Shown here: positions 1-64,000 of the stretch, one piece after another | How positions within the stretch are numbered: position 1 is the stretch's first letter | Layout of the letters: the number at the start of each line of letters is the position of its first letter | Source of the DNA: Pseudoxanthomonas sangjuensis | GTDB taxonomy: Bacteria; Pseudomonadota; Gammaproteobacteria; Xanthomonadales; Xanthomonadaceae | Assembly (NCBI RefSeq): GCF_010211755.1 | Contig: NZ_PDWR01000003.1 | Coordinates: forward strand, 62,001 to 126,000 | Reading direction: 5' to 3' | Length of the DNA: 64,000 nt | Program-made: the position numbers and the translations under genes | The notes under the pieces: generated by a model | What the model was told of the DNA's origin: nothing | Databases searched by the model: none | What the model saw: only the letters and a program-made list of their open reading frames with translations

Positions 1-1259
1 AAGTCGTAGACGCGGCGGTCGCCGACCATGGTCATGCCCTGCTGTATCAACTTGCCGGACACGTGCTCCTGGATGCCTGCGCCGATGTAGCTGAAGATGC
101 CGATCACGCCCATCGCCGCCCCGGCCACGCGCTTGGGCGCGATGTCCACCGCGAACAGGCCGCCCAGCGAAGTCACCAGCCCGGTCAGGCCCAGGCCGAA
201 CAGCACCATGCCCGCGATCATCGTCGGCATCGTGTTCGGGCCGTAGAAGAACAGCAGCAGGCCGCCGATCTCGATGATCGCGAACAACAGGTTCGTCGGC
301 GGGCGCCGCGCCTTGAACGCGAGGTCGGAAATGAAACCGTACGCGACCGCGCCGGCGATTCCGGCCAGGGTCCCGGTCATCAGCACCGTACCCGCCGCCG
401 GCAGCGACAGCCCGCGCGCCTCCTGCAGGTACAGGATGCCCCAGGAGTTGATCGCATAGCGGGTCACGTAGATGGTCGCGGCGGACAGGCACAACACCCA
501 GATCGCCGGAATCTTCAGGATCGACAGTTGCAGGGCAAGAACCGACTTGATGCCGTCGTCGTGCTTTTCCTCGTAATGGTCGTTGTTCCAGTCGGCGACC
601 GTAGGCAGGCCCAGCGTGCGCGGACGGTCCTGCACCAGCCAGTACATGCCCGCCGCGGCCGCGACGCCGACCAGGGCGGGACCGAAATAGCCCCAGCGCC
701 AGCCCAGGAGCGCCACCAGCGTGCCGACGCCGACGAAAGTCAGCCCCTCGCCGATCGAATGGGCGGTACTCCATATGCCGTAGGCGCGGCCGCGTTCCCG
801 GTTGGAGAACCAGGCCGTCATCGCCACGACCCCCCCGGGTGCGCCGAAGCTCTGGAACCAGCCGTTCAATCCCCATATCGCAACCGCCAGGCCGACCGTG
901 GTGGTCCAGCCCATCGCGAAGTTGCACGCGGCCGTCAGCAGGAACGCGATCGCGAGGCACCGCTTCATGTTGGCGTGATCGGCCAGGAAGCCATTGGTCA
1001 GCTTGCCGATCGCGTAGGCGTAATACAGCGCCGAACCGATCATGCCCAGTTCGACCGGCGTGAACACGCCACCGTCAATCAAAGGCTTCTTGACCACGCC
1101 GATGGCCAGCCGGCAGGTGTAGATCAGGCCGTAGCCGAGCGTGATCGCCACCATCACCCGGAATCGGTGGCGGCGGAACAGCCGGTCGATGGCGTCCCGG
1201 TCGCCCATCTCCGGCCTGTCGGCGCCGGTGGCGAAGAAACCCAACAAAGATCTTGGCAT
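1..1259 (-). CDS. MFS transporter, organophosphate:phosphate antiporter (OPA/UhpC/GlpT-like), 3' end outside window
   Basis: About 419 residues are visible; the C-terminus runs off the window. The start at 1259 has a GGGAGG box upstream. The cytoplasmic N-terminus (RRHRFRVMVAIT) leads into the first membrane span. The ERG motif in the loop after the fourth span, the DRPRTLGLP segment before the central loop and the closing RRVYD resemble the OPA branch of the major facilitator family (UhpC, UhpT, GlpT). It is the last gene of the inositol catabolic operon, 46 bp after mmsA, and the only transporter in the island. It is therefore the candidate importer for myo-inositol or, as OPA relatives carry sugar phosphates, for a phosphorylated inositol. 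Family is fairly sure; substrate is inference. Confidence 0.8.
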   Translation of the reverse strand, partial: MPRSLLGFFATGADRPEMGDRDAIDRLFRRHRFRVMVAITLGYGLIYTCRLAIGVVKKPLIDGGVFTPVELGMIGSALYYAYAIGKLTNGFLADHANMKRCLAIAFLLTAACNFAMGWTTTVGLAVAIWGLNGWFQSFGAPGGVVAMTAWFSNRERGRAYGIWSTAHSIGEGLTFVGVGTLVALLGWRWGYFGPALVGVAAAAGMYWLVQDRPRTLGLPTVADWNNDHYEEKHDDGIKSVLALQLSILKIPAIWVLCLSAATIYVTRYAINSWGILYLQEARGLSLPAAGTVLMTGTLAGIAGAVAYGFISDLAFKARRPPTNLLFAIIEIGGLLLFFYGPNTMPTMIAGMVLFGLGLTGLVTSLGGLFAVDIAPKRVAGAAMGVIGIFSYIGAGIQEHVSGKLIQQGMTMVGDRRVYD

Positions 1260-1305
1260 CAGTCCTGCCCTCCCCGGGGTGATTGGAGCTCCGGCGCCGC
1301 CCATG

Positions 1306-2805
1306 TCAGCGCATCGTCGGGATCACGAAGGCGTGTTCGCCGACCGCGCCGCCCTTCGGCCAGCGCTGGGTCACGACCTTGGTCCGGGTGAAGAAACGCA
1401 CCCCGTCGATGCCGTACTGGTTGAGGTCGCCGAAACCCGAGCGCTTCCAGCCGCCGAAGCTGTGGTAGGCCACCGGCACCGGGATCGGCACGTTGATCCC
1501 GACCATGCCGACTTCGACCCGCTCCGCGAATTCGCGCGCGGCCTCGCCGTTGCGGGTGAAGATCGCCACGCCGTTGCCGTAGGGGTGTTGCGAGGGCAGT
1601 TGCAGCGCTTCCTCGAAGCTGTCGGCGCGCACGATCTGCAGCACCGGGCCGAAGATCTCGTCGCGGTACGTCTTCATCGACGCGGTCACCCGGTCGAACA
1701 GGCTCGGGCCGAGGAAGAAGCCGTCTTCGTGCCCGGGCAGCGCGAAGCCGCGGCCGTCGCGCACCAGCTCCGCGCCCTCCTCGACGCCGATCCGGATGTA
1801 GTCCTCGATCCGCGCCTTGTGCGCGGCGCTCACGACCGGGCCGTAATGCGCGCCGGGATCGGTCGACACGCCGATCTTCAGCGCATCGATCGCGTCGAGC
1901 AGCTTCCCGCGCAATGCGTCCGCGGTCGCCTCGCCCACCGGCACCACCACCGGCAGCGCCATGCAGCGCTCGCCGGCCGAGCCGAAGGCCGCGCCGATCA
2001 CGTCGGCGACGGTCCGGTCGAGGTCGGCGTCGGGCAGCACGATGCCGTGGTTCTTCGCCCCGCCCATGCATTGCATGCGCTTGCCGTGCTGCGCGCCGAG
2101 CGCGTAGACATGCTGGGCGATGTCGGACGAACCGACGAAGCTGACCGCCTTGATCGTCGGGTGCTTCAGGATCGCCTCGACGACCTCCCTGTCGCCGTGC
2201 ACGACGTTGAGCACGCCCTCGGGCAGGCCGGCCTCGATCATCAGTTCCGCGAGCCGCACCGGCACCGACGGATCGCGTTCGGACGGCTTCAGGACGAAGG
2301 CGTTGCCGCAGGCGATCGCCGGGCCGAACATCCACATCGGGATCATCGCCGGGAAGTTGAACGGGGTGATGCCGGCGACCACGCCCAGCGGCTGCCGCGC
2401 CGAGAACACGTCGATGCCCGGGCCGGCGCCCTGGGTGTATTCGCCCTTCAGCAGGTGCGGGATGCCGCAGGAAAACTCGATCACCTCGAGCCCGCGCTGG
2501 ATGTCGCCGCGCGCATCCGACAGCACCTTGCCGTGCTCGGACGACAGCAGCCGCGCGAGATCGTCCATGTTCTGCTCGAGCAGGCGTTTGAACTCGAACA
2601 TCACCCGCGCGCGGCGCTGCGGGTTGACCTTCGCCCAGTCGGCCTGTGCCTTCGCCGCGCTGGCGACGGCGCGGTCGAGTTCGGCGGCCGAGGCCAACGA
2701 CACCTTCGCCTGCACACTGCCGCTATTCGGATCGAAGACGTCGCCGTGGCGGCCGGAAGCGCCGGCGACGGTCTTGCCGTCGATGAAATGTTCGATGCTG
2801 CGCAT
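1306..2805 (-). CDS. mmsA: Methylmalonate-semialdehyde / malonate-semialdehyde dehydrogenase (CoA-acylating)
   Basis: 499 residues, the usual length for MmsA/IolA. It carries the aldehyde dehydrogenase features: ITPFNFP near the cofactor site, the FVGSSDIAQHVY segment, the catalytic cysteine in GSAGERCMALPV (Cys281) and the C-terminal RSGFGDLNQYG stretch typical of MmsA. In inositol catabolism it turns malonate semialdehyde into acetyl-CoA, the last step of the pathway. The start at 2805 gives the family's normal N-terminus (MRSIEHFIDGK); the open frame continues upstream through iolB in another frame, so longer versions are not real. It lies 17 bp after iolB. Confidence 0.96.
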   Translation of the reverse strand: MRSIEHFIDGKTVAGASGRHGDVFDPNSGSVQAKVSLASAAELDRAVASAAKAQADWAKVNPQRRARVMFEFKRLLEQNMDDLARLLSSEHGKVLSDARGDIQRGLEVIEFSCGIPHLLKGEYTQGAGPGIDVFSARQPLGVVAGITPFNFPAMIPMWMFGPAIACGNAFVLKPSERDPSVPVRLAELMIEAGLPEGVLNVVHGDREVVEAILKHPTIKAVSFVGSSDIAQHVYALGAQHGKRMQCMGGAKNHGIVLPDADLDRTVADVIGAAFGSAGERCMALPVVVPVGEATADALRGKLLDAIDALKIGVSTDPGAHYGPVVSAAHKARIEDYIRIGVEEGAELVRDGRGFALPGHEDGFFLGPSLFDRVTASMKTYRDEIFGPVLQIVRADSFEEALQLPSQHPYGNGVAIFTRNGEAAREFAERVEVGMVGINVPIPVPVAYHSFGGWKRSGFGDLNQYGIDGVRFFTRTKVVTQRWPKGGAVGEHAFVIPTMR

Positions 2806-2822
2806 GTCGGTATTCCGGTTCG

Positions 2823-3635
2823 TTACTTCGGCGGGGAAAGGATCCACAGGTGGTCGGGATCGATGCAGAACATCCAGCGCCGTTCCGGCCCGGCCATCAC
2901 GTTGAGGTAGTAAAGGTCGTAGCCGTGCGCGGCGCCGACCGGGTGGTAGCCGCGCGGCACCAGCACCATGTCGCCGTCGCCGACGGCGAAGGATTCGTCG
3001 AGGTCGCCTTCGGCGGTGTAGACACGCTGGAAGGCGAAGCCCTGCGCCGGCGTTATGCGGTGGTAGTAGGTTTCCTCGAGCGCGGTTTCCTTGCCCGGCA
3101 CGTGGGTGTCGTGCTTGTGCGGCGGATAGCTCGACCAATGCCCGGCCGGCGTGATGACCTCGACCACCAGCAGGCTGTCGGCCGGTTCGCCCTCCGGCAG
3201 GATGTTGCGCACGTAGCGGGTGTTGGTGCCCTGGCCGCGGGTCTCGCGCGGCATGTGCGCCGCGTCGATCAGCCGCGGCGCGCGGCCCGGCTTGCCCGGT
3301 GCGGTGCACACGACCAGTTCCGCCGCGCCGTTCGCGACCACCGAATACGCGGTGCCGGCCGGCACGTACACCGCGCCCGGCGCCCTGTCCTCGAACGGCG
3401 TCGCGCGCCCGCCGACGGCGACAAAGGAATGTTCGCCGGCGACCACGTCGGCGCTGCCGGTCACCAGCACCAGGCAGGTTTCGCGCGCCGCGTCGAAGCC
3501 CTCGAAACGCTGGCCGTCGGCGAGCCGGACGATGTGCTGGCCGATGTAGGTCCAGCCGGCGCTGTCCGGGGTCACCGCCAGCACGGTGCCGTCGGCGGTG
3601 GGCGCGTGCGGGCGCAGGTGCAACCGACTGCTCAC
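2823..3635 (-). CDS. iolB: 5-deoxy-glucuronate isomerase
   Basis: 270 residues, normal length for IolB, a bicupin enzyme that isomerises 5-deoxy-D-glucuronate to 2-deoxy-5-keto-D-gluconate. The metal-binding cupin motif is visible as SYPPHKHDTH followed by the EETYYHR segment and GYHPVGA. The start overlaps the iolE stop in an ATGA, which indicates translational coupling inside the operon. Confidence 0.95.
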   Translation of the reverse strand: MSSRLHLRPHAPTADGTVLAVTPDSAGWTYIGQHIVRLADGQRFEGFDAARETCLVLVTGSADVVAGEHSFVAVGGRATPFEDRAPGAVYVPAGTAYSVVANGAAELVVCTAPGKPGRAPRLIDAAHMPRETRGQGTNTRYVRNILPEGEPADSLLVVEVITPAGHWSSYPPHKHDTHVPGKETALEETYYHRITPAQGFAFQRVYTAEGDLDESFAVGDGDMVLVPRGYHPVGAAHGYDLYYLNVMAGPERRWMFCIDPDHLWILSPPK

Positions 3636-4522
3636 GACAGCCCCGCCCTCGCTGCCGCTTCGCGCAGCGTGCGCAGGCCGAGTTCTGCATACGGCTTCGG
3701 TGGCGCCAGCGCCGGATCCTGCTCAGCCTCGATCACGATCCAACCGCTGTAACCGATCTTCTTCAGTTCGCGCATCACTTCGTCGTAGTCGATGCCGCCA
3801 TCGCCGGGCACGGTGAACATGCCGGCGAGCACGCCGTCGAGGAAGCTGGCGCGCTCGTCGCGAGCCTTGGCGAACACCTTGGCGCGGATGTCCTTGCAGT
3901 GCACGTGGGCGATCCGTCGCGGCCATTCCTGGATCAGGCCGATGAAGTCGACCCCGCCGAGCGCGGCGTGGCCGGTGTCGAGGGTCAGCCCGACCGAATC
4001 GCCAGTGCTGCGCAGGAACGCACGCACGTCGCCGTCGCTCTCGACCACGGTACCGAGGTGGTGGTGGTAGGCGAACTTCAGCCCCTGCGCCGCGATGTAG
4101 TCGGCGACCTCGGTCATGCGCGCGCCGAACTGCGCCCAGTCGCCGGCGGCCAGCCGCGGCGAACCGGTCAGCGGCACGCGCTTGTTGCCGTGCACCGCGT
4201 TGCTGGTCTCGGCGAATACGAACACGTTGCTGCCCAGCGCCTTCAGCACCTGCAGGTGCGGCTGCAGTGCGGCGATTTCGGCCTGCGCGTCCTGCACCAG
4301 CAGCGAACCGCTGTACCAGCCGCCGATCAGGTCGATGCCGTAACCGGCGAGCAGCGGCTTCAGAGCGGCCGGATCGCGTGGGAACTTGCCGCCGAGTTCG
4401 ACCCCGGCGAAGCCGACGTCGCGGATGTCGGCGAGGATGCTGTCCAGCGGCGTGTCGCCGCCCAGCTCGGGCATGTCGTCGTTGGCCCAGGCGATCGGGC
4501 TGACGCCAAAACGTATCGTCAT
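3632..4522 (-). CDS. iolE: Inosose dehydratase (2-keto-myo-inositol dehydratase)
   Basis: 296 residues, typical for IolE. It is a xylose-isomerase-like TIM barrel that dehydrates scyllo-inosose (2-keto-myo-inositol) to 3D-trihydroxycyclohexanedione. Family segments include the N-terminal GVSPIAWANDDMPELGG, GFAGVELGGKFP, the metal-site segment GLTLDTGHAALGG and IAHVHCKDIR. The start at 4522 overlaps the iolD stop (ATGA). The same frame is open far upstream inside iolD, but the MTIRFGVSPIAW start matches family N-termini. Confidence 0.96.
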   Translation of the reverse strand: MTIRFGVSPIAWANDDMPELGGDTPLDSILADIRDVGFAGVELGGKFPRDPAALKPLLAGYGIDLIGGWYSGSLLVQDAQAEIAALQPHLQVLKALGSNVFVFAETSNAVHGNKRVPLTGSPRLAAGDWAQFGARMTEVADYIAAQGLKFAYHHHLGTVVESDGDVRAFLRSTGDSVGLTLDTGHAALGGVDFIGLIQEWPRRIAHVHCKDIRAKVFAKARDERASFLDGVLAGMFTVPGDGGIDYDEVMRELKKIGYSGWIVIEAEQDPALAPPKPYAELGLRTLREAAARAGLS

Positions 4523-6363
4523 GACAAGTCTCTCTTCATGCGCACGCGCTGTTCGTAGTCGCGACGTGCGGCGTTGACTTCGGGGCGGTCGGAAACCTCG
4601 GGAACGGCGACGTCCCACCACCAGCCGCCGGCTTCGGTGGTTTTCAGTGGATCGGTGTCGATGACCACAACGGTCGAGCGCTCGGCGGCGCGCGCGCGTT
4701 GCAGCGCGGCCTGCAGTTCGCCCAGCGTGGCCACGTGCTCGGCCAGCGCGCCGAGGCTGCGCGCGTGCGCGGCGAAGTCGATGTCCGGCAGCGCGGCGTG
4801 GCGCGCGTCGGCGAGCAGGTTGTTGAAGCCGGGCGAACCGGTCGCCTGCTGCAACCGGTTGATGCAGCCGTAGCCGCGGTTGTCGAGCAGCACCACGACC
4901 AGCTTGAGGCCGAGCATCACCGAGGTGGCGAGTTCGGAATTCAGCATCAGGTAGCTGCCGTCGCCGACCATCACCACCACTTCGCGCTGCGGTTCGGCCA
5001 TCTTCACGCCGACCCCGCCGGCAATCTCGTAGCCCATGCACGAATAGCCGTATTCGAGGTGGTAGCCGCCGGGCCTGGCGGTGCGCCACAGCTTGTGCAG
5101 CTCTCCCGGCAGACCGCCGGCGGCGCAGACCACGACCACGTCGTCGCCGAAGCTTCCCTGCACCGCCCCGATCACCTGCGCATCGCTGGGCAGGGCCTTG
5201 CCGGCCTCGCCCGAGGTCGCCACGACGACGTCGGCGTTCCAGGCGACGACCGCGGTGCGGTCGCGCTCGACGACCTCGCCAGCGACGCGCCAGCCCTGCA
5301 GGCGTTCGCGCAGCGCTTCGACCACGGTGAGCGCATCGCCGACCACTGCGGTCGCGCCATGCTTGTGCGCGTCGAACGACTGCACGTTGACCTGGAACAG
5401 CCGCTTGCCTTCGAACAGGCTGCGCGAGCCGGTGGTGAAGTCCTGCAGGCGCGTGCCGATGCCGACGACGAGGTCGGCTTCCTGCGCCATCGCGTTCGCG
5501 GCGCTGGAGCCGGTGACGCCGATCGAACCGAGCGCGCACGGATGCGTCCACGGCAGCGCGCCCTTGCCAGCCTGCGTCTCCGCGACCGGCAGGCCGGTCG
5601 CTTCGGCGAGCACGGCGAGTGCGGTTTCGGCCTGGCTGTACAACACGCCGCCGCCGGAAACCAGCAGCGGGCGCTTCGCGACGCGCAGCGCCGCTTCCAG
5701 TGCATCGAGTTCGCGCGGGTCCGCAGGCGGCCGGCGTTGCGTCCAGATGCGACGCTCGAAGAACGACAACGGGTAGTCGAACGCCTCGGCCTGCACGTCC
5801 TGGCAGAACGCCAGCGTGACCGGGCCGCAGTTCGCGGGATCGAGCAAGGTCGCCAGCACCTTCGGCAGCGCATCAAGCAGCTGTTCGGGACGCACGATTC
5901 GGTCGAACCAGCGCGACACCGGCCGGAAGCAGTCGTTGGCCGACACCGTGCCGTCGCCGAAATCCTCGACCTGCTGCAGCACCGGGTCGGGACGGCGGCT
6001 CGCATAGACGTCGCCGGGCACGAACAGAACCGGCAGGCGGTTGACGTGCGCTAGCGCCGCGGCGGTGACCAGGTTGGTCGCGCCGGGGCCGATCGAGGTG
6101 GTGCAGACCATCGCGCGGCGGCGGCGCATCTGCTTGGCGTAGGCGACGGCGGCGTGCGCCATGCCCTGTTCGTTGTGCGCGCGGAAGGTCGGCAGCGCGT
6201 CGCGCGCGGCGTACAGTGCCTCGCCCATCGCGGCGACGTTGCCGTGGCCGAAGATCGCCCACGCGCCGGCGAAGTATGGTACTTCGGCGCCGTCGACGAC
6301 GACGTACTGCGCGCACAGCCAGCGCACCAGCGCCTGCGCTGCGGTCAGGCGGATCGTCGTCAT
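4519..6363 (-). CDS. iolD: 3D-(3,5/4)-trihydroxycyclohexane-1,2-dione hydrolase, ThDP-dependent
   Basis: 614 residues. IolD opens the ring of trihydroxycyclohexanedione to give 5-deoxy-glucuronate. Three thiamine-diphosphate enzyme domains are seen: an N-terminal PYR domain with the conserved glutamate in AHNEQGMAHAAV, a central domain, and a C-terminal PP domain with GDGSYLMLNSELATS and a following DNRGYG. The start at 6363 (MTTIRLTAAQ) lies one base after the iolC stop. An in-frame extension upstream would overlap iolC and has low-complexity sequence, so it was not used. Confidence 0.96.
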   Translation of the reverse strand: MTTIRLTAAQALVRWLCAQYVVVDGAEVPYFAGAWAIFGHGNVAAMGEALYAARDALPTFRAHNEQGMAHAAVAYAKQMRRRRAMVCTTSIGPGATNLVTAAALAHVNRLPVLFVPGDVYASRRPDPVLQQVEDFGDGTVSANDCFRPVSRWFDRIVRPEQLLDALPKVLATLLDPANCGPVTLAFCQDVQAEAFDYPLSFFERRIWTQRRPPADPRELDALEAALRVAKRPLLVSGGGVLYSQAETALAVLAEATGLPVAETQAGKGALPWTHPCALGSIGVTGSSAANAMAQEADLVVGIGTRLQDFTTGSRSLFEGKRLFQVNVQSFDAHKHGATAVVGDALTVVEALRERLQGWRVAGEVVERDRTAVVAWNADVVVATSGEAGKALPSDAQVIGAVQGSFGDDVVVVCAAGGLPGELHKLWRTARPGGYHLEYGYSCMGYEIAGGVGVKMAEPQREVVVMVGDGSYLMLNSELATSVMLGLKLVVVLLDNRGYGCINRLQQATGSPGFNNLLADARHAALPDIDFAAHARSLGALAEHVATLGELQAALQRARAAERSTVVVIDTDPLKTTEAGGWWWDVAVPEVSDRPEVNAARRDYEQRVRMKRDLS

Positions 6364-6364
6364 C

Positions 6365-8299
6365 TCAGGCCACCTCCCCCACCGGCCGGCGCGAACGCGC
6401 CACGCGCCAGGCTTCCACCAACGTGCCGAAGCGCCGGGCGAGGTCGGCGACCGCGGTCTCGTCGTCGATCTTCCCGGCCAGCCAGCGCTCGGCGGCGTCG
6501 GCAAAGATCGTGCGCCCGACTGCGAAACCCTTCACCACCGGCGCTTGCGCCGCGGTCCGGAACGAAGCGACCAGTTCTTCTTCCGGCGCCGACAGGCCCA
6601 GCAGCAGCACGCCGCGGCAATACGGGTCGTTGGCGGCGATGACCTGGCCGATGTTGGCCCAGGCCTGCGCGTCGTCGCTCGGTTCCAGCTTCCACCAGTC
6701 CGGCCTCATGCCCAGATCGTAAAGCCGCTGGAGCGCGCGCGACACCGTGGCCGCATCGACCTTGCCGTCGCGCGAGACGATGATCTCGACCAGCAGCTCG
6801 TGGCGGGTCTTCCGCGCCGCGTCCTGCAGGCGCAGCAGTTGCCGCTCCTGGCGCTCGCGCAGTTCCGTCGCATCGTCCGGGTGGTAGAAGGCCAGGCACT
6901 TGATCACGTGGTTGGCCGGCCAGGTCGCGACCTCGGTGGCGACGTCGGCCGAGCTTTCGAATTCGAGCGGGCGCGAACCCGGCAGTTCGATCGGGCGGCC
7001 GATCCAGTACGGGCGGTCCGCCGCGGCTTCCAGCCCGCGCATGCCGTAGCGGCCGTCGAGCAGCACGCCGAAACGGTCGCCGCTGCCATCCGCAGCGAGC
7101 CGGTCGACCGCCTGCAACGCGAGTTTCTTGAACCCGGCGATGCGCTCGTAGCCGATGCCGAGCTTGTCGCAGATCGCCTCGAACTGGCTGCGGTGGTCCA
7201 TCGCCAGCACGGTCAGGTCGTTCCACCCGCCGTTGCGCGTGGTCGCCCAGTGCAGGTGTTCCAGCGCCGCGTCCTCGCGCAGGCGCAACGGATGCTGCTT
7301 CGCGTCGAGGAACCGGCGCAGCTCGGCCCAGGTCGCCATCGCCGGCGCGCAGCCGTGACGCGAGACCACGATCGCACCGCAGGCGTTGGCGTATTCGCAG
7401 CAGGTTTCCAGCGCCTCGCCGCGCAACCAGCCGCGCAAGAAGCCGGCCATGAACGCGTCGCCGGCGCCGAGCACGTTGAACACCTCGATCCTGAAGCCGC
7501 GACCGACGACGCCGTCGTCGAGGCGGTCGGGGATCGCGCCGGGGAAGGCGACGCAACCCTGCGCGCCGCGCTTGTACACCAGCAGCGCCGGCGTCCGCGC
7601 GCGGATCGCGCGCAGCGCGGCGACGGTGTCGGTGGTGCCGCCGAGGATGTGGATCTCCTCCTCGGTCCCGACGACCAAGTCGCACAGCGGCAGCACCTGC
7701 TGCAGCTTCATGGTGACCGCATCGTGGGCGACGAAACGGTCTTCGCCGCGGTCCTTGCCGGCCAGTCCCCACAGCACCGGCCGGTAGTCGATGTCGAACA
7801 CGACCTTGCCGCCGCCGGCGCGGGCGAATTCGCAGGCGCGCACCGAGGCGTTGAACACGTTGTCGCGCGATAGGTGGGTGCCGTTGATCAGCACCGCCTT
7901 CGCCGCGCCGATGAAATCCGGATCGACGTCGTCCACGGTCAGCGCCATGTCGGCGCAATTCTCGCGGTAGAAGATCAGCGGGAAGGTGTCCGGGTCACGG
8001 ATGCCGAGGAACACCAGCGCGGTCAGCCGCTCCGGGTCTTCAAGCACGCCGCGGGTGTCGACGCCCTCGCGGCCGAGCTGCTCGCGCAGGAAGCGGCCGA
8101 AGTGGTCGGCACCCACCCTGGTCAGCAAGCCAGCGCGCAGGCCCAGCCGCGAAGCGCCAATGGCGGTGTTGGTCGGGCTGCCGCCGACGTACTTGGCGAA
8201 GGAGTTCATGTCCTCCAGCCGGCCGCCGACCTGTTCGCCATACAGATCGATGCTGGAACGCCCGATCGTGACCAGATCCAGCGAATGTTCCACCGCCAT
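6365..8299 (-). CDS. iolC: Bifunctional 5-dehydro-2-deoxygluconokinase / DUF2090 aldolase-like protein
   Basis: 644 residues, about twice a simple kinase. Residues 1-335 are a PfkB/ribokinase-fold sugar kinase: GGSPTNTAIGASRLG near residue 40 and the anion-hole/catalytic GAGD at 278-281. Residues from about 345 form a DUF2090 domain (AMDHRSQFE at 367-374, KCLAFYHPDD further on), which resembles class I aldolases. Such fusions are known in proteobacterial IolC proteins. The kinase phosphorylates 2-deoxy-5-ketogluconate; the second domain probably supplies the IolJ aldolase step, as no separate iolJ is present here. An AAGGG box lies upstream of the ATG. It is the first gene of the operon. Confidence 0.95.
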   Translation of the reverse strand: MAVEHSLDLVTIGRSSIDLYGEQVGGRLEDMNSFAKYVGGSPTNTAIGASRLGLRAGLLTRVGADHFGRFLREQLGREGVDTRGVLEDPERLTALVFLGIRDPDTFPLIFYRENCADMALTVDDVDPDFIGAAKAVLINGTHLSRDNVFNASVRACEFARAGGGKVVFDIDYRPVLWGLAGKDRGEDRFVAHDAVTMKLQQVLPLCDLVVGTEEEIHILGGTTDTVAALRAIRARTPALLVYKRGAQGCVAFPGAIPDRLDDGVVGRGFRIEVFNVLGAGDAFMAGFLRGWLRGEALETCCEYANACGAIVVSRHGCAPAMATWAELRRFLDAKQHPLRLREDAALEHLHWATTRNGGWNDLTVLAMDHRSQFEAICDKLGIGYERIAGFKKLALQAVDRLAADGSGDRFGVLLDGRYGMRGLEAAADRPYWIGRPIELPGSRPLEFESSADVATEVATWPANHVIKCLAFYHPDDATELRERQERQLLRLQDAARKTRHELLVEIIVSRDGKVDAATVSRALQRLYDLGMRPDWWKLEPSDDAQAWANIGQVIAANDPYCRGVLLLGLSAPEEELVASFRTAAQAPVVKGFAVGRTIFADAAERWLAGKIDDETAVADLARRFGTLVEAWRVARSRRPVGEVA

Positions 8300-8345
8300 G
8301 CTGGCTACCCTTCCCTGCGGGCGACCATCGCCCGACGTTTTGTAA

Positions 8346-8373
8346 AATATATTCTATTTTTTGAAAAATGCAA
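8346..8373 (-). promoter_or_regulatory. Predicted iolC operon promoter with IolR-like half-site
   Basis: On the minus strand TTGCAT (8373-8368) is followed after 16 bases by TATATT (8351-8346), a good sigma-70 match about 45 bp before iolC. A TATTCTATTT sequence on the plus strand (8350-8359) overlaps the -10 box and matches 9 of 10 bases of the left arm of the palindrome upstream of iolG. A repressor bound there would block the polymerase. The AT-rich patch stands out from the GC-rich surroundings. Confidence 0.6.
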
Positions 8374-8409
8374 GATTCATTTCAATGACTACTTGAGCGA
8401 TTCCGCGGC

Positions 8410-9306
8410 TCATTTCCGCTGGCCGCGGCCACGGCGGGTGCCCAGCGTCGAAGGATTGCGCACCTGGCTGGCACTGGCGAAGGCGTAGGACAGCACCAGC
8501 GACTGCGCCAGGCACATCGAGGTCGACAGCGAACGGAACTTGCGGATCTCGGCCTCGCGCACCTGCAGCACCAGGTTGGCCGGCTTGGCGATCGGGCTGA
8601 CCAGGCTGTCGCTGATCGACAGCACCTTGCTGCCCGCGTCCACCGCGACGTCGATCAGGTGCGCGGCCTCTTCGGCATACGGGTGGTAACTGACCACCAG
8701 CAACAGGTCGTCGCGGGCGATCCCATGGATCTGCTGCCGGGTCATGCCGCCGACGCTGTCGACCAGCACCGCGCGCTTGTCGACCTGGTGCAGCGAATAC
8801 GCAAGATAAGCCGCGACCGGGAACGAGCGGCGGAAGCCGGCCACGTACACGGTGTCGGCCTGCGCGATCAATTCCACCGCTGCGGCCAGGCTGGCCTTGT
8901 CGACAGTTTCGCCAAGGTGCTGCAGGGCCATGATGTTGCCTTCGACGAACTCCGACAGCACCTGCGACGGCGCGCCGACCTTCTTGCCGTCGACCGCCTT
9001 GGAGAACTCGCGGATGCGCTCGCTGTAGCCCAGCGAGGCGTTCGACGACAGCAGGCCGTCGCGAAACAGCCGTTGCATCTGCGTGGCGCCCTCGAAGCCG
9101 AAGGTCTTGGCGAAGCGCACGATCGCGGACGGCTGCACGCCGGTGCGCTCGGCCAGCACCGCCAGCGTTTCCAGCGCCACCGTGTTGGGCTCGTCGAGCA
9201 CGTAGCGGGCGATCTGCTGCAGTCGCTTGCTCAGCGTCTCGTAGCGGGCAAGGATCGCCGCGCGCAGTTCCTCGGCGGTGTTCGGCGGGGGATTCTTCTC
9301 GGCCAT
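8410..9306 (-). CDS. iolR: RpiR-family transcriptional regulator, probable inositol repressor (IolR)
   Basis: 298 residues from the ATG at 9306 (a GTG nine bases earlier is possible). Residues 1-75 are the RpiR helix-turn-helix (LETLAVLAERTGVQPSAIVRFAKTFGF). Residues about 125-260 are a SIS sugar-phosphate-binding domain (VYVAGFRRSFPVAAYLAY, LLVVSYHPYAEEAAHLID). RpiR-type IolR proteins repress inositol genes in alphaproteobacteria and others. It sits between iolC and the divergent iolG pair and faces a strong palindrome, so autoregulation and control of both units is likely. The effector would be a phosphorylated inositol intermediate; this is inference. Confidence 0.88.
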   Translation of the reverse strand: MAEKNPPPNTAEELRAAILARYETLSKRLQQIARYVLDEPNTVALETLAVLAERTGVQPSAIVRFAKTFGFEGATQMQRLFRDGLLSSNASLGYSERIREFSKAVDGKKVGAPSQVLSEFVEGNIMALQHLGETVDKASLAAAVELIAQADTVYVAGFRRSFPVAAYLAYSLHQVDKRAVLVDSVGGMTRQQIHGIARDDLLLVVSYHPYAEEAAHLIDVAVDAGSKVLSISDSLVSPIAKPANLVLQVREAEIRKFRSLSTSMCLAQSLVLSYAFASASQVRNPSTLGTRRGRGQRK

Positions 9307-9383
9307 TCGGACCACTCTTTGGTGTCGGCTGTCGCCGGTTCAGGGGAGGAGGCGCCGGGGTATGCAGCCGGCACCGTCATCGC

Positions 9384-9418
9384 TATTCTATTCGAATCTG
9401 GAATAGAATATAAATTCC
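9384..9418. promoter_or_regulatory. Palindromic operator between iolR and iolG
   Basis: A perfect inverted repeat, TATTCTATTC (9384-9393), 7-base spacer, GAATAGAATA (9401-9410), lies in an AT-rich island between the divergent iolR and iolG genes. A second inverted repeat, GGAAT (9400-9404) with ATTCC (9414-9418), overlaps it. The right arm contains the -10 like TAGAAT and TATAAA, about 30-40 bp before the iolG start, so binding would occlude initiation. The best reading is the IolR operator. Confidence 0.75.
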
Positions 9419-9446
9419 ATACAACGGAACGACGGCGGGGGACATT

Positions 9447-10430
9447 GTGGAACGAATCGACGTGGCGCTGATCGGCGCCGGGCGCATGGGGCAGATCCAC
9501 GGCCGCAACGCCGCGGCCAATCCCGGCCTGCGGGTCAAGTACGTCGTCGACCCGCGCCCCGGGGCGGCCATGCTGACCCGGGAGCTGGGTGCGCAGCCGG
9601 CGCCGCTGGAACTGGCCCTGGCAGATCCGGCGGTACGCGGCGTGCTCATCTGCAGCACCACCGACTGCCACCTGGAACATGCACTGGCCGCGGCTGCGGC
9701 GGGCAAGGCGATCTTCTGCGAGAAGCCCATCGACCTGGACCTCGACAAGGCGCGCCGGGCGCAGCCGCGGTTCGACGGCGTGCCGTTCCTGCTCGGCTTC
9801 AACCGCCGCTTCGACCCGCATTACCGCGCCCTGAAGCGACGCCTCGAGGCCGGCGAAGCGGGGGCGCTGGAAGCGCTGCACATCGTCAACCACGACCCGG
9901 CCGCCCCCCCGCCCGGCTTCGTTCCCACCAGCGGCGGCCTGTTCAAGGATTTCACCGTGCACGACCTGGACACGGCGCGCTGGCTGCTCGGCGAGGAGCC
10001 GGCGGAAGTGTTCGCGACCGCGAGCTGCCTGGTCGACGCGAGCATCGGCGAACAGGGCGACGTCGACACCGCGCGCACCGTGCTGAAGACCGCCGGCGGC
10101 AGGCTCTGCGTGATCTCGAACACGCGCCGCAGCGGCTGCGGTTACGACCAGCGCATCGAGGCCTACTGCGCGCGCGGCCTGCTCTGCGCCGACAACGTGC
10201 GCATCGATGCGGTGCAGGCCTGGTGCGAAGGCGGCGCGGTCGCGTCGCCGATCCACCCGAATTTCGCCACGCGCTACCGCGAGGCCTACAGCGCGGAAAT
10301 CGACCACTTCGCCGACGTACTGCACGGCCGCGCCGCGCCGCAGATCGGCTACGCCGACGGCATCGTCTCGCTGGTCCTCGCCGAGGCCTGCGCCGCATCG
10401 GTGCGCGACGCTACCGCCATCCAACTCTGA
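9447..10430 (+). CDS. iolG: Inositol 2-dehydrogenase-like oxidoreductase (first of a tandem pair)
   Basis: 327 residues, Gfo/Idh/MocA family. The Rossmann motif is GAGRMGQIH near residue 10. The IolG catalytic set is kept: Lys93 in EKPI, Asp168 and His172 in GGLFKDFTVHD, each four positions before Bacillus IolG Lys97/Asp172/His176. It oxidises myo-inositol (or a stereoisomer) to the keto form with NAD. The start is a GTG preceded by GGGGGA. It is 20 bp from a close paralogue and divergent from iolR. Confidence 0.93.
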   Translation: MERIDVALIGAGRMGQIHGRNAAANPGLRVKYVVDPRPGAAMLTRELGAQPAPLELALADPAVRGVLICSTTDCHLEHALAAAAAGKAIFCEKPIDLDLDKARRAQPRFDGVPFLLGFNRRFDPHYRALKRRLEAGEAGALEALHIVNHDPAAPPPGFVPTSGGLFKDFTVHDLDTARWLLGEEPAEVFATASCLVDASIGEQGDVDTARTVLKTAGGRLCVISNTRRSGCGYDQRIEAYCARGLLCADNVRIDAVQAWCEGGAVASPIHPNFATRYREAYSAEIDHFADVLHGRAAPQIGYADGIVSLVLAEACAASVRDATAIQL

Positions 10431-10450
10431 CCCAGCCCGGGACCCAAGCA

Positions 10451-11428
10451 ATGCACAAGATCGTCCTCATCGGCGCCGGCCGCATCGGCCGCATCCACGG
10501 CAGGAACGCCGCTGCCAACCCGCGCGTCGAGCTGGCCGGCGTGGTCGACGTGGTCGACGCCGCCGCGCAGGCGCTGGCGAAGGAGCATGGCGTGCCGGTG
10601 CGCACGCTCGACGACGCCCTCGCCGACGAAAGCGTCGCCGGCGTGATCGTCGCCAGTTCCACCGACACCCATCTCGACTACAGCCTGCGCGCCGCCGCGG
10701 CCGGCAAGGCGGTCTTCTGCGAGAAGCCGATCGACCAGGACCTGACGCGGGCGAAGTCGGCGGCGAAGGAACTGGCGCGGGCGCGCCTGCTGCTCGCCTT
10801 CAACCGCCGCTTCGACCCGAACTTCCAGGCACTGAAGGCCAAGCTGGATTCCGGCGCGGTCGGCAGGCTGGAAAGCCTGCAGATCACCTCGAACGACCCT
10901 GCCCCGCCGCCGCCGTCCTACGTCGCCGTTTCCGGCGGACTGTTCAAGGACATGGCGATCCACGACTTCGACATGGCGCGCTGGCTGCTCGGCGAGGAGC
11001 CGGTCGAAGTGTATGCCTCCGGCAGCTGCCTGGTCGATCCCGAGATCGGCAAACTCGGCGACGTCGACACCGCGCGCACGGTGCTGAAGACCACCGGCGG
11101 CAGGCTGTGCGTGATCTCGAACAGCCGCCGCAGCGGCTTCGGCTACGACCAGCGCATCGAGGCCTACGCTTCGGCCGGCATGGTCCGCGCCGACAACGTG
11201 CTGGAAAGCACGGTGCAGGCATGGAACGAAAACGGCGCGGCCGCCGACAAATTCCAGAACTTCTTCCTCGACCGCTACGCCGAGGCCTACCGCCGCGAGA
11301 TGGAGCACTTCGCCGACATCCTCGACGGTGCCGCCCCTTCGGTCGGCTACGCCGACGGCGTCGCCGCGCTGGCGCTGGCCGAAGCCGCGGCCGAGTCGAG
11401 CCGGTCCGGCAAGGTGGTCAGGCTATAA
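10451..11428 (+). CDS. iolG: Inositol 2-dehydrogenase-like oxidoreductase (second of a tandem pair)
   Basis: 325 residues, clearly a duplicate of the gene before it over the full length. The Rossmann motif GAGRIGRIHGRNAAANP is almost identical, EKPI (Lys92) and GGLFKDMAIHDFD (Asp167, His171) are conserved, and the C-terminal halves share long identical stretches. It is therefore probably active. One copy may handle myo-inositol and the other scyllo- or chiro-inositol; the sequence does not say which. It is cotranscribed with the first copy. Confidence 0.93.
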   Translation: MHKIVLIGAGRIGRIHGRNAAANPRVELAGVVDVVDAAAQALAKEHGVPVRTLDDALADESVAGVIVASSTDTHLDYSLRAAAAGKAVFCEKPIDQDLTRAKSAAKELARARLLLAFNRRFDPNFQALKAKLDSGAVGRLESLQITSNDPAPPPPSYVAVSGGLFKDMAIHDFDMARWLLGEEPVEVYASGSCLVDPEIGKLGDVDTARTVLKTTGGRLCVISNSRRSGFGYDQRIEAYASAGMVRADNVLESTVQAWNENGAAADKFQNFFLDRYAEAYRREMEHFADILDGAAPSVGYADGVAALALAEAAAESSRSGKVVRL

Positions 11429-11454
11429 GCCCGCGAACATCGTCGCACGCCGCG

Positions 11455-11477
11455 TCGCCCCGCACCGTGCGGGGCGA
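11455..11477 (+). terminator. Hairpin after the iolG pair
   Basis: TCGCCCCGC (11455-11463) pairs with GCGGGGCGA (11469-11477) around a short loop, 26 bp after the second iolG stop. The stem is strong but is followed only by TTCATT, so termination may be partial. Confidence 0.5.
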
Positions 11478-11585
11478 TTCATTCGCATCGATTCGCTGCC
11501 CCATAGGGCGGGGCTTGTGCCGCTGCCCCCGATCCTGCTTTTGCCGCGGACGGCAGCGCCGGATCCAGGCGCCTGCGCGAAAGAA

Positions 11586-11605
11586 GGCCCCGCCCAGGCG
11601 GGGCC
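11586..11605 (-). terminator. Terminator of the histidine-acid phytase gene
   Basis: GGCCCCGCC (11586-11594) and GGCGGGGCC (11597-11605) form a 9-bp stem 14 bp after the phytase stop on the minus strand. There it is followed by the T-rich TTCTTTC, consistent with intrinsic termination. Confidence 0.65.
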
Positions 11606-11619
11606 GGAGAGGATCGATG

Positions 11620-12900
11620 TCAGTGCTTCGGCGCGGTGGCCAGCGGCGCGACCAGCTTGGCGCGAACGCCCCTGGCGAAGTCGTCGAGCCTGCATTCCTT
11701 CGCGCAGCCGGGGATGTCGAGGTAGACGTAGGCCGGCGCGTTGTCGCCGCCCAGTGGCTGCAACTCGCGTACCTGGTCCATCGTCTGCGCGCGGTAGAAG
11801 GCGCGCACGTACTTCGTCCCCGCGGCGTCGGACAGCACCTCGAAGCCGAGTGCGCCGCCCGGCGGCGGATCGTCCTGCGGATAGCCGGGCACGGTCCAGT
11901 GCAGGTCGAGGAAACCGCCGAGGTTGGCGATGTTGGTGTCGTGCCCGACCAGCACGGTCAGCTTCGGGCCGGATTCCATCGCCTCGAGCATCCGTGCCGC
12001 CAGCGGCGAGGCGGCGCGCGCGGCGATGTACGGCGGCCGCGCTTCGTAGCGGAACTTCAGGGTATGGAATTCGAGTAACTTGCCGATCTCGTCGCGCCCC
12101 AGGCGCCCCCAGGCCACGTCCTGCTCCGGCATGCCTTCGAGGTATTCCAGCAGGAAGGTCTGCGCGACGGTGGACGCGGTGCCCAACGGATCGCCGATCG
12201 ACGGCCCGTCGCCCTCTTCGCGCACCAGCCCGGCCGGCTGCCTGGACAGATCGCACGCCGCGGCCTCGGCGCAACCAAACGCGCGGTTGAGCAACGCGAA
12301 CAGTTCCGCATGGCGACGCACCTCCTCGTCCATGCCGCCAGCGGGGGCGAGCGCCTGCGCAGCGCGCAGCGCTTCGTCGGCGTCGATGGGAACCGCGCCG
12401 GCATCGAGCGGATGGAATTCGACGTCGTCCTTCGCCTCCTTCGGGAACGACACGTCGACCGGGCAACCGGGCGCCATCCCTTCGACCAGCGCGCGCGCGG
12501 TGGCCTGCGTGCGCGACTTGGCGCTGGCCGCCACGGCAAGGTCGTCCTTGCCCGGGCAGCGATATTCGGGCAGCAGGCCGCGCTCGATCCAGTGCGTGCG
12601 ATCCCAGGCGCCGAGCAGCTTCACCGCGTCGTGGCCGTGCGGGGTCAGCTCGCCGAAACCGACCGACCACTTCGGCCATTCGCCATCGACCACGCCGTCC
12701 GGTACGAACTTCGCCTTGGTGGGCGGACGCACGCCATGGCGCATCAGCATGACCACGCGCTCGAGCTTGGGTTCGGCGGCCGGACCATCGACGGCGGCCT
12801 TTGCCGCGGCGGCGCCGTCGTGGCGCGCGCAGGCGGACAACGCGAGCGCGATCGCGCCCAGCGCGAACCGCCTTGCGGCGTGCGTTGCATGTTTCGACAT
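11620..12900 (-). CDS. Histidine acid phosphatase, probable phytase, lipoprotein
   Basis: 426 residues. A signal peptide ends in the lipobox LSAC (Cys24), so it is probably anchored to a membrane. The histidine acid phosphatase signature RHGVRPP starts at residue 54 (nucleophile His55), and the distal proton-donor GHDTN is near 318-321. This class (AppA/phytase branch) hydrolyses phosphate monoesters including phytate. An AGGAG lies upstream of the ATG. It follows a TonB receptor on the same strand and sits between inositol genes and a second phytase, which strengthens the phytase reading. Phosphatase class is sure; phytate as substrate is inferred. Confidence 0.9.
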   Translation of the reverse strand: MSKHATHAARRFALGAIALALSACARHDGAAAAKAAVDGPAAEPKLERVVMLMRHGVRPPTKAKFVPDGVVDGEWPKWSVGFGELTPHGHDAVKLLGAWDRTHWIERGLLPEYRCPGKDDLAVAASAKSRTQATARALVEGMAPGCPVDVSFPKEAKDDVEFHPLDAGAVPIDADEALRAAQALAPAGGMDEEVRRHAELFALLNRAFGCAEAAACDLSRQPAGLVREEGDGPSIGDPLGTASTVAQTFLLEYLEGMPEQDVAWGRLGRDEIGKLLEFHTLKFRYEARPPYIAARAASPLAARMLEAMESGPKLTVLVGHDTNIANLGGFLDLHWTVPGYPQDDPPPGGALGFEVLSDAAGTKYVRAFYRAQTMDQVRELQPLGGDNAPAYVYLDIPGCAKECRLDDFARGVRAKLVAPLATAPKH

Positions 12901-12937
12901 CGTTTCGCTCCTGCTGGCTGGAAAACCGGCTGGCCGG

Positions 12938-12961
12938 CCGGAAGCCCGGGCGGGCTTCCGG
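12938..12961 (-). other. Intercistronic hairpin between TonB receptor and phytase
   Basis: CCGGAAGCCC (12938-12947) pairs perfectly with GGGCTTCCGG (12952-12961). On the minus strand a second small hairpin (CCGGC/GCCGG) and TTTT follow. It lies in the 89-bp gap before the phytase start, so it could attenuate or process the shared transcript. Confidence 0.4.
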
Positions 12962-12989
12962 CGGCGCGGCCGCCCTCGAGGGGGCTGGA

Positions 12990-15437
12990 TCAGAACACCA
13001 TGCGCAAGGTCAGCGTCCAGCGCGGCGAGGAACGCTCGCGCTCGACCTCGAACCCGTCCACGTTGTAGGCGGCCTGGTTCCCGATGATTTCCGCTCCGTT
13101 GTCGCCGTCGAAGCCGGACTCGGTCTGGATCGAGCGCGCGTCGAGCAGGTTGCTGCCGGTCAGGCGCAGCATGGTGTGGTCGCCCAGGCGCTTCTCGATG
13201 AACACCTCCAGGTTGCCGTCGTAGAGCTGGTGCTCGATCTCGCCGTAGGTCACGAAGTCCGACTCGCCCTGCTTCTGGTAGCTGGCGCCGATGCTGGCAT
13301 CCCAGGAGGGGATGTTCTGGGTGATGCCTACGTTGTAGACGTAGTCCGGCTGGTAGTCGATGAAGATGTCGCCCCCGCCAGCGGGGTCGTCGCGTTCAGA
13401 ATGCAGCCGCGTGTAGTTGGCGAACACGCCGGTCTCGCTGAGGCCAATGAAGTCCAGCGGCGTGGACAGGTCGAACTCGATGCCGCGCACCTTGGCCTTG
13501 CCGATGTTGGCGTAGCTGTAGACGTTGCCGGGGAAGTCCTCGGGATCGAGGCCGACGCTGTCGGTGCCTTCGCCGGTGTTCACCAGGCCGATCAGGTCGT
13601 CGATGCTGCGCGCGAACAGGTTGACGCCGAACACGCCGCGGCGGCCGATGCGGTGCTCGTAGCCGATGTCGAAGCCGATCGAGGTCTCCTGCTTCAGGCC
13701 GGGGTTGCCGACGGTCACGTCCTCGTCGGCAGGCGATTCCAGCGACAGCGCCGGCACCAGCTGGTCGATGCTCGGGCGGCGCACGGTCTTGGCGACGCTG
13801 AAGCGCAGCTGGTCGCTGTCGTTGATCGACCACCGCAGGTGCGCCGACGGGTTGAGCTGGAATTCATCGCTGCTGGCGCTGCCCTCGGAGGTTTCCTCGA
13901 GCGTGCCGGCCTCGTAGAACGCGGTGGCGAAGGATTGCTCGGTCTTGGTGCTTTCCGCGCGCAGGCCGGTCTCCAGGGTCACGTTGTCGGAGAGCTTCCA
14001 CTTCAGCACGCCGTAGGCGTCGAGGCGGCGTTCCTGGTAGTCGAACTGGCCGTCGTTGATGGTGATGTCCTCTTCGTCGTCCATGTCGTCGCTGACCACC
14101 AGGCGGTAGTCGCGGTCCTTGCGCTTGGCGCTGATGCCGAACTTGCCCGAGACCCGGTCGCCGAAGTCGCGGGCGTAGGACAGGCCGGCCAGCCATTCGC
14201 CGTCTTCGGCGTCGTTCACTTCGCGGTTGACCAGGTTGCCCGGCTCGTCCTCGAAGGTATCCTCGATGCCGTCGTCGTCGAAGCGGTTGTACGACAGCTC
14301 CGCCTTCCAGGTGCCGCCGCCGGCCTTGCTGGTCAGCAGCGCGGCAAGGCCGTGGCTCTTCTGCTGGAAGTGGGCGTCCTGCAGCTCGATCGCCGGATCT
14401 TCCAGGTCGAGGCCGCCGACGCTGCCGTCGCCCTCGAACTCGCGGGTGTCTTCGTGTTCGCGGCGGTCGGTGGTCAGGTAGAAGGCATCGAAGCGCAGCG
14501 AGGTCTCCTCGGACAACAGGAAGGTGGCGTCGCCGTTGAACGACTTGTCCTCGCTGTCGCGCCAGTCGCTCTGCTCGGTGCGTTCCACCGCGCTGGACTG
14601 CGATGCGTCGTCCCAGCGCTCGAGGCGGCGGCCGGTGCCGTGCGCCGCCACTTCCTCGGCGAATCCGACCGAATCCTCCTCGAACACTTCCTCGACCGCA
14701 TGCTTCTCGTTGAAGCGCTTCTGCGCGTCCAGCGTCAACGACCAGAACGCGGTCTCGGACTGGTTGCGTCCCGACCACGACACCGAGGCATTGGGACGGT
14801 TCTTGCCCGAAGCCTGGTCGTGGCTGACGCCGATGCGCGCGATCACGCCCGGCGGCAGGCTTTCGCCGTCCTTCAAGATGATGTTGATGGTGCCGCCGAC
14901 GCCCTGGCTGTCGATGTCGGCGCTGGGCGCGCGCACGATCTCGATGCGGTCGATGATTTCGGCCGGGATACGGTCGACGAACACGGTGCGGTCGTTGCCC
15001 GCGCCGGGGATCGGGCGGCCGTTGACCAGCACCTGGGTGTAGCCCAGGCCGAGGCCGCGCAACTGCGGCGCGTCGGATTCGCCGATGTCGCTGGTGAAAG
15101 CGACCCCGGGCACGCGGCGCAGCTGGTCGCCGACCGAGACCGGCTCGAATTTCTGGAAGAACTCGCGGCCGTACACCAACTGCGGGGCCGTCGTTTCCGC
15201 GCGGTCGCGGTACTGGATCTGGCCCGTGACGATCACCGACTTCAGGTCGGTGACCTGGCCTTCCTGCGCCTGCGTTGCCGCCGGCGCGGCCACCGGATCC
15301 TCCCCCTGCGATGCGGACGCGGCCTCCTGCCCGTCGACCTCCTGCCCGTCGGCATCCTGGGCAAAGGCCTGCCCGGGCGCGATCGCGAGACTGCTCAAAA
15401 CGAACGCCGTCAGCGTATTCCTACGGATCTTGCGCAT
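12990..15437 (-). CDS. TonB-dependent outer-membrane receptor, probably of the phytate/inositol island
   Basis: 815 residues. Signal peptide cleaved after GQAFA, then an acidic Q/E/A-rich linker, a TonB-box-like stretch (DLKSVIVTGQ), a plug domain (residues about 70-190, with LVNGRPIPGAGNDRTVFVDRIP and GVGGTINIILK) and a large beta barrel ending in the terminal phenylalanine (TLRMVF). The ATG at 15437 is preceded by GGGAGGG; an upstream GTG ten codons earlier lacks this. It precedes the histidine-acid phytase on the same strand and is divergent from the beta-propeller phytase, so uptake of phytate, lower inositol phosphates or their metal complexes is likely. Confidence 0.93.
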   Translation of the reverse strand: MRKIRRNTLTAFVLSSLAIAPGQAFAQDADGQEVDGQEAASASQGEDPVAAPAATQAQEGQVTDLKSVIVTGQIQYRDRAETTAPQLVYGREFFQKFEPVSVGDQLRRVPGVAFTSDIGESDAPQLRGLGLGYTQVLVNGRPIPGAGNDRTVFVDRIPAEIIDRIEIVRAPSADIDSQGVGGTINIILKDGESLPPGVIARIGVSHDQASGKNRPNASVSWSGRNQSETAFWSLTLDAQKRFNEKHAVEEVFEEDSVGFAEEVAAHGTGRRLERWDDASQSSAVERTEQSDWRDSEDKSFNGDATFLLSEETSLRFDAFYLTTDRREHEDTREFEGDGSVGGLDLEDPAIELQDAHFQQKSHGLAALLTSKAGGGTWKAELSYNRFDDDGIEDTFEDEPGNLVNREVNDAEDGEWLAGLSYARDFGDRVSGKFGISAKRKDRDYRLVVSDDMDDEEDITINDGQFDYQERRLDAYGVLKWKLSDNVTLETGLRAESTKTEQSFATAFYEAGTLEETSEGSASSDEFQLNPSAHLRWSINDSDQLRFSVAKTVRRPSIDQLVPALSLESPADEDVTVGNPGLKQETSIGFDIGYEHRIGRRGVFGVNLFARSIDDLIGLVNTGEGTDSVGLDPEDFPGNVYSYANIGKAKVRGIEFDLSTPLDFIGLSETGVFANYTRLHSERDDPAGGGDIFIDYQPDYVYNVGITQNIPSWDASIGASYQKQGESDFVTYGEIEHQLYDGNLEVFIEKRLGDHTMLRLTGSNLLDARSIQTESGFDGDNGAEIIGNQAAYNVDGFEVERERSSPRWTLTLRMVF

Positions 15438-15503
15438 TGTGTGGTCCCTCCCGAGGACATTCACCACCGGCCGGACGATGGCCCGGCCCAGGCGGCTGCG
15501 CGC

Positions 15504-15544
15504 AGATTACGAACAAACATTCCAAAATGCAAATGAAATGGAAT
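15504..15544. promoter_or_regulatory. Promoter/operator region between TonB receptor and beta-propeller phytase
   Basis: On the minus strand TTGCAT (15532-15527), a 17-base spacer and TAATCT (15509-15504) form a promoter for the receptor. An inverted repeat ATTCCA (15519-15524) / TGGAAT (15539-15544) straddles its -35 box. The TTGCATTTT core also occurs at the iolC promoter, and GGAAT/ATTCC half-sites occur at the iolG operator, hinting at common control. No strong plus-strand promoter is clear, though TTGCAA occurs at 15550. Confidence 0.5.
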
Positions 15545-15654
15545 TTTTCTTGCAAAGCAGCATGGTTCATGCCATCTTTCCGGGCCATGACCGGATCGCC
15601 AGACAGGCGCCACGCCCTGGCGTGACGCGCATTCATCGGCCATGGGAGGAGACG

Positions 15655-17700
15655 ATGCGAACCAAGATGCAGTTGCGATTTGCCCTTTGTGCCGGGCTCG
15701 GCGCCTGTTGCGCCTCCGCCCCCGGGCAGACCGCGCAGACCGCGGACACCCCGCTGGTGGCGGCGAAAACGCAGACCCAGGCCAGCGCCTCGGACGAGGT
15801 CGAGGCGGCGGCCTTTGCCATAGACCCGGCCCGCGCCAGCGCCAGCCGCATCGTCGGCAGCACGGCCCTCGGCGGGCTGGAAAGCTATTCGCTGGACGGC
15901 AAGCGCCGTGCGGCGATGCCGGCCGGCGAAGCCGTCGCCGTGGCCACCGCCGAAGACGCGCGCGGAACCGTGCTCGCCGCCATCGACGCCACCGACAATC
16001 GCCTGCGGCTGTTCCGCGTGCGCGGCGCGGGGCTCGAGGAAGCGACCGCGCGCAAAATCGCGCTCGGCTTCGCCGGCGAGGGCATCTGCCTGTACCGGCA
16101 TGCGCTCGACGGCGCGCTGTACGCCTTCGTCGTCGGCGACGGCGGCGAGATCGACCAACTCATCCTGTTCGCCAACGCCGACGGCAGGCTCGATGCGCGC
16201 CAGGTGCGGCGCGTCAGCCTGCCCTCCACCGTGAAGCAGTGCGCCGCCGATTCGCGCGGCCATGTCTATGCGGCGCAGGAAACGGTCGGCCTGTGGCGCT
16301 TCAATGCCGACCCGGAAGCGGACCTCGACGCGACGATGGTCGATTCGCCGTCGCTGGGCAATCTCGAGGGCGAGACCAAGGGCGTGGCGCTCTACGACGG
16401 CGGCGCAGGCCGGCGCCTGCTGCTGGCTTCCGACACCGACGGCGGCCGCATCAACGTCTATGACCGCGACGACAACGACGCCTACGTCGGCGCGTTCCGC
16501 GCCGGCCCGAACGGCAAGGTCGTCGGCGAACCCGGTCCGCTCGCGGCGACCTCCGCGCCGCTGCCGTCGGCGCCGCACGGCGCGCTGCTGGTCGCGGACG
16601 AGGACGACTCGAACTACAAGCTGCTGTCGATCGACGACATCGCCAGCGCGCTGAAGCTGCCGGCCGCGCCATCCGCTTCGGCCGGCGCCGAGGACAAGCG
16701 CTTCGCCTCCGTCGTCGCCGTCGCCGAATCGCGGCCGATGGACAGCTACGGCGACGCCGCCGACGACCCGGCGATCTGGGCGGACCCGGACGATCCTGCC
16801 GGTAGCCTGGTCATCGGCACCGACAAGCGCGCCGGCCTGTACGTCTACGACCTGCAGGGCCGGGTCAAGAGCTTCATCGCCAGCGGCAAGATGAACAACG
16901 TCGACCTGCGCGACGGCTTCGAACTGGGCGGCGAGAAGATCGTGCTGGTGACCGCCAGCAACCGCACCGACAAGTCGATCGGCATCTACCGGCTCGACAC
17001 CGCGACGGGCGAACTGGCCGACATCGCCGATGGCGTCCAGCCCACCGGCCTCGGCGACCCCTACGGCCTGTGCATGTACCGCAGCGCGCGCGATGGCCGC
17101 ACCTACGTGCTGGTCAACGGCGACGATACACGCTTGCGCCAGTGGCAACTGGTGGCGACGAAGAACGGCAAGGTGCGGGCGGAGCTGGTGCGCGACCTGA
17201 ACTTCGATTCGCAGACCGAAGGCTGCGTCGCCGACGACGCCGGCGGCAGCCTGTTCGTCGACGAGGAGGACGTGGCGCTGTGGAAACTGCCGGCCGAACC
17301 CGATGGCGGCGACACCAAGACCGCGGTCGCGCGCGTCGCCGACAACCCGTCGCTGAAGGACGACCTGGAAGGCCTGGGCATCTACGACCTCGGCGACGGC
17401 CGCGGCTACATCGTGGTGTCCAGCCAGGGCAACGACAGCTATGCGGTGTTCCGCCGTGAAGGCGGCCACGAATACCTGGGTTCGTTCGCGGTGGTCGCGG
17501 ACCCCGCGAACGGCATCGACGGCATTTCCGAGACGGATGGCCTCGAGGTCAGCAGCCGCAACCTCGGTCCCGGCCTGGAACACGGCGCGATGGTCGCCCA
17601 GGACGGCCGCAACGTGATGCCGGTGGAGAACCAGAACTTCAAGATCGTGCCGTGGAAGGCGATCGCCGAAGCGCTGGGGCTGGAGATGCGCCAGCCCTGA
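15655..17700 (+). CDS. Two-domain beta-propeller phytase (3-phytase), secreted
   Basis: 681 residues with an N-terminal signal-like stretch. The C-terminal half (from about residue 350) is a standard calcium-dependent beta-propeller phytase: DDPAIWADP at 370, followed by GTDKRAGLYVYDLQG, DGVQPTGLGDPYGLC, DSQTEGCVADD and GDGRGYIVVSSQGNDSY. Residues about 55-345 repeat the same fold in a weaker form (GLESYSLDGK, FAGEGICLYRH, KGVALYDGG, GGRINVYDRDD) and lack the DDPAIW motif. Tandem phytases with one incomplete domain are known. Start chosen by GGGAGGAG just before the ATG. It removes phosphates from phytate to yield inositol phosphates for the neighbouring pathway. Confidence 0.93.
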   Translation: MRTKMQLRFALCAGLGACCASAPGQTAQTADTPLVAAKTQTQASASDEVEAAAFAIDPARASASRIVGSTALGGLESYSLDGKRRAAMPAGEAVAVATAEDARGTVLAAIDATDNRLRLFRVRGAGLEEATARKIALGFAGEGICLYRHALDGALYAFVVGDGGEIDQLILFANADGRLDARQVRRVSLPSTVKQCAADSRGHVYAAQETVGLWRFNADPEADLDATMVDSPSLGNLEGETKGVALYDGGAGRRLLLASDTDGGRINVYDRDDNDAYVGAFRAGPNGKVVGEPGPLAATSAPLPSAPHGALLVADEDDSNYKLLSIDDIASALKLPAAPSASAGAEDKRFASVVAVAESRPMDSYGDAADDPAIWADPDDPAGSLVIGTDKRAGLYVYDLQGRVKSFIASGKMNNVDLRDGFELGGEKIVLVTASNRTDKSIGIYRLDTATGELADIADGVQPTGLGDPYGLCMYRSARDGRTYVLVNGDDTRLRQWQLVATKNGKVRAELVRDLNFDSQTEGCVADDAGGSLFVDEEDVALWKLPAEPDGGDTKTAVARVADNPSLKDDLEGLGIYDLGDGRGYIVVSSQGNDSYAVFRREGGHEYLGSFAVVADPANGIDGISETDGLEVSSRNLGPGLEHGAMVAQDGRNVMPVENQNFKIVPWKAIAEALGLEMRQP

Positions 17701-18056
17701 CCGGACAAGATGCATGGCGGCGCCATTTCGCCGCATGGCCGATGGCGCTGCGCGTCACCGGGCACGCGGAGATCCGGCGCCTTGTCCTGCCTGCCGTCGC
17801 TTGGCGCGACGGCAGGCAGAAGCCACCAGACCGTGACGCTCCCTACCCTCCTTCCCGGAGATCTGCGTCATCGGCGCGGCGCCCGATGGTGGTCCTCGCC
17901 GCTTCCATTTCGCTGCGACGACGAACAATTCCGGAATCCCGCGGTTCGGGCAGCGCGTTGTGTGGACAACCGAGGCAGGCGAAACCGGCTTTCGCGACGG
18001 CGAGGGACATGCCTGGCGGTTTGCGGAAGACGCGGAAATCGTGCCCGCGGGCTTAA
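17701..18056. other. Intergenic stretch with a 14-bp perfect inverted repeat
   Basis: No coding region is supported here. The main structure is CTGCCTGCCGTCGC (17787-17800), a 5-base loop and its exact complement (17806-17819), 87 bp after the phytase stop. No T-run follows on either strand, so its role as a terminator, mRNA 3' end or repeat is open. Confidence 0.6.
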
Positions 18057-18086
18057 GATGCGCCTCCTAGTACAGGAGGCGACGTC
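18057..18086 (+). promoter_or_regulatory. Hairpin sequestering the ribosome-binding site of the dienelactone hydrolase gene
   Basis: CGCCTCCT (18061-18068), loop AGTAC, AGGAGGCG (18074-18081) form a perfect 8-bp stem that holds the whole AGGAGG Shine-Dalgarno sequence. GATG/CGTC adds four more pairs across a one-base bulge and reaches the base before the ATG at 18087. Translation would need this stem to open, as in RNA thermometers or helper-dependent leaders. Confidence 0.6.
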
Positions 18087-18770
18087 ATGGGCCAGTGGAT
18101 CACGATCGGGACCGCACGCGGGCCGGTGCAGGCCTGGCAATCGCCGCCCGACGGCAAGTCGCGCGGCGCGGCGCCCAAGGGTGGCGTCGTCGTCGTGCAG
18201 GAGATCTTCGGTGTCAATGCGCACATTCGCAGCGTTGCCGACGGTTTTGCCGCCGCCGGCTACCTGGCCATCGCGCCGGCTTTCTTCGACCTGGTCGAGC
18301 AGGGCGTGGAGCTCGACTACGGCCCGGCCGAGTTCCAGCGCGGCCGCGAGCTGGTGACCGAGGTCGGCCTGGACGGCGCACTGGCCGTGGTCGAAGCGGC
18401 CGCGAAGCTGGCCGCATCCGCCGGCAAGGTCGCCACGGTCGGCTATTGCTGGGGCGGCACCGTCGTACTGCGCGCGGCGCAGGAACTCGGCCTGCCGGGC
18501 GTCAGCTACTACGGTGCGCGCAACGTCGCCTTCCTCGACCGGCCGCTGAAGGCCCCGGTCGTCTTCCACTTCGGCGAGCGCGACGCCTCGATCCCGCCGG
18601 AAGCCGTGCAGGCGCATCGCGACAAGCTGCCGCCGACGCTGGCGCAAGTGTTCACCTATCCCGCCGGGCACGCCTTCAATCGCAACGTCGACCCGCGCCA
18701 CCACGACGCCGGCAGCGCCGCGCTGGCGCAGCAACGCACACTGGAATTCCTGCGGAAGAACATCGGATGA
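18087..18770 (+). CDS. Dienelactone hydrolase family protein
   Basis: 227 residues, typical length. An alpha/beta hydrolase of the dienelactone hydrolase type with the nucleophile cysteine in GYCWGG (Cys121), an aspartate in FGERD (Asp166) and a histidine in PAGHAF (His195). The N-terminal QEIFGVN segment forms the oxyanion region. Substrate unknown; relatives act on dienelactones or other small esters. It overlaps the following HIT gene by four bases (ATGA). Its ribosome-binding site is buried in a hairpin. Confidence 0.92.
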   Translation: MGQWITIGTARGPVQAWQSPPDGKSRGAAPKGGVVVVQEIFGVNAHIRSVADGFAAAGYLAIAPAFFDLVEQGVELDYGPAEFQRGRELVTEVGLDGALAVVEAAAKLAASAGKVATVGYCWGGTVVLRAAQELGLPGVSYYGARNVAFLDRPLKAPVVFHFGERDASIPPEAVQAHRDKLPPTLAQVFTYPAGHAFNRNVDPRHHDAGSAALAQQRTLEFLRKNIG

Positions 18771-19189
18771 GCGCCGCGCCGCGACAGGAATTCGTGCTGG
18801 ATCCGCGGCTCGAAGCCGACAGCGTGCTGGTCGCCGACGGCCCGCTGTCGCAGGTGCGGCTGATGGACGACGCGCGCTTCCCGTGGTTGCTGCTGGTGCC
18901 GCGCGTGCCCGGCGCGATGGAGTGGATCGACCTGGACGGCAACCAGCAGCGCCTGCTGCTGGCCGAGATCAACCAGGTGGCGAAGCTGCTGCGCGACGAA
19001 CCCGGCGTGCAGAAGCTGAACATCGGCGCCCTCGGCAACGTCGTGCGCCAGTTGCACGTGCACGTGGTCGGCCGCCACGAAGGCGACGCGGCGTGGCCGG
19101 GGCCGGTCTGGGGCAGCGGCGCCGCGCGGAAATGGGACGTCGATGCGCTCCTGGCGCGTGTCGCGGCATGGCGCGCCAGACTGGGATGA
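18767..19189 (+). CDS. HIT domain protein
   Basis: 140 residues. A histidine-triad nucleotide-binding fold is indicated by the QLHVHVVGRH motif near residue 95 and the upstream IGALGNVV. HIT proteins cleave nucleoside phosphoramidates or dinucleoside polyphosphates. This short variant with an early WLLLVPR segment is common in xanthomonad-like genomes. It is translationally coupled to the preceding hydrolase. Confidence 0.9.
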   Translation: MSAAPRQEFVLDPRLEADSVLVADGPLSQVRLMDDARFPWLLLVPRVPGAMEWIDLDGNQQRLLLAEINQVAKLLRDEPGVQKLNIGALGNVVRQLHVHVVGRHEGDAAWPGPVWGSGAARKWDVDALLARVAAWRARLG

Positions 19190-19268
19190 AAGCGACCCGG
19201 CGCGATGACATTCCGTTCAGATCGCGCGGTGCCAAAATGATGCCAACCTCACCGACACGGGACCGCCC

Positions 19269-19574
19269 ATGAAACGCCTGCTGCTCGCCGCGCTCCTCGC
19301 CATCGCCCTGCCTGCCTACGCCGGCATCTTCGACAAATCGCCGGACAAGGCGGCGCAGGAAGCGGCTGCCGGCGACCTGCCCGCGGTCACCGTCTGGATC
19401 GACGCCAGCTGGGGCTTCCGCAACCAGGGCGCGGCCAACAACCTGAGCAAGGCGCACAAGGCCTTCTACGCGAATGGCTACCGCGTGGTCAGCGTCGAGC
19501 CGTATATCGAAAACGGCGACCTGCAGGGTTTCTTCGTCACCTACGAGAAGCGCGCTTACGTTCCCGTACCCTGA
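19269..19574 (+). CDS. Small secreted hypothetical protein
   Basis: 101 residues. A clear signal peptide (MKRLLLAALLAIALPAYA) is followed by a short soluble domain with WIDASWGFRNQGAANNLSKAH and a final YEKRAYVPVP. No cysteine, lipobox or known motif is seen. Probably periplasmic, function unknown. It lies 79 bp after the HIT gene and runs tail to tail with the RDD gene only 3 bp away. Confidence 0.75.
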   Translation: MKRLLLAALLAIALPAYAGIFDKSPDKAAQEAAAGDLPAVTVWIDASWGFRNQGAANNLSKAHKAFYANGYRVVSVEPYIENGDLQGFFVTYEKRAYVPVP

Positions 19575-19577
19575 CAG

Positions 19578-20075
19578 TCAATCCGCCTTGACGACCCGGG
19601 TGCCGGCGATCAGGTCGTGCCCGCAACGGCAATCGGCGCGGAAGATCATCAGCACGTCCACCAGTGCCGCCAGGTTGCCGAGGAAGGGAACCAGGCCCGC
19701 TACCTGCACCGGCAGGTAGCGCTTGGCGATCAGCGTGGCGAAAGAGGGCTTCTCCCCCTGCAGATCGACGATGCGGATCTTCATCAGGCGTTTGCCCCAG
19801 GTCTGCCCGCTCGCGCTCAACGGATAGCCCTGCACGAGGACGAAGATCACGAAACCCATCAGCCCGTACAGCAGTTGCATGCCGAAGCCCGGCGCCTGCC
19901 CGCTCGACGCAGCCTGCCAGTAGCCGGTCGTGAACATGACCGGGCAGACGAGCACCAGCATGATCACGGTATCGAGCAATGCCGCGGCCAGGCGTTCGCC
20001 ACGGCCCGCAAGCTGGTCGTCCCGGGCCGGATCGACGACCGCCGTTTCCGGTGCCTGATAAGGATTCTGCTCCAT
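19578..20075 (-). CDS. RDD family membrane protein
   Basis: 165 residues. The N-terminus (MEQNPYQAPE) is typical of this family, followed by three or four hydrophobic segments (LLDTVIMLVLVCPVMF, LLYGLMGFVIFVLV, VAGLVPFLGNLAALVDVLMIF). Family arginine and aspartate positions are seen around RGERLAAALLD, and GQTWGKRLMKIRIVD is the characteristic RDD loop. Function of such proteins is mostly unknown; some relate to ion or compatible-solute transport. Confidence 0.85.
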   Translation of the reverse strand: MEQNPYQAPETAVVDPARDDQLAGRGERLAAALLDTVIMLVLVCPVMFTTGYWQAASSGQAPGFGMQLLYGLMGFVIFVLVQGYPLSASGQTWGKRLMKIRIVDLQGEKPSFATLIAKRYLPVQVAGLVPFLGNLAALVDVLMIFRADCRCGHDLIAGTRVVKAD

Positions 20076-20107
20076 CTCCGCCCCCTCCTTCCGCCGATGG
20101 ACGCTGC

Positions 20108-20677
20108 TCAGGTCCGCGGCAGCGTGACCCCGGTCTGCCCCTGGTACTTGCCGCCGCGATCCTTGTAGCTGGTCTCGCAGACCTCGTCGGATTCGAAGAA
20201 CAGCATCTGCGCCACGCCCTCGTTGGCGTAGATGCGCGCCGGCAGCGGCGTGGTGTTGCTGAACTCGAGGGTGACGTGACCCTCCCACTCCGGCTCCAGC
20301 GGGGTCACGTTGACAATGATGCCGCAACGCGCGTAGGTACTCTTGCCCAGGCACACCACCAGGGTGCTGCGCGGGATGCGGAAGTACTCGACGGTGCGCG
20401 CCAGCGCGAAGCTGTTCGGCGGAATGATGCAGACGTCGCCCTCCACGTCGACGAAGCTGCCGCTGTCGAAGTGCTTGGGGTCGACGATGGTCGAATTGAT
20501 GTTGGTGAACACCTTGAACTCGCGCGAGCAACGCACGTCGTAGCCGTAGCTGGAGGTGCCGTAGCTGACGATGCGGTGGCCGTCGGCGGCGGTCTTGACC
20601 TGGCCCGGCTCGAACGGCTCGATCATGCCGTGCTGTTCCGCCATCCGCTTGATCCAGCGGTCGCTCTTGATGCTCAT
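20108..20677 (-). CDS. dcd: dCTP deaminase
   Basis: 189 residues, the normal bacterial length. Family motifs are [30 protein letters not shown], the catalytic-glutamate region [19 protein letters not shown] and the C-terminal [18 protein letters not shown] lid. It deaminates dCTP to dUTP for thymidylate synthesis. Found 52 bp after apbC/mrp on the same strand, a common neighbour pair in this bacterial group. Confidence 0.97.
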
Positions 20678-20729
20678 GCAATGCTTCCCGTGGCCGGACG
20701 GCCGTTGCGTGGAATTCTAGCCGAGTCGG

Positions 20730-21572
20730 TCACGCCAACGACGAGGCGATCGTCATCGGCGCGCGCGGCCGCTTCGCCAGTTCGCCCGCCAGCGCCCGCG
20801 CGGTGGCGCGGTAGGCCTGCGCCGCCGGCGAATCCGGCGCGGCCACCACCACCGGCTGGCCGGCGTCGCCCTGTTCGCGGATCGCGATGTCCAGCGGCAG
20901 CGAACCCAGCAGCGGCACGCCGTACTGGGCCGCCATGCGCTCGCCCCCGCCTTCGCCGAACAGGTGCTCGGCGTGGCCGCAGTTCGTGCAGACATGCACC
21001 GCCATGTTCTCGACGATGCCCAGCACGGGGACCTTCACCTTCTCGAACATCTTCAGCGCCTTGCGCGCGTCCAGCGTGGCGATTTCCTGCGGCGTGGTCA
21101 CGACCACCGCGCCGGCGACCGGAATCCGCTGCGCCAGGGTCAGGTGGATGTCGCCGGTGCCCGGCGGCAGGTCGACGACCAGGTAATCAAGGTCGCCCCA
21201 GCGGGTGTCGTTGAACAGCTGGGTCAGCGCCGAGGTCGCCATCGGCCCGCGCCAGATCATCGGCGTGTCGGCGTCGACCAGCAGGCCGATCGACATCGCC
21301 TCGACCCCGAACGCGCGCAGCGGCTCGATCGACTTGTTGTCCGGGCTTTCCGGGCGCCCGCTCAGGCCGAGCATCGCCGGCACGCTGGGCCCGTAGATGT
21401 CCGCGTCGAGCAGCCCGACCTTCGCCCCGTCGGCAACCAGCGCCAGCGCCAGGTTCACCGCGGTGGTCGACTTGCCTACCCCGCCCTTGCCCGAGGCCAC
21501 CGCGATGACATTGCGCACGCGCGGGTGCGGCGAGAGGTCGGGCTGGACGGCATGAGCAGATATGCTGGGCAT
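20730..21572 (-). CDS. apbC: Iron-sulfur cluster carrier ATPase ApbC/Mrp
   Basis: 280 residues from the ATG at 21572; a start ten codons upstream lies in AT-rich leader sequence. Deviant Walker A ASGKGGVGKST, Walker B-like DYLVVDLPPGTGD and the CTNCG cysteine pair used for cluster binding are all present. It lacks the N-terminal DUF59 domain of longer Mrp proteins. It loads or carries Fe-S clusters in the cytoplasm. A run of eight A bases on the plus strand (T on the coding strand) lies 18-26 bp upstream. Confidence 0.93.
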   Translation of the reverse strand: MPSISAHAVQPDLSPHPRVRNVIAVASGKGGVGKSTTAVNLALALVADGAKVGLLDADIYGPSVPAMLGLSGRPESPDNKSIEPLRAFGVEAMSIGLLVDADTPMIWRGPMATSALTQLFNDTRWGDLDYLVVDLPPGTGDIHLTLAQRIPVAGAVVVTTPQEIATLDARKALKMFEKVKVPVLGIVENMAVHVCTNCGHAEHLFGEGGGERMAAQYGVPLLGSLPLDIAIREQGDAGQPVVVAAPDSPAAQAYRATARALAGELAKRPRAPMTIASSLA

Positions 21573-21616
21573 GGATTCGACAGTTTTTATTAAAAAAAAC
21601 AATGACCTGAGAAATT

Positions 21617-21741
21617 ATGCCATTGGCATCCCCGGGGAGCAGCCACCCGACGCATCCGGATGCCCCGGGAGGGGATCCCTAGCCACCCGGAAAGGACATT
21701 TGGTGGCAAATTCTACAGGCAGCGATGACCGTTCACGGTCA
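21617..21741. promoter_or_regulatory. Structured intergenic region between apbC and a TonB receptor
   Basis: Several inverted repeats are packed here: ATGCCA/TGGCAT (21617-21629), GGCATCC (21625-21631) with GGATGCC (21658-21664), GCCACC (21672-21677) with GGTGGC (21692-21697), and the near-palindrome TGACCGT/ACGGTCA (21726-21741). TTCACA (21743) and TAACGT (21766) at 17-base spacing could be a weak promoter for the receptor. It matches no riboswitch I know, so leader RNA or operator remains open. Confidence 0.4.
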
Positions 21742-21869
21742 CTTCACATCGAATTAACCACATGCTAACGTCGAGCCCGGGAGAGGAATCACCCAGGCAA
21801 TTGCGACCGTACTGCCCGCTTTGGGATGGGCGGAACGGCCATTCCTTAAGTCAAACACAGGGTCAGTCC

Positions 21870-24767
21870 ATGTCAGCACTCAGGTCAAATCGAATCAAAA
21901 AGAACCGTCTCAGCGCCGCCGTGTTCGCGGCCATCCTGCTCCCGTGCGCCCCCGCCATCGCCCAAGAGGCGGCCGCGGACGAAGGTCAGACGGAAACCAA
22001 GCAGGAACAGGCCACCAACCTCGAGAAGATCGTCGTCACCGGCTCGCTGATTCCGCAGACCGAACTGGAAACCTCCAATCCGGTGCTGATCATCGATGCC
22101 GAGGACATCCATTCCCGCGGCTACACCAGCGTCGCCGACATCCTGCAGCAGAACAGCTTCGCCAGTGGCGGCATCCAGGGCGGCGAAACCTCCGCTTCGT
22201 TCACCCAGGGCGCCGAGGCAGTGAGCATGTTCGGCTTGGACCCGGGCTACACCAAATACCTGATCGATGGCCGTCCGATGGCCAACTACCCGGCCCTGTA
22301 CAACGGCTCCGACGTATTCAATGCCATCCAAGGCATTCCGATCGACCTGGTCGATCGCGTCGAAATCCTGCCGGGCGGCGCCTCGTCGCTATACGGTTCG
22401 GACGCGATGGCCGGCGTGGTCAACATCATCCTGAAGAAGCAGATGGACGGCGCCATCCTGCGCATCCGCGGCGGCGGTTATTCCGATGGCGGTGGCAGCA
22501 ACTTCCGCGTCAGCCTGGCCAAGGGCTTCAACAGCGAGGACGGCCGTCTGTCCGCGGTGTTCGGCGCGCAATACGAGGAACGCGACCCGATCTGGGGTTA
22601 CCAGCGCGACCTGACCGACTCGATCAACCAGGACGGCTACTCCGCGGCGACCGCGCCGCGCGACTACCTGGTCTATGGCTATACCCAGCTTTCCGATTTC
22701 GGCTTCGGCAACTACGGCTACGTGCTGCCGGATGCCGCTGCCGACTGCGCCAACGTGGCCAGCCAGTTCAACGGCACCGAGGAGCTGCAGTTCCGCCCCG
22801 GTTACGGCTACTACTGCGGCTCGATGCTGTCGCCCGGCTGGCGGACCATCCGCAACGGCAAGGAGAGCGGGCAGATCTACGGCCACGTCACTTTCGACAT
22901 CAACGACAACGTACAGTTGTACGCGGACGCGCTGTACAGCCATGACGCGACTCGCTACTCCGCTGGCAGCAACTACACCTGGTGGGGCACCGGCATCAAG
23001 TACGGCTATTTCTACGACCCGGACTACGACGGCTTCATCAACCTGCAGCGCGTGTTCACCCCCGAGGATATCGGCGGGCTGGGCTACGGCGACATCATGG
23101 ACAAGGTCACCAACAAGAGCTACCAGGTCGCCTTCGGCTTGCGCGGCATGTTCGGCGAGAACTGGGACTATGACCTCAGCTTCGCCCGCAACGAATCGAA
23201 GTACACCTCACGCGGCTGGGTGCGCTGGGCCGATGCGATCAACGCGTATTTCGAGGACACCGTGCTCGGTCCGCAACTGGGCGTCGATCCGTACTACAAC
23301 TACTACCCGGTGTTCCAGCCCGACTACGCGGCCTTCTACAGCACCAATCTGACTCCGGAGGACTTCGCCAGCTTCACCGGCTATGCCATCTCCAAGGCCA
23401 AGACCTGGGACGACGTGTTCCGTGCACAGTTGACCAACAGTAACCTGTTCTCGCTGCCAGGCGGCGACGCGGGTCTGGCGGTCGCGATCGAGGCCGGCAA
23501 CGAGGGCTGGGATTATCAGCCGAACCCGGGTTACCTCAACGGCGACGTGTGGGGTACCACCGACGTGGCCGGCGCTGCCCACCGCACTCGCTATGCGGCG
23601 ATGAGCGAATTGCGCCTGCCGTTCTTCGACATGCTGACCGCTTCGCTATCGGCCCGCTACGACGCCTTCGACGCGTACGGCGTCAAGGTTGACAAGCCGA
23701 CCTGGAGCGCTGGCCTGGAATTCCGCCCGTTCGACAGCCTGTTGCTTCGCGGCAAGTACGGCACAGCGTTCAAGGCGCCGACCCTTTCCGATACGCACCA
23801 GGGCTTGAGCGGCTTCTATTCGTTCGCCTCGGACTACTGGCGCTGCGGCCTGCCCGAGAATGGCGGTTATGACCCGTCGGATCTCGAGGGCTGCGATTAC
23901 GACAGCGTCCAGTTCTTCGGCACCCAATCCGGCAACCCGGACCTGGACCCGATCAACGCGGACTTCTGGAGCGCGGGCGTCGTCTTCTCGCCTCTAGCCA
24001 AGCTGTCCTTCAGCGTCGATTACTACAACTGGGATATCCGCGACGAAGTCGCTGGCTTGTCCGCCGACGACGTACTGCTGCAGGAGTACTACTGCCGCAA
24101 CAACCTCGAGGGCGGTCCTGGCGTTACCTCGTGCGACAATGCCTTGGCGTGGGTTACCCGCGGCCCCAGCGGCCAGCTCCTCGAGGTCTACACGCCGAAG
24201 GTCAACATCGCCCAGCAGAAGCTCGAAGTGCTGGCGGCGACGGCCAAGTACGCGCAGGACATCGGCCGCTTCGGCGACCTGGCGTTCTCGCTGAACTACA
24301 CGCGGACGCTAGACCACACCCTGCTGCCGCAACCGACCGAGCGCGAGATCGACCTGCTGGACGAGCCGCAGGCCAACTGGGTCTACGATGCCGGCCCGAA
24401 GTACAAAGCCGACGCAGCAGTCACTTGGAACATCGGCAAGTTCAGCACCACGGTCTATGCCAACCAGATCGGCCCGACCTGGAATTACCTGGCCTACGCC
24501 ACCGACGACCCGACCTACGTCCACGCATCGGGCGCCAAGGCCGGCAAGTGGGGCTCGTACACCACGTACAACCTCGGCCTCGATTACGCGGCAATGGACA
24601 ACCTGACCTTCTCGGTCAAGGTCAACAACGCCTTCGACAAAACGCCGGACGACCAAGCCTCGAACTTCCCGGGTACCACGTCGACGCCGTACAACAACTA
24701 CCTGTACAGCGCCATGGGCCGTTCGTTCTATCTGGAAGTGGCTTACAAGTTCGGCCAGTCGGAATAA
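21870..24767 (+). CDS. TonB-dependent outer-membrane receptor, substrate unknown
   Basis: 965 residues from the ATG at 21870, which is followed by a signal peptide (MSALRSNRIKKNRLSAAVFA, cleaved after PAIAQ). The TonB-box-like NLEKIVVTGS leads into a plug (IDLVDRVEILPGGASSLYGSDAMAGVVNIIL) and a barrel with large, aromatic, cysteine-containing loops. It ends in LEVAYKFGQSE, so the usual terminal aromatic residue is set back by four residues. Codon use is less GC-biased than neighbours. It is inserted between apbC and metG, which are close together in related genomes (from memory), suggesting acquisition. It has its own terminator. Confidence 0.93.
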   Translation: MSALRSNRIKKNRLSAAVFAAILLPCAPAIAQEAAADEGQTETKQEQATNLEKIVVTGSLIPQTELETSNPVLIIDAEDIHSRGYTSVADILQQNSFASGGIQGGETSASFTQGAEAVSMFGLDPGYTKYLIDGRPMANYPALYNGSDVFNAIQGIPIDLVDRVEILPGGASSLYGSDAMAGVVNIILKKQMDGAILRIRGGGYSDGGGSNFRVSLAKGFNSEDGRLSAVFGAQYEERDPIWGYQRDLTDSINQDGYSAATAPRDYLVYGYTQLSDFGFGNYGYVLPDAAADCANVASQFNGTEELQFRPGYGYYCGSMLSPGWRTIRNGKESGQIYGHVTFDINDNVQLYADALYSHDATRYSAGSNYTWWGTGIKYGYFYDPDYDGFINLQRVFTPEDIGGLGYGDIMDKVTNKSYQVAFGLRGMFGENWDYDLSFARNESKYTSRGWVRWADAINAYFEDTVLGPQLGVDPYYNYYPVFQPDYAAFYSTNLTPEDFASFTGYAISKAKTWDDVFRAQLTNSNLFSLPGGDAGLAVAIEAGNEGWDYQPNPGYLNGDVWGTTDVAGAAHRTRYAAMSELRLPFFDMLTASLSARYDAFDAYGVKVDKPTWSAGLEFRPFDSLLLRGKYGTAFKAPTLSDTHQGLSGFYSFASDYWRCGLPENGGYDPSDLEGCDYDSVQFFGTQSGNPDLDPINADFWSAGVVFSPLAKLSFSVDYYNWDIRDEVAGLSADDVLLQEYYCRNNLEGGPGVTSCDNALAWVTRGPSGQLLEVYTPKVNIAQQKLEVLAATAKYAQDIGRFGDLAFSLNYTRTLDHTLLPQPTEREIDLLDEPQANWVYDAGPKYKADAAVTWNIGKFSTTVYANQIGPTWNYLAYATDDPTYVHASGAKAGKWGSYTTYNLGLDYAAMDNLTFSVKVNNAFDKTPDDQASNFPGTTSTPYNNYLYSAMGRSFYLEVAYKFGQSE

Positions 24768-24799
24768 TCCCGGCATCGCGCTTTTCGGCTTGCAAAGCC

Positions 24800-24829
24800 A
24801 AGACCCCGCTCCGGCGGGGTCTTTTTTTT
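24800..24829 (+). terminator. Intrinsic terminator of the TonB receptor gene
   Basis: AAGACCCCGC (24800-24809), loop TCCG, GCGGGGTCTT (24814-24823) form a 10-bp stem that runs into eight T bases (24822-24829), 33 bp after the stop codon. A textbook rho-independent terminator. Confidence 0.92.
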
Positions 24830-24945
24830 AGGCGACGCTTCGCCGGACAGCTCGTGTCGGCCCGCCCCATACGCCTGCGAATGCGGTATAAAGCCGGCAA
24901 CGGCCGCAACGCCGCTCCGTCCATCGATCCCTGGGAGGGGAACCC

Positions 24946-25383
24946 ATGCGCAAGACCCTGCTGACCGCCTTCGTCGCCGTGCCGATGCTGGCGCTTTCCT
25001 TCGCCGCCAGCGCCGCCGACGCGACCGGCCGCTGGAAGACCATCGACGACGAAACCGGCAAGGCCAAGTCGATCGTCGAGATCTACAGGACCACCAACGG
25101 CACCCTCGCCGGCAAGGTCGTGCAGCTGCTGAACCCGGACAAACCCAATCCCGTCTGCGACAAGTGCAGCGGCGCCAACAAGGACAAGCCGATCGAGGGC
25201 ATGGTGATCCTGTGGAACCTGAAGCAGGACGACGCCCGCCATTGGAGCGGCGGCACCGTGCTGGACCCGAAGAAGGGCAAGACCTACAAGTCGAAGATCG
25301 AACTGAGCGCCGACGGCAAGGAGCTGGACATGTCCGGCTGCATCGCCTTCATCTGCCGCGCGCAGACCTGGGTTCGCGAATAA
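24946..25383 (+). CDS. DUF2147 family periplasmic protein
   Basis: 145 residues. Signal peptide ends in AASA; the mature part starts with the family opening ATGRWKTIDDETGKAKSIVEIY and keeps GTLAGKVVQLL and GKTYKSKIELSADGKELDMSGCI. Two cysteine pairs (VCDKCSG and GCIAFIC) are present. DUF2147 proteins are small lipocalin-like periplasmic proteins of unknown function. Its own terminator follows. Confidence 0.9.
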   Translation: MRKTLLTAFVAVPMLALSFAASAADATGRWKTIDDETGKAKSIVEIYRTTNGTLAGKVVQLLNPDKPNPVCDKCSGANKDKPIEGMVILWNLKQDDARHWSGGTVLDPKKGKTYKSKIELSADGKELDMSGCIAFICRAQTWVRE

Positions 25384-25405
25384 GCCATCGCGCCTTTCGC
25401 GACCA

Positions 25406-25433
25406 GGAAGGCCCGGCCCATGCCGGGCCTTCC
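25406..25433 (+). terminator. Hairpin terminator between DUF2147 gene and metG
   Basis: GGAAGGCCCGGC (25406-25417), loop CCAT, GCCGGGCCTTCC (25422-25433) form a perfect 12-bp stem, 22 bp after the DUF2147 stop. Only ATTTG follows, but stem strength and position support termination. Confidence 0.7.
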
Positions 25434-25477
25434 ATTTGCCCGTGCGATAATGCGGTTTTCCCGCGATTCCCCACCCC

Positions 25478-27553
25478 ATGCCCCGCTCCGCCCTCGTCAC
25501 CAACGCCCTGCCCTACGCCAACGGCCCGCTGCACCTGGGCCATCTCGTGGGCTACATCCAGGCCGACATCTGGGTGCGTGCGCGGCGCCTGCGCGGCGAA
25601 AAGACCTGGTACGTCTGCGCCGACGACACCCACGGCACGCCGATCATGCTGGCCGCGGAAAAGGCCGGGGTCACGCCGGAAACCTTCATCGCCAATATCC
25701 AGGAAAGCCACGAGCGCGACTTCGCCGCGTTCGGCGTGGCCTTCGACCACTACGACTCGACCAATTCACAGACCAACCGCGAACTGACCGAACGGTTCTA
25801 TTCGAAGCTCGAGGCCAACGGCCACATCGGCCGCCGCAACGTCGCGCAGTTCTACGACCCGGTCCGCAACATGTTCCTGCCGGACCGCTACATCAAGGGC
25901 ATCTGCCCGAACTGCGGAAGTCCCGACCAGTACGGCGACAACTGCGAGGTCTGCGGCGCTACCTACGCCCCGACCGAGCTGAAAGAACCCAAGTCCGTGC
26001 TGTCCGGCGCAACGCCGGAGATCCGCGATTCGGAACACTACTTCTTCGAGGTCGGCCGCTTCGAAAGCTTCCTGCGCGAATGGCTGGCCGGTGACGTCGC
26101 CGTGCCCGGCGTGAAGGCCAAGCTGATGGAATGGCTGGACAGCGAAGGCGGCCTGCGCGCGTGGGACATTTCGCGCGACGCGCCGTACTTCGGCTTCGAG
26201 ATCCCCGGGCATCCGGGCAAGTTCTTCTACGTCTGGCTGGACGCGCCGATCGGTTACCTGAGCAGCTTCGCGAACCTGTGCAAGGAAAGCGGCGAGGACT
26301 TCGATGCCTACCTCAAGCCGGGCTCAGAAGCCGAACTGCACCACTTCATCGGCAAGGACATCGTCAACTTCCACGGCCTGTTCTGGCCGGCGGTGCTGCA
26401 CGGCAGCGGCCACCGCGCGCCGACGAAGCTGCACGTCAACGGCTACCTGACCGTCGACGGCGCGAAGATGTCGAAATCGCGCGGCACCTTCATCATGGCC
26501 CGCACCTATCTCGACGTCGGCCTGGAACCGGAAGCGCTGCGCTACTACTTCGCGGCGAAGTCCTCCGGCGGCGTCGACGACCTCGACCTGAACCTCGGCG
26601 ACTTCGTCGCCCGGGTCAACGCCGACCTGGTCGGCAAGTTCGTCAACCTCGCTTCGCGCTGCGCCGGCTTCATCGACAAGCGCTTCGCGGGCCGGCTCGC
26701 CGACGAGCTGCCGGACCCCGCGCAGTACCGGCGCTTCGTCGCCGCGCTGGACGGCGTCCGCGCCGCATACGAGGCGAACGACCCGGCATCCGCGATCCGG
26801 CAGACGATGGCGCTGGCCGACGAGGCCAACAAGTACATCGACGACAACAAGCCGTGGGTCATCGCCAAGCAGGACGGAAGCGATGCACAGCTGCAGTCGG
26901 TCTGCACCCAGGGCATCAACCTGTTCCGCGTGCTCGCCGCCGCGTTGAAGCCGATCCTGCCGCGCACCTGCGCCGAGGCCGAGGCTTTCCTGTCCGCGCC
27001 GCTGGCCAGCTGGGAGAAACTCGACGATCCGCTGGACCACGGCCACGTCATCCAGCCGTATTCGCCGCTGTTCACCCGCATCGACCCGAAGCTGATCGAC
27101 GCGATGGTCGAGCAATCGAAGGACACCCTCGCCGCGGGGAAGGAACGGGCCGCGCCGCAGAACACCGGGAAAAAGAACGAAGGAAAAGCCGCCGTGGCCA
27201 CACCGAGCGAAACCGGGCCCGAATTCATCGCCATCGACGACTTCGCCAAGCTCGACCTGCGCATCGGCAGGGTGCTGGTTTGCGAGTTCGTCGAGGGCAG
27301 CGACAAGCTGCTGCGCTTCGAACTGGACGCCGGCGAGCTCGGCAGGCGGCAGATCTTCTCCGGCATCCGCGCCAGCTACGGCGAGCCGGACAAGCTGGTC
27401 GGCCGCAACGTGGTGTTCATCGCCAACCTCGCCCCGCGCAAGATGCGCTTCGGCACCAGCGAAGGCATGATCCTGTCGGCCGGCTTCGACGGCGGCGCGC
27501 TGGCCTTGCTCGACGCCGACGCCGGCGCACAGCCCGGCATGCCGGTGCGCTGA
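25478..27553 (+). CDS. metG: Methionyl-tRNA synthetase
   Basis: 691 residues, the full two-domain form. The class I HIGH-type motif appears as HLGH (residue 22 area), KMSKS near 330-334, and a four-cysteine zinc knuckle (CPNCGS...CEVCG near 145-161). Residues from about 585 form the C-terminal tRNA-binding (EMAP II-like) dimerisation domain ([27 protein letters not shown]). It charges initiator and elongator tRNA-Met. Confidence 0.98.
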
Positions 27554-27558
27554 GGCCG

Positions 27559-28149
27559 ATGCAGCTCGCGCTGTTCGACTTCGACCACACCGTCACCACC
27601 GGCGACAGCTACGCGCGATTTCTGCGCCGGGTCGCCACGCCAAGGCAACTGGCACAGGCGAACTGGAAGATCGGACCGTGGCTGCTCGGCTACCGCGCCG
27701 GCCTCGTTTCGGCCGAAGGGCTGCGCGCCCGGGTCACGCGGATGACCTTCGCCGGTCGCGATGCCGGCGAAGTCGCCGCGCACGGCGAACCGTTCGCGCG
27801 CGACGCGCTGCCCGGCATGCTGCGCCCGGAGGTGATGCGGCGGATCGGATGGCACCGCTCGCAAGGCCACGAAGTCGCGCTGGTTTCCGCCTCGCTGGAC
27901 TTGTACCTGCAACCATGGTGCGAACTGCATGGACTGGCGCTGATCTGCAACCGGCTCGAGACCGCCGATGGCCGGCTGACCGGCCGCTACCTCGGCGGCG
28001 ACATCGGTCGGCACAAGGCGCGCGAGATCCGCGCGCGCTACGATCTGCCCCGCTACGAACGCATCCACGCCTACGGCGACAGCCGCGAGGACAAGCCGAT
28101 GCTGGCCCTGGCGCACGAGCGCTGGTACGCCGGCAAGCGCATCGCATGA
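27559..28149 (+). CDS. HAD-IB family hydrolase (phosphoserine phosphatase-like)
   Basis: 196 residues. HAD motif I is [12 protein letters not shown] (nucleophile Asp at residue 7), motif II is VSASLDLYL, and motif III/IV is [15 protein letters not shown] helical cap lies between residues 15 and 80. It belongs to the HAD-IB group that includes SerB-like and phosphatidylglycerophosphatase-like enzymes; substrate not fixed. It starts 5 bp after metG and overlaps the next gene by four bases, so the three genes are probably one operon. Confidence 0.88.
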
Positions 28150-28565
28150 ACGACGACATCGCCACGTTGACCGAGCGGCTCGACCGCATCCTGCCGCAGA
28201 CCCAGTGCGGCCAGTGCGGTTATCCCGGCTGCCGGCCGTACGCCGAGGCGATGGCGCGCGGCGAGGCCGGCATCGACCATTGCCCGCCCGGCGGCGACGC
28301 CGGCGCGCGCGCGCTGGCGAAGGTGCTCGGCGTCGACGCGAAACCCTTCGACCGCGCGCGCGGCGAACACAAGCCGGCGCAGGTCGCCTTCGTCGTCGAG
28401 GCCGACTGCATCGGCTGCACCAAATGCATCCAGGCCTGCCCGGTCGACGCCATCGTCGGCGGCGCCAAGCTGATGCATGTCGTCATCGAACCGTTGTGCA
28501 CCGGCTGCGAACTGTGCGTACCCGCCTGCCCGGTCGACTGCATCGTGATGGAAGCCATCGCCTAG
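28146..28565 (+). CDS. rnfB: Short RnfB-like ferredoxin
   Basis: 139 residues. A four-cysteine cluster motif at the N-terminus (CGQCGYPGC at 21-29, then Cys46) is followed by two [4Fe-4S] ferredoxin motifs ([12 protein letters not shown] and [12 protein letters not shown]). RnfB of the Rnf complex is usually about 190 residues with an N-terminal membrane helix, which is missing here. No other rnf gene is in the window. It is likely a soluble electron carrier. Its 3' end overlaps the opposing sulfotransferase gene by four bases. Confidence 0.88.
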
Positions 28566-30160
28566 TCGGCGATCGGCACCCCGCCCTCGCGCAAAAGTTC
28601 GCGCAGGCCATCGACCATGTTGCCGTAGCGCTTCCAGCGCTGCAGCGAGGTCCGGTAGATCGGCGACCGCACCTGCACCGCACTCGCCGTCGACACCGGC
28701 GCCTCGTTCCTTTCGAAGTTCAGGCAGTCGTCATTCCATTCCAGGCCGCAGTGGGCGATCAAGCCGCGGGTAACCGTTTCCTGGTCCTGGACCAGGTCCT
28801 CGTAACTGATTTCGAGGATACGCCCAGGCATGACGTCCTGGAGCTTCTTCATGAACCTGTCAAAGCCGAGGTAGTACCGTCCGGTATCCAGTAAGTCGTA
28901 CGAATAGTTGTAGTAGCCGGAAGTCAGCGCGAACAGTTGCCGGTAGTTGGCTACGCAGGTATCCATAGGGTCGCGGCGCAGGCAAACGATCTTCGCGTCG
29001 GGTAGGGCCTTCGCGATGAAGCCGGCGTAAAGGAAGTTCTGCGGAAGCTTGTCGGTGAAGCGCGGTTTCCCGCCGGCGACCCTTTCGGTGCTTTCGATGT
29101 AGGCCCGGCCCAGTTTTTCCCAGTCCATCAACGCTACCGAATCAAGGGTGGCACGATCGAGCATGTTCCCAGAACGAACGCCCGAGACGCGCTTGAATTC
29201 GACCGGGAAATTCTGCAACTCGCCCGCCGAATGCACGTCCGGGTGCGACGAAACAATGCGCTCGATCAGCGTAGTTCCGCTCCTCGGCATGCCAATGATG
29301 AAGATCGGCCGCGTTGTGTGGAAACCAGGCGCTTCTCTGGTGAGCGCGGGTGTCAGTTCCACCAGCGCGTCGAACATCTCGTCGTCGGGCAGGACCGAAC
29401 GGTTCAGCATCGGTTTCCATGCGTCCTTCGCCGTCTTCAAGTGGCGGAATGCGTCTTCGTAGCGCCCGAGATCGTCGTATTCCTTCTCTAGCGCCAGGTT
29501 CAGGTAAAGCGTGGCTTCAGGATTCCCGCGCGCCCGCTCCACCAGTTCGCGCAGGCGATCGACGTGGTTCGATTCAGGCTTCTGCTTCTGCAACTGGGAT
29601 AGCGTAAGGTGCGCACGCCAGAACATCGGATTCAACTGTATGCAGCGCTCGCACTCCGCGGCAGCTTCTCCGATTTCGCCATTAGCCATCAGCGACGTGG
29701 CTAGGTTGAAGTGCAGATTGGCCTGCTCCGGCACGAGTTCCACCGCCCGGCGGAACGCCGACACCGCACGCACATGCTCGTTGCAGCGTGTATAAATGAC
29801 GCCCAACGTGTTAAGCGTCATCGGATCCTTGGCGTCCAGTTGCATGGCGCGGTCGGCCTGTTCCACGGATTGCTTCTGCTGGTGGCATTCGAGCAGAACC
29901 CGTGACCATTGCGCGGCATAGTCGGCACGATCCGGGTTCAGCTCATTGGCCATCAACAAGTGGCGGAAGGCCGCCTTCAGGTCCTTCTGCTCCAGCGCGG
30001 AGACACCGATAATGAAATGCACGCCTGCGTGCTGCGGCTGTTGCGTCAGCAGCGATTCGGCGGCCGTACGTGCCTGCGCCCATTGCCGCCGGTTCAGTGC
30101 GTCGACGGCCTGCGCGTAGCGCTGGCGGATCTGCTCCAAGCTGTTACTCCTGCCGTTCAT
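28562..30160 (-). CDS. Tetratricopeptide-repeat sulfotransferase
   Basis: 532 residues. Residues 10-250 form TPR repeats (for example [23 protein letters not shown]). Residues from about 280 are a sulfotransferase domain with the PAPS 5'-phosphosulfate loop [13 protein letters not shown] near 288 and the 3'-phosphate-binding region ([18 protein letters not shown]). It would transfer sulfate to a protein, glycan or small acceptor; acceptor unknown. The ATGA start overlap couples it to the GumN/TraB gene. Codon use is less GC-rich than neighbours. Confidence 0.92.
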
Positions 30161-31098
30161 TTGGCTTCACATGCCGAACAGATGCGTTCGACCTTGTAGC
30201 CCTTCGCGCGCAGCTTCTCGACCACGCCGTCGGGGCCGAGCAGGTGCAACGCGCCGACAACCACCAGCACGTCGCCCGGGTCCGATCCGTCCAGCCGCCC
30301 CGCCAGCTCCAGCGTCCAGCGGTCGTTGCGCTCGACGTTGATCCGCCGGTACAGGCGCGGGTAGTCCCGCTTCATCTCCGCGGCCATCTCGTCCAGCAGG
30401 GTGTCCGCGTCGCCCGAGCGCCAGGCCGCATGCAGTTTCGCGGTTTCCTGCGAACCCTTCGCCGCTTCCTCCAGCGCTTCGGCGACGAACTGCTTCTGTT
30501 CCTCGGTGGCCATGCCGTCGAGCATGGCGACCTGTTCCTTGCCGGTTTCCAGGCCCAGCGCCGGCTTCCCCGCCTGCGCGGCGGCGGCCATGAAATGCGC
30601 GTCCAGTCCCAGCGTCGGGTCCAGTCCCTGCTTGGTCAGTTCGAGGATGCTGATGGTCAGGCCGGCGAACCACGGCTCGAGACTGGCGAAGTTCGCCAGC
30701 GGCAGCGAATTCTTTTGCGCATAGTCCTGTAATGCGCTCCACGTGGCCGGGTCGAGGTCGTCCTGCAACTGCTTGCCGTCGCCGCGCATGCCCGCCTGCA
30801 GCATCAGCGCCGGCAACGCGGGCGAATTCATTTCCTCCGGCGACAGTTCGAACAACAGCGATTCGGCGTCGGCGAAGGCGGCGTCGACGTCCTCCGACAG
30901 CGGGTAGTCGTCCGGCCGCAACAGGTGGAACGAACCGAGCAGGTACAGCGCGTTGTCGGCATCGGACACCTTCCACAGCAACGGCACCGGCGATTGCCGC
31001 ACGGGGGAGGCGGTTTCCGTCGCCGTCGCCAACGACAGCGGCAACGAGGCGGCGAACAGCAGGGCGAGTACGCGCAATCCGGGAGCGTGGATCTTCAT
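30157..31098 (-). CDS. TraB/GumN family protein
   Basis: 313 residues. Signal-like N-terminus (LLFAASLPLSLATA), then the TraB/GumN domain: LYLLGSFHLLRPDDYPL near residue 50, SLLFELSPEEM, GLDAHFMAAAAQAGKP and the C-terminal VVVGALHLLGPDGVVEKLRAKGY. The paired histidines in GSFHLL and GALHLLG are the proposed metal ligands of this putative protease fold. GumN is linked to the xanthan locus in Xanthomonas, but here the gene is in a mutL operon. Function unproven. Confidence 0.9.
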   Translation of the reverse strand: MKIHAPGLRVLALLFAASLPLSLATATETASPVRQSPVPLLWKVSDADNALYLLGSFHLLRPDDYPLSEDVDAAFADAESLLFELSPEEMNSPALPALMLQAGMRGDGKQLQDDLDPATWSALQDYAQKNSLPLANFASLEPWFAGLTISILELTKQGLDPTLGLDAHFMAAAAQAGKPALGLETGKEQVAMLDGMATEEQKQFVAEALEEAAKGSQETAKLHAAWRSGDADTLLDEMAAEMKRDYPRLYRRINVERNDRWTLELAGRLDGSDPGDVLVVVGALHLLGPDGVVEKLRAKGYKVERICSACEAK

Positions 31099-32048
31099 TC
31101 GGGCAGTTTCGCCTCGGCTGGAGGAACGTAGGCTTTCTCGCCGGCCTCGATGGCGAGGTCGACCAGGCGGTTTTCCGGCGGCGCCAGCGGACAGGTGGCG
31201 AACGACGTGAACGCGCACGGCGGGTTCTCGGCGCGATTGAAGTCGAGCACGACCTTGCCGTCGGCGCCGGGCCGCGGTGCGTACAGGTAGCGGCCCGCCG
31301 GATAGCTGCCGTGGCCGCTGGTACGGTCCACGAAGATGAAGAACAGCTTGTCCGGGCCCTCTTCGAGCGCCTCGAGGCGGTACGGCTTGCCGTCGCGCTC
31401 GAACTCGACCGCGCCCGGGTTCGGGGTGTCCGTGGTATTGCCGATGATGTCGACGATCGGCAGGGTCTTGCCCGGCGGATTCGCGACGAACCGGCCTTCG
31501 ATGCGCCAGCCGAGGTCGGAGGGCCAGTAATCGATCCCCTTGAAGTGCGCGCGACTGGGCGCATCAGCGTGCTTGACCCGCAACGCGAGGCGGTCGCCGC
31601 GCTTGATCAGGGTCAGCACGCCCCGGCCATCGTCGAAACCGATCGCGGTCGGTGCGGGATCGTGGTCGTTCTTCAGCTCGATCCGGCCGGTCAACGGCAC
31701 GCCGTCCGCGGTCAGGGCGACGCCGCTCTCCGGGGTGAAGAACACGCGGCCGTCCTTCTGTTGTTCGACCAGGCCCATCCGCGCCGGTCCCATCGCCAGG
31801 CGGATGCCACTGTCCGGGCTGCTGCCGACGTAATGCGCCCTGAGCCCCAGCCAGTGCAGGCCGATCAGGCTGGTCCAGCCGTCCGGCTTGAGCAGTTCGG
31901 TCACGCGTTCCTCGCGCCAGGCGGCGTTGTCGCCGCGCAGGTCGATGCTTTCGGCGGACTCGATCGCGCCATCGCCGGAATCGCCGCGTCCGCAAGCGGC
32001 CAATGCGACCAATACGAACAGCCCCGGTACCCAGGCATGTTTCCCCAT
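31095..32048 (-). CDS. DUF1684 lipoprotein
   Basis: 317 residues. Signal peptide with lipobox LAAC (Cys19). DUF1684 hallmarks are EERVTELLKPDGWTSLIGLHWL, a middle DYWPSDLGWRIEGRF, and the C-terminal DFNRAENPPCAFTSFATCPLAPPENRL. Function unknown; probably envelope associated. It starts 2 bp after the mutL stop and overlaps the following GumN/TraB gene by four bases, so it sits in the mutL operon. Confidence 0.9.
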   Translation of the reverse strand: MGKHAWVPGLFVLVALAACGRGDSGDGAIESAESIDLRGDNAAWREERVTELLKPDGWTSLIGLHWLGLRAHYVGSSPDSGIRLAMGPARMGLVEQQKDGRVFFTPESGVALTADGVPLTGRIELKNDHDPAPTAIGFDDGRGVLTLIKRGDRLALRVKHADAPSRAHFKGIDYWPSDLGWRIEGRFVANPPGKTLPIVDIIGNTTDTPNPGAVEFERDGKPYRLEALEEGPDKLFFIFVDRTSGHGSYPAGRYLYAPRPGADGKVVLDFNRAENPPCAFTSFATCPLAPPENRLVDLAIEAGEKAYVPPAEAKLPE

Positions 32049-32050
32049 CG

Positions 32051-33892
<1,842 letters not shown>

Positions 33893-33970
33893 CGGAAGTC
33901 GGCCATCATGATAGCCGAGGCCTGCGCGGCCACGCGGGAATCCGTCGCGGAACCGCCGGGATGCTACGAC

Positions 33971-35578
33971 TCAGGGCGAGCCGCCGGCCCCGCGCGCCGC
34001 CACCTCGGCGGAACCGGCGTCCACGGCCTGCGCACGCGCGGCGAACAGCGTGCCCGGCGGCGGTTCGCGGGTGAAATAGGTGCGCACGCCGTCGAGTACC
34101 GCCCCGGCGATCTTGCGCTGGTACGCGGGGCTGGTGAGCTGGCGCTCTTCCTCGTAATTCGAAATGAAGGCGGTTTCGACCAGCATCGCCGGCATGTCCG
34201 AAGTGCGCAACACGGCGAAGTTGGCGCGCTCCAGCCGCGACTTGTGGGTGTTGCCGATGCGGCTGAGTCCGTCGAGTACGTGGCTCGCGGCGTTCTCGGA
34301 GGCCTTCATGTGGCCGCTCTGGGCCAGGTCGATCAGCACCGACGACAGCGTGCTGTCGACCTTCTGCAGGGGCACGCCGCCGACCAGGTCGGAGGCGTTT
34401 TCCTTGTCGGCCAGCCAGCGCGCGCGCTGCGACGAAGCGCCCTTCAGCGACAGCACGTAGACCGACGAACCGCTGGCGCTGCGATTTTCCGCGGCGTCGG
34501 CGTGGATCGACACGAACAGGTCGGCCTTGGCCGTGCGCGCCTTCTGCGCCCGCTGCGGCAGCGGGATGAAATAGTCGCCATCGCGGACCAGGTAGGCCTT
34601 CATACCCGGCGTGGCATTGACCTGGCGCGCCAGTTCGCGGGCGATGGCCAGGGTCACGTTCTTCTCGTACTTGCCGGTCGGGCCGATCGCGCCGGAATCC
34701 TGCCCGCCATGGCCGGCGTCGATGGCGACGACCAGCGGGCGCATGCCGGCCCGCATCGGGATACCGACGCCGACCCACGGCCCGGCGGATGCCTCGGGCA
34801 CCGATTCCGCGGCCTGCGCCTCCCGGTCGGGGGCCTTGCCTGCGGCGATGTAATCGCCCAGCGGCACCGACGCCGGCGCCGCCGGGGCCTGCGGCCGCGC
34901 GACGCCGACCGGAGCCGTGGAGCCGCCGTTGAGGATTTCCTGCGGCGACAGGCCGGCAACGGTCGCGGGTACCGCCGCATCGGCAGGCGTGCCCGTTGCC
35001 GGCGCTTGCGCCTGCTGGGTCACGATCGAGGTCAGCGCGGCGGTGGCCTGCGCGGCCCGCTGTTTTTCCGACTCGGACGGAGCCGTAGCCAGGCCCGCCG
35101 CGGGCGTCGGCGCATCGGCCGCAGGTTTCGTCGCCACGGCCGGCATCGCCGGACCGTCGCCCGGCCACTCGATCACCAGCAGCGAAACGCCATCGGCCGC
35201 CGACTCCATGCGCGGCTTCAGCGCCGCTACCGGTTCGGCCAGGTCGAAGACCACGCGCAGCGTGCCCGCCTCGGGCTGGCCGGTGCGCACCGACTTCACC
35301 ACGCCGCTGCCGCCGGGCAGTTTCAGCCCGCCCTTGGCGCTGGATGCCGGCAGGTCGACGACCAGCCGTTCGGGACCGTGCAGCGAGAGGGTCTTGTACT
35401 CGCCCTTGCCCTGCAGGCGGATCTCGGCGCGGGTACCGGTCGCACCCTGCTCGACGGCGATGCCGCTGACCTGGCCGGCGGCAGCCGGGAAAACCGGGGC
35501 AAGCAACAGGGAAAGCACGGCCACCGGGAGCAAAACGCCTCCCCAATAGCGTCCGAAGCTGGCCCGGTGCCTGCGCAT
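33971..35578 (-). CDS. amiC: N-acetylmuramoyl-L-alanine amidase with AMIN domain
   Basis: 535 residues. Signal peptide (VLLPVAVLSLLLAPVFPAAAG), AMIN septum-targeting domain (residues about 38-140), a long alanine/proline linker, then an amidase-3 zinc domain from about 285: VVAIDAGHGGQDSGAIG, the glutamate/histidine ligands in SIHADAAENRSASG, and LVETAFISNYEEE. It cleaves septal peptidoglycan for daughter-cell separation. It is between tsaE and mutL as in related genomes. Confidence 0.96.
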   Translation of the reverse strand: MRRHRASFGRYWGGVLLPVAVLSLLLAPVFPAAAGQVSGIAVEQGATGTRAEIRLQGKGEYKTLSLHGPERLVVDLPASSAKGGLKLPGGSGVVKSVRTGQPEAGTLRVVFDLAEPVAALKPRMESAADGVSLLVIEWPGDGPAMPAVATKPAADAPTPAAGLATAPSESEKQRAAQATAALTSIVTQQAQAPATGTPADAAVPATVAGLSPQEILNGGSTAPVGVARPQAPAAPASVPLGDYIAAGKAPDREAQAAESVPEASAGPWVGVGIPMRAGMRPLVVAIDAGHGGQDSGAIGPTGKYEKNVTLAIARELARQVNATPGMKAYLVRDGDYFIPLPQRAQKARTAKADLFVSIHADAAENRSASGSSVYVLSLKGASSQRARWLADKENASDLVGGVPLQKVDSTLSSVLIDLAQSGHMKASENAASHVLDGLSRIGNTHKSRLERANFAVLRTSDMPAMLVETAFISNYEEERQLTSPAYQRKIAGAVLDGVRTYFTREPPPGTLFAARAQAVDAGSAEVAARGAGGSP

Positions 35579-35729
35579 GGGGCGGATTCAAGCACCAAAG
35601 TGTGAATTGCGCAAGCACTTTTCCCTTAATAATCCGCAACCTGCCGCGACTTCCTAGTCCAGACCGGCAGGGAGGGTCCGCAAGCGTCGGTTTATAAGGG
35701 GCTGCCCAGAGCGGGCCCGGAAGCCGGAA

Positions 35730-36632
35730 TCAGCCCTGCAAACCGCCCCAGGACCAGCGCGGGATGGCCAGCCCGCAGGGCACGTCGGCGGCGGATCCGG
35801 GGTAGCGCGCCATCGTCGTCGTGGTCGCCCATGCGAAGTAATCGTGCAGCACCTGCCGCAAGGGCCCGGACGCGATCCCGACGTCGTCCAGCGCCCGGTC
35901 GAAGCAGGCGATCGCGCGCCGGTCCATTTCCTCGTGCACGCCGTTGCCGCTGTGCATGCGCACGACCGAGGTTTCGTCGCCGTGGTTTTCCGAATAGACG
36001 GCGGGACCGCCGAGCGCTTCGATCCAGTACGCGGCAAGGCGTTCGGTGTGTTGCGGATGGAAGCCGTGGCTGAAGGCGTGGCCGACGATCTCGTCGTCCA
36101 CGACTCGCCGGTGCCACGCTTCGGCGAGCCGATGCAGGCCTTCGGCGCCGCCAGCGGCTTCGTACACGCTTTGCAATTCGTGGCGCCGCCGTTCGAGTCG
36201 CGAAAGCCAGTCGCGGCCGGCGGCGGAGACGCCGTCGAGTTCCGCCCCCCGGCCTTGCCCCTGCACCGCCAGCACGACCCGCAGGTCGGGCGCGGGCAGG
36301 CCGTGGCCGCCCTTTTCCGGCCATTCGACCAGCCACAGCGTGGCGATGCCTTCGTCGAGGCCGAGGAAATCCAGTTCGCCGGCATCGGCGAGGCGATACA
36401 GGTCGAGGTGCCAGGCTTCGCCACCTTCGATCGGATAGCGCTCGACCAGCGTGTAGGTCGGGCTCCTGATCGCGCCCCGCACGCCGAGCGCGCGCAGCAG
36501 CGCGCGCGCCAGCGTCGACTTGCCGGCGCCGAGGTCGCCCTGCAGGTAGACCACCGCGGGAACGGGGCGCGTCCCGGCGAGCGCGCGGCCGAGGCGTTCG
36601 GTGGCTTCGGCGTCGGCAAGCTGCAACTTCAT
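35730..36632 (-). CDS. tsaE: TsaE tRNA-modification ATPase fused to a group II truncated haemoglobin
   Basis: 300 residues, twice the usual TsaE. Residues 1-148 are TsaE: Walker A GDLGAGKST at 32-40, SPTYTLVERY at 57-66, HLDLYRL at 75-81 and EGIATLWLVEWPE at 94-106. A short linker (ERRRHELQ) leads without a stop into residues 155-300, a truncated haemoglobin: VYEAAGGAEGLHRLAEAW, FHPQHTERLAAYWIEALGGPAVY, probable proximal His227 in RMHSGNG, and the PRWSWGGL tail. The globin half recalls actinobacterial group II globins. TsaE takes part in t6A synthesis on tRNA; a joined globin is unexpected. No ribosome site or ATG for a separate globin is visible, but TTG/GTG codons near 36170 cannot be excluded. 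Confidence 0.88.
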   Translation of the reverse strand: MKLQLADAEATERLGRALAGTRPVPAVVYLQGDLGAGKSTLARALLRALGVRGAIRSPTYTLVERYPIEGGEAWHLDLYRLADAGELDFLGLDEGIATLWLVEWPEKGGHGLPAPDLRVVLAVQGQGRGAELDGVSAAGRDWLSRLERRRHELQSVYEAAGGAEGLHRLAEAWHRRVVDDEIVGHAFSHGFHPQHTERLAAYWIEALGGPAVYSENHGDETSVVRMHSGNGVHEEMDRRAIACFDRALDDVGIASGPLRQVLHDYFAWATTTTMARYPGSAADVPCGLAIPRWSWGGLQG

Positions 36633-38116
36633 CGGTCGATGCCCGCCGGATTCGCCAGTCGCCGCAGATGCGGCAACAGATCGGAAGGCAGCAGACCGCG
36701 CTCGCCCTGTTCCGCCGCCGCATCGCCGGCCAGCGAATGCAGCAATGCGCCCGCACTCGCCGCATCGAACGCGGACAGGCCCTGCCCGCGCAGCGAAGCG
36801 ACGACGCCGGTCAGCAGGTCGCCCATGCCGCCGACCGCCATGCCCGGATTGCCCGCGCCGATCACGCGCGGCATCGCGTCCGGCGCCGCGACGATCGTGC
36901 CCGCGCCTTTCAGCACCACCGTCGCGCCGTAACGCTGCGCGATGGCCCGTGCGGCGGCATAGCGGTCGCGTTGCACTTCAGCGGTGGAAATGCCGAGCAA
37001 GCGCGCCGCCTCGCCCGGATGCGGGGTCAGGATGGCGTCGTGCAACTGGTGCGGCCACGTCGCGAGGAGGTTCAGCGCATCGGCGTCGACCACCAGCGGC
37101 TTGCCGGACTGCAGCGCCAGGTGCAGCACCGCGCGTGCCCAGTCGCCCTGCCCCAGCCCGGGACCGCCGGCGATGGCATCCGGGCTGGCCAGCAGCGGCC
37201 ACAGGTCCTCGTCCGACTCGACCGCTGCCGCCATCGCTTCCGGCCGCCGCGCGAGCCCCACCGGCACATGCCGCTCGCGCGTCGCCACCGTCAGCAAGCC
37301 GCAACCCGTGCGCAGCGCCGCCACGGCGCACAGCGCGATCGCGCCGCCGTGGCCATGGTCGCCGCCGATGCACAGCACGCGCCCGGATTCGCCCTTGTGC
37401 GTGTTGCGCCGGCGCGGCGGCAGCCATTGCGCGAGCGATTCGCCCGCCAGCAGCATCGCGCAGGGCGACGCGGCATCGAAGGTTGCCGCCGGAACGTCGA
37501 GGCCATCGAGCTGCACTTCGCCGGCGCACTCCAGCGCATCGCCGGTACGCAGGCCGACGTGCGGCGAGATGAACTGCAATGTGCAATCCGCGACCACGGC
37601 GCTGCCCGGTGCGGAACCGCGGTCGGCATCCAGGCCGCTGGGCACGTCCAGCGAGAACACCGGCGCCGGTTGCGCGTTGATCGCGTCGATCAGCGCCGCC
37701 GCATCCGCGTCCGGCGCGCGCGACAGGCCGATGCCGAACAACGCATCGACGACGAGATCGCCCTCAAGCCCCGCTTCCGGGAACAGGTCGATGCGCCCGC
37801 CGGCGGCGACGTAATCGGTGCAGGCGCGTTGCGCCAGCTCGCTGCGCGGAACATGCGCGGGAAGGTGGACCACCCGGACCTGACGCCGCGACTGCCGGGC
37901 CAGCCGCGCCAGCACGTAGCCGTCGCCGCCATTGTTGCCCGGCCCACAGACGACCGCGATCCGCATCGCCTCCGGCCAATGCTGAAGGACGTACTGCCAG
38001 CCCGCCTGCCCGGCCCGCTGCATCAACTCGTAACCGTCGCCGCCCAGCAATCCGGTCGCGCGCGCGTCGAGCGCGCGGGCCGCGGCCGTGTCGTAGAGCG
38101 GTGTCATGCCAGTCAT
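36629..38116 (-). CDS. nnr: Bifunctional NAD(P)HX epimerase / dehydratase
   Basis: 495 residues from the ATG at 38116 (a second ATG three codons later is possible). The N-terminal epimerase (NnrE, residues about 10-210) has VVCGPGNNGGDGYVLAR and DALFGIGLSR. The C-terminal dehydratase (NnrD, about 225-490) has HKGESGRVLCIGGDHGHGGA, TPHPGEAARLL and GNPGMAVGGMGDLLTG. It repairs hydrated nicotinamide cofactors. It overlaps tsaE by four bases, the usual arrangement. Confidence 0.96.
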   Translation of the reverse strand: MTGMTPLYDTAAARALDARATGLLGGDGYELMQRAGQAGWQYVLQHWPEAMRIAVVCGPGNNGGDGYVLARLARQSRRQVRVVHLPAHVPRSELAQRACTDYVAAGGRIDLFPEAGLEGDLVVDALFGIGLSRAPDADAAALIDAINAQPAPVFSLDVPSGLDADRGSAPGSAVVADCTLQFISPHVGLRTGDALECAGEVQLDGLDVPAATFDAASPCAMLLAGESLAQWLPPRRRNTHKGESGRVLCIGGDHGHGGAIALCAVAALRTGCGLLTVATRERHVPVGLARRPEAMAAAVESDEDLWPLLASPDAIAGGPGLGQGDWARAVLHLALQSGKPLVVDADALNLLATWPHQLHDAILTPHPGEAARLLGISTAEVQRDRYAAARAIAQRYGATVVLKGAGTIVAAPDAMPRVIGAGNPGMAVGGMGDLLTGVVASLRGQGLSAFDAASAGALLHSLAGDAAAEQGERGLLPSDLLPHLRRLANPAGIDR

Positions 38117-38127
38117 CGTGGCGATTC

Positions 38128-38142
38128 TATACTTCGCCCATG
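38128..38142 (+). promoter_or_regulatory. -10 box immediately before queG, possible leaderless start
   Basis: TATACT (38128-38133) lies only six bases before the queG ATG (38140) and no Shine-Dalgarno sequence is present. If it is used, transcription would begin at or next to the start codon. No convincing -35 hexamer is seen. Confidence 0.35.
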
Positions 38143-39240
38143 CCTTCACCCGCTTCCTGCCCGCCCGATCCGTCCGCGCTCGCTGCCCGCGTGCGCGAGC
38201 TGGCGCGCGAGCTGGGCTTCCAGCGCGTCGGCATCAGCGGCGTCGAACTGGGCGACGACGAAGCGCACCTGCGCGACTGGCTGGCGCGGGGCCTGCAGGG
38301 CACGATGGGCTGGATGGCCGCGCACGGCGACAAGCGTTCGCGCCCGGCCGAACTGATCCCCGGCACGCTGCGGGTGGTCTCGGTCGGCTTCGACTACGGC
38401 CGCCGCGACGACGACGAGGCCTGGGCCACGCTGGCCGATGGCGAACGCGCCTACGTCGCCCGCTATGCGCTGGGCCGCGACTACCACAAGCTGATGCGCA
38501 ACCGCCTGCAGAAACTGGCCGAGCGCATTGCCGCCGAAATCGGCCCGTTCGGGCATCGCGTGTTCGTCGACTCGGCGCCGGTGCTGGAGCGCGCGCTGGC
38601 GCGCAACGCCGGGCTGGGCTGGATCGGCAAGCACACCTGCCTGATCGACCGCGACGGCGGCTCGTGGTTCTTCCTCGGCGAAATCTACGTCGACCTGCCG
38701 CTGCCGATCGACGAACCTGCGACCGCGCATTGCGGTACCTGCATGCGCTGCATCGAGATCTGCCCGACCCAGGCGATCGTCGCCCCGTACCGCCTCGACG
38801 CGCGCCGCTGCATTTCGTATCTCACCATCGAACACGAGGGCGCGATTCCCGAGGAACTGCGCCCGGCGATCGGCAACCGCATCTTCGGTTGCGACGATTG
38901 CCAGCTCGTGTGTCCCTGGAACAAGTTCGCGAAGCGGACCGATGAGCCGGATTTCCGCGCCCGCAACGACCTGGACACGGCGACGCTGCCGCAACTGTTC
39001 GCGTGGACGGAAGACGAGTTCCTCGCCCGCACCGAAGGCTCGGCGATTCGCCGCAGCGGGCACGAACGCTGGCTGCGCAACATCGCGGTGGCGCTGGGCA
39101 ACGCGCCGGAGACGCCCGCGGTGATGGCCGCGCTGGCATCGCGACGCGACGACCCTTCGCCGCTGGTGCGCGAACACGTGGCGTGGGCGCTGCGCCGGCA
39201 TACCGGTGAGAACGAAGGATCGGCTACTTCCGGCCCATGA
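38140..39240 (+). CDS. queG: Epoxyqueuosine reductase
   Basis: 366 residues. Two [4Fe-4S] motifs are visible: CGTCMRCIEICP (from about residue 197) and CDDCQLVCPWN (about 250). The N-terminal cobalamin-binding QueG domain has RVGISGVELGDDEAHLRDWLARG and ALGRDYHKLMRNRL. A HEAT-like C-terminus (VREHVAWALRRH) binds tRNA. It performs the last step of queuosine synthesis on tRNA. The ATG at 38140 is the first in the family frame and lacks a Shine-Dalgarno box. Confidence 0.96.
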   Translation: MPSPASCPPDPSALAARVRELARELGFQRVGISGVELGDDEAHLRDWLARGLQGTMGWMAAHGDKRSRPAELIPGTLRVVSVGFDYGRRDDDEAWATLADGERAYVARYALGRDYHKLMRNRLQKLAERIAAEIGPFGHRVFVDSAPVLERALARNAGLGWIGKHTCLIDRDGGSWFFLGEIYVDLPLPIDEPATAHCGTCMRCIEICPTQAIVAPYRLDARRCISYLTIEHEGAIPEELRPAIGNRIFGCDDCQLVCPWNKFAKRTDEPDFRARNDLDTATLPQLFAWTEDEFLARTEGSAIRRSGHERWLRNIAVALGNAPETPAVMAALASRRDDPSPLVREHVAWALRRHTGENEGSATSGP

Positions 39241-39571
39241 TTTTTTCGAGCGCCTTGCCGCGGGCGCGCTCGTCGACCAGCTTGTCCATCTGCCGGATCC
39301 GGCGCATGGTCGGATCCTCGACATCCTCGACGCGGACGCCGCAGACGATGCCGCGAATCCTTCCGGACTCGGGGTTGTAGCGCGCGGCTCCGTCGAAGAA
39401 CTCCCGCACGGTCGCGTTTTGCAGGCGCTCGGCCAGTTCGGCTTCCGAGTAGCCCGTCAGCCAGCGCTCCAGCACCGCGACGTCCCCGCGCGGCAGGCCC
39501 TTGCGCGCCAGCTTCTCCTCGTACGCGCGGTGGATGCCCGCGTAAGCCATTCCGAAGATCCGGTGTTCCAT
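39224..39571 (-). CDS. DUF2200 family protein
   Basis: 115 residues, the full length of this small family. Conserved segments: HRIFGMAYAGIHRAYEEKL, VLERWLTGYSEAELAERL, FFDGAARYNPESGRIRGIVCGVRVEDVEDPTMRRIRQMDKLVDE and a final ALEKIMG. Function unknown; cytoplasmic, no signal peptide. Its 3' end overlaps the 3' end of queG by 17 bases on the other strand. Confidence 0.92.
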   Translation of the reverse strand: MEHRIFGMAYAGIHRAYEEKLARKGLPRGDVAVLERWLTGYSEAELAERLQNATVREFFDGAARYNPESGRIRGIVCGVRVEDVEDPTMRRIRQMDKLVDERARGKALEKIMGRK

Positions 39572-39605
39572 CTTCGCCCCTCCACCGTCGGCGTTTTCCG
39601 GGATG

Positions 39606-41114
39606 TCAGCCGCGCGACTTCAGCTCCGCCAGCAACGCCTTCGTGACCGGGTCGGGCGCGTCGCCCTCGCCCTGCAACGCCGGCAGCAGGCCGTTCGCCA
39701 GCTGCTTGCCCAGTTCGACGCCGAACTGGTCGAAGGCATTGATGCCCCACAACACCGACTGCGCGTAGACGCTGTGCTCGTACATCGCGATCAGCGTGCC
39801 CAGCGACTGCGGGGTCAGCGCATCCAGCAGGATCATCGTGCTGGGGCGGCCGCCAGCATAGCTGCGGTGCGGGTCGTCGCTGCGCTGGCCGTTGGCCAGC
39901 GCCTCGCTCTGCGCCAGCAGGTTCGACAGCAGGGCGAGGTGGTTCTCCGCGTACGGATCGTCGTTGCGCACGGTGCCGACGAAATCCAGCGGCACGATCT
40001 GCGTACCCTGGTGCAAAGCCTGGAAGAAGCTGTGCTGCACGTCGGTGCCCGCCCCGCCCCACCACACCGGCACAGTGTCGCCGTCGACCGGCGAGCCGTC
40101 CAGCTTCACCGACTTGCCGAGGCTTTCCATCACCAGTTGCTGCAGGTAGGCCGGCAGCAGGGCCAGGCGCTGGTCGTAGGTCATCACCCCGTGCGCGGCG
40201 TGGCCGAGCAGGTTGCGGTTCCACACCGCGGTCAGCGCATGGCGCACGGCGAGGTTCTTGGCCAGCGGCGCATTCAGCGCATGCGCGTCGAACTCGGCGG
40301 CGCCGGCGAGCAGGTCTTCGAAACGGTCGAAGCCGATCGCCAGCGCGATCGGGAAGCCGACCGCCGACCACAGCGAATAGCGCCCGCCGACCCAGTCCCA
40401 CATGGGCAGCACGCGTTCGGCGGCGATGTCGAACGCGGCCGCGGCGCGCTGCGGATTGGCGCTGACCGCGTACAGGCGTTCGCTGCCGCCGAGCCAGTCG
40501 CGCAGGATCGCGCCGTTGAGCAGGGTTTCCTGCGTGCCGAAGGTCTTCGAGATCAGGATGCCGGCGGTCGTGGCCGGGGCAAGCGCGGCAAGCGTGCGCT
40601 GCATGGCCGCGCCATCGACGTTGGACACGAAATGCACCCGCAGGCGTGCGCCGGCGACGGGACGCAGCGCATCGGCGACCAAGCGCGGGCCCAGGTCGGA
40701 ACCGCCGATGCCGACGCTGACGATGTCGGTGATGCCGGAGGATTCCAGTTCCGCGACCAGCCTGCCCATGCGCTGGCGCACTTCGCTGGCCGTCGCGAAC
40801 GCCTCGCGCGCGGCCGCGGCCTGCGACAGGTTGCCGCGCAGGGCGGTGTGCAGCGCGGCGCGGCCCTCGGTGACGTTGACGGTTTCGCCGTCGAACAGGC
40901 GGCGGAACGCGGCGGCGAGCTGCTTCTCCTCGCCCAGCGCGTCCAGCGCGTCCAGCGCGCCGCGGTCGTAGCCCTGCCGCGCGAAGTTCGCGTACAGCGG
41001 GCCGACCCGCAGCGAGAAATCGGAAGCGCGCGCCGGATCGGCGGCGATCAGGTCGCGGGTCTTCGCGCCCCACAGGCGCGCGGCGTGCGGCTCCAGCTTC
41101 TCGAACGCGGTCAT
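39606..41114 (-). CDS. pgi: Glucose-6-phosphate isomerase
   Basis: 502 residues. Signatures include [44 protein letters not shown], the catalytic region [22 protein letters not shown] and the C-terminal [22 protein letters not shown]. It interconverts glucose- and fructose-6-phosphate. The start overlaps panD's stop (ATGA), so it is the last gene of the folK-pan operon. Confidence 0.97.
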
Positions 41115-41491
41115 GCGGCCTGCTTCGGGATCGAATCGTTGGTGTGGGTGATGCGGTTCTGGCCGTCGACGTAGACCAGTTTCGGCTTGAACGCCGTCGC
41201 CTCCTGTTCCGTCATCGTGGCGAACGCGGCGATGATGACCAGGTCGCCGACCTGCACGTGGCGCGCGGCGCCGCCGTTGAGCGAGATCACGCCGCTGCCC
41301 GCGTCCGCGCGCAGCGCGTAGGTGGTGAAGCGCGCGCCGTTGCTGACGTCCCAGACGTGCACCTGCTCGAACTCGCGGATGCCGCAGGCCTGCAGCAGCA
41401 GTTCGTCGATGGCGATCGAGCCCTCGTAGTTCAGCTCGGAATGGGTGACGGTGGCGCGGTGGATCTTGGTCTTGAGCAGGCTGATTTGCAT
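41111..41491 (-). CDS. panD: Aspartate 1-decarboxylase proenzyme
   Basis: 126 residues, normal length. The self-cleavage site Gly24-Ser25 in NYEGSIAID generates the pyruvoyl group; [25 protein letters not shown] and the C-terminal [11 protein letters not shown] complete the fold. It makes beta-alanine for pantothenate. It lies after panC in the operon. Confidence 0.97.
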
Positions 41492-41541
41492 GACGGCAGG
41501 GCCGGTCCGGGGGGAACGGGATTCTAGCAAAGCGCCGTTAA

Positions 41542-41570
41542 GGGCCCCTCTCCCAACGGGAGAAGGGTCC
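41542..41570. repeat. CCCTCTCCC/GGGAGAAGGG-type palindrome between panC and panD
   Basis: GGGCCCCTCTCCC (41542-41554), loop AAC, GGGAGAAGGGTCC (41558-41570): 11 of 13 bases complement each other, with one further G-U pair possible in the minus-strand RNA. It lies 6 bp after panC. Similar CCCTTCCC/GGGAAGGG arms occur at 45416-45442. Such CTCTCCC palindromes are common intergenic repeats in xanthomonads (from memory). Confidence 0.5.
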
Positions 41571-41576
41571 AAGGCC

Positions 41577-42419
41577 TCAGAACTCGAGGTTGTCGATCAG
41601 CCGCGTGCGGCCGAGCCTGGCCGCGATCAGCGCGACCTTCGCGCCCTTCTCGCCGTCGGCCGGCTCGCTCAGGTCCGGGCGGCGGATCGTGGCGTAGTCG
41701 ACGGCGAATCCCGCCTTCGCCAGGCGCCCGCTCGCCGCGGCCTCGATTTCCGCGCGCGGCCTGCCGGCCGACCAGCCATCGCGCAGGTCGAGCAGGGTCC
41801 GGTGGATTTCCGCCGCGCGCGGGCGCTCCTCGGCGCCGAGGTACTGGTTGCGCGAACTCATCGCCAGGCCGTCGGCCTCGCGGACGATGCTGCCGCCGAT
41901 GATCTCGATGGGGAACGCCAGGTCGGTGACCAGCTGCCGGACCACGGCGAGTTGCTGGTAATCCTTCTTGCCGAACGCGGCCACGTCCGGCTGCACCTGG
42001 TTGAACAGGCGCGACACCACGGTGCACACGCCGTCGAAATGGCCCGGGCGGAACTCGCCCTCGAGCACGCTGCTGACCCCGGGCACGTGGACGTTCGAGG
42101 CGAGTTCGACCCCGAACGGATACATCGATTCGACCGTCGGCAACCACAGCACGTCGCAACCGGCACCCTCCAGGCCGGTCTTGTCGGTCTCGACCGTGCG
42201 CGGGTAGCGGGTGAAGTCCTCGTTCGGGCCGAACTGGGTCGGGTTGACGAACACGCTGGACACCACCCGGTCGGCGTACTGCCGCGCCAGCATCACCAGC
42301 GAGTAGTGGCCGGCGTGCAGGTTGCCCATGGTCGGCACGAAACCGACGCGATGGCCCTCGCGCTTCCACTGGCGCACGCGCTCGCGCAGCACGGACAGGT
42401 CGGTGATGGTTTCGAGCAT
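41577..42419 (-). CDS. panC: Pantothenate synthetase
   Basis: 280 residues. Motifs: [18 protein letters not shown] (HIGH-like), [50 protein letters not shown] and MSSRNQYL. It joins pantoate and beta-alanine using ATP. It follows panB by 60 bp containing a small hairpin. Confidence 0.97.
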
Positions 42420-42443
42420 CGCGGTTCCTTCTGAAACGAACGA

Positions 42444-42463
42444 GGCCCGGCGAATGCCGGGCC
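42444..42463 (-). other. Intercistronic hairpin between panB and panC
   Basis: GGCCCGGC (42444-42451), loop GAAT, GCCGGGCC (42456-42463), a perfect 8-bp stem in the 60-bp gap. No T-run follows directly, so it is more likely an mRNA processing or stability element than a full terminator. Confidence 0.45.
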
Positions 42464-42479
42464 ATCCGGGAATACGGGT

Positions 42480-43298
42480 TCAGGCGTAGGAGTGCGCCTG
42501 GTCCGGGAACGAACCGTCGCGTACCGCCTGCGCGTAGGCGCGCACCGCGCCGGCGACCGAACCGCCTTCGGCGAGGAAGTCCTTGACGAACTTCGGCTTG
42601 CGGTGGCCGGTGTCGAGGCCGAGGAGATCGTGCAGCACCAGCACCTGGCCGTCGCAGCCGGGACCGGCACCGATGCCGATGGTCGGGATCGACAGGTCGG
42701 CGGTGATCGCTGCGGCCAGCGAGGTCGGCACGCATTCGAGCACCAGCAGCTGCGCGCCCGCTTCCTCGACCGCTCTGGCGTCGGCGCGCAGCTTCGCCGC
42801 GGCCTTCTCCTCGCGGCCCTGCACCTTGTAGCCGCCGAATTTCAGCACCGACTGCGGGGTCAGGCCGAGGTGCGCGCAGACCGGGATGTCGCGTTCGGCC
42901 AGGTAGCGGATCACCTCGAGCTTGTTCGCGCTGGCGCCTTCCAGCTTGACCATCTCGGCGCCGGCCTGCAGCAGTTGCACCGAGGCGTCGAGCGCGCGCT
43001 CCGGGGTTGCGTCCGACTGGAACGGCAAGTCGGAGACCAGCAGCGCGTGGCGCAGGCCGCGGCCGACGATGCGGGTGTGGTAGACCATCGCCTCCACCGA
43101 TACCGGCAGGGTCGAATCGTGGCCCTGCACGACCATGCCCAGGGAATCGCCGACCAGCACCAGGTCGACGCCGTTGGCATCGAGGATGCGGGCGAAGCTG
43201 TTGTCGTAGCAGGTCAGCATGACCAGCTTGCGGCCGTCGTGCTTGGCTTCGGCCAGCGCAGGGACGGTCCAGGGCTTGGATTCGGCTTGGGTGCTCAT
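42480..43298 (-). CDS. panB: 3-methyl-2-oxobutanoate hydroxymethyltransferase
   Basis: 272 residues. Family motifs: [58 protein letters not shown] and [20 protein letters not shown]. It makes ketopantoate from ketoisovalerate, the first step of pantothenate synthesis. It starts 17 bp after folK. Confidence 0.97.
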
Positions 43299-43315
43299 GG
43301 CCGCCTATTATCCAC

Positions 43316-43816
43316 TCATAGCGGCAAGATATTGGCGGTTTCCGACGGCGCCAGCGCGGACAAAGCGTTCCGCGCGAGGCCGTGGCCGGGCAGTTCGAGG
43401 TCCGGCGCGATCTCCAGCAGCGGCACCAGCACGAAGCCGCGCCGGTGCAGCTGCGGATGCGGCACGCGCAGGCCGGGCTCGTCGATCTCCGCCGCGCCAT
43501 GCAGCAGCAGATCGAGGTCGAGCGTGCGCGGACCCCAGCGCTGCTCGCGATGGCGGTCGCGGCCGTGGCGACGCTCGGTTTCGAGCAGGGCGCCGAGCAG
43601 TTCGCGCGCGGCCAGCCGCGTTTCCAGCGCCGCGACGGCGTTGACGAAGTCCGGCTGCGCCTCGACGCCCCAGGCGGGCGTGCGGTACAGGCGCGAAGCC
43701 CGCAGCAGCCGCGTTCGCGGCAGGTCGGCGAGTTCGTCGAGGGCGGCGCGCAAGGTCGCCGCGGCGTCGCCGACGTTCGCGCCAAGGCCGATGAAGGCGG
43801 TGACCGCGCCGCTCAT
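43316..43816 (-). CDS. folK: 2-amino-4-hydroxy-6-hydroxymethyldihydropteridine pyrophosphokinase
   Basis: 166 residues, normal for HPPK. Motifs: FIGLGANVGDAAATLRAAL, YRTPAWGVEAQPDFVNAVAAL, RWGPRTLDLDLLLHG and VPHPQLHRRGFVLVPLLEI. It transfers pyrophosphate to the pterin in folate synthesis. Start overlaps pcnB's stop (ATGA). Confidence 0.96.
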   Translation of the reverse strand: MSGAVTAFIGLGANVGDAAATLRAALDELADLPRTRLLRASRLYRTPAWGVEAQPDFVNAVAALETRLAARELLGALLETERRHGRDRHREQRWGPRTLDLDLLLHGAAEIDEPGLRVPHPQLHRRGFVLVPLLEIAPDLELPGHGLARNALSALAPSETANILPL

Positions 43817-45189
43817 TCGCCCGCGGGCGATCCGGCGCTGCCGCTGCGACGGCGACGGCGGCGGCGGCGCTTCGACGGCGGCGCGCCCTCCTCGGCCGTG
43901 TAGCTGTCCGGCGGCTGCGCCACGCCGAGGGCCGCGGCCAGTTCCTCGCCCGACTGGTGTTGCGCCTCGCGCCAGAAGTCGACGTCGACGGCGTGCGAAT
44001 CGGATGCGGCCAGGCGCAGCACGAGGAAGTCGTAGGCGGCGCGGAAGCGCGGATGCGCGAGCAGGCGCATCACCCGGCGCCGCTGCCGCGTCGAGAAGCG
44101 CGACTGCAGCAGCCAGATCTCCTGCATCGGCAGCGAGAAGCGCCGCGGCAGCGCCACGCTCTGCAACTGGTGCACGGTGACCCGGTCGGCGGCGCGCCGC
44201 GCCGCGTCCTCGGCGTCGAGGCCCTGCGCCTGCAGGCCGATCAGCGCGCGGCAATACGCCGGCCACAGCAGCAGCGCGAACAGGAACGCCGGCGACGCCG
44301 GTTCGTCCAGGCGCACCCGCGCGTCGGTGCCGCGCAACCCCTCCACCAGCATGCGCCGCAACGCGCCGCTGCGGTTGGAGGCGAGCGCGGCCGCGGTTTC
44401 CGGCAACAGCACCGGCAGCAGGCCGAACTTCTCCAACCCCTCGAAACTCGCCACCGCGTGGCCGGACAGGAACAGCTTGAGGATTTCCTCGAACAGCCGC
44501 GCCGGCGCGGCCTGGGCCAGCAGCGGCGCGAGCCGCGCGATCGGCTCGGCGGTGCCTTCGTCGATGCTGAAGCCGAGCTTGGCGGCGAGCCGCACCGCGC
44601 GCAGCATCCGCACCGGGTCCTCGCGGTAGCGCTGCTCGGGATCGCCGATCAGCTTCAGCCGGCGCGCCAGCACGTCCTCGTAGCCGCCGACGTAGTCGCG
44701 CACCGAGAAATCCTCGATCGCGTAGTACAGCGCGTTGGCGGTGAAGTCGCGGCGCACCGCGTCCTCCTCGATGCTGCCGTAGACGTTGTCGCGGACCAGG
44801 CGGCCGTTGTCCATCTCGCGGTCGCCGCTGCCGTCGTCGCTGTTGGCGCGGAAGGTCGCGACCTCGATGATCTCGCCACCGAACACCACGTGCGCCAGGC
44901 GGAAGCGGCGGCCGATCAGCCGGCAGTTGCGGAACAGCTGCTTGACCTGCTCGGGCGTGGCGTCGGTGGCCACGTCGAAGTCCTTCGGATGCTGGCCGAC
45001 CAGCAGGTCGCGCACCGCGCCGCCGACCAGGTAGGCGGCGAAGCCGGCGTCGCGCAGGCGGTAGAGCACGCGCAGCGCGTTCGGGCTGATGTCCTTGCGC
45101 GAGATCGGATGCTGCTCGCGCGGGATGACCTGGAGGGTGGCTTGCGGCGTGATGGCGGTGATTCCGGTGCTGCGGGGGAATGCCGGCAT
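43813..45189 (-). CDS. pcnB: Poly(A) polymerase I
   Basis: 458 residues from the ATG at 45189. An upstream ATG (45225) lies within the -10-like TATTAT sequence and is unlikely to be translated. Nucleotidyltransferase motifs: AYLVGGAVRDLLVGQHPKDFDVATDATPE, RRFRLAHVVFG, DAVRRDFTANALYY and REDPVRMLRAVRLAAKLGF. The C-terminus is a basic tail with eight consecutive arginines typical of PcnB. It polyadenylates RNA for decay. First gene of the pcnB-folK-panBCD-pgi operon. Confidence 0.95.
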   Translation of the reverse strand: MPAFPRSTGITAITPQATLQVIPREQHPISRKDISPNALRVLYRLRDAGFAAYLVGGAVRDLLVGQHPKDFDVATDATPEQVKQLFRNCRLIGRRFRLAHVVFGGEIIEVATFRANSDDGSGDREMDNGRLVRDNVYGSIEEDAVRRDFTANALYYAIEDFSVRDYVGGYEDVLARRLKLIGDPEQRYREDPVRMLRAVRLAAKLGFSIDEGTAEPIARLAPLLAQAAPARLFEEILKLFLSGHAVASFEGLEKFGLLPVLLPETAAALASNRSGALRRMLVEGLRGTDARVRLDEPASPAFLFALLLWPAYCRALIGLQAQGLDAEDAARRAADRVTVHQLQSVALPRRFSLPMQEIWLLQSRFSTRQRRRVMRLLAHPRFRAAYDFLVLRLAASDSHAVDVDFWREAQHQSGEELAAALGVAQPPDSYTAEEGAPPSKRRRRRRRRSGSAGSPAGE

Positions 45190-45200
45190 GTTCGGGATCG

Positions 45201-45230
45201 TTGCCCCGCCCGGCGCGAAACCCATATAAT
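45201..45230 (+). promoter_or_regulatory. Promoter of tRNA-Glu
   Basis: TTGCCC (45201-45206), an 18-base spacer and a perfect TATAAT (45225-45230) lie 32 bp before the mature tRNA 5' end. The same AT-rich patch read on the other strand (TATTAT) may serve pcnB, making this a compact divergent promoter. Confidence 0.8.
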
Positions 45231-45262
45231 AGAACACTGTGCCGCGTCGGCGAGACCCCAGC

Positions 45263-45337
45263 GCTCCCTTCGTCTAGTGGTTAGGACGTGGCCCTCTCAA
45301 GGCTAAAACAGGGGTTCGAGTCCCCTAGGGAGCGCCA
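45263..45337 (+). tRNA. tRNA-Glu (anticodon CTC)
   Basis: 75 nt with encoded CCA. Acceptor arms GCTCCCT (45263-45269) and AGGGAGC (45327-45333) pair fully, discriminator G. The D-arm contains TAGTGGTTAGGA. The anticodon loop CTCTCAA gives CTC, reading GAG (Glu). The T-arm is AGGGG-TTCGAGT-CCCCT. Single tRNA transcript with its own promoter and terminator. Confidence 0.96.
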
Positions 45338-45474
45338 ATTTTCCCGCTGCATCCGGAGCCGCCCAACCGCGGCTTCCGATGCGGCCGTCGAAACGATTCC
45401 CGCACGGCGCGATCGCCCTTCCCACCGCACGCGGGGGAAGGGAACGGAATGAGGGGAATCCGCGCGACGCAAGC

Positions 45475-45497
45475 ACCGGCCTCGGGCCGGTTTTTTT
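45475..45497 (+). terminator. Intrinsic terminator after tRNA-Glu
   Basis: ACCGGCC (45475-45481), loop TCG, GGCCGGT (45485-45491) followed by seven T bases (45491-45497). It lies 137 bp after the tRNA and 56 bp before fdxA. An additional CCCTTCCC/GGGAAGGG hairpin (45416-45442) lies in between. Confidence 0.88.
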
Positions 45498-45552
45498 GTG
45501 CCGCGGCGCCGTTGTTCTAGAATTTTCCACATCCCCGGACCGGACTACCCCC

Positions 45553-45876
45553 ATGCCCTTCGTCGTCACCGAGAACTGCATCAAGTGCAAGTACACCGAC
45601 TGCGTCGAGGTGTGCCCGGTCGACTGTTTCCACGAAGGCCCGAACTTCCTGGTGATCGACCCGGACGAATGCATCGACTGCACGCTGTGCGAGCCGGAAT
45701 GCCCGATCAACGCGATCTACCCGGAGGACGACGTGCCGGCCGGGCAGGAAGGCTACGCCGCGTTGAACGCGGAATTGTCCAAGGCCTGGCCGGTGATCAC
45801 CACGCGCAAGGACCCGCTGCCCGACGCGAAGGAATGGGACGGCAAGCCGGACAAGTTGCCGCTGCTGGAGCGCTGA
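45553..45876 (+). CDS. fdxA: Seven-iron ferredoxin FdxA
   Basis: 107 residues, typical of the [3Fe-4S][4Fe-4S] ferredoxin of the Azotobacter type. Cysteines 9, 17 and 50 fit the 3Fe cluster, and 21, 40, 43 and 46 the 4Fe cluster ([17 protein letters not shown] and [12 protein letters not shown]). The C-terminal extension [19 protein letters not shown] is characteristic. It carries electrons in the cytoplasm. Confidence 0.97.
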
Positions 45877-45882
45877 AAAATC

Positions 45883-45957
45883 GGTTCCTGGTTGTTGGTT
45901 CCCGGCTGTTGGAAAAAGGCCAATCCCCGAACGACCGAGAACCAACAACCAAGAACC
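45883..45957. repeat. Long near-perfect inverted repeat after fdxA
   Basis: Two 23-base arms (45883-45905 and 45935-45957) match as reverse complements at 21 of 23 positions; each contains the core GGTTGTTGGTT or its complement. They enclose a 29-base loop. The A/T-biased, low-complexity composition differs from the flanks, and it resembles an intergenic mobile palindrome more than a terminator. Confidence 0.7.
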
Positions 45958-45966
45958 ACGAACCAA

Positions 45967-45991
45967 AAAAGGGCGCCAATGGCGCCCTTTT
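45967..45991. terminator. Bidirectional terminator between fdxA and bamC
   Basis: AAAAGGGCGCC (45967-45977), loop AAT, GGCGCCCTTTT (45981-45991), with A-run and T-run on either side of the stem. It serves the convergent fdxA and bamC/dapA transcripts. Confidence 0.92.
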
Positions 45992-46013
45992 CTGCACCTG
46001 CCGGGCAAGCCGA

Positions 46014-46511
46014 TCAGCCGCCCAGCTTTTCCTTCAGCTGCGCGACCAGCTTCACCGGCGCCTCGCCGCTGGCCGGCAGGCCGCGCGGATCGACCGCGGA
46101 GATGTACGAACCCGCGTCCTTCGCGACCACGCGCACCAGGAAGTTCACGCCCTCGTAGCTGACGTCGTAGACGCCGAGCAGCTGCGCCTTGCTGGAAACG
46201 GTCACGCCGGGGATCGTGGCCAGCACGTCGCCGAGCTTGGCGAAGGTCTCGTCGCGGCTGCCGGCGACGTTGAACCAGGTGCTGGCCGGCGCGCTCGGCG
46301 ACGCGGCCGGGGCCGCGGCGGCCGGGATCTGCATCGCCCCGGCGGTGCTGGGCAGGGTCAGGCCCGGCGGCACTTCCAGCGGACGCATTTCCGGGGCCAG
46401 CGCGTAGTCGCCCTTGGCGCCCTTCTTGAACCACGAGCACCCGGACGCGCCGGCCACGGCGACGGCCAGCAGGACGAGGGCGAACGGACGCGAAGCTTGG
46501 GAAAAACGCAT
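46014..46511 (-). CDS. bamC: Short BamC-like outer-membrane lipoprotein
   Basis: 165 residues, about half of enterobacterial BamC. Signal peptide and lipobox ASGC (Cys25), then an extended unstructured segment (YALAPEMRPLEVPPGLTLPST) similar to the BamC region that contacts BamD, followed by one helix-grip-like domain (TWFNVAGSRDETFAKLGDVLATIPGVTV, YDVSYEGVNFLVRVV). It starts 19 bp after dapA as bamC does in E. coli, which supports the assignment. It is expected in the BAM outer-membrane assembly complex. Confidence 0.75.
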   Translation of the reverse strand: MRFSQASRPFALVLLAVAVAGASGCSWFKKGAKGDYALAPEMRPLEVPPGLTLPSTAGAMQIPAAAAPAASPSAPASTWFNVAGSRDETFAKLGDVLATIPGVTVSSKAQLLGVYDVSYEGVNFLVRVVAKDAGSYISAVDPRGLPASGEAPVKLVAQLKEKLGG

Positions 46512-46530
46512 GGACGACTCCTTGTGGAAT

Positions 46531-47454
46531 TCAGGCGGCGAGCGCGGCGGCGCCCGCTTGTTCTTCGAGCGCCTTCGCCAGCACGGCGAGGCGGTCGGCG
46601 GTGGCGTGGTGGGCCGCGGACAGCGGCAGCAGCGGCAGGCGCAGGCCGCTGCCGAAACCCAGCCGCTGCAGCAGCGCCTTGACCGGGATCGGATTCGGTT
46701 CGACGCCATGGAAAGCGTGGAAGTCGGCCAGTTGCGCGTCCCAGGCCTCGGCCGCGGCGCGATCGCCGCCGCGGGCCAGGTCGCACAGCCGCCGGAACGA
46801 AGCCGGCAGCGCGTTCGAGCCGACCGAGATCAGCCCGTCGGCGCCGTCGAGCATCGAGCGCGCGGCGCTCGGGTCGTCGCCGCTGAGGACGGCGAAGTCC
46901 TTCGACTTCAGCGGCAGCAGCGCGGCCATGCGTTCGGCGTCGGCCCTGGCTTCCTTGATGCCGACGATGTTCGGGTGCGGTGCCAGCTCGGCCACGGTCT
47001 CCGGCAGCAGGTCGGTGCCGGTGCGGCCGGGCACGTTGTACAGCACCACCGGCAGCCCGCCCTGCTCGGCCACCGCGCGGTAATGCGCGAGCAGGCCGGC
47101 CTGGGTCGGCCGCACGTACGGCGGCGTCACCACCAGCGCGTACTCGGCGCCGGCGGCGGCGGCGCGGCGGGTCGCGGCGATGGTCTTGGCGGTGTTCATC
47201 ATCCCGGTGCCGGCGAGCACCGGGATGATCCGCTTCGAAACCGGCCCGCCGATGACTTCGGCGGCGATGCGGATCAGCGTTTCGTATTCGTCGTCGGTCA
47301 GCGCCGCGGCCTCGCCGGTGGAACCGGCCACCACCACGCCCTGCACGCCGCCGTCGAGCTGCTGTTTCAGCAGCCGGCGCCACGCATCCAGGTCCAGTTC
47401 GCCCGTCGGCAGGAACGGGGTGGCGAGTGCGGTGATGCAGCCGTGCAGGGACAA
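46531..47454 (-). CDS. dapA: 4-hydroxy-tetrahydrodipicolinate synthase
   Basis: 307 residues from a TTG at 47454, preceded by GAAGG at a spacing of seven; this gives the family N-terminus [14 protein letters not shown]. Motifs: [34 protein letters not shown] with the active-site tyrosine and [10 protein letters not shown] with the Schiff-base lysine. It condenses pyruvate and aspartate semialdehyde for lysine and diaminopimelate synthesis. Upstream codons in the same frame are not protein-like. Confidence 0.95.
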
Positions 47455-47646
47455 GTGCTTACCTTCGATCGGGAATGCTTGGGGAAGCGGGCGCGTGGGA
47501 AGCGGGCGCGGAACGCCACGTCGTGCCGCGATGTTACTTGCGGCCGGAAAGCACCGGCAAGTATGCTGGCACCGTTCCGGGCACCCGGCCCGGCCGCCAT
47601 TCAGACTCGCAGAACCGTTTTCTTGCAGAAGCGCCCGGAATCCGCC

Positions 47647-48207
47647 TTGTCCGACACCTCGCCCCGGCCTTCGCCGAACGAAAACCACCTCCTGATCAAC
47701 GCCTACACGACGCATCCGGAGTCGCCGCTGCTGGCGGTGACGCGGCGCATCGCCGATTCCGGCTGCAACCTGGTCGACGCGCGCCTGTCCACCGTGGGCC
47801 GCGACGTCTCGGTGACCGCGCTGGCGGTCGGCTCGTGGGACGCGGTGGCCAAGCTGGAGGCGATGCTGGGCCGGCTGGAGCGCGAGGAAGGCATCAAGCT
47901 GGTCTGGTACCGCACCTCGGCCAAGGTGGTGCAGTCGAACCTGCTGCCGTACATCGTCGAGGTGGTGGCCGCCGACAAGCCGGGCATCCTGTTCCAGCTG
48001 GCCGACTTCTTCGACCGCCAGGGCATCACCATCGAAAACCTGCAGAGCACCCGCTACCGGGCGATGCAGACCGGCGCGGAGATGTTCTCGGCGCAGGTGA
48101 CCATCGGCGTGCCGGCGAACATGCACATCGCCGCGCTGCGCGACGATTTCCTCGAATTCTGCGACCATCTGAACCTGGACGCGATCATGGACCCGATGAA
48201 GTTCTGA
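47647..48207 (+). CDS. gcvR: Glycine cleavage system transcriptional regulator GcvR (tandem ACT domains)
   Basis: 186 residues from a TTG at 47647, giving [20 protein letters not shown], close to relatives' N-termini. Two ACT domains: [33 protein letters not shown] and [29 protein letters not shown]. It ends in [10 protein letters not shown]. GcvR-type proteins respond to glycine and act on GcvA; no gcvA is here. It is divergent from dapA and 7 bp before bcp. Confidence 0.88.
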
Positions 48208-48214
48208 GGACTTG

Positions 48215-48697
48215 ATGACGGCAACCGGCAAAGCGCTGCTGAAGTCCACCCTCAAGCTGCCGCTGGCGCTGTCCGGCGGCGACACGACCACCCTCGCCGA
48301 CTACGCCGGCCAGTGGCTGGTCCTGTACTTCTACCCGAAGGACTCGACCCCCGGCTGCACCACCGAGGGCCTGGACTTCAACGCGTTGCTGCCGAAATTC
48401 CGGAAACTGCATGCGGCCGTTCTCGGCGTCTCCCGCGATTCGGTCAAGTCGCACGACAACTTCTGCGCCAGGCAGGGCTTCAGGTTCCCGCTGGTCAGCG
48501 ACGCCGACGAAAAGCTGTGCAATGCCTTCGGGGTGATCGGCGAGAAGAACATGTATGGCAGGAAGGTGCTGGGGGTCATCCGGAGCACCTTCCTGATTTC
48601 GCCCGATGGCCGTATCGTGCGGGAGTGGCGCGGCGTGAAGGTGCCCGGCCATGCCGAAGCCGTACTCGAAGCACTGAAGGCCGCACAAACCGAGTGA
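48215..48697 (+). CDS. bcp: Thiol peroxidase of the Bcp/PrxQ type
   Basis: 160 residues. Peroxidatic Cys48 in [12 protein letters not shown] and resolving Cys84 in [10 protein letters not shown]; the usual second cysteine of the CxxxxC form is absent. This Cys48/Cys84 pair matches the Bcp studied in Xanthomonas campestris. It reduces hydroperoxides using thioredoxin. TGAGGA upstream of the ATG also contains the gcvR stop, so the pair is coupled. Confidence 0.95.
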
Positions 48698-48918
48698 AAC
48701 CCATCCCTTCTCCCTCCGGCCACTGCCCCGCCAAGCGGGTCGCGGTGGTCTGCGGCGTTGGTTTCCCTGCATCCGCCCATCCCGGGCGCAGGCGCGAGGC
48801 GCCGGCGCCGCAGAGCCCGCATCCGTGGACGGCTGTCTTGTGGCTCCGCGCCCGCGGCGCCCGGCCCGGGACGAACGGATTCCTTTTCCACCCCACCCAC
48901 CTTCGCGAGGCGTCATAG

Positions 48919-50322
48919 ATGACCCGAGGCAAGCGCATCTACGTGCTGGACACCAACGTGCTCATGCACGACCCGACCGCGCTGTTCAAGTTCGAGGAAC
49001 ACGACGTCTACCTGCCGATGCAGGTCATCGAGGAACTGGACCACGCGAAGAAAGGCACGTCGGAAGTCAGCCGCAACGCGCGCCAGGTCAGCCGCTTCCT
49101 CGACGAGCTGATCGAAGGCGCCGGGCCGGAGCACATCGAGTCCGGCATCGTCCTGACCCATCCGCAGGGCCTGCAGCTCAAGCGCCAGGGCGGGATCGGC
49201 AAGCTGTTCTTCCAGACCACGCCGGTCGAGCCGGGCCGCAGCTTCGGCAGCGTGGTGCCGGACAACAAGATCCTGGCCGCGGTGCTGGCGCTGCGCGAGG
49301 AGCATCCGGATTCGCCGGTGATCCTGGTGTCGAAGGACATCAACCTGCGGATCAAGGCCTCGATCAGCAAACTGACCGCCGAGGACTACGAGAACGACCG
49401 CGCGCTCGACGACTTCAGCCTGCTGTTCACCGGCGCGACCGAACTGCCGGAGGATTTCTGGCACCGCCACGAAAGCGACCTGAAGTCGTGGACCGACAAG
49501 GGCGGGCGCACCAGCTACGAAGTCGCGGTCGGCAAGGACGAGGAGTGGCACCCGAACCAGTACCTGTACCTGCCGGGCGAGGACGAGGTGGAATTGCGCG
49601 TGGTCCGGGTCACGCCGGACGGCAAGGCGACGCTGGCCCTGGTCGACGATTTCCGCAGCGGCCAGCACGCGGTCTGGGGCATCACCGCGCGCAATCGCGA
49701 GCAGAACTTCGCGCTGAACGCGCTGATGGACCCGGAAATCGACTTCGTCAGCCTGCTCGGCACCGCCGGCACCGGCAAGACCCTGCTGGCGCTGGCCGCG
49801 GGACTGGCGCAGACGATGGACCAGCAGCGCTACCGCGAGATCATCATGACCCGCGCCACGGTCAGCGTCGGCGAGGACATCGGCTTCCTGCCCGGCACCG
49901 AGGAGGAAAAGATGACGCCGTGGATGGGCGCGCTGACCGACAACCTGGAGGTGCTGACCCACAACCAGGAAGGCGGCGCATGGGGCCGTGCGGCGACCAA
50001 CGACCTGCTGGCGAGCCGCATCAAGATCCGTTCGATGAACTTCATGCGCGGCCGCACCTTCCTGTCGCGCTACCTGATCCTCGACGAGGCGCAGAACCTG
50101 ACGCCGAAGCAGATGAAGACGCTGATCACCCGCGCCGGCCCCGGCACGAAGATCGTGTGCCTGGGCAACGTGGAACAGATCGACACGCCGTACCTGACCG
50201 AAACGACTTCGGGCCTGACCTACGCGGTGGACCGCTTCAAGAACTGGTCGCACAGCGCGCACGTGACGCTGCGTCGCGGCGAGCGGTCGCGGCTGGCGGA
50301 TTACGCGTCGGAAGTGCTCTGA
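48919..50322 (+). CDS. PhoH-family ATPase with N-terminal PIN domain (PhoH2/YlaK type)
   Basis: 467 residues. Residues 1-150 are a PIN ribonuclease domain (YVLDTNVLMHDP with acidic residues, VIEELDHAKKG, ILVSKDINLRIKA). Residues from about 255 are the PhoH ATPase: Walker A LLGTAGTGKTLLAL, RATVSVGEDIGFLPGTEEEKM and Walker B YLILDEAQNLTPKQMKTLITR. PhoH2 proteins are reported as RNA helicase/RNases. The 221-bp upstream gap holds no gene. Confidence 0.95.
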   Translation: MTRGKRIYVLDTNVLMHDPTALFKFEEHDVYLPMQVIEELDHAKKGTSEVSRNARQVSRFLDELIEGAGPEHIESGIVLTHPQGLQLKRQGGIGKLFFQTTPVEPGRSFGSVVPDNKILAAVLALREEHPDSPVILVSKDINLRIKASISKLTAEDYENDRALDDFSLLFTGATELPEDFWHRHESDLKSWTDKGGRTSYEVAVGKDEEWHPNQYLYLPGEDEVELRVVRVTPDGKATLALVDDFRSGQHAVWGITARNREQNFALNALMDPEIDFVSLLGTAGTGKTLLALAAGLAQTMDQQRYREIIMTRATVSVGEDIGFLPGTEEEKMTPWMGALTDNLEVLTHNQEGGAWGRAATNDLLASRIKIRSMNFMRGRTFLSRYLILDEAQNLTPKQMKTLITRAGPGTKIVCLGNVEQIDTPYLTETTSGLTYAVDRFKNWSHSAHVTLRRGERSRLADYASEVL

Positions 50323-50399
50323 CCGCCATCGTCGGCAAGGCGGGGAAATCCACGCCGTACTTTCGGGTCTTGCTCTCCGGCACCGGGATTTCATGCCGC

Positions 50400-50648
50400 A
50401 TGGGAGATGATTCGGATCCGGCCATCGGCTTTTTTACGACGCGTGATGTGCACGCTGCAAACATCGAGTCAGCCGAGCGATTGGCGACAGATCAGGTGCT
50501 CACTCATTGGAAACCCGGCGGCGAATACGCAGCCGTCAATCAAGGTGGCATTCCATCGATCGCCATTGAGGAGTCATTCCAGATTGGCCTTCTTCGCGGC
50601 ATTTTTGGCCGGAAACCGTCCGGATACACCTTCTACCTGCACGAATAG
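50400..50648 (+). CDS. Small hypothetical protein, start uncertain
   Basis: 82 residues from the first ATG (50400), but protein-like sequence in the same frame begins earlier (TPYFRVLLSGTGISCR), so the true start may be a TTG at 50370 or a CTG at 50319 that overlaps the phoH stop and follows GGAAG, or the 5' end may be damaged. Later features: AIGFFTTRDVHAANIESAERLA, a central WKPGGEYAAVNQGGIPSIAIEE and the C-terminal GRKPSGYTFYLH. No family recognised. GC content is lower than in neighbours. Confidence 0.55.
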   Translation: MGDDSDPAIGFFTTRDVHAANIESAERLATDQVLTHWKPGGEYAAVNQGGIPSIAIEESFQIGLLRGIFGRKPSGYTFYLHE

Positions 50649-50878
50649 TGCGTAGCAACGCAGCCGGATAAGCGGGACGCCCTCTGGATTTCCAGCCGGA
50701 TCTCAACCATTCCCGCCGCATGACGGAAAGTCCCTGGTGCGGCCGATAGCCTTGTCCCAGTCACGGAAGTCGCGGTCGACGATGCTCTCGCTACGCCGGA
50801 CATGGCGGCAAGCGTGGCCCCAACCTATAAAGCTTTCTCGGGAGCGACAACCTTGCGTTGAGCTGGTTGTTCGTCGAC
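50649..50878. other. Gap with no recognised gene
   Basis: 230 bases between two small hypothetical genes. No convincing reading frame, hairpin terminator or RNA gene is seen. Composition is mixed and it may be a remnant. Confidence 0.5.
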
Positions 50879-51217
50879 TCAAATTCCCAGCTTCTCCGCG
50901 CACATCGTGTCGGCGATCTCTTCCGTACCCAGGATCGTCACGTACGGCTTGCCGTCGTCCTTCTTGCTGACCGTGCCGTAGAAACGCGTGGTGTTGGCGT
51001 AGCCGCAGACATGTTGCACCTTGCCCGACGGTTGGCCCTTGTCCTGGCCCACCACCACCTCGCGCAACTTCGCCGTGCCGCCATTGGCGTACTGCGCTTT
51101 CAGTGTTTCGCGGATGCTGCGGTATTCCGCGTCGGTCGCCGGCCGCACCGTCGCCGCGCCCGCGGCGGACAGCAACGATGCGAACAGGAAACAGGCCTGC
51201 GTCGTCCAGTGTTCCAT
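50879..51217 (-). CDS. Small secreted hypothetical protein
   Basis: 112 residues from the ATG at 51217, which has GGAG seven bases upstream; the ATG four codons earlier lacks this. Signal peptide (TQACFLFASLLSAAGAA), then a domain with EYRSIRETLKAQYANGGTAKLREVVV, KVQHVCGYANTTRFYG and IADTMCAEKLGI. Two cysteines may form a disulfide. No known family. Confidence 0.7.
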   Translation of the reverse strand: MEHWTTQACFLFASLLSAAGAATVRPATDAEYRSIRETLKAQYANGGTAKLREVVVGQDKGQPSGKVQHVCGYANTTRFYGTVSKKDDGKPYVTILGTEEIADTMCAEKLGI

Positions 51218-51316
51218 GCGTTTCTCCATGGCAGCTACGAAGCGCCCGCCACGCTAGCCGGGCGACCGTGAGTCGACCGTCCATGCCGCGCCCCGCGGTT
51301 CATGCCACATTTCCTC

Positions 51317-51344
51317 AAATGATGCTTGAAACATCAATTTGACG
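51317..51344. promoter_or_regulatory. Possible operator/promoter before the HTH gene
   Basis: AAATGATG and CATCAATTT flank CTTGAAA as an imperfect inverted repeat (51317-51340), partly overlapping a -35-like TTGACG (51339-51344). No good -10 follows. It lies 70 bp upstream of a small HTH regulator that could bind it. Confidence 0.3.
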
Positions 51345-51413
51345 GTGTGGTGATTGCATCTGCATGCCTCACGGGTACAAAATCCGGTCAGCAGACAGCC
51401 TTCCGCCGTACCG

Positions 51414-51665
51414 ATGATCACCGCTGCGCAAATGCGGGCCGCCCGCGCCCTGCTCGGCATCGACCAGCGCCAGCTGGCCGAGATGGCCGGCGTGTCCCTG
51501 CCCACGATCCAGCGCATGGAAACCAGCAAGGGCCATGTGCGCGGCGTGGTCGGCACCCTGACCAAGATCGTCGAGGCGCTCGATGCTGCCGGCGTCGAAC
51601 TGATCGGCAACGAGCAGCCCAGCCAGGGCCGCGGCCGCGGCGTGCGCATGAAGGAACCGGCATGA
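51414..51665 (+). CDS. Small XRE/Cro-type helix-turn-helix regulator
   Basis: 83 residues. The HTH spans about residues 5-60: MRAARALLGIDQRQLAEMAGVSLPTIQRMETSKGHV is the typical Cro/CI pattern, followed by KIVEALDAAGVELIG, as in many single-domain regulators. The basic tail has QGRGRGVRMKE. It overlaps the next gene by four bases, so it probably controls the DUF1275 membrane protein with which it is cotranslated. Confidence 0.88.
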   Translation: MITAAQMRAARALLGIDQRQLAEMAGVSLPTIQRMETSKGHVRGVVGTLTKIVEALDAAGVELIGNEQPSQGRGRGVRMKEPA

Positions 51666-52354
51666 CCGCGCCGGTGCGCCTGCCGCGCTGGGTCTGGATC
51701 GGCGTCATCACCCTCGCCTGCATCGCCGGCATGGTCAACGCGGTCGGCTACCTCGGCTTCGAACACCAGGCGGTCAGCCACATGAGCGGCACCACCACCC
51801 TGCTCGGCGTCGCCCTGGCCCGCGGCGACTGGCGCGGCGTCGCCGACCTGTGGGGCGTGCTGATCGCCTTCAGCCTGGGCGCCATGGTCAGCGGCCTGAT
51901 CATCCAGGACAGCACCCTGCGCCTCGGCCGTCGTTACGGCGTGGTCCTGACCATCGAGGCCGGCCTGTTGCTGCTGTCGATCCCGCTGTTCGTGCGCGAC
52001 CAGATCTGGGGCGCGCTGCTCGCCGCGATGGCCTGCGGCCTGCAGAACGCGATGGTCACCACCTACAGCGGCGCGATCGTGCGCACCACCCACCTGACCG
52101 GCATGTTCACCGACCTCGGCATCGGCCTGGGCCATTTCATCCGCCGCATGGACCTGCCGGTGCGCCGGCTGATGCTCAGCGGCCTGATCATCAGCGGCTT
52201 CCTCGCCGGCGGCATGCTCGGCGCCTGGCTGTTCCGCGCCCTGCACTACTACGCGCTGCTGATCCCCGCCGCGTTGACCGGCCTGACCGGGATCGGCTAC
52301 GTGGCCTACCGCCACTGGACGCTGCTTCGCCTGCGCGAGGGCGCGCCCGCATGA
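51662..52354 (+). CDS. DUF1275 (YoaK-type) membrane protein
   Basis: 230 residues with about six hydrophobic segments. Family marks: [67 protein letters not shown]. The function of the family is unknown. It lies between an HTH gene (overlap) and a SulP transporter 43 bp downstream. Confidence 0.9.
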
Positions 52355-52397
52355 GCGCCCGCTGAGCCGCCAACCGAACCGATCCGGAGACCGTCGC

Positions 52398-54125
52398 ATG
52401 TCGCAAATCCTGCCGCGTGACTACTGGAAGATGTTCGAGCCGAAGCTGCTCACCGTGCTGCGCGAAGGCTACAGCGCCGCCGATTTCCGCCGCGACCTGG
52501 TCGCCGGCATCACCGTCGCCGTGGTCGCGCTGCCGCTGGCCATGGCGCTGGCGATCGCCTCCGGCACCACGCCCGAGAAGGGCCTGCACACCGCGATCAT
52601 CGCCGGCTTCCTGATCTCCGCGTTCGGCGGATCGCGGGTGCAGATCGGCGGGCCGACCGCGGCGTTCATCCCGGTGGTGTTCGTCGTCATCGAGAAGTTC
52701 GGCTACGGCGGCCTGATCCTGTGCACCCTGCTCGCCGGGCTGATGCTGATCGGCGCCGGGCTGATGCGGCTGGGCACGCTGATGAAGTACATGCCGCAAC
52801 CGGTGATCACCGGCTTCACCGCCGGTATCGCGGTCAGCATCTTCTCCAGCCAGGTCAAGGATGCGCTGGGCCTGCGGATGGGCGCGGTGCCGGCCGAGTT
52901 CTTCGAACGCTGGCGGGCGCTCCTGAGCCACTTCGACACCGCGCAGCTCGCCCCGATCTTCATCACCGGGCTCGGCCTGCTGCTGATCGGCGTGCTGCGC
53001 CATTACCGGCCGAACTGGCCGTCGTTCCTGATCGCGCTGCTGGCCTGCACGCTGTCGGCGCTGGCCTTCTCGCTGCCGGTGGAAACCATCGGCAGCAAGT
53101 TCGGCGACCTGCCATCGGCGCTGCCGGGCTTCGACTTCCCGCGCATCCCGTTCGAGCGCACCTTCGAGTTGCTGCCCAGTTCGTTCACCATCGCCTTCCT
53201 CGCCGGCGTCGAATCGCTGCTGTCGGCGGTGGTCGCCGACGGCATGACCGGCGGCCGCCACCGCTCCAACGGCGAACTGGTCGCGCAGGGCGTGGCCAAC
53301 GTCGGCTCGGCGCTGTTCGGCGGCCTGCCCGCGACCGGCGCGATCGCGCGCACCGCGACCAACATCCGCTCGGGCGGGCGCACCCCAGTCGCCGGCATGC
53401 TGCACGCCGGCTTCCTGCTGGTGTTCATGCTGCTGCTGGCGCCGCTGATGCGCTACATCCCGCTGGCCGCGCTGGCCGCGGTGTTGCTGGTGGTGGCCTG
53501 GAACATGAGCGAGGTGGAGAATTTCAGGAACACCATGTCGGCGCCGAAGGGCGACCGGCTGGTGCTGCTGCTGACCTTCTTCCTGACCGTGTTCTTCGAC
53601 CTGACCGTGGCGATCCAGGCCGGCATCGTGGTGGCGGCCTTCGTCTTCATGTTCCGCATGGCCGAGGCGGTGGAAGTCAGCTCGGGCGTACGCATCATCG
53701 ACGACGACCTGCAGAACACCGACCCGGCGCGCGCCGCCGACGCCAACCAGCGCGCGCAGTTGCCGAAGGGCGTGGAGGCCTACCAGATCAGCGGGCCGCT
53801 GTTCTTCGGCGCGGCCAACCGCCTGGACAACCTGCTCGACCAGTTCCTCGCGCCGCCGAAGGTGTTCATCCTGCGCATGCGGCTGGTGCCGGTGATCGAC
53901 GCCAGCGGCGTGCACGCGCTGAAGAAGCTGGCCGAGCGCTGCGAGCGCAAGGGCATCGTGCTGGTGATTTCCGGCCTGCAGGAACAGCCGAACCGGGTGA
54001 TCGCCAACATGCAGCTGGCGCACCATGCCGGCGAGGTGCGCTTCGCCTCCGACTTCGAGCACGCGGTCCGGCTGGCCCGCGCGATCGCCGACCACCCGGT
54101 CACGGAACGGAGCGCCGCCGACTGA
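52398..54125 (+). CDS. SulP-family anion transporter with STAS domain
   Basis: 575 residues. Ten or more membrane spans; the SulP signature region includes [53 protein letters not shown] and [36 protein letters not shown]. Residues about 450-560 form the cytoplasmic STAS domain ([34 protein letters not shown]). Members carry sulfate, bicarbonate or dicarboxylates; the substrate cannot be told from sequence. Confidence 0.94.
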
Positions 54126-54156
54126 CCGGACGCCGCAATCCGGGCACAATGGCGGG

Positions 54157-54975
54157 ATGCCGCAACTCCCGCATCCCGCAGTCACGTCCGCGCTGACGAT
54201 CGCCGGCTCCGATTCCGGCGGCGGCGCCGGAATCCAGGCCGACCTGAAGACCTTCGCCGCGCACGGCGTGCACGGGCTGTCCGCGATCGCCGCGCTGACC
54301 GCGCAGCACACCCGCGGGGTCGTCGCCGTGCACGTGCCGCCCGCGGCGTTCCTGCGCGCGCAGATCGACGCCTGCTTCGACGATTTCGACATCGGCGCGG
54401 TCAAGCTGGGCATGCTGGCGACCGCGGAGATCATCGATGCCGTCGCCGACGCGCTGGAGCATTACCGCCCGCGCTTCATCGTGCTCGATCCGGTGATGGT
54501 CGCCACTTCCGGCGCCAAGCTGCTCGAGGACAGCGCGCTGGATGCGATGCGCGCGCGGCTGCTGCCGCTGGCCAGCGTGGCCACGCCGAACATCCCCGAG
54601 GCCGAACTGCTGCTCGGCCACGCCATCGACGACCTCGCCGCGATGCGTTCGGCGGCAGGCGAGCTGCTCGCACTGGGCGCGCGGTCCGTGCTGCTGAAGG
54701 GCGGGCACCTGCGCGGCGACGGCGACGTGGTCGACATCGTCGCCGATGCGCAGGGCCGGCACGAGATCGCGCACCCGCGCCTGCGGCTCGAAGCCCACGG
54801 CACCGGCTGCACGCTGGCTTCCGCCGTCGCCGCCAACCTGTGCCTCGGCAGCGGCCTGCGCGACGCCTGCACCGCCGCCGCCGGCTACGTGCATCGCGCG
54901 CTGCGGTCGGGTTACCGTCCCGGCCGCGGCGACGTGCTCGTACTCGATCATTTCGGAGCTTCTCCCCGTCGATGA
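54157..54975 (+). CDS. thiD: Hydroxymethylpyrimidine/phosphomethylpyrimidine kinase
   Basis: 272 residues. Motifs: [68 protein letters not shown] and the catalytic [15 protein letters not shown]. It phosphorylates HMP for thiamine synthesis. No TPP riboswitch is visible upstream. It overlaps the following hydrolase gene by four bases. Confidence 0.95.
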
Positions 54976-55805
54976 CCACGCAAACCGAAATCCCGCTGTC
55001 CGCCGACGACGGCCACCGATGGAACCTGCTCGCCGTCGTGCCCGGACAGCCGCGGGCCGCATTGCTGTGGCTGCCGGCGCTGGGCGTGGCGGCGAAGCAC
55101 TACCTGCCGTTCGCGCAGGCGCTGGCCGGGCGCGGCATCGCCGTCTACCTGCACGAATGGCGCGGCAACGGCAGCAGCAGCCTGCGCCCGGACAAGGCGC
55201 ACGACTGGGGCTACCGCGAAATCCTCACCCTCGACCTGCCGCACAGCAGCGAAGCGCTGATGCAGGCGCAGCCCGGCGTCGCCCATTACATCGGCGGGCA
55301 CAGTCTGGGCGGGCAGCTGGCGTGCTGCCACGCCGCGCTGCACGCCAGCGCGTTCCAGCAACTGTGGCTGGTCGCCAGCGGCACGCCGTACTGGCGCACC
55401 TTCCCGGCGCCGCGGCGCTGGCTGCTGCCGCCGACCTACCAGTTCATGGCCTGGCTGGCGAAATTCCGCGGCCGCCTCAACGGTCGCCGCCTCGGCTTCG
55501 GCGGCATGGAGGCGCGCAGCCTGATCCGCGACTGGGCGCGGGTCGGCCTGAGCGGGCGCTATGCCGCCGCCGGCCTGGACGTCGACATCGAAGCGGCGCT
55601 GTCGCGGCTCGCCATTCCCACGCACAGCGTGCTGTTCGCGAAGGACTGGCTGGCGCCGCGCGATTCGCTGGTCGGGCTGACCTCGAAACTGGCGCGCGCG
55701 CAATCGAAGACGATCGGCCTCAACGCCGCACAACTGGGCACGCGCGCCGACCACCTCGCGTGGATGAAGCAGCCCGACAGCGTGGTCGACTGCCTGCTCG
55801 AATGA
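54972..55805 (+). CDS. Alpha/beta hydrolase, YdeN/serine aminopeptidase-like
   Basis: 277 residues. The nucleophile elbow is GGHSLGGQLA; the oxyanion region WLPALGVAAKHYLPFAQALAGRGIAVYLHEWRGNGSS precedes it. The C-terminal histidine is in RADHLAWMK. This group of alpha/beta hydrolases is often annotated as uncharacterised; substrate unknown. Coupled to thiD by an ATGA overlap; it ends 1 bp before the converging galE stop. Confidence 0.88.
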   Translation: MTTQTEIPLSADDGHRWNLLAVVPGQPRAALLWLPALGVAAKHYLPFAQALAGRGIAVYLHEWRGNGSSSLRPDKAHDWGYREILTLDLPHSSEALMQAQPGVAHYIGGHSLGGQLACCHAALHASAFQQLWLVASGTPYWRTFPAPRRWLLPPTYQFMAWLAKFRGRLNGRRLGFGGMEARSLIRDWARVGLSGRYAAAGLDVDIEAALSRLAIPTHSVLFAKDWLAPRDSLVGLTSKLARAQSKTIGLNAAQLGTRADHLAWMKQPDSVVDCLLE

Positions 55806-55806
55806 A

Positions 55807-56826
55807 CTATGCGGCGGCGTAGCCGTCCGGATTCATCGACTGCCAGCGCCATGCGTCGCGGCACATCGCGTCGACGTCGAACCGCGCCTTCCAGCCGAGC
55901 AGCCGCTGCGCCAGGGTCGGGTCGGCGTAAACCTCGGCCACGTCGCCGGCGCGGCGCCCGACGATCCGGTACGGGATCTCTCGGCCGGAAGCCTGCGCGA
56001 ACGCGCGCACCAGCTCCAGCACGCTGACGCCGCGGCCGGTGCCGAGGTTCACGGTCAGGCTGCGGTCCTCGTGCTGCAGGAAATCCAGCGCGTCGGCGTG
56101 CGCGCGCGCCAGGTCCATCACGTGGATGTAGTCGCGCACGCCGGTGCCGTCCGGGGTCGGCCAGTCGCCGCCGAACACATCGAGGCAGTCGCGCCGGCCC
56201 ACCGCGACCTGGCAAATGTACGGCATCAGGTTGTTCGGCACGCCGCACGGGTCTTCGCCGATCAGCCCGGATTCGTGCGCGCCGACCGGGTTGAAGTAGC
56301 GCAGGTTGACCGCGCGGAACGACGGCTCGGCTGCGCAAAGGTCGCCGATCAGCTGTTCCATCACCAGCTTGCTGCGGCCGTAGGGATTGGTCGCGCGCAA
56401 CGGCGCGTCCTCGCCCACCGGCACCCGCTCCGGGTCGCCGTAGACCGTGGCCGACGAACTGAACACCAGCCGCCGCACGCCGGCGCGGCGCATCGCCTGC
56501 AGCAGGGTGATGGTGCCGCCGATGTTGTTCTCGAAGTAGTCGAGCGGGCGTTCGCAGGATTCGCCGACCGCCTTCAGCGCGGCGAAGTGCATCACCGCAT
56601 CGATCGGTCGATCGCCGGCGAACAGGCGGTCGAGCGCGACCCGGTCGCGGATGTCGATGCGGTGGAATTCGAACGGCCGGCCGACCACCCGCTGCAGCCG
56701 CTGCAACGCCTGCGGCGAACTGTTGCACAGATTGTCGGCGACCACGACTTCATGGCCGCGCCCGGCCAGCACCACGCCGGTGTGTCCGCCGATGTATCCC
56801 GCCCCGCCGCACAGCAGTATCCGCAT
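55807..56826 (-). CDS. galE: UDP-glucose 4-epimerase
   Basis: 339 residues, normal for GalE. Rossmann motif GGAGYIGGH (7-15), SSSATVYGDPE near 123-133, catalytic Tyr149 and Lys153 in NPYGRSK, then NLRYFNPVGAH and DWPTPDGTGVRDYIHVMDLA. It interconverts UDP-glucose and UDP-galactose (or the N-acetyl forms). Divergent from the polysaccharide genes and likely to feed them. Confidence 0.95.
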   Translation of the reverse strand: MRILLCGGAGYIGGHTGVVLAGRGHEVVVADNLCNSSPQALQRLQRVVGRPFEFHRIDIRDRVALDRLFAGDRPIDAVMHFAALKAVGESCERPLDYFENNIGGTITLLQAMRRAGVRRLVFSSSATVYGDPERVPVGEDAPLRATNPYGRSKLVMEQLIGDLCAAEPSFRAVNLRYFNPVGAHESGLIGEDPCGVPNNLMPYICQVAVGRRDCLDVFGGDWPTPDGTGVRDYIHVMDLARAHADALDFLQHEDRSLTVNLGTGRGVSVLELVRAFAQASGREIPYRIVGRRAGDVAEVYADPTLAQRLLGWKARFDVDAMCRDAWRWQSMNPDGYAAA

Positions 56827-57021
56827 CCCCGCGACCCCGAACGTCAGCCCCCGCAGACCACCGCGATCGGCGGCGATCACCCGGGTAAACGCGAAGCCGG
56901 GGCATCGCCGGACACGCCCGCCTTCGCCAGTGCGTTGTCCTGTCGGCCGTCGTTTACGCGTTTCCCGGCTTGCACCCGCTAGACTCTTGGCGGCGCTTCC
57001 AACACAGGGGACGATAGCCTG

Positions 57022-58314
<1,293 letters not shown>

Positions 58315-58353
58315 CGTCGCCGCCGCCCCCGCCCCGAATCGTCGAAGGTCAAC

Positions 58354-59361
58354 ATGCGCGTACTGGTCACCGGCGCCGCCGGCTTCATCGGCTTCCACCT
58401 CAGCCAGCACCTGCTGGCGCGCGGCGACGAGGTGCTGGGTTACGACGACCTCAACGCCTACTACGACCCGACGCTGAAGCAGGCGCGGCTCGACCAGTTG
58501 CTGCCGCAACCCGGTTTCCGCTTCGTGCGGGCTTCGCTGGAAGACGACGCGGCGCTGCAGGCCGCGTTCGAGTCGTTCGGGCCGCAGCGCGTGGTCAACC
58601 TGGCCGCGCAGGCCGGCGTCCGCTATTCGCTGGAGAACCCGCGCGCCTACATCGACAGCAACATCGTCGGCTTCCTCAACGTGCTCGAGGCCTGCCGCCA
58701 CCGCGGCGTCGAGCACCTCGTGTATGCGTCCTCGAGCTCGGTCTACGGCGCCAACCGCAAGCTGCCGTTCGCGGTCGAGGACAGCGTGGACCACCCGGTC
58801 AGCCTGTACGCGGCCAGCAAGAAGGCCAACGAGCTGATGGCGCACACCTACAGCCACCTGTACGGCCTGCCGACCACCGGCCTGCGCTTCTTCACCGTGT
58901 ACGGCCCGTGGGGCCGGCCGGACATGGCGCTGTTCCTGTTCACGAAGAAGATCCTGGCCGGCCAGCCGATCGACGTGTTCAACCACGGCAGGCACAGCCG
59001 CGACTTCACCTACGTCGACGACATCGTCGAAGGCGTCATCCGCACCCTCGACCGCGTACCCGGCCCCGATCCGGACTACGACCCGCTGGATCCCAATCCC
59101 GGCACGTCCAGCGCCCCGTACCGGGTCTACAACATCGGCAACCACAAGCCGGTGCAGCTGTTGCGCTACATCGAAGTGCTGGAGCAATGCCTGGGCCGCA
59201 AGGCGCAGATGAACCTGTTGCCGATGCAACCCGGCGACGTGCCCGACACCGAGGCCGACGTGTCCGCCCTGCAGCGCGACACCGGCTATTCGCCGGACAC
59301 GGGCATCGAAACCGGCGTGCGCCGCTTCGTCGACTGGTACCGGGCGTTCTACCGGGCCTGA
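58354..59361 (+). CDS. UDP-glucuronate (uronic acid) 4-epimerase family protein
   Basis: 335 residues. [15 protein letters not shown] at the N-terminus, [16 protein letters not shown] typical of uronate epimerases, [16 protein letters not shown], catalytic Tyr152 and Lys156 in [24 protein letters not shown] and [11 protein letters not shown]. It interconverts UDP-glucuronate and UDP-galacturonate or N-acetylated equivalents. It is 39 bp after the dehydrogenase, whose product it probably uses. Confidence 0.93.
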
Positions 59362-59457
59362 ACTCCGCTGCGATTGCGCGATCGCGTTCGCGGCTGTCCG
59401 GATTTCCCCGCCGCCCGCGTTAGACGGGGCAAGTATCACCCACAGGGGGATTGCCCG

Positions 59458-60078
59458 ATGAATCGCTTCCTTGCCGGCCTGGCCGTGCCGTTCCTGGCCC
59501 TGCTGTTGTCCGCCTGCGCCGGCGGATCCGCCTTGCAGGCGCCGCCGCCGCCGCAATCCACGGTCGCCGTCGATGCCTACCAGATCGGTGTCGACGACAT
59601 CGTCCAGGTCACGGTGTGGCGCAACCCCGAACTCGGCATCACCGCGCCGGTGCGCCCCGACGGCAAGATCTCGGTGCCGCTGGTGGGCGACGTCGACGCG
59701 GGCGGGCGCACGCCGCAGGAAGTGGCCGACGACATCAAGCAGAAGCTGGCCACCTACGTGCGCGACCCGCAGGTCGCGGTGATCCTGACCGACCTGCGCA
59801 GCCACGAATACCTGTCGCGCGTGCGCGTGACCGGCGCGGTCCGCCAGCCGGTTTCGCTGCCCTATCGCCCCGGCATGACCGTGCTCGACGCGGTGCTGGC
59901 CGCCGGCGGCGTGACCGAATTCGCCGCCGCCGACCGCGCCGAACTGCACCGCAAGAACGCCGGCGAAGTCCGCGCCTATGCGGTACGCCTGGACCGCATC
60001 CTCAACGACGGCGATCTGGGCACCAACCACACGGTCTCGCCCGGCGACGTCATCACCGTGCCCGAACGGACGTTCTGA
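59458..60078 (+). CDS. Polysaccharide export lipoprotein (Wza/GfcE-like, short form)
   Basis: 206 residues, much shorter than E. coli Wza (about 380). Signal peptide with lipobox LSAC (Cys20). Poly_export domain (YQIGVDDIVQVTVWRNPEL, APVRPDGKISVPLVGDVDAGGRTPQEVADDI) followed by one SLBB domain (RVTGAVRQPVSLPYRPGMTVLDAVLAAGG). This short type is found in exosortase/PEP-CTERM-linked EPS loci. It forms part of an outer-membrane secretion channel. Confidence 0.92.
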   Translation: MNRFLAGLAVPFLALLLSACAGGSALQAPPPPQSTVAVDAYQIGVDDIVQVTVWRNPELGITAPVRPDGKISVPLVGDVDAGGRTPQEVADDIKQKLATYVRDPQVAVILTDLRSHEYLSRVRVTGAVRQPVSLPYRPGMTVLDAVLAAGGVTEFAAADRAELHRKNAGEVRAYAVRLDRILNDGDLGTNHTVSPGDVITVPERTF

Positions 60079-60080
60079 GG

Positions 60081-61673
60081 ATGAACAACAACAATCTCCC
60101 GGTGCGCCGCGCTGCCGCCGCCGCGCCGAAAAGCAGCGCCATCGCGCTGACCCCGAACGAACTGGTTCCGATCCTGATCGGCGAAGCCAGGCGCCACCGC
60201 CTGGCCATGGCCTGCATCTTCGCCGCGATCGCGCTGCTGGCGCTGGTCGTCGGCCTGGCCATGCCGAGGAACTACGCCGCTTCCACCACCATCCTCGCGC
60301 AGGAGAGCGACATCATCCAGCCGCTGCTGGAAGGCCGCGCCGTGGCGACCGAAGTGACCGACCGCGCCGGCATCGCCCGCCAGGTGATCTATAGCCGCAG
60401 GGTGCTGGAGGAGGCGCTGAAGACCGGCGGCTGGCTCGACGACAAGCCATCGCCGCTGAAGCAGGACCGGCTGATGGAGGAACTGAAAGGCCGCATCGTC
60501 GTCACCAGCCCGCGCCCGAACCTGATCCAGATCGCCTACCGAGACAGCGACGCCAAGCGCACCTACGACGTCACCGAGCGCCTCAGCGCGCTGTTCATCG
60601 AGGAAAGCCTGGCGGCGAAGGAACGCGAGAGCCGCGAGGCCTACGAATTCATCGACAGCCGGGTGAACGACTACCACGCCAAGCTGACCGAGGCCGAGGA
60701 CAAGCTGCGCGAATACCGCGCGGGCAATTCCGACGCGCAACCCGGCAGCGTCACCGATTCGAACACCCGCATCAGCTCGCTGCGCACGCAGGTCGAGCAG
60801 ACCCGCATGCAGCTGATGGAACAGCGTTCGCGCGTCGGCGCCATCTCCGCGCAGCTGTCCGGCGAATCCGCGGTGACCGCGGTGCAGACCCGCGAGAACC
60901 TGTATCGCGCGCAGTTGATCGAACTGCAGTCGCAGCTGGACCAGTTGCTGCTGAACTACACCGAGCAGCACCCCGACGTGCTGCGCGTGCGCCACCAGAT
61001 GGCGGACCTGCAGCGGGCGCTGGTCCAGGAACAGCAGCGCCGCGCCGCCGCGCCGCAGGGAACCAGCCCGTTCGACCAGGCGCAGATGAACCCGCTGTAC
61101 CAAGAGCTGCGCAGCCAGCAGGCGCAGGCGCAGCGCGAGGCCGCCGCGACCCAGTCGCGCCTGTCCATCGCCGAGTCGATGCTCAACGAAGAACTGGCCC
61201 GCAGCCACCGCATCGCCGAATCGGAGAGCGCCCTGGCCGAGCTGACCCGCGACTACGAGGTCAACCGCGACATCTACCAGGACCTGCTCAAGCGCCGCGA
61301 AAACGCCCGCGTGTCGATGGAGCTCGACCGCGAGAAGCGCGGCCTGACCCTGCGCGTGCAGGACCCGGCCACGATGCCTTTGCGCCCGACCGGCCTGCGC
61401 TTCCTGCACGTCGCCGGCGCCGGCCTGCTCGCCGCGATCGCGGTGCCGATGGGCCTGCTGTTCCTGCGCGCCCGCTTCGATCCGCGCATCCTTTCCGCGC
61501 GGCAGCTGCAGCAGGCCACCGAGCTGACCCTGCTGACCACGGTGCCCACCTACCACTCGCCGCGCGACCGCCGCCTGCTGCTCAAGCGCAACGCGCTGAG
61601 CATCGCCATGCTGGTCGTCGTCGTCGTCGCCTATGCGGCGGTCTTCGGGTTCAAGCAACTGGCCGCCGCGTGA
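60081..61673 (+). CDS. Polysaccharide chain-length determinant (Wzz/GNVR type, XrtA-locus-like)
   Basis: 530 residues. A first membrane span at about 40-62, a periplasmic coiled-coil region (about 190-430; RISSLRTQVEQTRMQLMEQRSR, NYTEQHPDVLRVRHQ), the family's ELTRDYEVNRDIYQDLLKRRENARVS stretch, an LRPTGLRFLH segment before a second span at about 463, and a final span near the C-terminus. It lacks a cytoplasmic kinase domain. It starts 2 bp after the export gene and works with the following BY-kinase-like protein. Confidence 0.92.
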   Translation: MNNNNLPVRRAAAAAPKSSAIALTPNELVPILIGEARRHRLAMACIFAAIALLALVVGLAMPRNYAASTTILAQESDIIQPLLEGRAVATEVTDRAGIARQVIYSRRVLEEALKTGGWLDDKPSPLKQDRLMEELKGRIVVTSPRPNLIQIAYRDSDAKRTYDVTERLSALFIEESLAAKERESREAYEFIDSRVNDYHAKLTEAEDKLREYRAGNSDAQPGSVTDSNTRISSLRTQVEQTRMQLMEQRSRVGAISAQLSGESAVTAVQTRENLYRAQLIELQSQLDQLLLNYTEQHPDVLRVRHQMADLQRALVQEQQRRAAAPQGTSPFDQAQMNPLYQELRSQQAQAQREAAATQSRLSIAESMLNEELARSHRIAESESALAELTRDYEVNRDIYQDLLKRRENARVSMELDREKRGLTLRVQDPATMPLRPTGLRFLHVAGAGLLAAIAVPMGLLFLRARFDPRILSARQLQQATELTLLTTVPTYHSPRDRRLLLKRNALSIAMLVVVVVAYAAVFGFKQLAAA

Positions 61674-61683
61674 GGACCAAGAC

Positions 61684-62466
61684 ATGCAACGACAAGCCAC
61701 GCTGGAACAAGTCCCCTTGGATACGCTCGTGAACCAGGACAACGGATACCCGCACGGCATGCCCGATCGCGCCCAGGCGGCCCGGTCGCTCGCGCTGCTC
61801 GACGAACCGAAGGCGCTGACCCCGCGCGAACTCGAGGACCGGCGCCTGATCCACCGCAACGATTCGGTGCGCGAGCGGGCCGACGCCTTCCGCGAACTGC
61901 GCACGCGCCTGCTGGCGCTGGGCGGCGACACCAACTTCGTCACCCTGGTGGCGCCCATCTGCCACGGCTGCGGCGGCAGCTTCGTCGCCCGCAACCTGGC
62001 CGCGGCCTTCGCCTTCGACGACAGCAAGACCGCGCTGCTGGTCGACTGCGACGCGCTGCACCCGTCGCAGCACACCGCGCTGCACGTCGACGCCAGCCAG
62101 GGCGGGCTGATGGACTACCTGGACGAGCGCCAGACCGACGTCGCGCGCATCCTCTACCGCACCGGCGTCCCGCGCCTGCGCCTGATCCCGTGCGGCAGCC
62201 AGCGCGAAACCAGCGGCGAATCGTTCAGCTCGTTCCGGATGCGGGCGATGGTCGATTCGCTGCGCAGCCGCTACCCCGACCGCTACCTGATCCTCGATGG
62301 CCCGCCGGTGCTGGGCTCGCCCGACGCACGCATCCTCTCCGGCCTGGCCGACCTGGTGGTGCTGGTGGCGGGTTACGGCAAGGTCACCCCGCAACAGATC
62401 GAGAAGGCCGTCGCCAGCTTCCAGCCCGGACAGGTGGCGGGGGTCGTGTTCAACCAGACTCCCTGA
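61684..62466 (+). CDS. BY-kinase/CpsD-like protein with a degenerate P-loop
   Basis: 260 residues. The ParA/MinD-like fold is clear: FRELRTRLLALG, a strand at NFVTLVA, Walker A' TALLVDCDALHPSQ and Walker B YLILDGPPV. The P-loop position reads APICHGCGGSF (90-100), with no GK[ST] lysine. The C-terminus ends in VFNQTP with no tyrosine-rich tail, so autophosphorylation as in BY kinases is unlikely. It is 10 bp after the chain-length gene, so it probably still partners with it. Confidence 0.88.
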   Translation: MQRQATLEQVPLDTLVNQDNGYPHGMPDRAQAARSLALLDEPKALTPRELEDRRLIHRNDSVRERADAFRELRTRLLALGGDTNFVTLVAPICHGCGGSFVARNLAAAFAFDDSKTALLVDCDALHPSQHTALHVDASQGGLMDYLDERQTDVARILYRTGVPRLRLIPCGSQRETSGESFSSFRMRAMVDSLRSRYPDRYLILDGPPVLGSPDARILSGLADLVVLVAGYGKVTPQQIEKAVASFQPGQVAGVVFNQTP

Positions 62467-62485
62467 ACGCGCAAGGAGCAGGCAG

Positions 62486-63817
62486 ATGCCGATCAAGTAC
62501 GTCCGTGCCTCGGTCATCACCGCCGCCGCGCTCGCCGGCGCCGCCACCGATGCGTGGGCGGCGCGCGTCGACTACACCGTCGACGTGGGCGTGGAAGACA
62601 ACGACAACGTCACCTACTCGGCGGTCGATCCGATCGCGCAGCGCTACCTGCGCGCGGGCCTGGGTTTCGCCATCACCGAGAATGTCTCCGCGTGGCAGAT
62701 GAGCCTGACCGGCCGCGCCGAGTACCGCGACTACCGCGACGACTTGTTCGGCAGCACCGTGGACGGCGAGCTGGCCGGGCGGGCGAACTGGGTCGCATTG
62801 CCCGAACGGCTGTTCTTCACCGTCGAGGACAGCCTGGCGGTGCAACCGGTGAACGTGCTCGCCGCGGATGCGCCCGGCAACCGCCAGCAGGTCAACGTCT
62901 TCGCGCTGGGCCCCACCCTGCTGTTCAACATGCCCGCGGCGATGCAGGGCCGGGCCGAGCTGCGCTACGTGAACAGCGACGCCGAGGTCACCGACGAATT
63001 CAACTCGCAGCACGTGGCGCTGGCGTTGCGCGCGATCAGGGAACTGTCCCCGACCAGCCGCCTGTCGATGAACGCGCAGGTGCAGCGGGTCGACTTCGAC
63101 AACGACGTCGTCGCGCGCGACTACAACCGCTACGACCTGTTCGCGCGCTACTCGCGCAGCCTGGCCCATTTCGAACTCGGCGCCGACCTCGGCTATTCGC
63201 ACATCGACTACCGGCGTGGCGAGTCGCGCTCGGACCCGTTGCTGCGGCTGGACGCCGAATGGAACCCGACGCCGAGCAGCCAGTTCACCGCGGCGGTGGC
63301 GCGCCAGTTCTCCGACACCGCCACCGACGCACTGCGCGGCGTGGAAACGGCGGCCCCGTCCGGCGAGCCGGCGGACACGCCGGCCGAAGTGCCCGGCCAG
63401 GTGCTGACCGGCGACGCCGTGGTCAACGCTTCGCCGTACGAAGTGCGCAGCGCCGACCTGGGCTACGCCTACACCGGCCCGCGCCTGCACTTCGCCATTT
63501 CGCCCTACCTGCTGAAACGCAACTACATCGATTCCGACGAATTCGACCAGAAGGGCCATGGCGGGCGCTTCGACCTGGAGTGGACGATCCGGCCGCAGCT
63601 CACGCTGGGCACCTACGCGACCCACGAGAACCTCGAGTACACCGTGCTCGAACGCGAGGACAAGACGCTGCGCCTGGGCGTCCTGCTGCGCTACCGCTGG
63701 ACCCGCCACCTCGGCGTGAACCTGCAATGGGAGCGCTACAAGCGCGAGAGCACCGAACCGGGCCAGGACGTCGAGCAGAACATCGTCTACCTGAGCCTTT
63801 CCTACTCCAACCGCTGA
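62486..63817 (+). CDS. Outer-membrane beta-barrel protein of the EPS locus
   Basis: 443 residues. Signal peptide ends in TDAWA; the mature protein is a series of amphipathic strands (YTVDVGVEDNDNVTYS, LRLGVLLRYRWTRHLGVNLQWERYKRES) ending in YLSLSYSNR. Length and position after the export, chain-length and ATPase genes match the TIGR03016-type barrel of exosortase-associated EPS loci. AAGGAG lies ten bases before the start. Confidence 0.82.
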   Translation: MPIKYVRASVITAAALAGAATDAWAARVDYTVDVGVEDNDNVTYSAVDPIAQRYLRAGLGFAITENVSAWQMSLTGRAEYRDYRDDLFGSTVDGELAGRANWVALPERLFFTVEDSLAVQPVNVLAADAPGNRQQVNVFALGPTLLFNMPAAMQGRAELRYVNSDAEVTDEFNSQHVALALRAIRELSPTSRLSMNAQVQRVDFDNDVVARDYNRYDLFARYSRSLAHFELGADLGYSHIDYRRGESRSDPLLRLDAEWNPTPSSQFTAAVARQFSDTATDALRGVETAAPSGEPADTPAEVPGQVLTGDAVVNASPYEVRSADLGYAYTGPRLHFAISPYLLKRNYIDSDEFDQKGHGGRFDLEWTIRPQLTLGTYATHENLEYTVLEREDKTLRLGVLLRYRWTRHLGVNLQWERYKRESTEPGQDVEQNIVYLSLSYSNR

Positions 63818-63828
63818 GGAGGCGCCGG

Positions 63829-64000
63829 ATGCGCGCCGAGCCGCCGCCGAACGCCCGAACCGGCCGCAACCGCCCCCATGCCTGGCCAGGCGCGGCGCTG
63901 TTGACGCTGGCGCTGCTGGCCACCGCCATCGGCCAATGCAGCGAGAACCGCGCGGAACCGGCCGCGCAGGCCGTCGCCGCGCCCCAGCCGGGGCAGGACG
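63829..64000 (+). CDS. Start of an exopolysaccharide-locus gene, cut by window end
   Basis: 57 codons visible from the ATG at 63829, preceded by GAGGAGG. A short basic/proline-rich N-terminus, one hydrophobic stretch (AWPGAALLTLALLATAIG) and an Ala/Pro-rich linker. The cysteine after GQ fits a lipobox poorly. Too short to name; presumably the next gene of the EPS operon, 11 bp after the barrel gene. Confidence 0.65.
   Translation, partial: MRAEPPPNARTGRNRPHAWPGAALLTLALLATAIGQCSENRAEPAAQAVAAPQPGQD

Follow-up and report, generated by a model that had tools for sequence, protein, structure and literature searches.

Does a single reading frame of Pseudoxanthomonas sangjuensis join the tRNA-modification ATPase TsaE to a haemoglobin, and, if so, what does the joint protein do? 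In the window, i.e., the whole stretch of 64,000 nucleotides analysed here, the frame in question (35730–36632, minus strand; 300 amino acids plus stop) runs without an internal stop through a complete TsaE and then a complete 2/2 globin, and its limits coincide exactly with those given in a preliminary description of the locus. Both halves exceed their Pfam cut-offs: TsaE (PF02367) matches residues 6–122 (E = 1.8e-31; 109.2 bits versus a cut-off of 26.6) and Bac_globin (PF01152) matches residues 155–255 (E = 1.5e-11; 44.9 bits versus 21), bearing out the in-frame arrangement proposed earlier. The fusion also passes the cut-off of the TsaE model TIGR00150 (116.1 versus 60.1 bits); it misses that of a stricter TsaE model, the NCBIfam equivalog PRK10646 (NF007931; 132.8 bits versus 246). 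The product would be a two-domain protein of ~33 kDa.

The TsaE domain (residues 1–148; 36189–36632, minus strand), assigned from PF02367, TIGR00150 and alignment to HI0065 and Thermotoga TsaE, contains the P-loop GDLGAGKST and the segments SPTYTLVERY, HLDLYRL, FLGLDE and LVEWPEKG. It is followed by a short linker (about residues 149–152; 36177–36188, minus strand), variable in that it differs from the P. helianthi counterpart discussed below, and by the globin domain (residues 153–300; 35733–36176, minus strand), assigned from PF01152, residue counts over 82 rows and the globin fold of the structural model. TsaE proteins of solved structure (HI0065, Thermotoga and others) align with the fusion up to residues 116–155, and solved truncated haemoglobins align to it from residues 143–157 onward. 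The join falls after 'DWLSRLE', within the genus-variable portion of the TsaE tail, in agreement with its earlier placement at the TsaE end. In the predicted structure the C-terminal half adopts a globin fold, and both PF01152 and this fold identify it as a 2/2 globin; a single predicted helix (residues 137–153) spans the join, where model confidence shifts from low to high.

A search for the same domain pair found it in Pseudoxanthomonas helianthi 110414 (G005), where the fusion is 78% identical, has no frame break and carries one extra codon at the linker. Since this second genome was assembled separately, a sequencing error, considered in the preliminary description, is excluded; the TsaE–globin frame is a genuine gene fusion. 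Between the two species dN/dS amounts to 0.229 for the TsaE half (146 codons) and 0.211 for the globin half (145 codons), with 0.12–0.33 for five neighbouring genes; the corresponding dS values are 0.684 and 0.621, with 0.394–0.683 for the neighbours. Judged by these substitution rates, both halves are under purifying selection and therefore both seem to do something useful. The linker codons 147–155 show 33% identity over nine codons and hold the sole length difference, of one codon, so that the exact linker seems not to matter.

The fusion is rare. A protein search of 38 Pseudoxanthomonas genomes gave a match in 37 (the one without is 89% complete), and the two halves follow each other without a stop in 2 of the 38, P. 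sangjuensis and P. helianthi. A few other rows running on past the tsaE stop (e.g., G007 and G003, with two stops each) were rejected as fusions. At the family level 384 of 395 genomes matched the fusion protein, and among the matches listed (to ~E = 1e-58) only the same two genomes have both halves without a stop. A pattern-based scan of 84,980 species genomes returned 173 relatives, and one of the best 80 (P. helianthi) has both halves. In a class sample of 369 genomes a strict cut-off left three matches, P. helianthi not among them, with both halves only in P. sangjuensis. No TsaE-like ORF lies near any of 79 other globin loci (flanks of up to 3 kb on each side). Relatives with separate genes only, a reservation expressed earlier, are thus what the other loci show, but not P. 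helianthi, in which the genes are fused.

How the two genes came together can be approached from the empty site in relatives. In a comparison of 37 genomes, the distance between a fixed position close to the end of TsaE and the motif ATTATTAAG is 598 nt in P. sangjuensis and 574 nt in P. helianthi versus 100–121 nt in 33 of the 35 unfused genomes (exactly 102 nt in 25 of these); in the other two, G006 and G024, the motif has no match and no length was taken. Therefore, ~0.5 kb was gained at the tsaE 3′ end, in support of the gene insertion suggested in the preliminary description. The TsaE tail varies across the genus in both length and letters, and in the fusion its last codons are replaced by the 148-residue globin; the motif TAGGAAG persists downstream of the globin stop codon, as does the element that precedes amiC. 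The segment at 35654–35689 (minus strand), downstream of the globin, is a probable leftover of the former tsaE terminus, TAG stop included, and we consider this moderately supported by the empty-site comparison. The 39 bases before the motif share 22 of 39 ungapped positions with the old tsaE tail of G008, a score reached by 0 of 1000 shuffles, and also resemble the old tails of G034 and G004 (scores matched by no more than 1 of 1000 shuffles). When all 31 motif-bearing relatives are compared, 13 and 15 of them reach p ≤ 0.05, as do 9 of 31 with a control segment. Because the control also attains this level, insertion of ~0.5 kb with a globin gene into the tsaE tail is the best reading but is not proven.

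The number of such events depends on the placement of one unfused genome, G020, whose assembly carries 8% contamination. A neighbour-gene tree of 12 chosen genomes groups P. helianthi, P. sangjuensis and G020 together (98/99) and puts G020 beside P. sangjuensis (87/88); of the seven genes sought for this tree, DUF2200 was present only in P. sangjuensis, and pgi was missing from G020 and G002. A three-gene tree of 37 genomes gives the same grouping (0.941 and 0.805). Unless the branching is wrong, this placement therefore calls for either a loss or a second gain; a constraint pairing the two fused genomes is not rejected in the 12-genome tree (p-AU 0.16). The globin tree has no resolved branching, and the topology uniting the two fused globins has the higher likelihood (p-AU 0.834). 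Fourfold sites gave no help on the question of a single origin. The simplest account is one gain, combined with loss from G020 or misplacement of that genome in the trees.

The globin half had been described as a complete truncated globin of group II. It is complete, and group II is its nearest class by sequence and tops the structural match list, tied there with group I; the residues that define the group are a different matter. Counts were made over 82 rows, the fragment L110 left out, and positions B9–B10 and G8 were mapped via alignment to 2bmm, on whose helix numbering the assignment of HisE7 and GluE17 also depends. The proximal HisF8 is H227 (82/82 rows), E7 is H195 (82/82) and E17 is E205 (81/82). 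B9–B10 is W173–H174 (Trp in 81/82 rows, His in 81/82), and G8 is A240 (Ala in 81/82, Trp in one). Published hallmarks of group II (O) are PheB9–TyrB10 and TrpG8, as outlined in PMC4720485, and both are absent from the fusion globin, with Tyr replaced by His at B10 and Trp by Ala at G8. At the truncated-haemoglobin hallmark comparison the P. sangjuensis protein reads GDETSVVRMH. It keeps the majority letter at columns with at least 78/82 agreement, as read by eye. Among the titles and abstract openings listed in literature searches, none describes a 2/2 globin with His B10 and Ala G8.

A likeness to actinobacterial globins, noted earlier, is confirmed by 81% identity to a stand-alone Nonomuraea globin. 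Within the family sample the globin half is matched in 33 of 395 genomes at E ≤ 0.001, and three of these globins are close: the two fusions and a stand-alone gene of the same genus (G026; 65% identity); the remaining matches listed are at most 39% identical. The G026 gene (L118:4992-5450) lies beside genes for a DJ-1/PfpI–AraC regulator and an X-Pro dipeptidyl-peptidase. Elsewhere, close relatives among the best 80 of 173 loci come mainly from Acidobacteriota and Actinomycetota, and the inserted gene probably came from a pool of this type. These loci (L032–L109 in our numbering, mainly from the same two phyla among the best 80) also delineate a highly conserved 2/2 globin subfamily in its own right, with Trp-His at B9–B10, Ala at G8 and a Trp-containing C terminus.

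Upstream of the fusion, nnrE (NAD(P)HX epimerase/dehydratase; 36629–38149, minus strand) overlaps the tsaE start by four bases, ATGA (36629–36632), and queG lies upstream of this pair on the opposite strand. In P. helianthi the place of the overlap is taken by a 33-nt inverted repeat of the GTGGGAGCGACGTAAGTCGCG type, with 35 nt between its arms, just before tsaE (L031:2889-2989); from its look we take it to be a REP-type element. The next gene downstream is amiC (N-acetylmuramoyl-L-alanine amidase; 33971–35578, minus strand), and between the two, untouched by the insertion, stands the element GGATTATTAAGGGAAAA (35619–35635, minus strand), which is conserved in most of the genus and may be part of the amiC promoter. 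Across the P. sangjuensis genome the fusion is the one TsaE above the Pfam cut-off (a second match falls below it), and there are two PF00814 proteins, read here as TsaD and TsaB. A second Bac_globin match lies on another contig (L124; G000:C28:16984-17265) and, judged by its letters, is presumably of group III type.

What, then, might the fused protein do? TsaE is a small and widespread bacterial ATPase whose role in the t6A cycle is still under study (as presented in PMC9654439 and PMC11648230); together with ATP it binds TsaB–TsaD, and its presumed role is to reset TsaD from one round to the next (as summarized in PMC9654439). Aquifex TsaE is described as lacking the C-terminal helix (PMC11648230), and, since the tail also varies within the genus, a C-terminal partner could be tolerated. 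We hypothesize, with a probability of roughly 0.55, that the globin is a co-expressed passenger with haem chemistry of its own which does not gate TsaE, the fusion having arisen from an inserted globin gene. The gene would have entered, probably once, in the ancestor of a small Pseudoxanthomonas clade. The TsaE half would serve TsaB–TsaD in t6A synthesis as usual, and the globin half, attached to a tail that TsaE can do without and expressed as part of the nnrE–tsaE operon, would act on O2, NO or peroxide. This proposal rests on the variable tail, the unconserved linker, the Aquifex protein without the helix and the lack of a TsaE-like ORF near stand-alone globins. Against it, both species have kept the fusion, and P. 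sangjuensis has TTG in place of ATG at the former globin start, two observations that are also compatible with a role for the fused protein as a whole.

That TTG (36174–36176, minus strand; residue 153) occupies the position at which most stand-alone relatives have their start codon (M-Q-S/T-V-Y) and is a candidate internal start. Most of the stand-alone globins printed begin M-Q/E/R-S/T-V/I-Y/F where the fusion has L-Q-S-V-Y, a few showing V or another residue, and in P. helianthi an in-frame ATG precedes the aligned position by one codon. It is possible, though less likely than not, that one mRNA gives two products, the fusion and a free globin initiated at the former globin start codon or beside it, a reservation also made in the preliminary description. 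The ATG in P. helianthi and the TTG in P. sangjuensis near that start are in keeping with this, as are Shine–Dalgarno-like energies of −5.6 and −5.0 kcal/mol at these two sites, stronger than at the presumed amiC, mutL and pgi starts. However, P. sangjuensis has TTG rather than ATG, and similar energies characterize about the strongest 15–20% of 880 positions in its fusion frame; being this common, they do not discriminate.

A regulatory link between the halves appears unlikely. Here the globin would sense O2, NO or redox state and alter how TsaE cycles through ATP hydrolysis or docks onto TsaB–TsaD, so that t6A would follow respiration or nitrosative stress. Both halves are conserved in frame in two species, the P. 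sangjuensis globin retains the majority letters at the nearly invariant columns (at least 78/82 agreement), and the modelled helix 137–153 might pass on movement across the join. Yet this helix sits where model confidence goes from low to high, the linker letters differ and one codon is added between the two fused species, TsaE-like ORFs are found near none of the 79 other globin loci and the fusion is known from two species only. The suggestion in the preliminary description that tRNA modification may respond to oxygen, NO or redox state is thus not supported so far, given the 33% identity of the linker and the 0/79 loci. Quite improbable, too, is a haem sensor built onto TsaE by which O2, NO or redox state would tune t6A directly and thereby the decoding of ANN codons. 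Faulty assembly or sequencing, or a chance fusion in decay of which one half is dead, would suit the rarity of the arrangement (2/38 genus genomes) but is very improbable in view of the second, separately assembled species, the absence of stops and the purifying selection on both halves.

The natural and selected fusion suggests that the C-terminal end of TsaE tolerates a 148-residue globin, which offers a handle on the working surface of TsaE and an example, accessible to experiment, of a haem protein linked to a tRNA-modification enzyme; a haem-sensor reading, if true, would make it a gas-responsive one. Further, the globin half is indicative of a 2/2 globin type, widespread and highly conserved, with His B10 and Ala G8. 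In line with the preliminary description, no paper in the literature collection searched combines the terms TsaE, fusion and globin, and among the titles and abstract openings listed in further searches none names a TsaE–globin protein.

Compared with the TsaB–TsaD–TsaE t6A complex, the fusion shares with TsaE (YjeE) the whole domain, the P-loop, the switch segments and the place after nnrE, and differs by the globin in place of the last tail codons. Its globin resembles group II (O) truncated haemoglobins overall (e.g., those of Thermobifida fusca and Bacillus) but lacks their TyrB10 and TrpG8. With group Q (IV; Bustamante 2016) it has in common HisE7, GluE17, GG motifs and a distinct C terminus, whereas group Q has Trp or Phe at G8 and Arg-X-Arg by G8, and the fusion globin has Ala at G8 and no clear Arg-X-Arg. 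Were haem to gate TsaE, globin-coupled sensors would serve as the model; however, these are described (PMC1457004) as carrying an N-terminal 3/3 globin followed by a C-terminal domain that varies, and here a 2/2 globin is C-terminal. Chimeric 2/2 globins are, like this one, joined to another enzyme, such as an antibiotic monooxygenase, a nitrate reductase or a protein kinase; none of these partners, named in PMC7082302, is a tRNA-modification protein. As 2/2 globin fusions to other enzymes are known, TsaE–globin is a new domain pair among such proteins.
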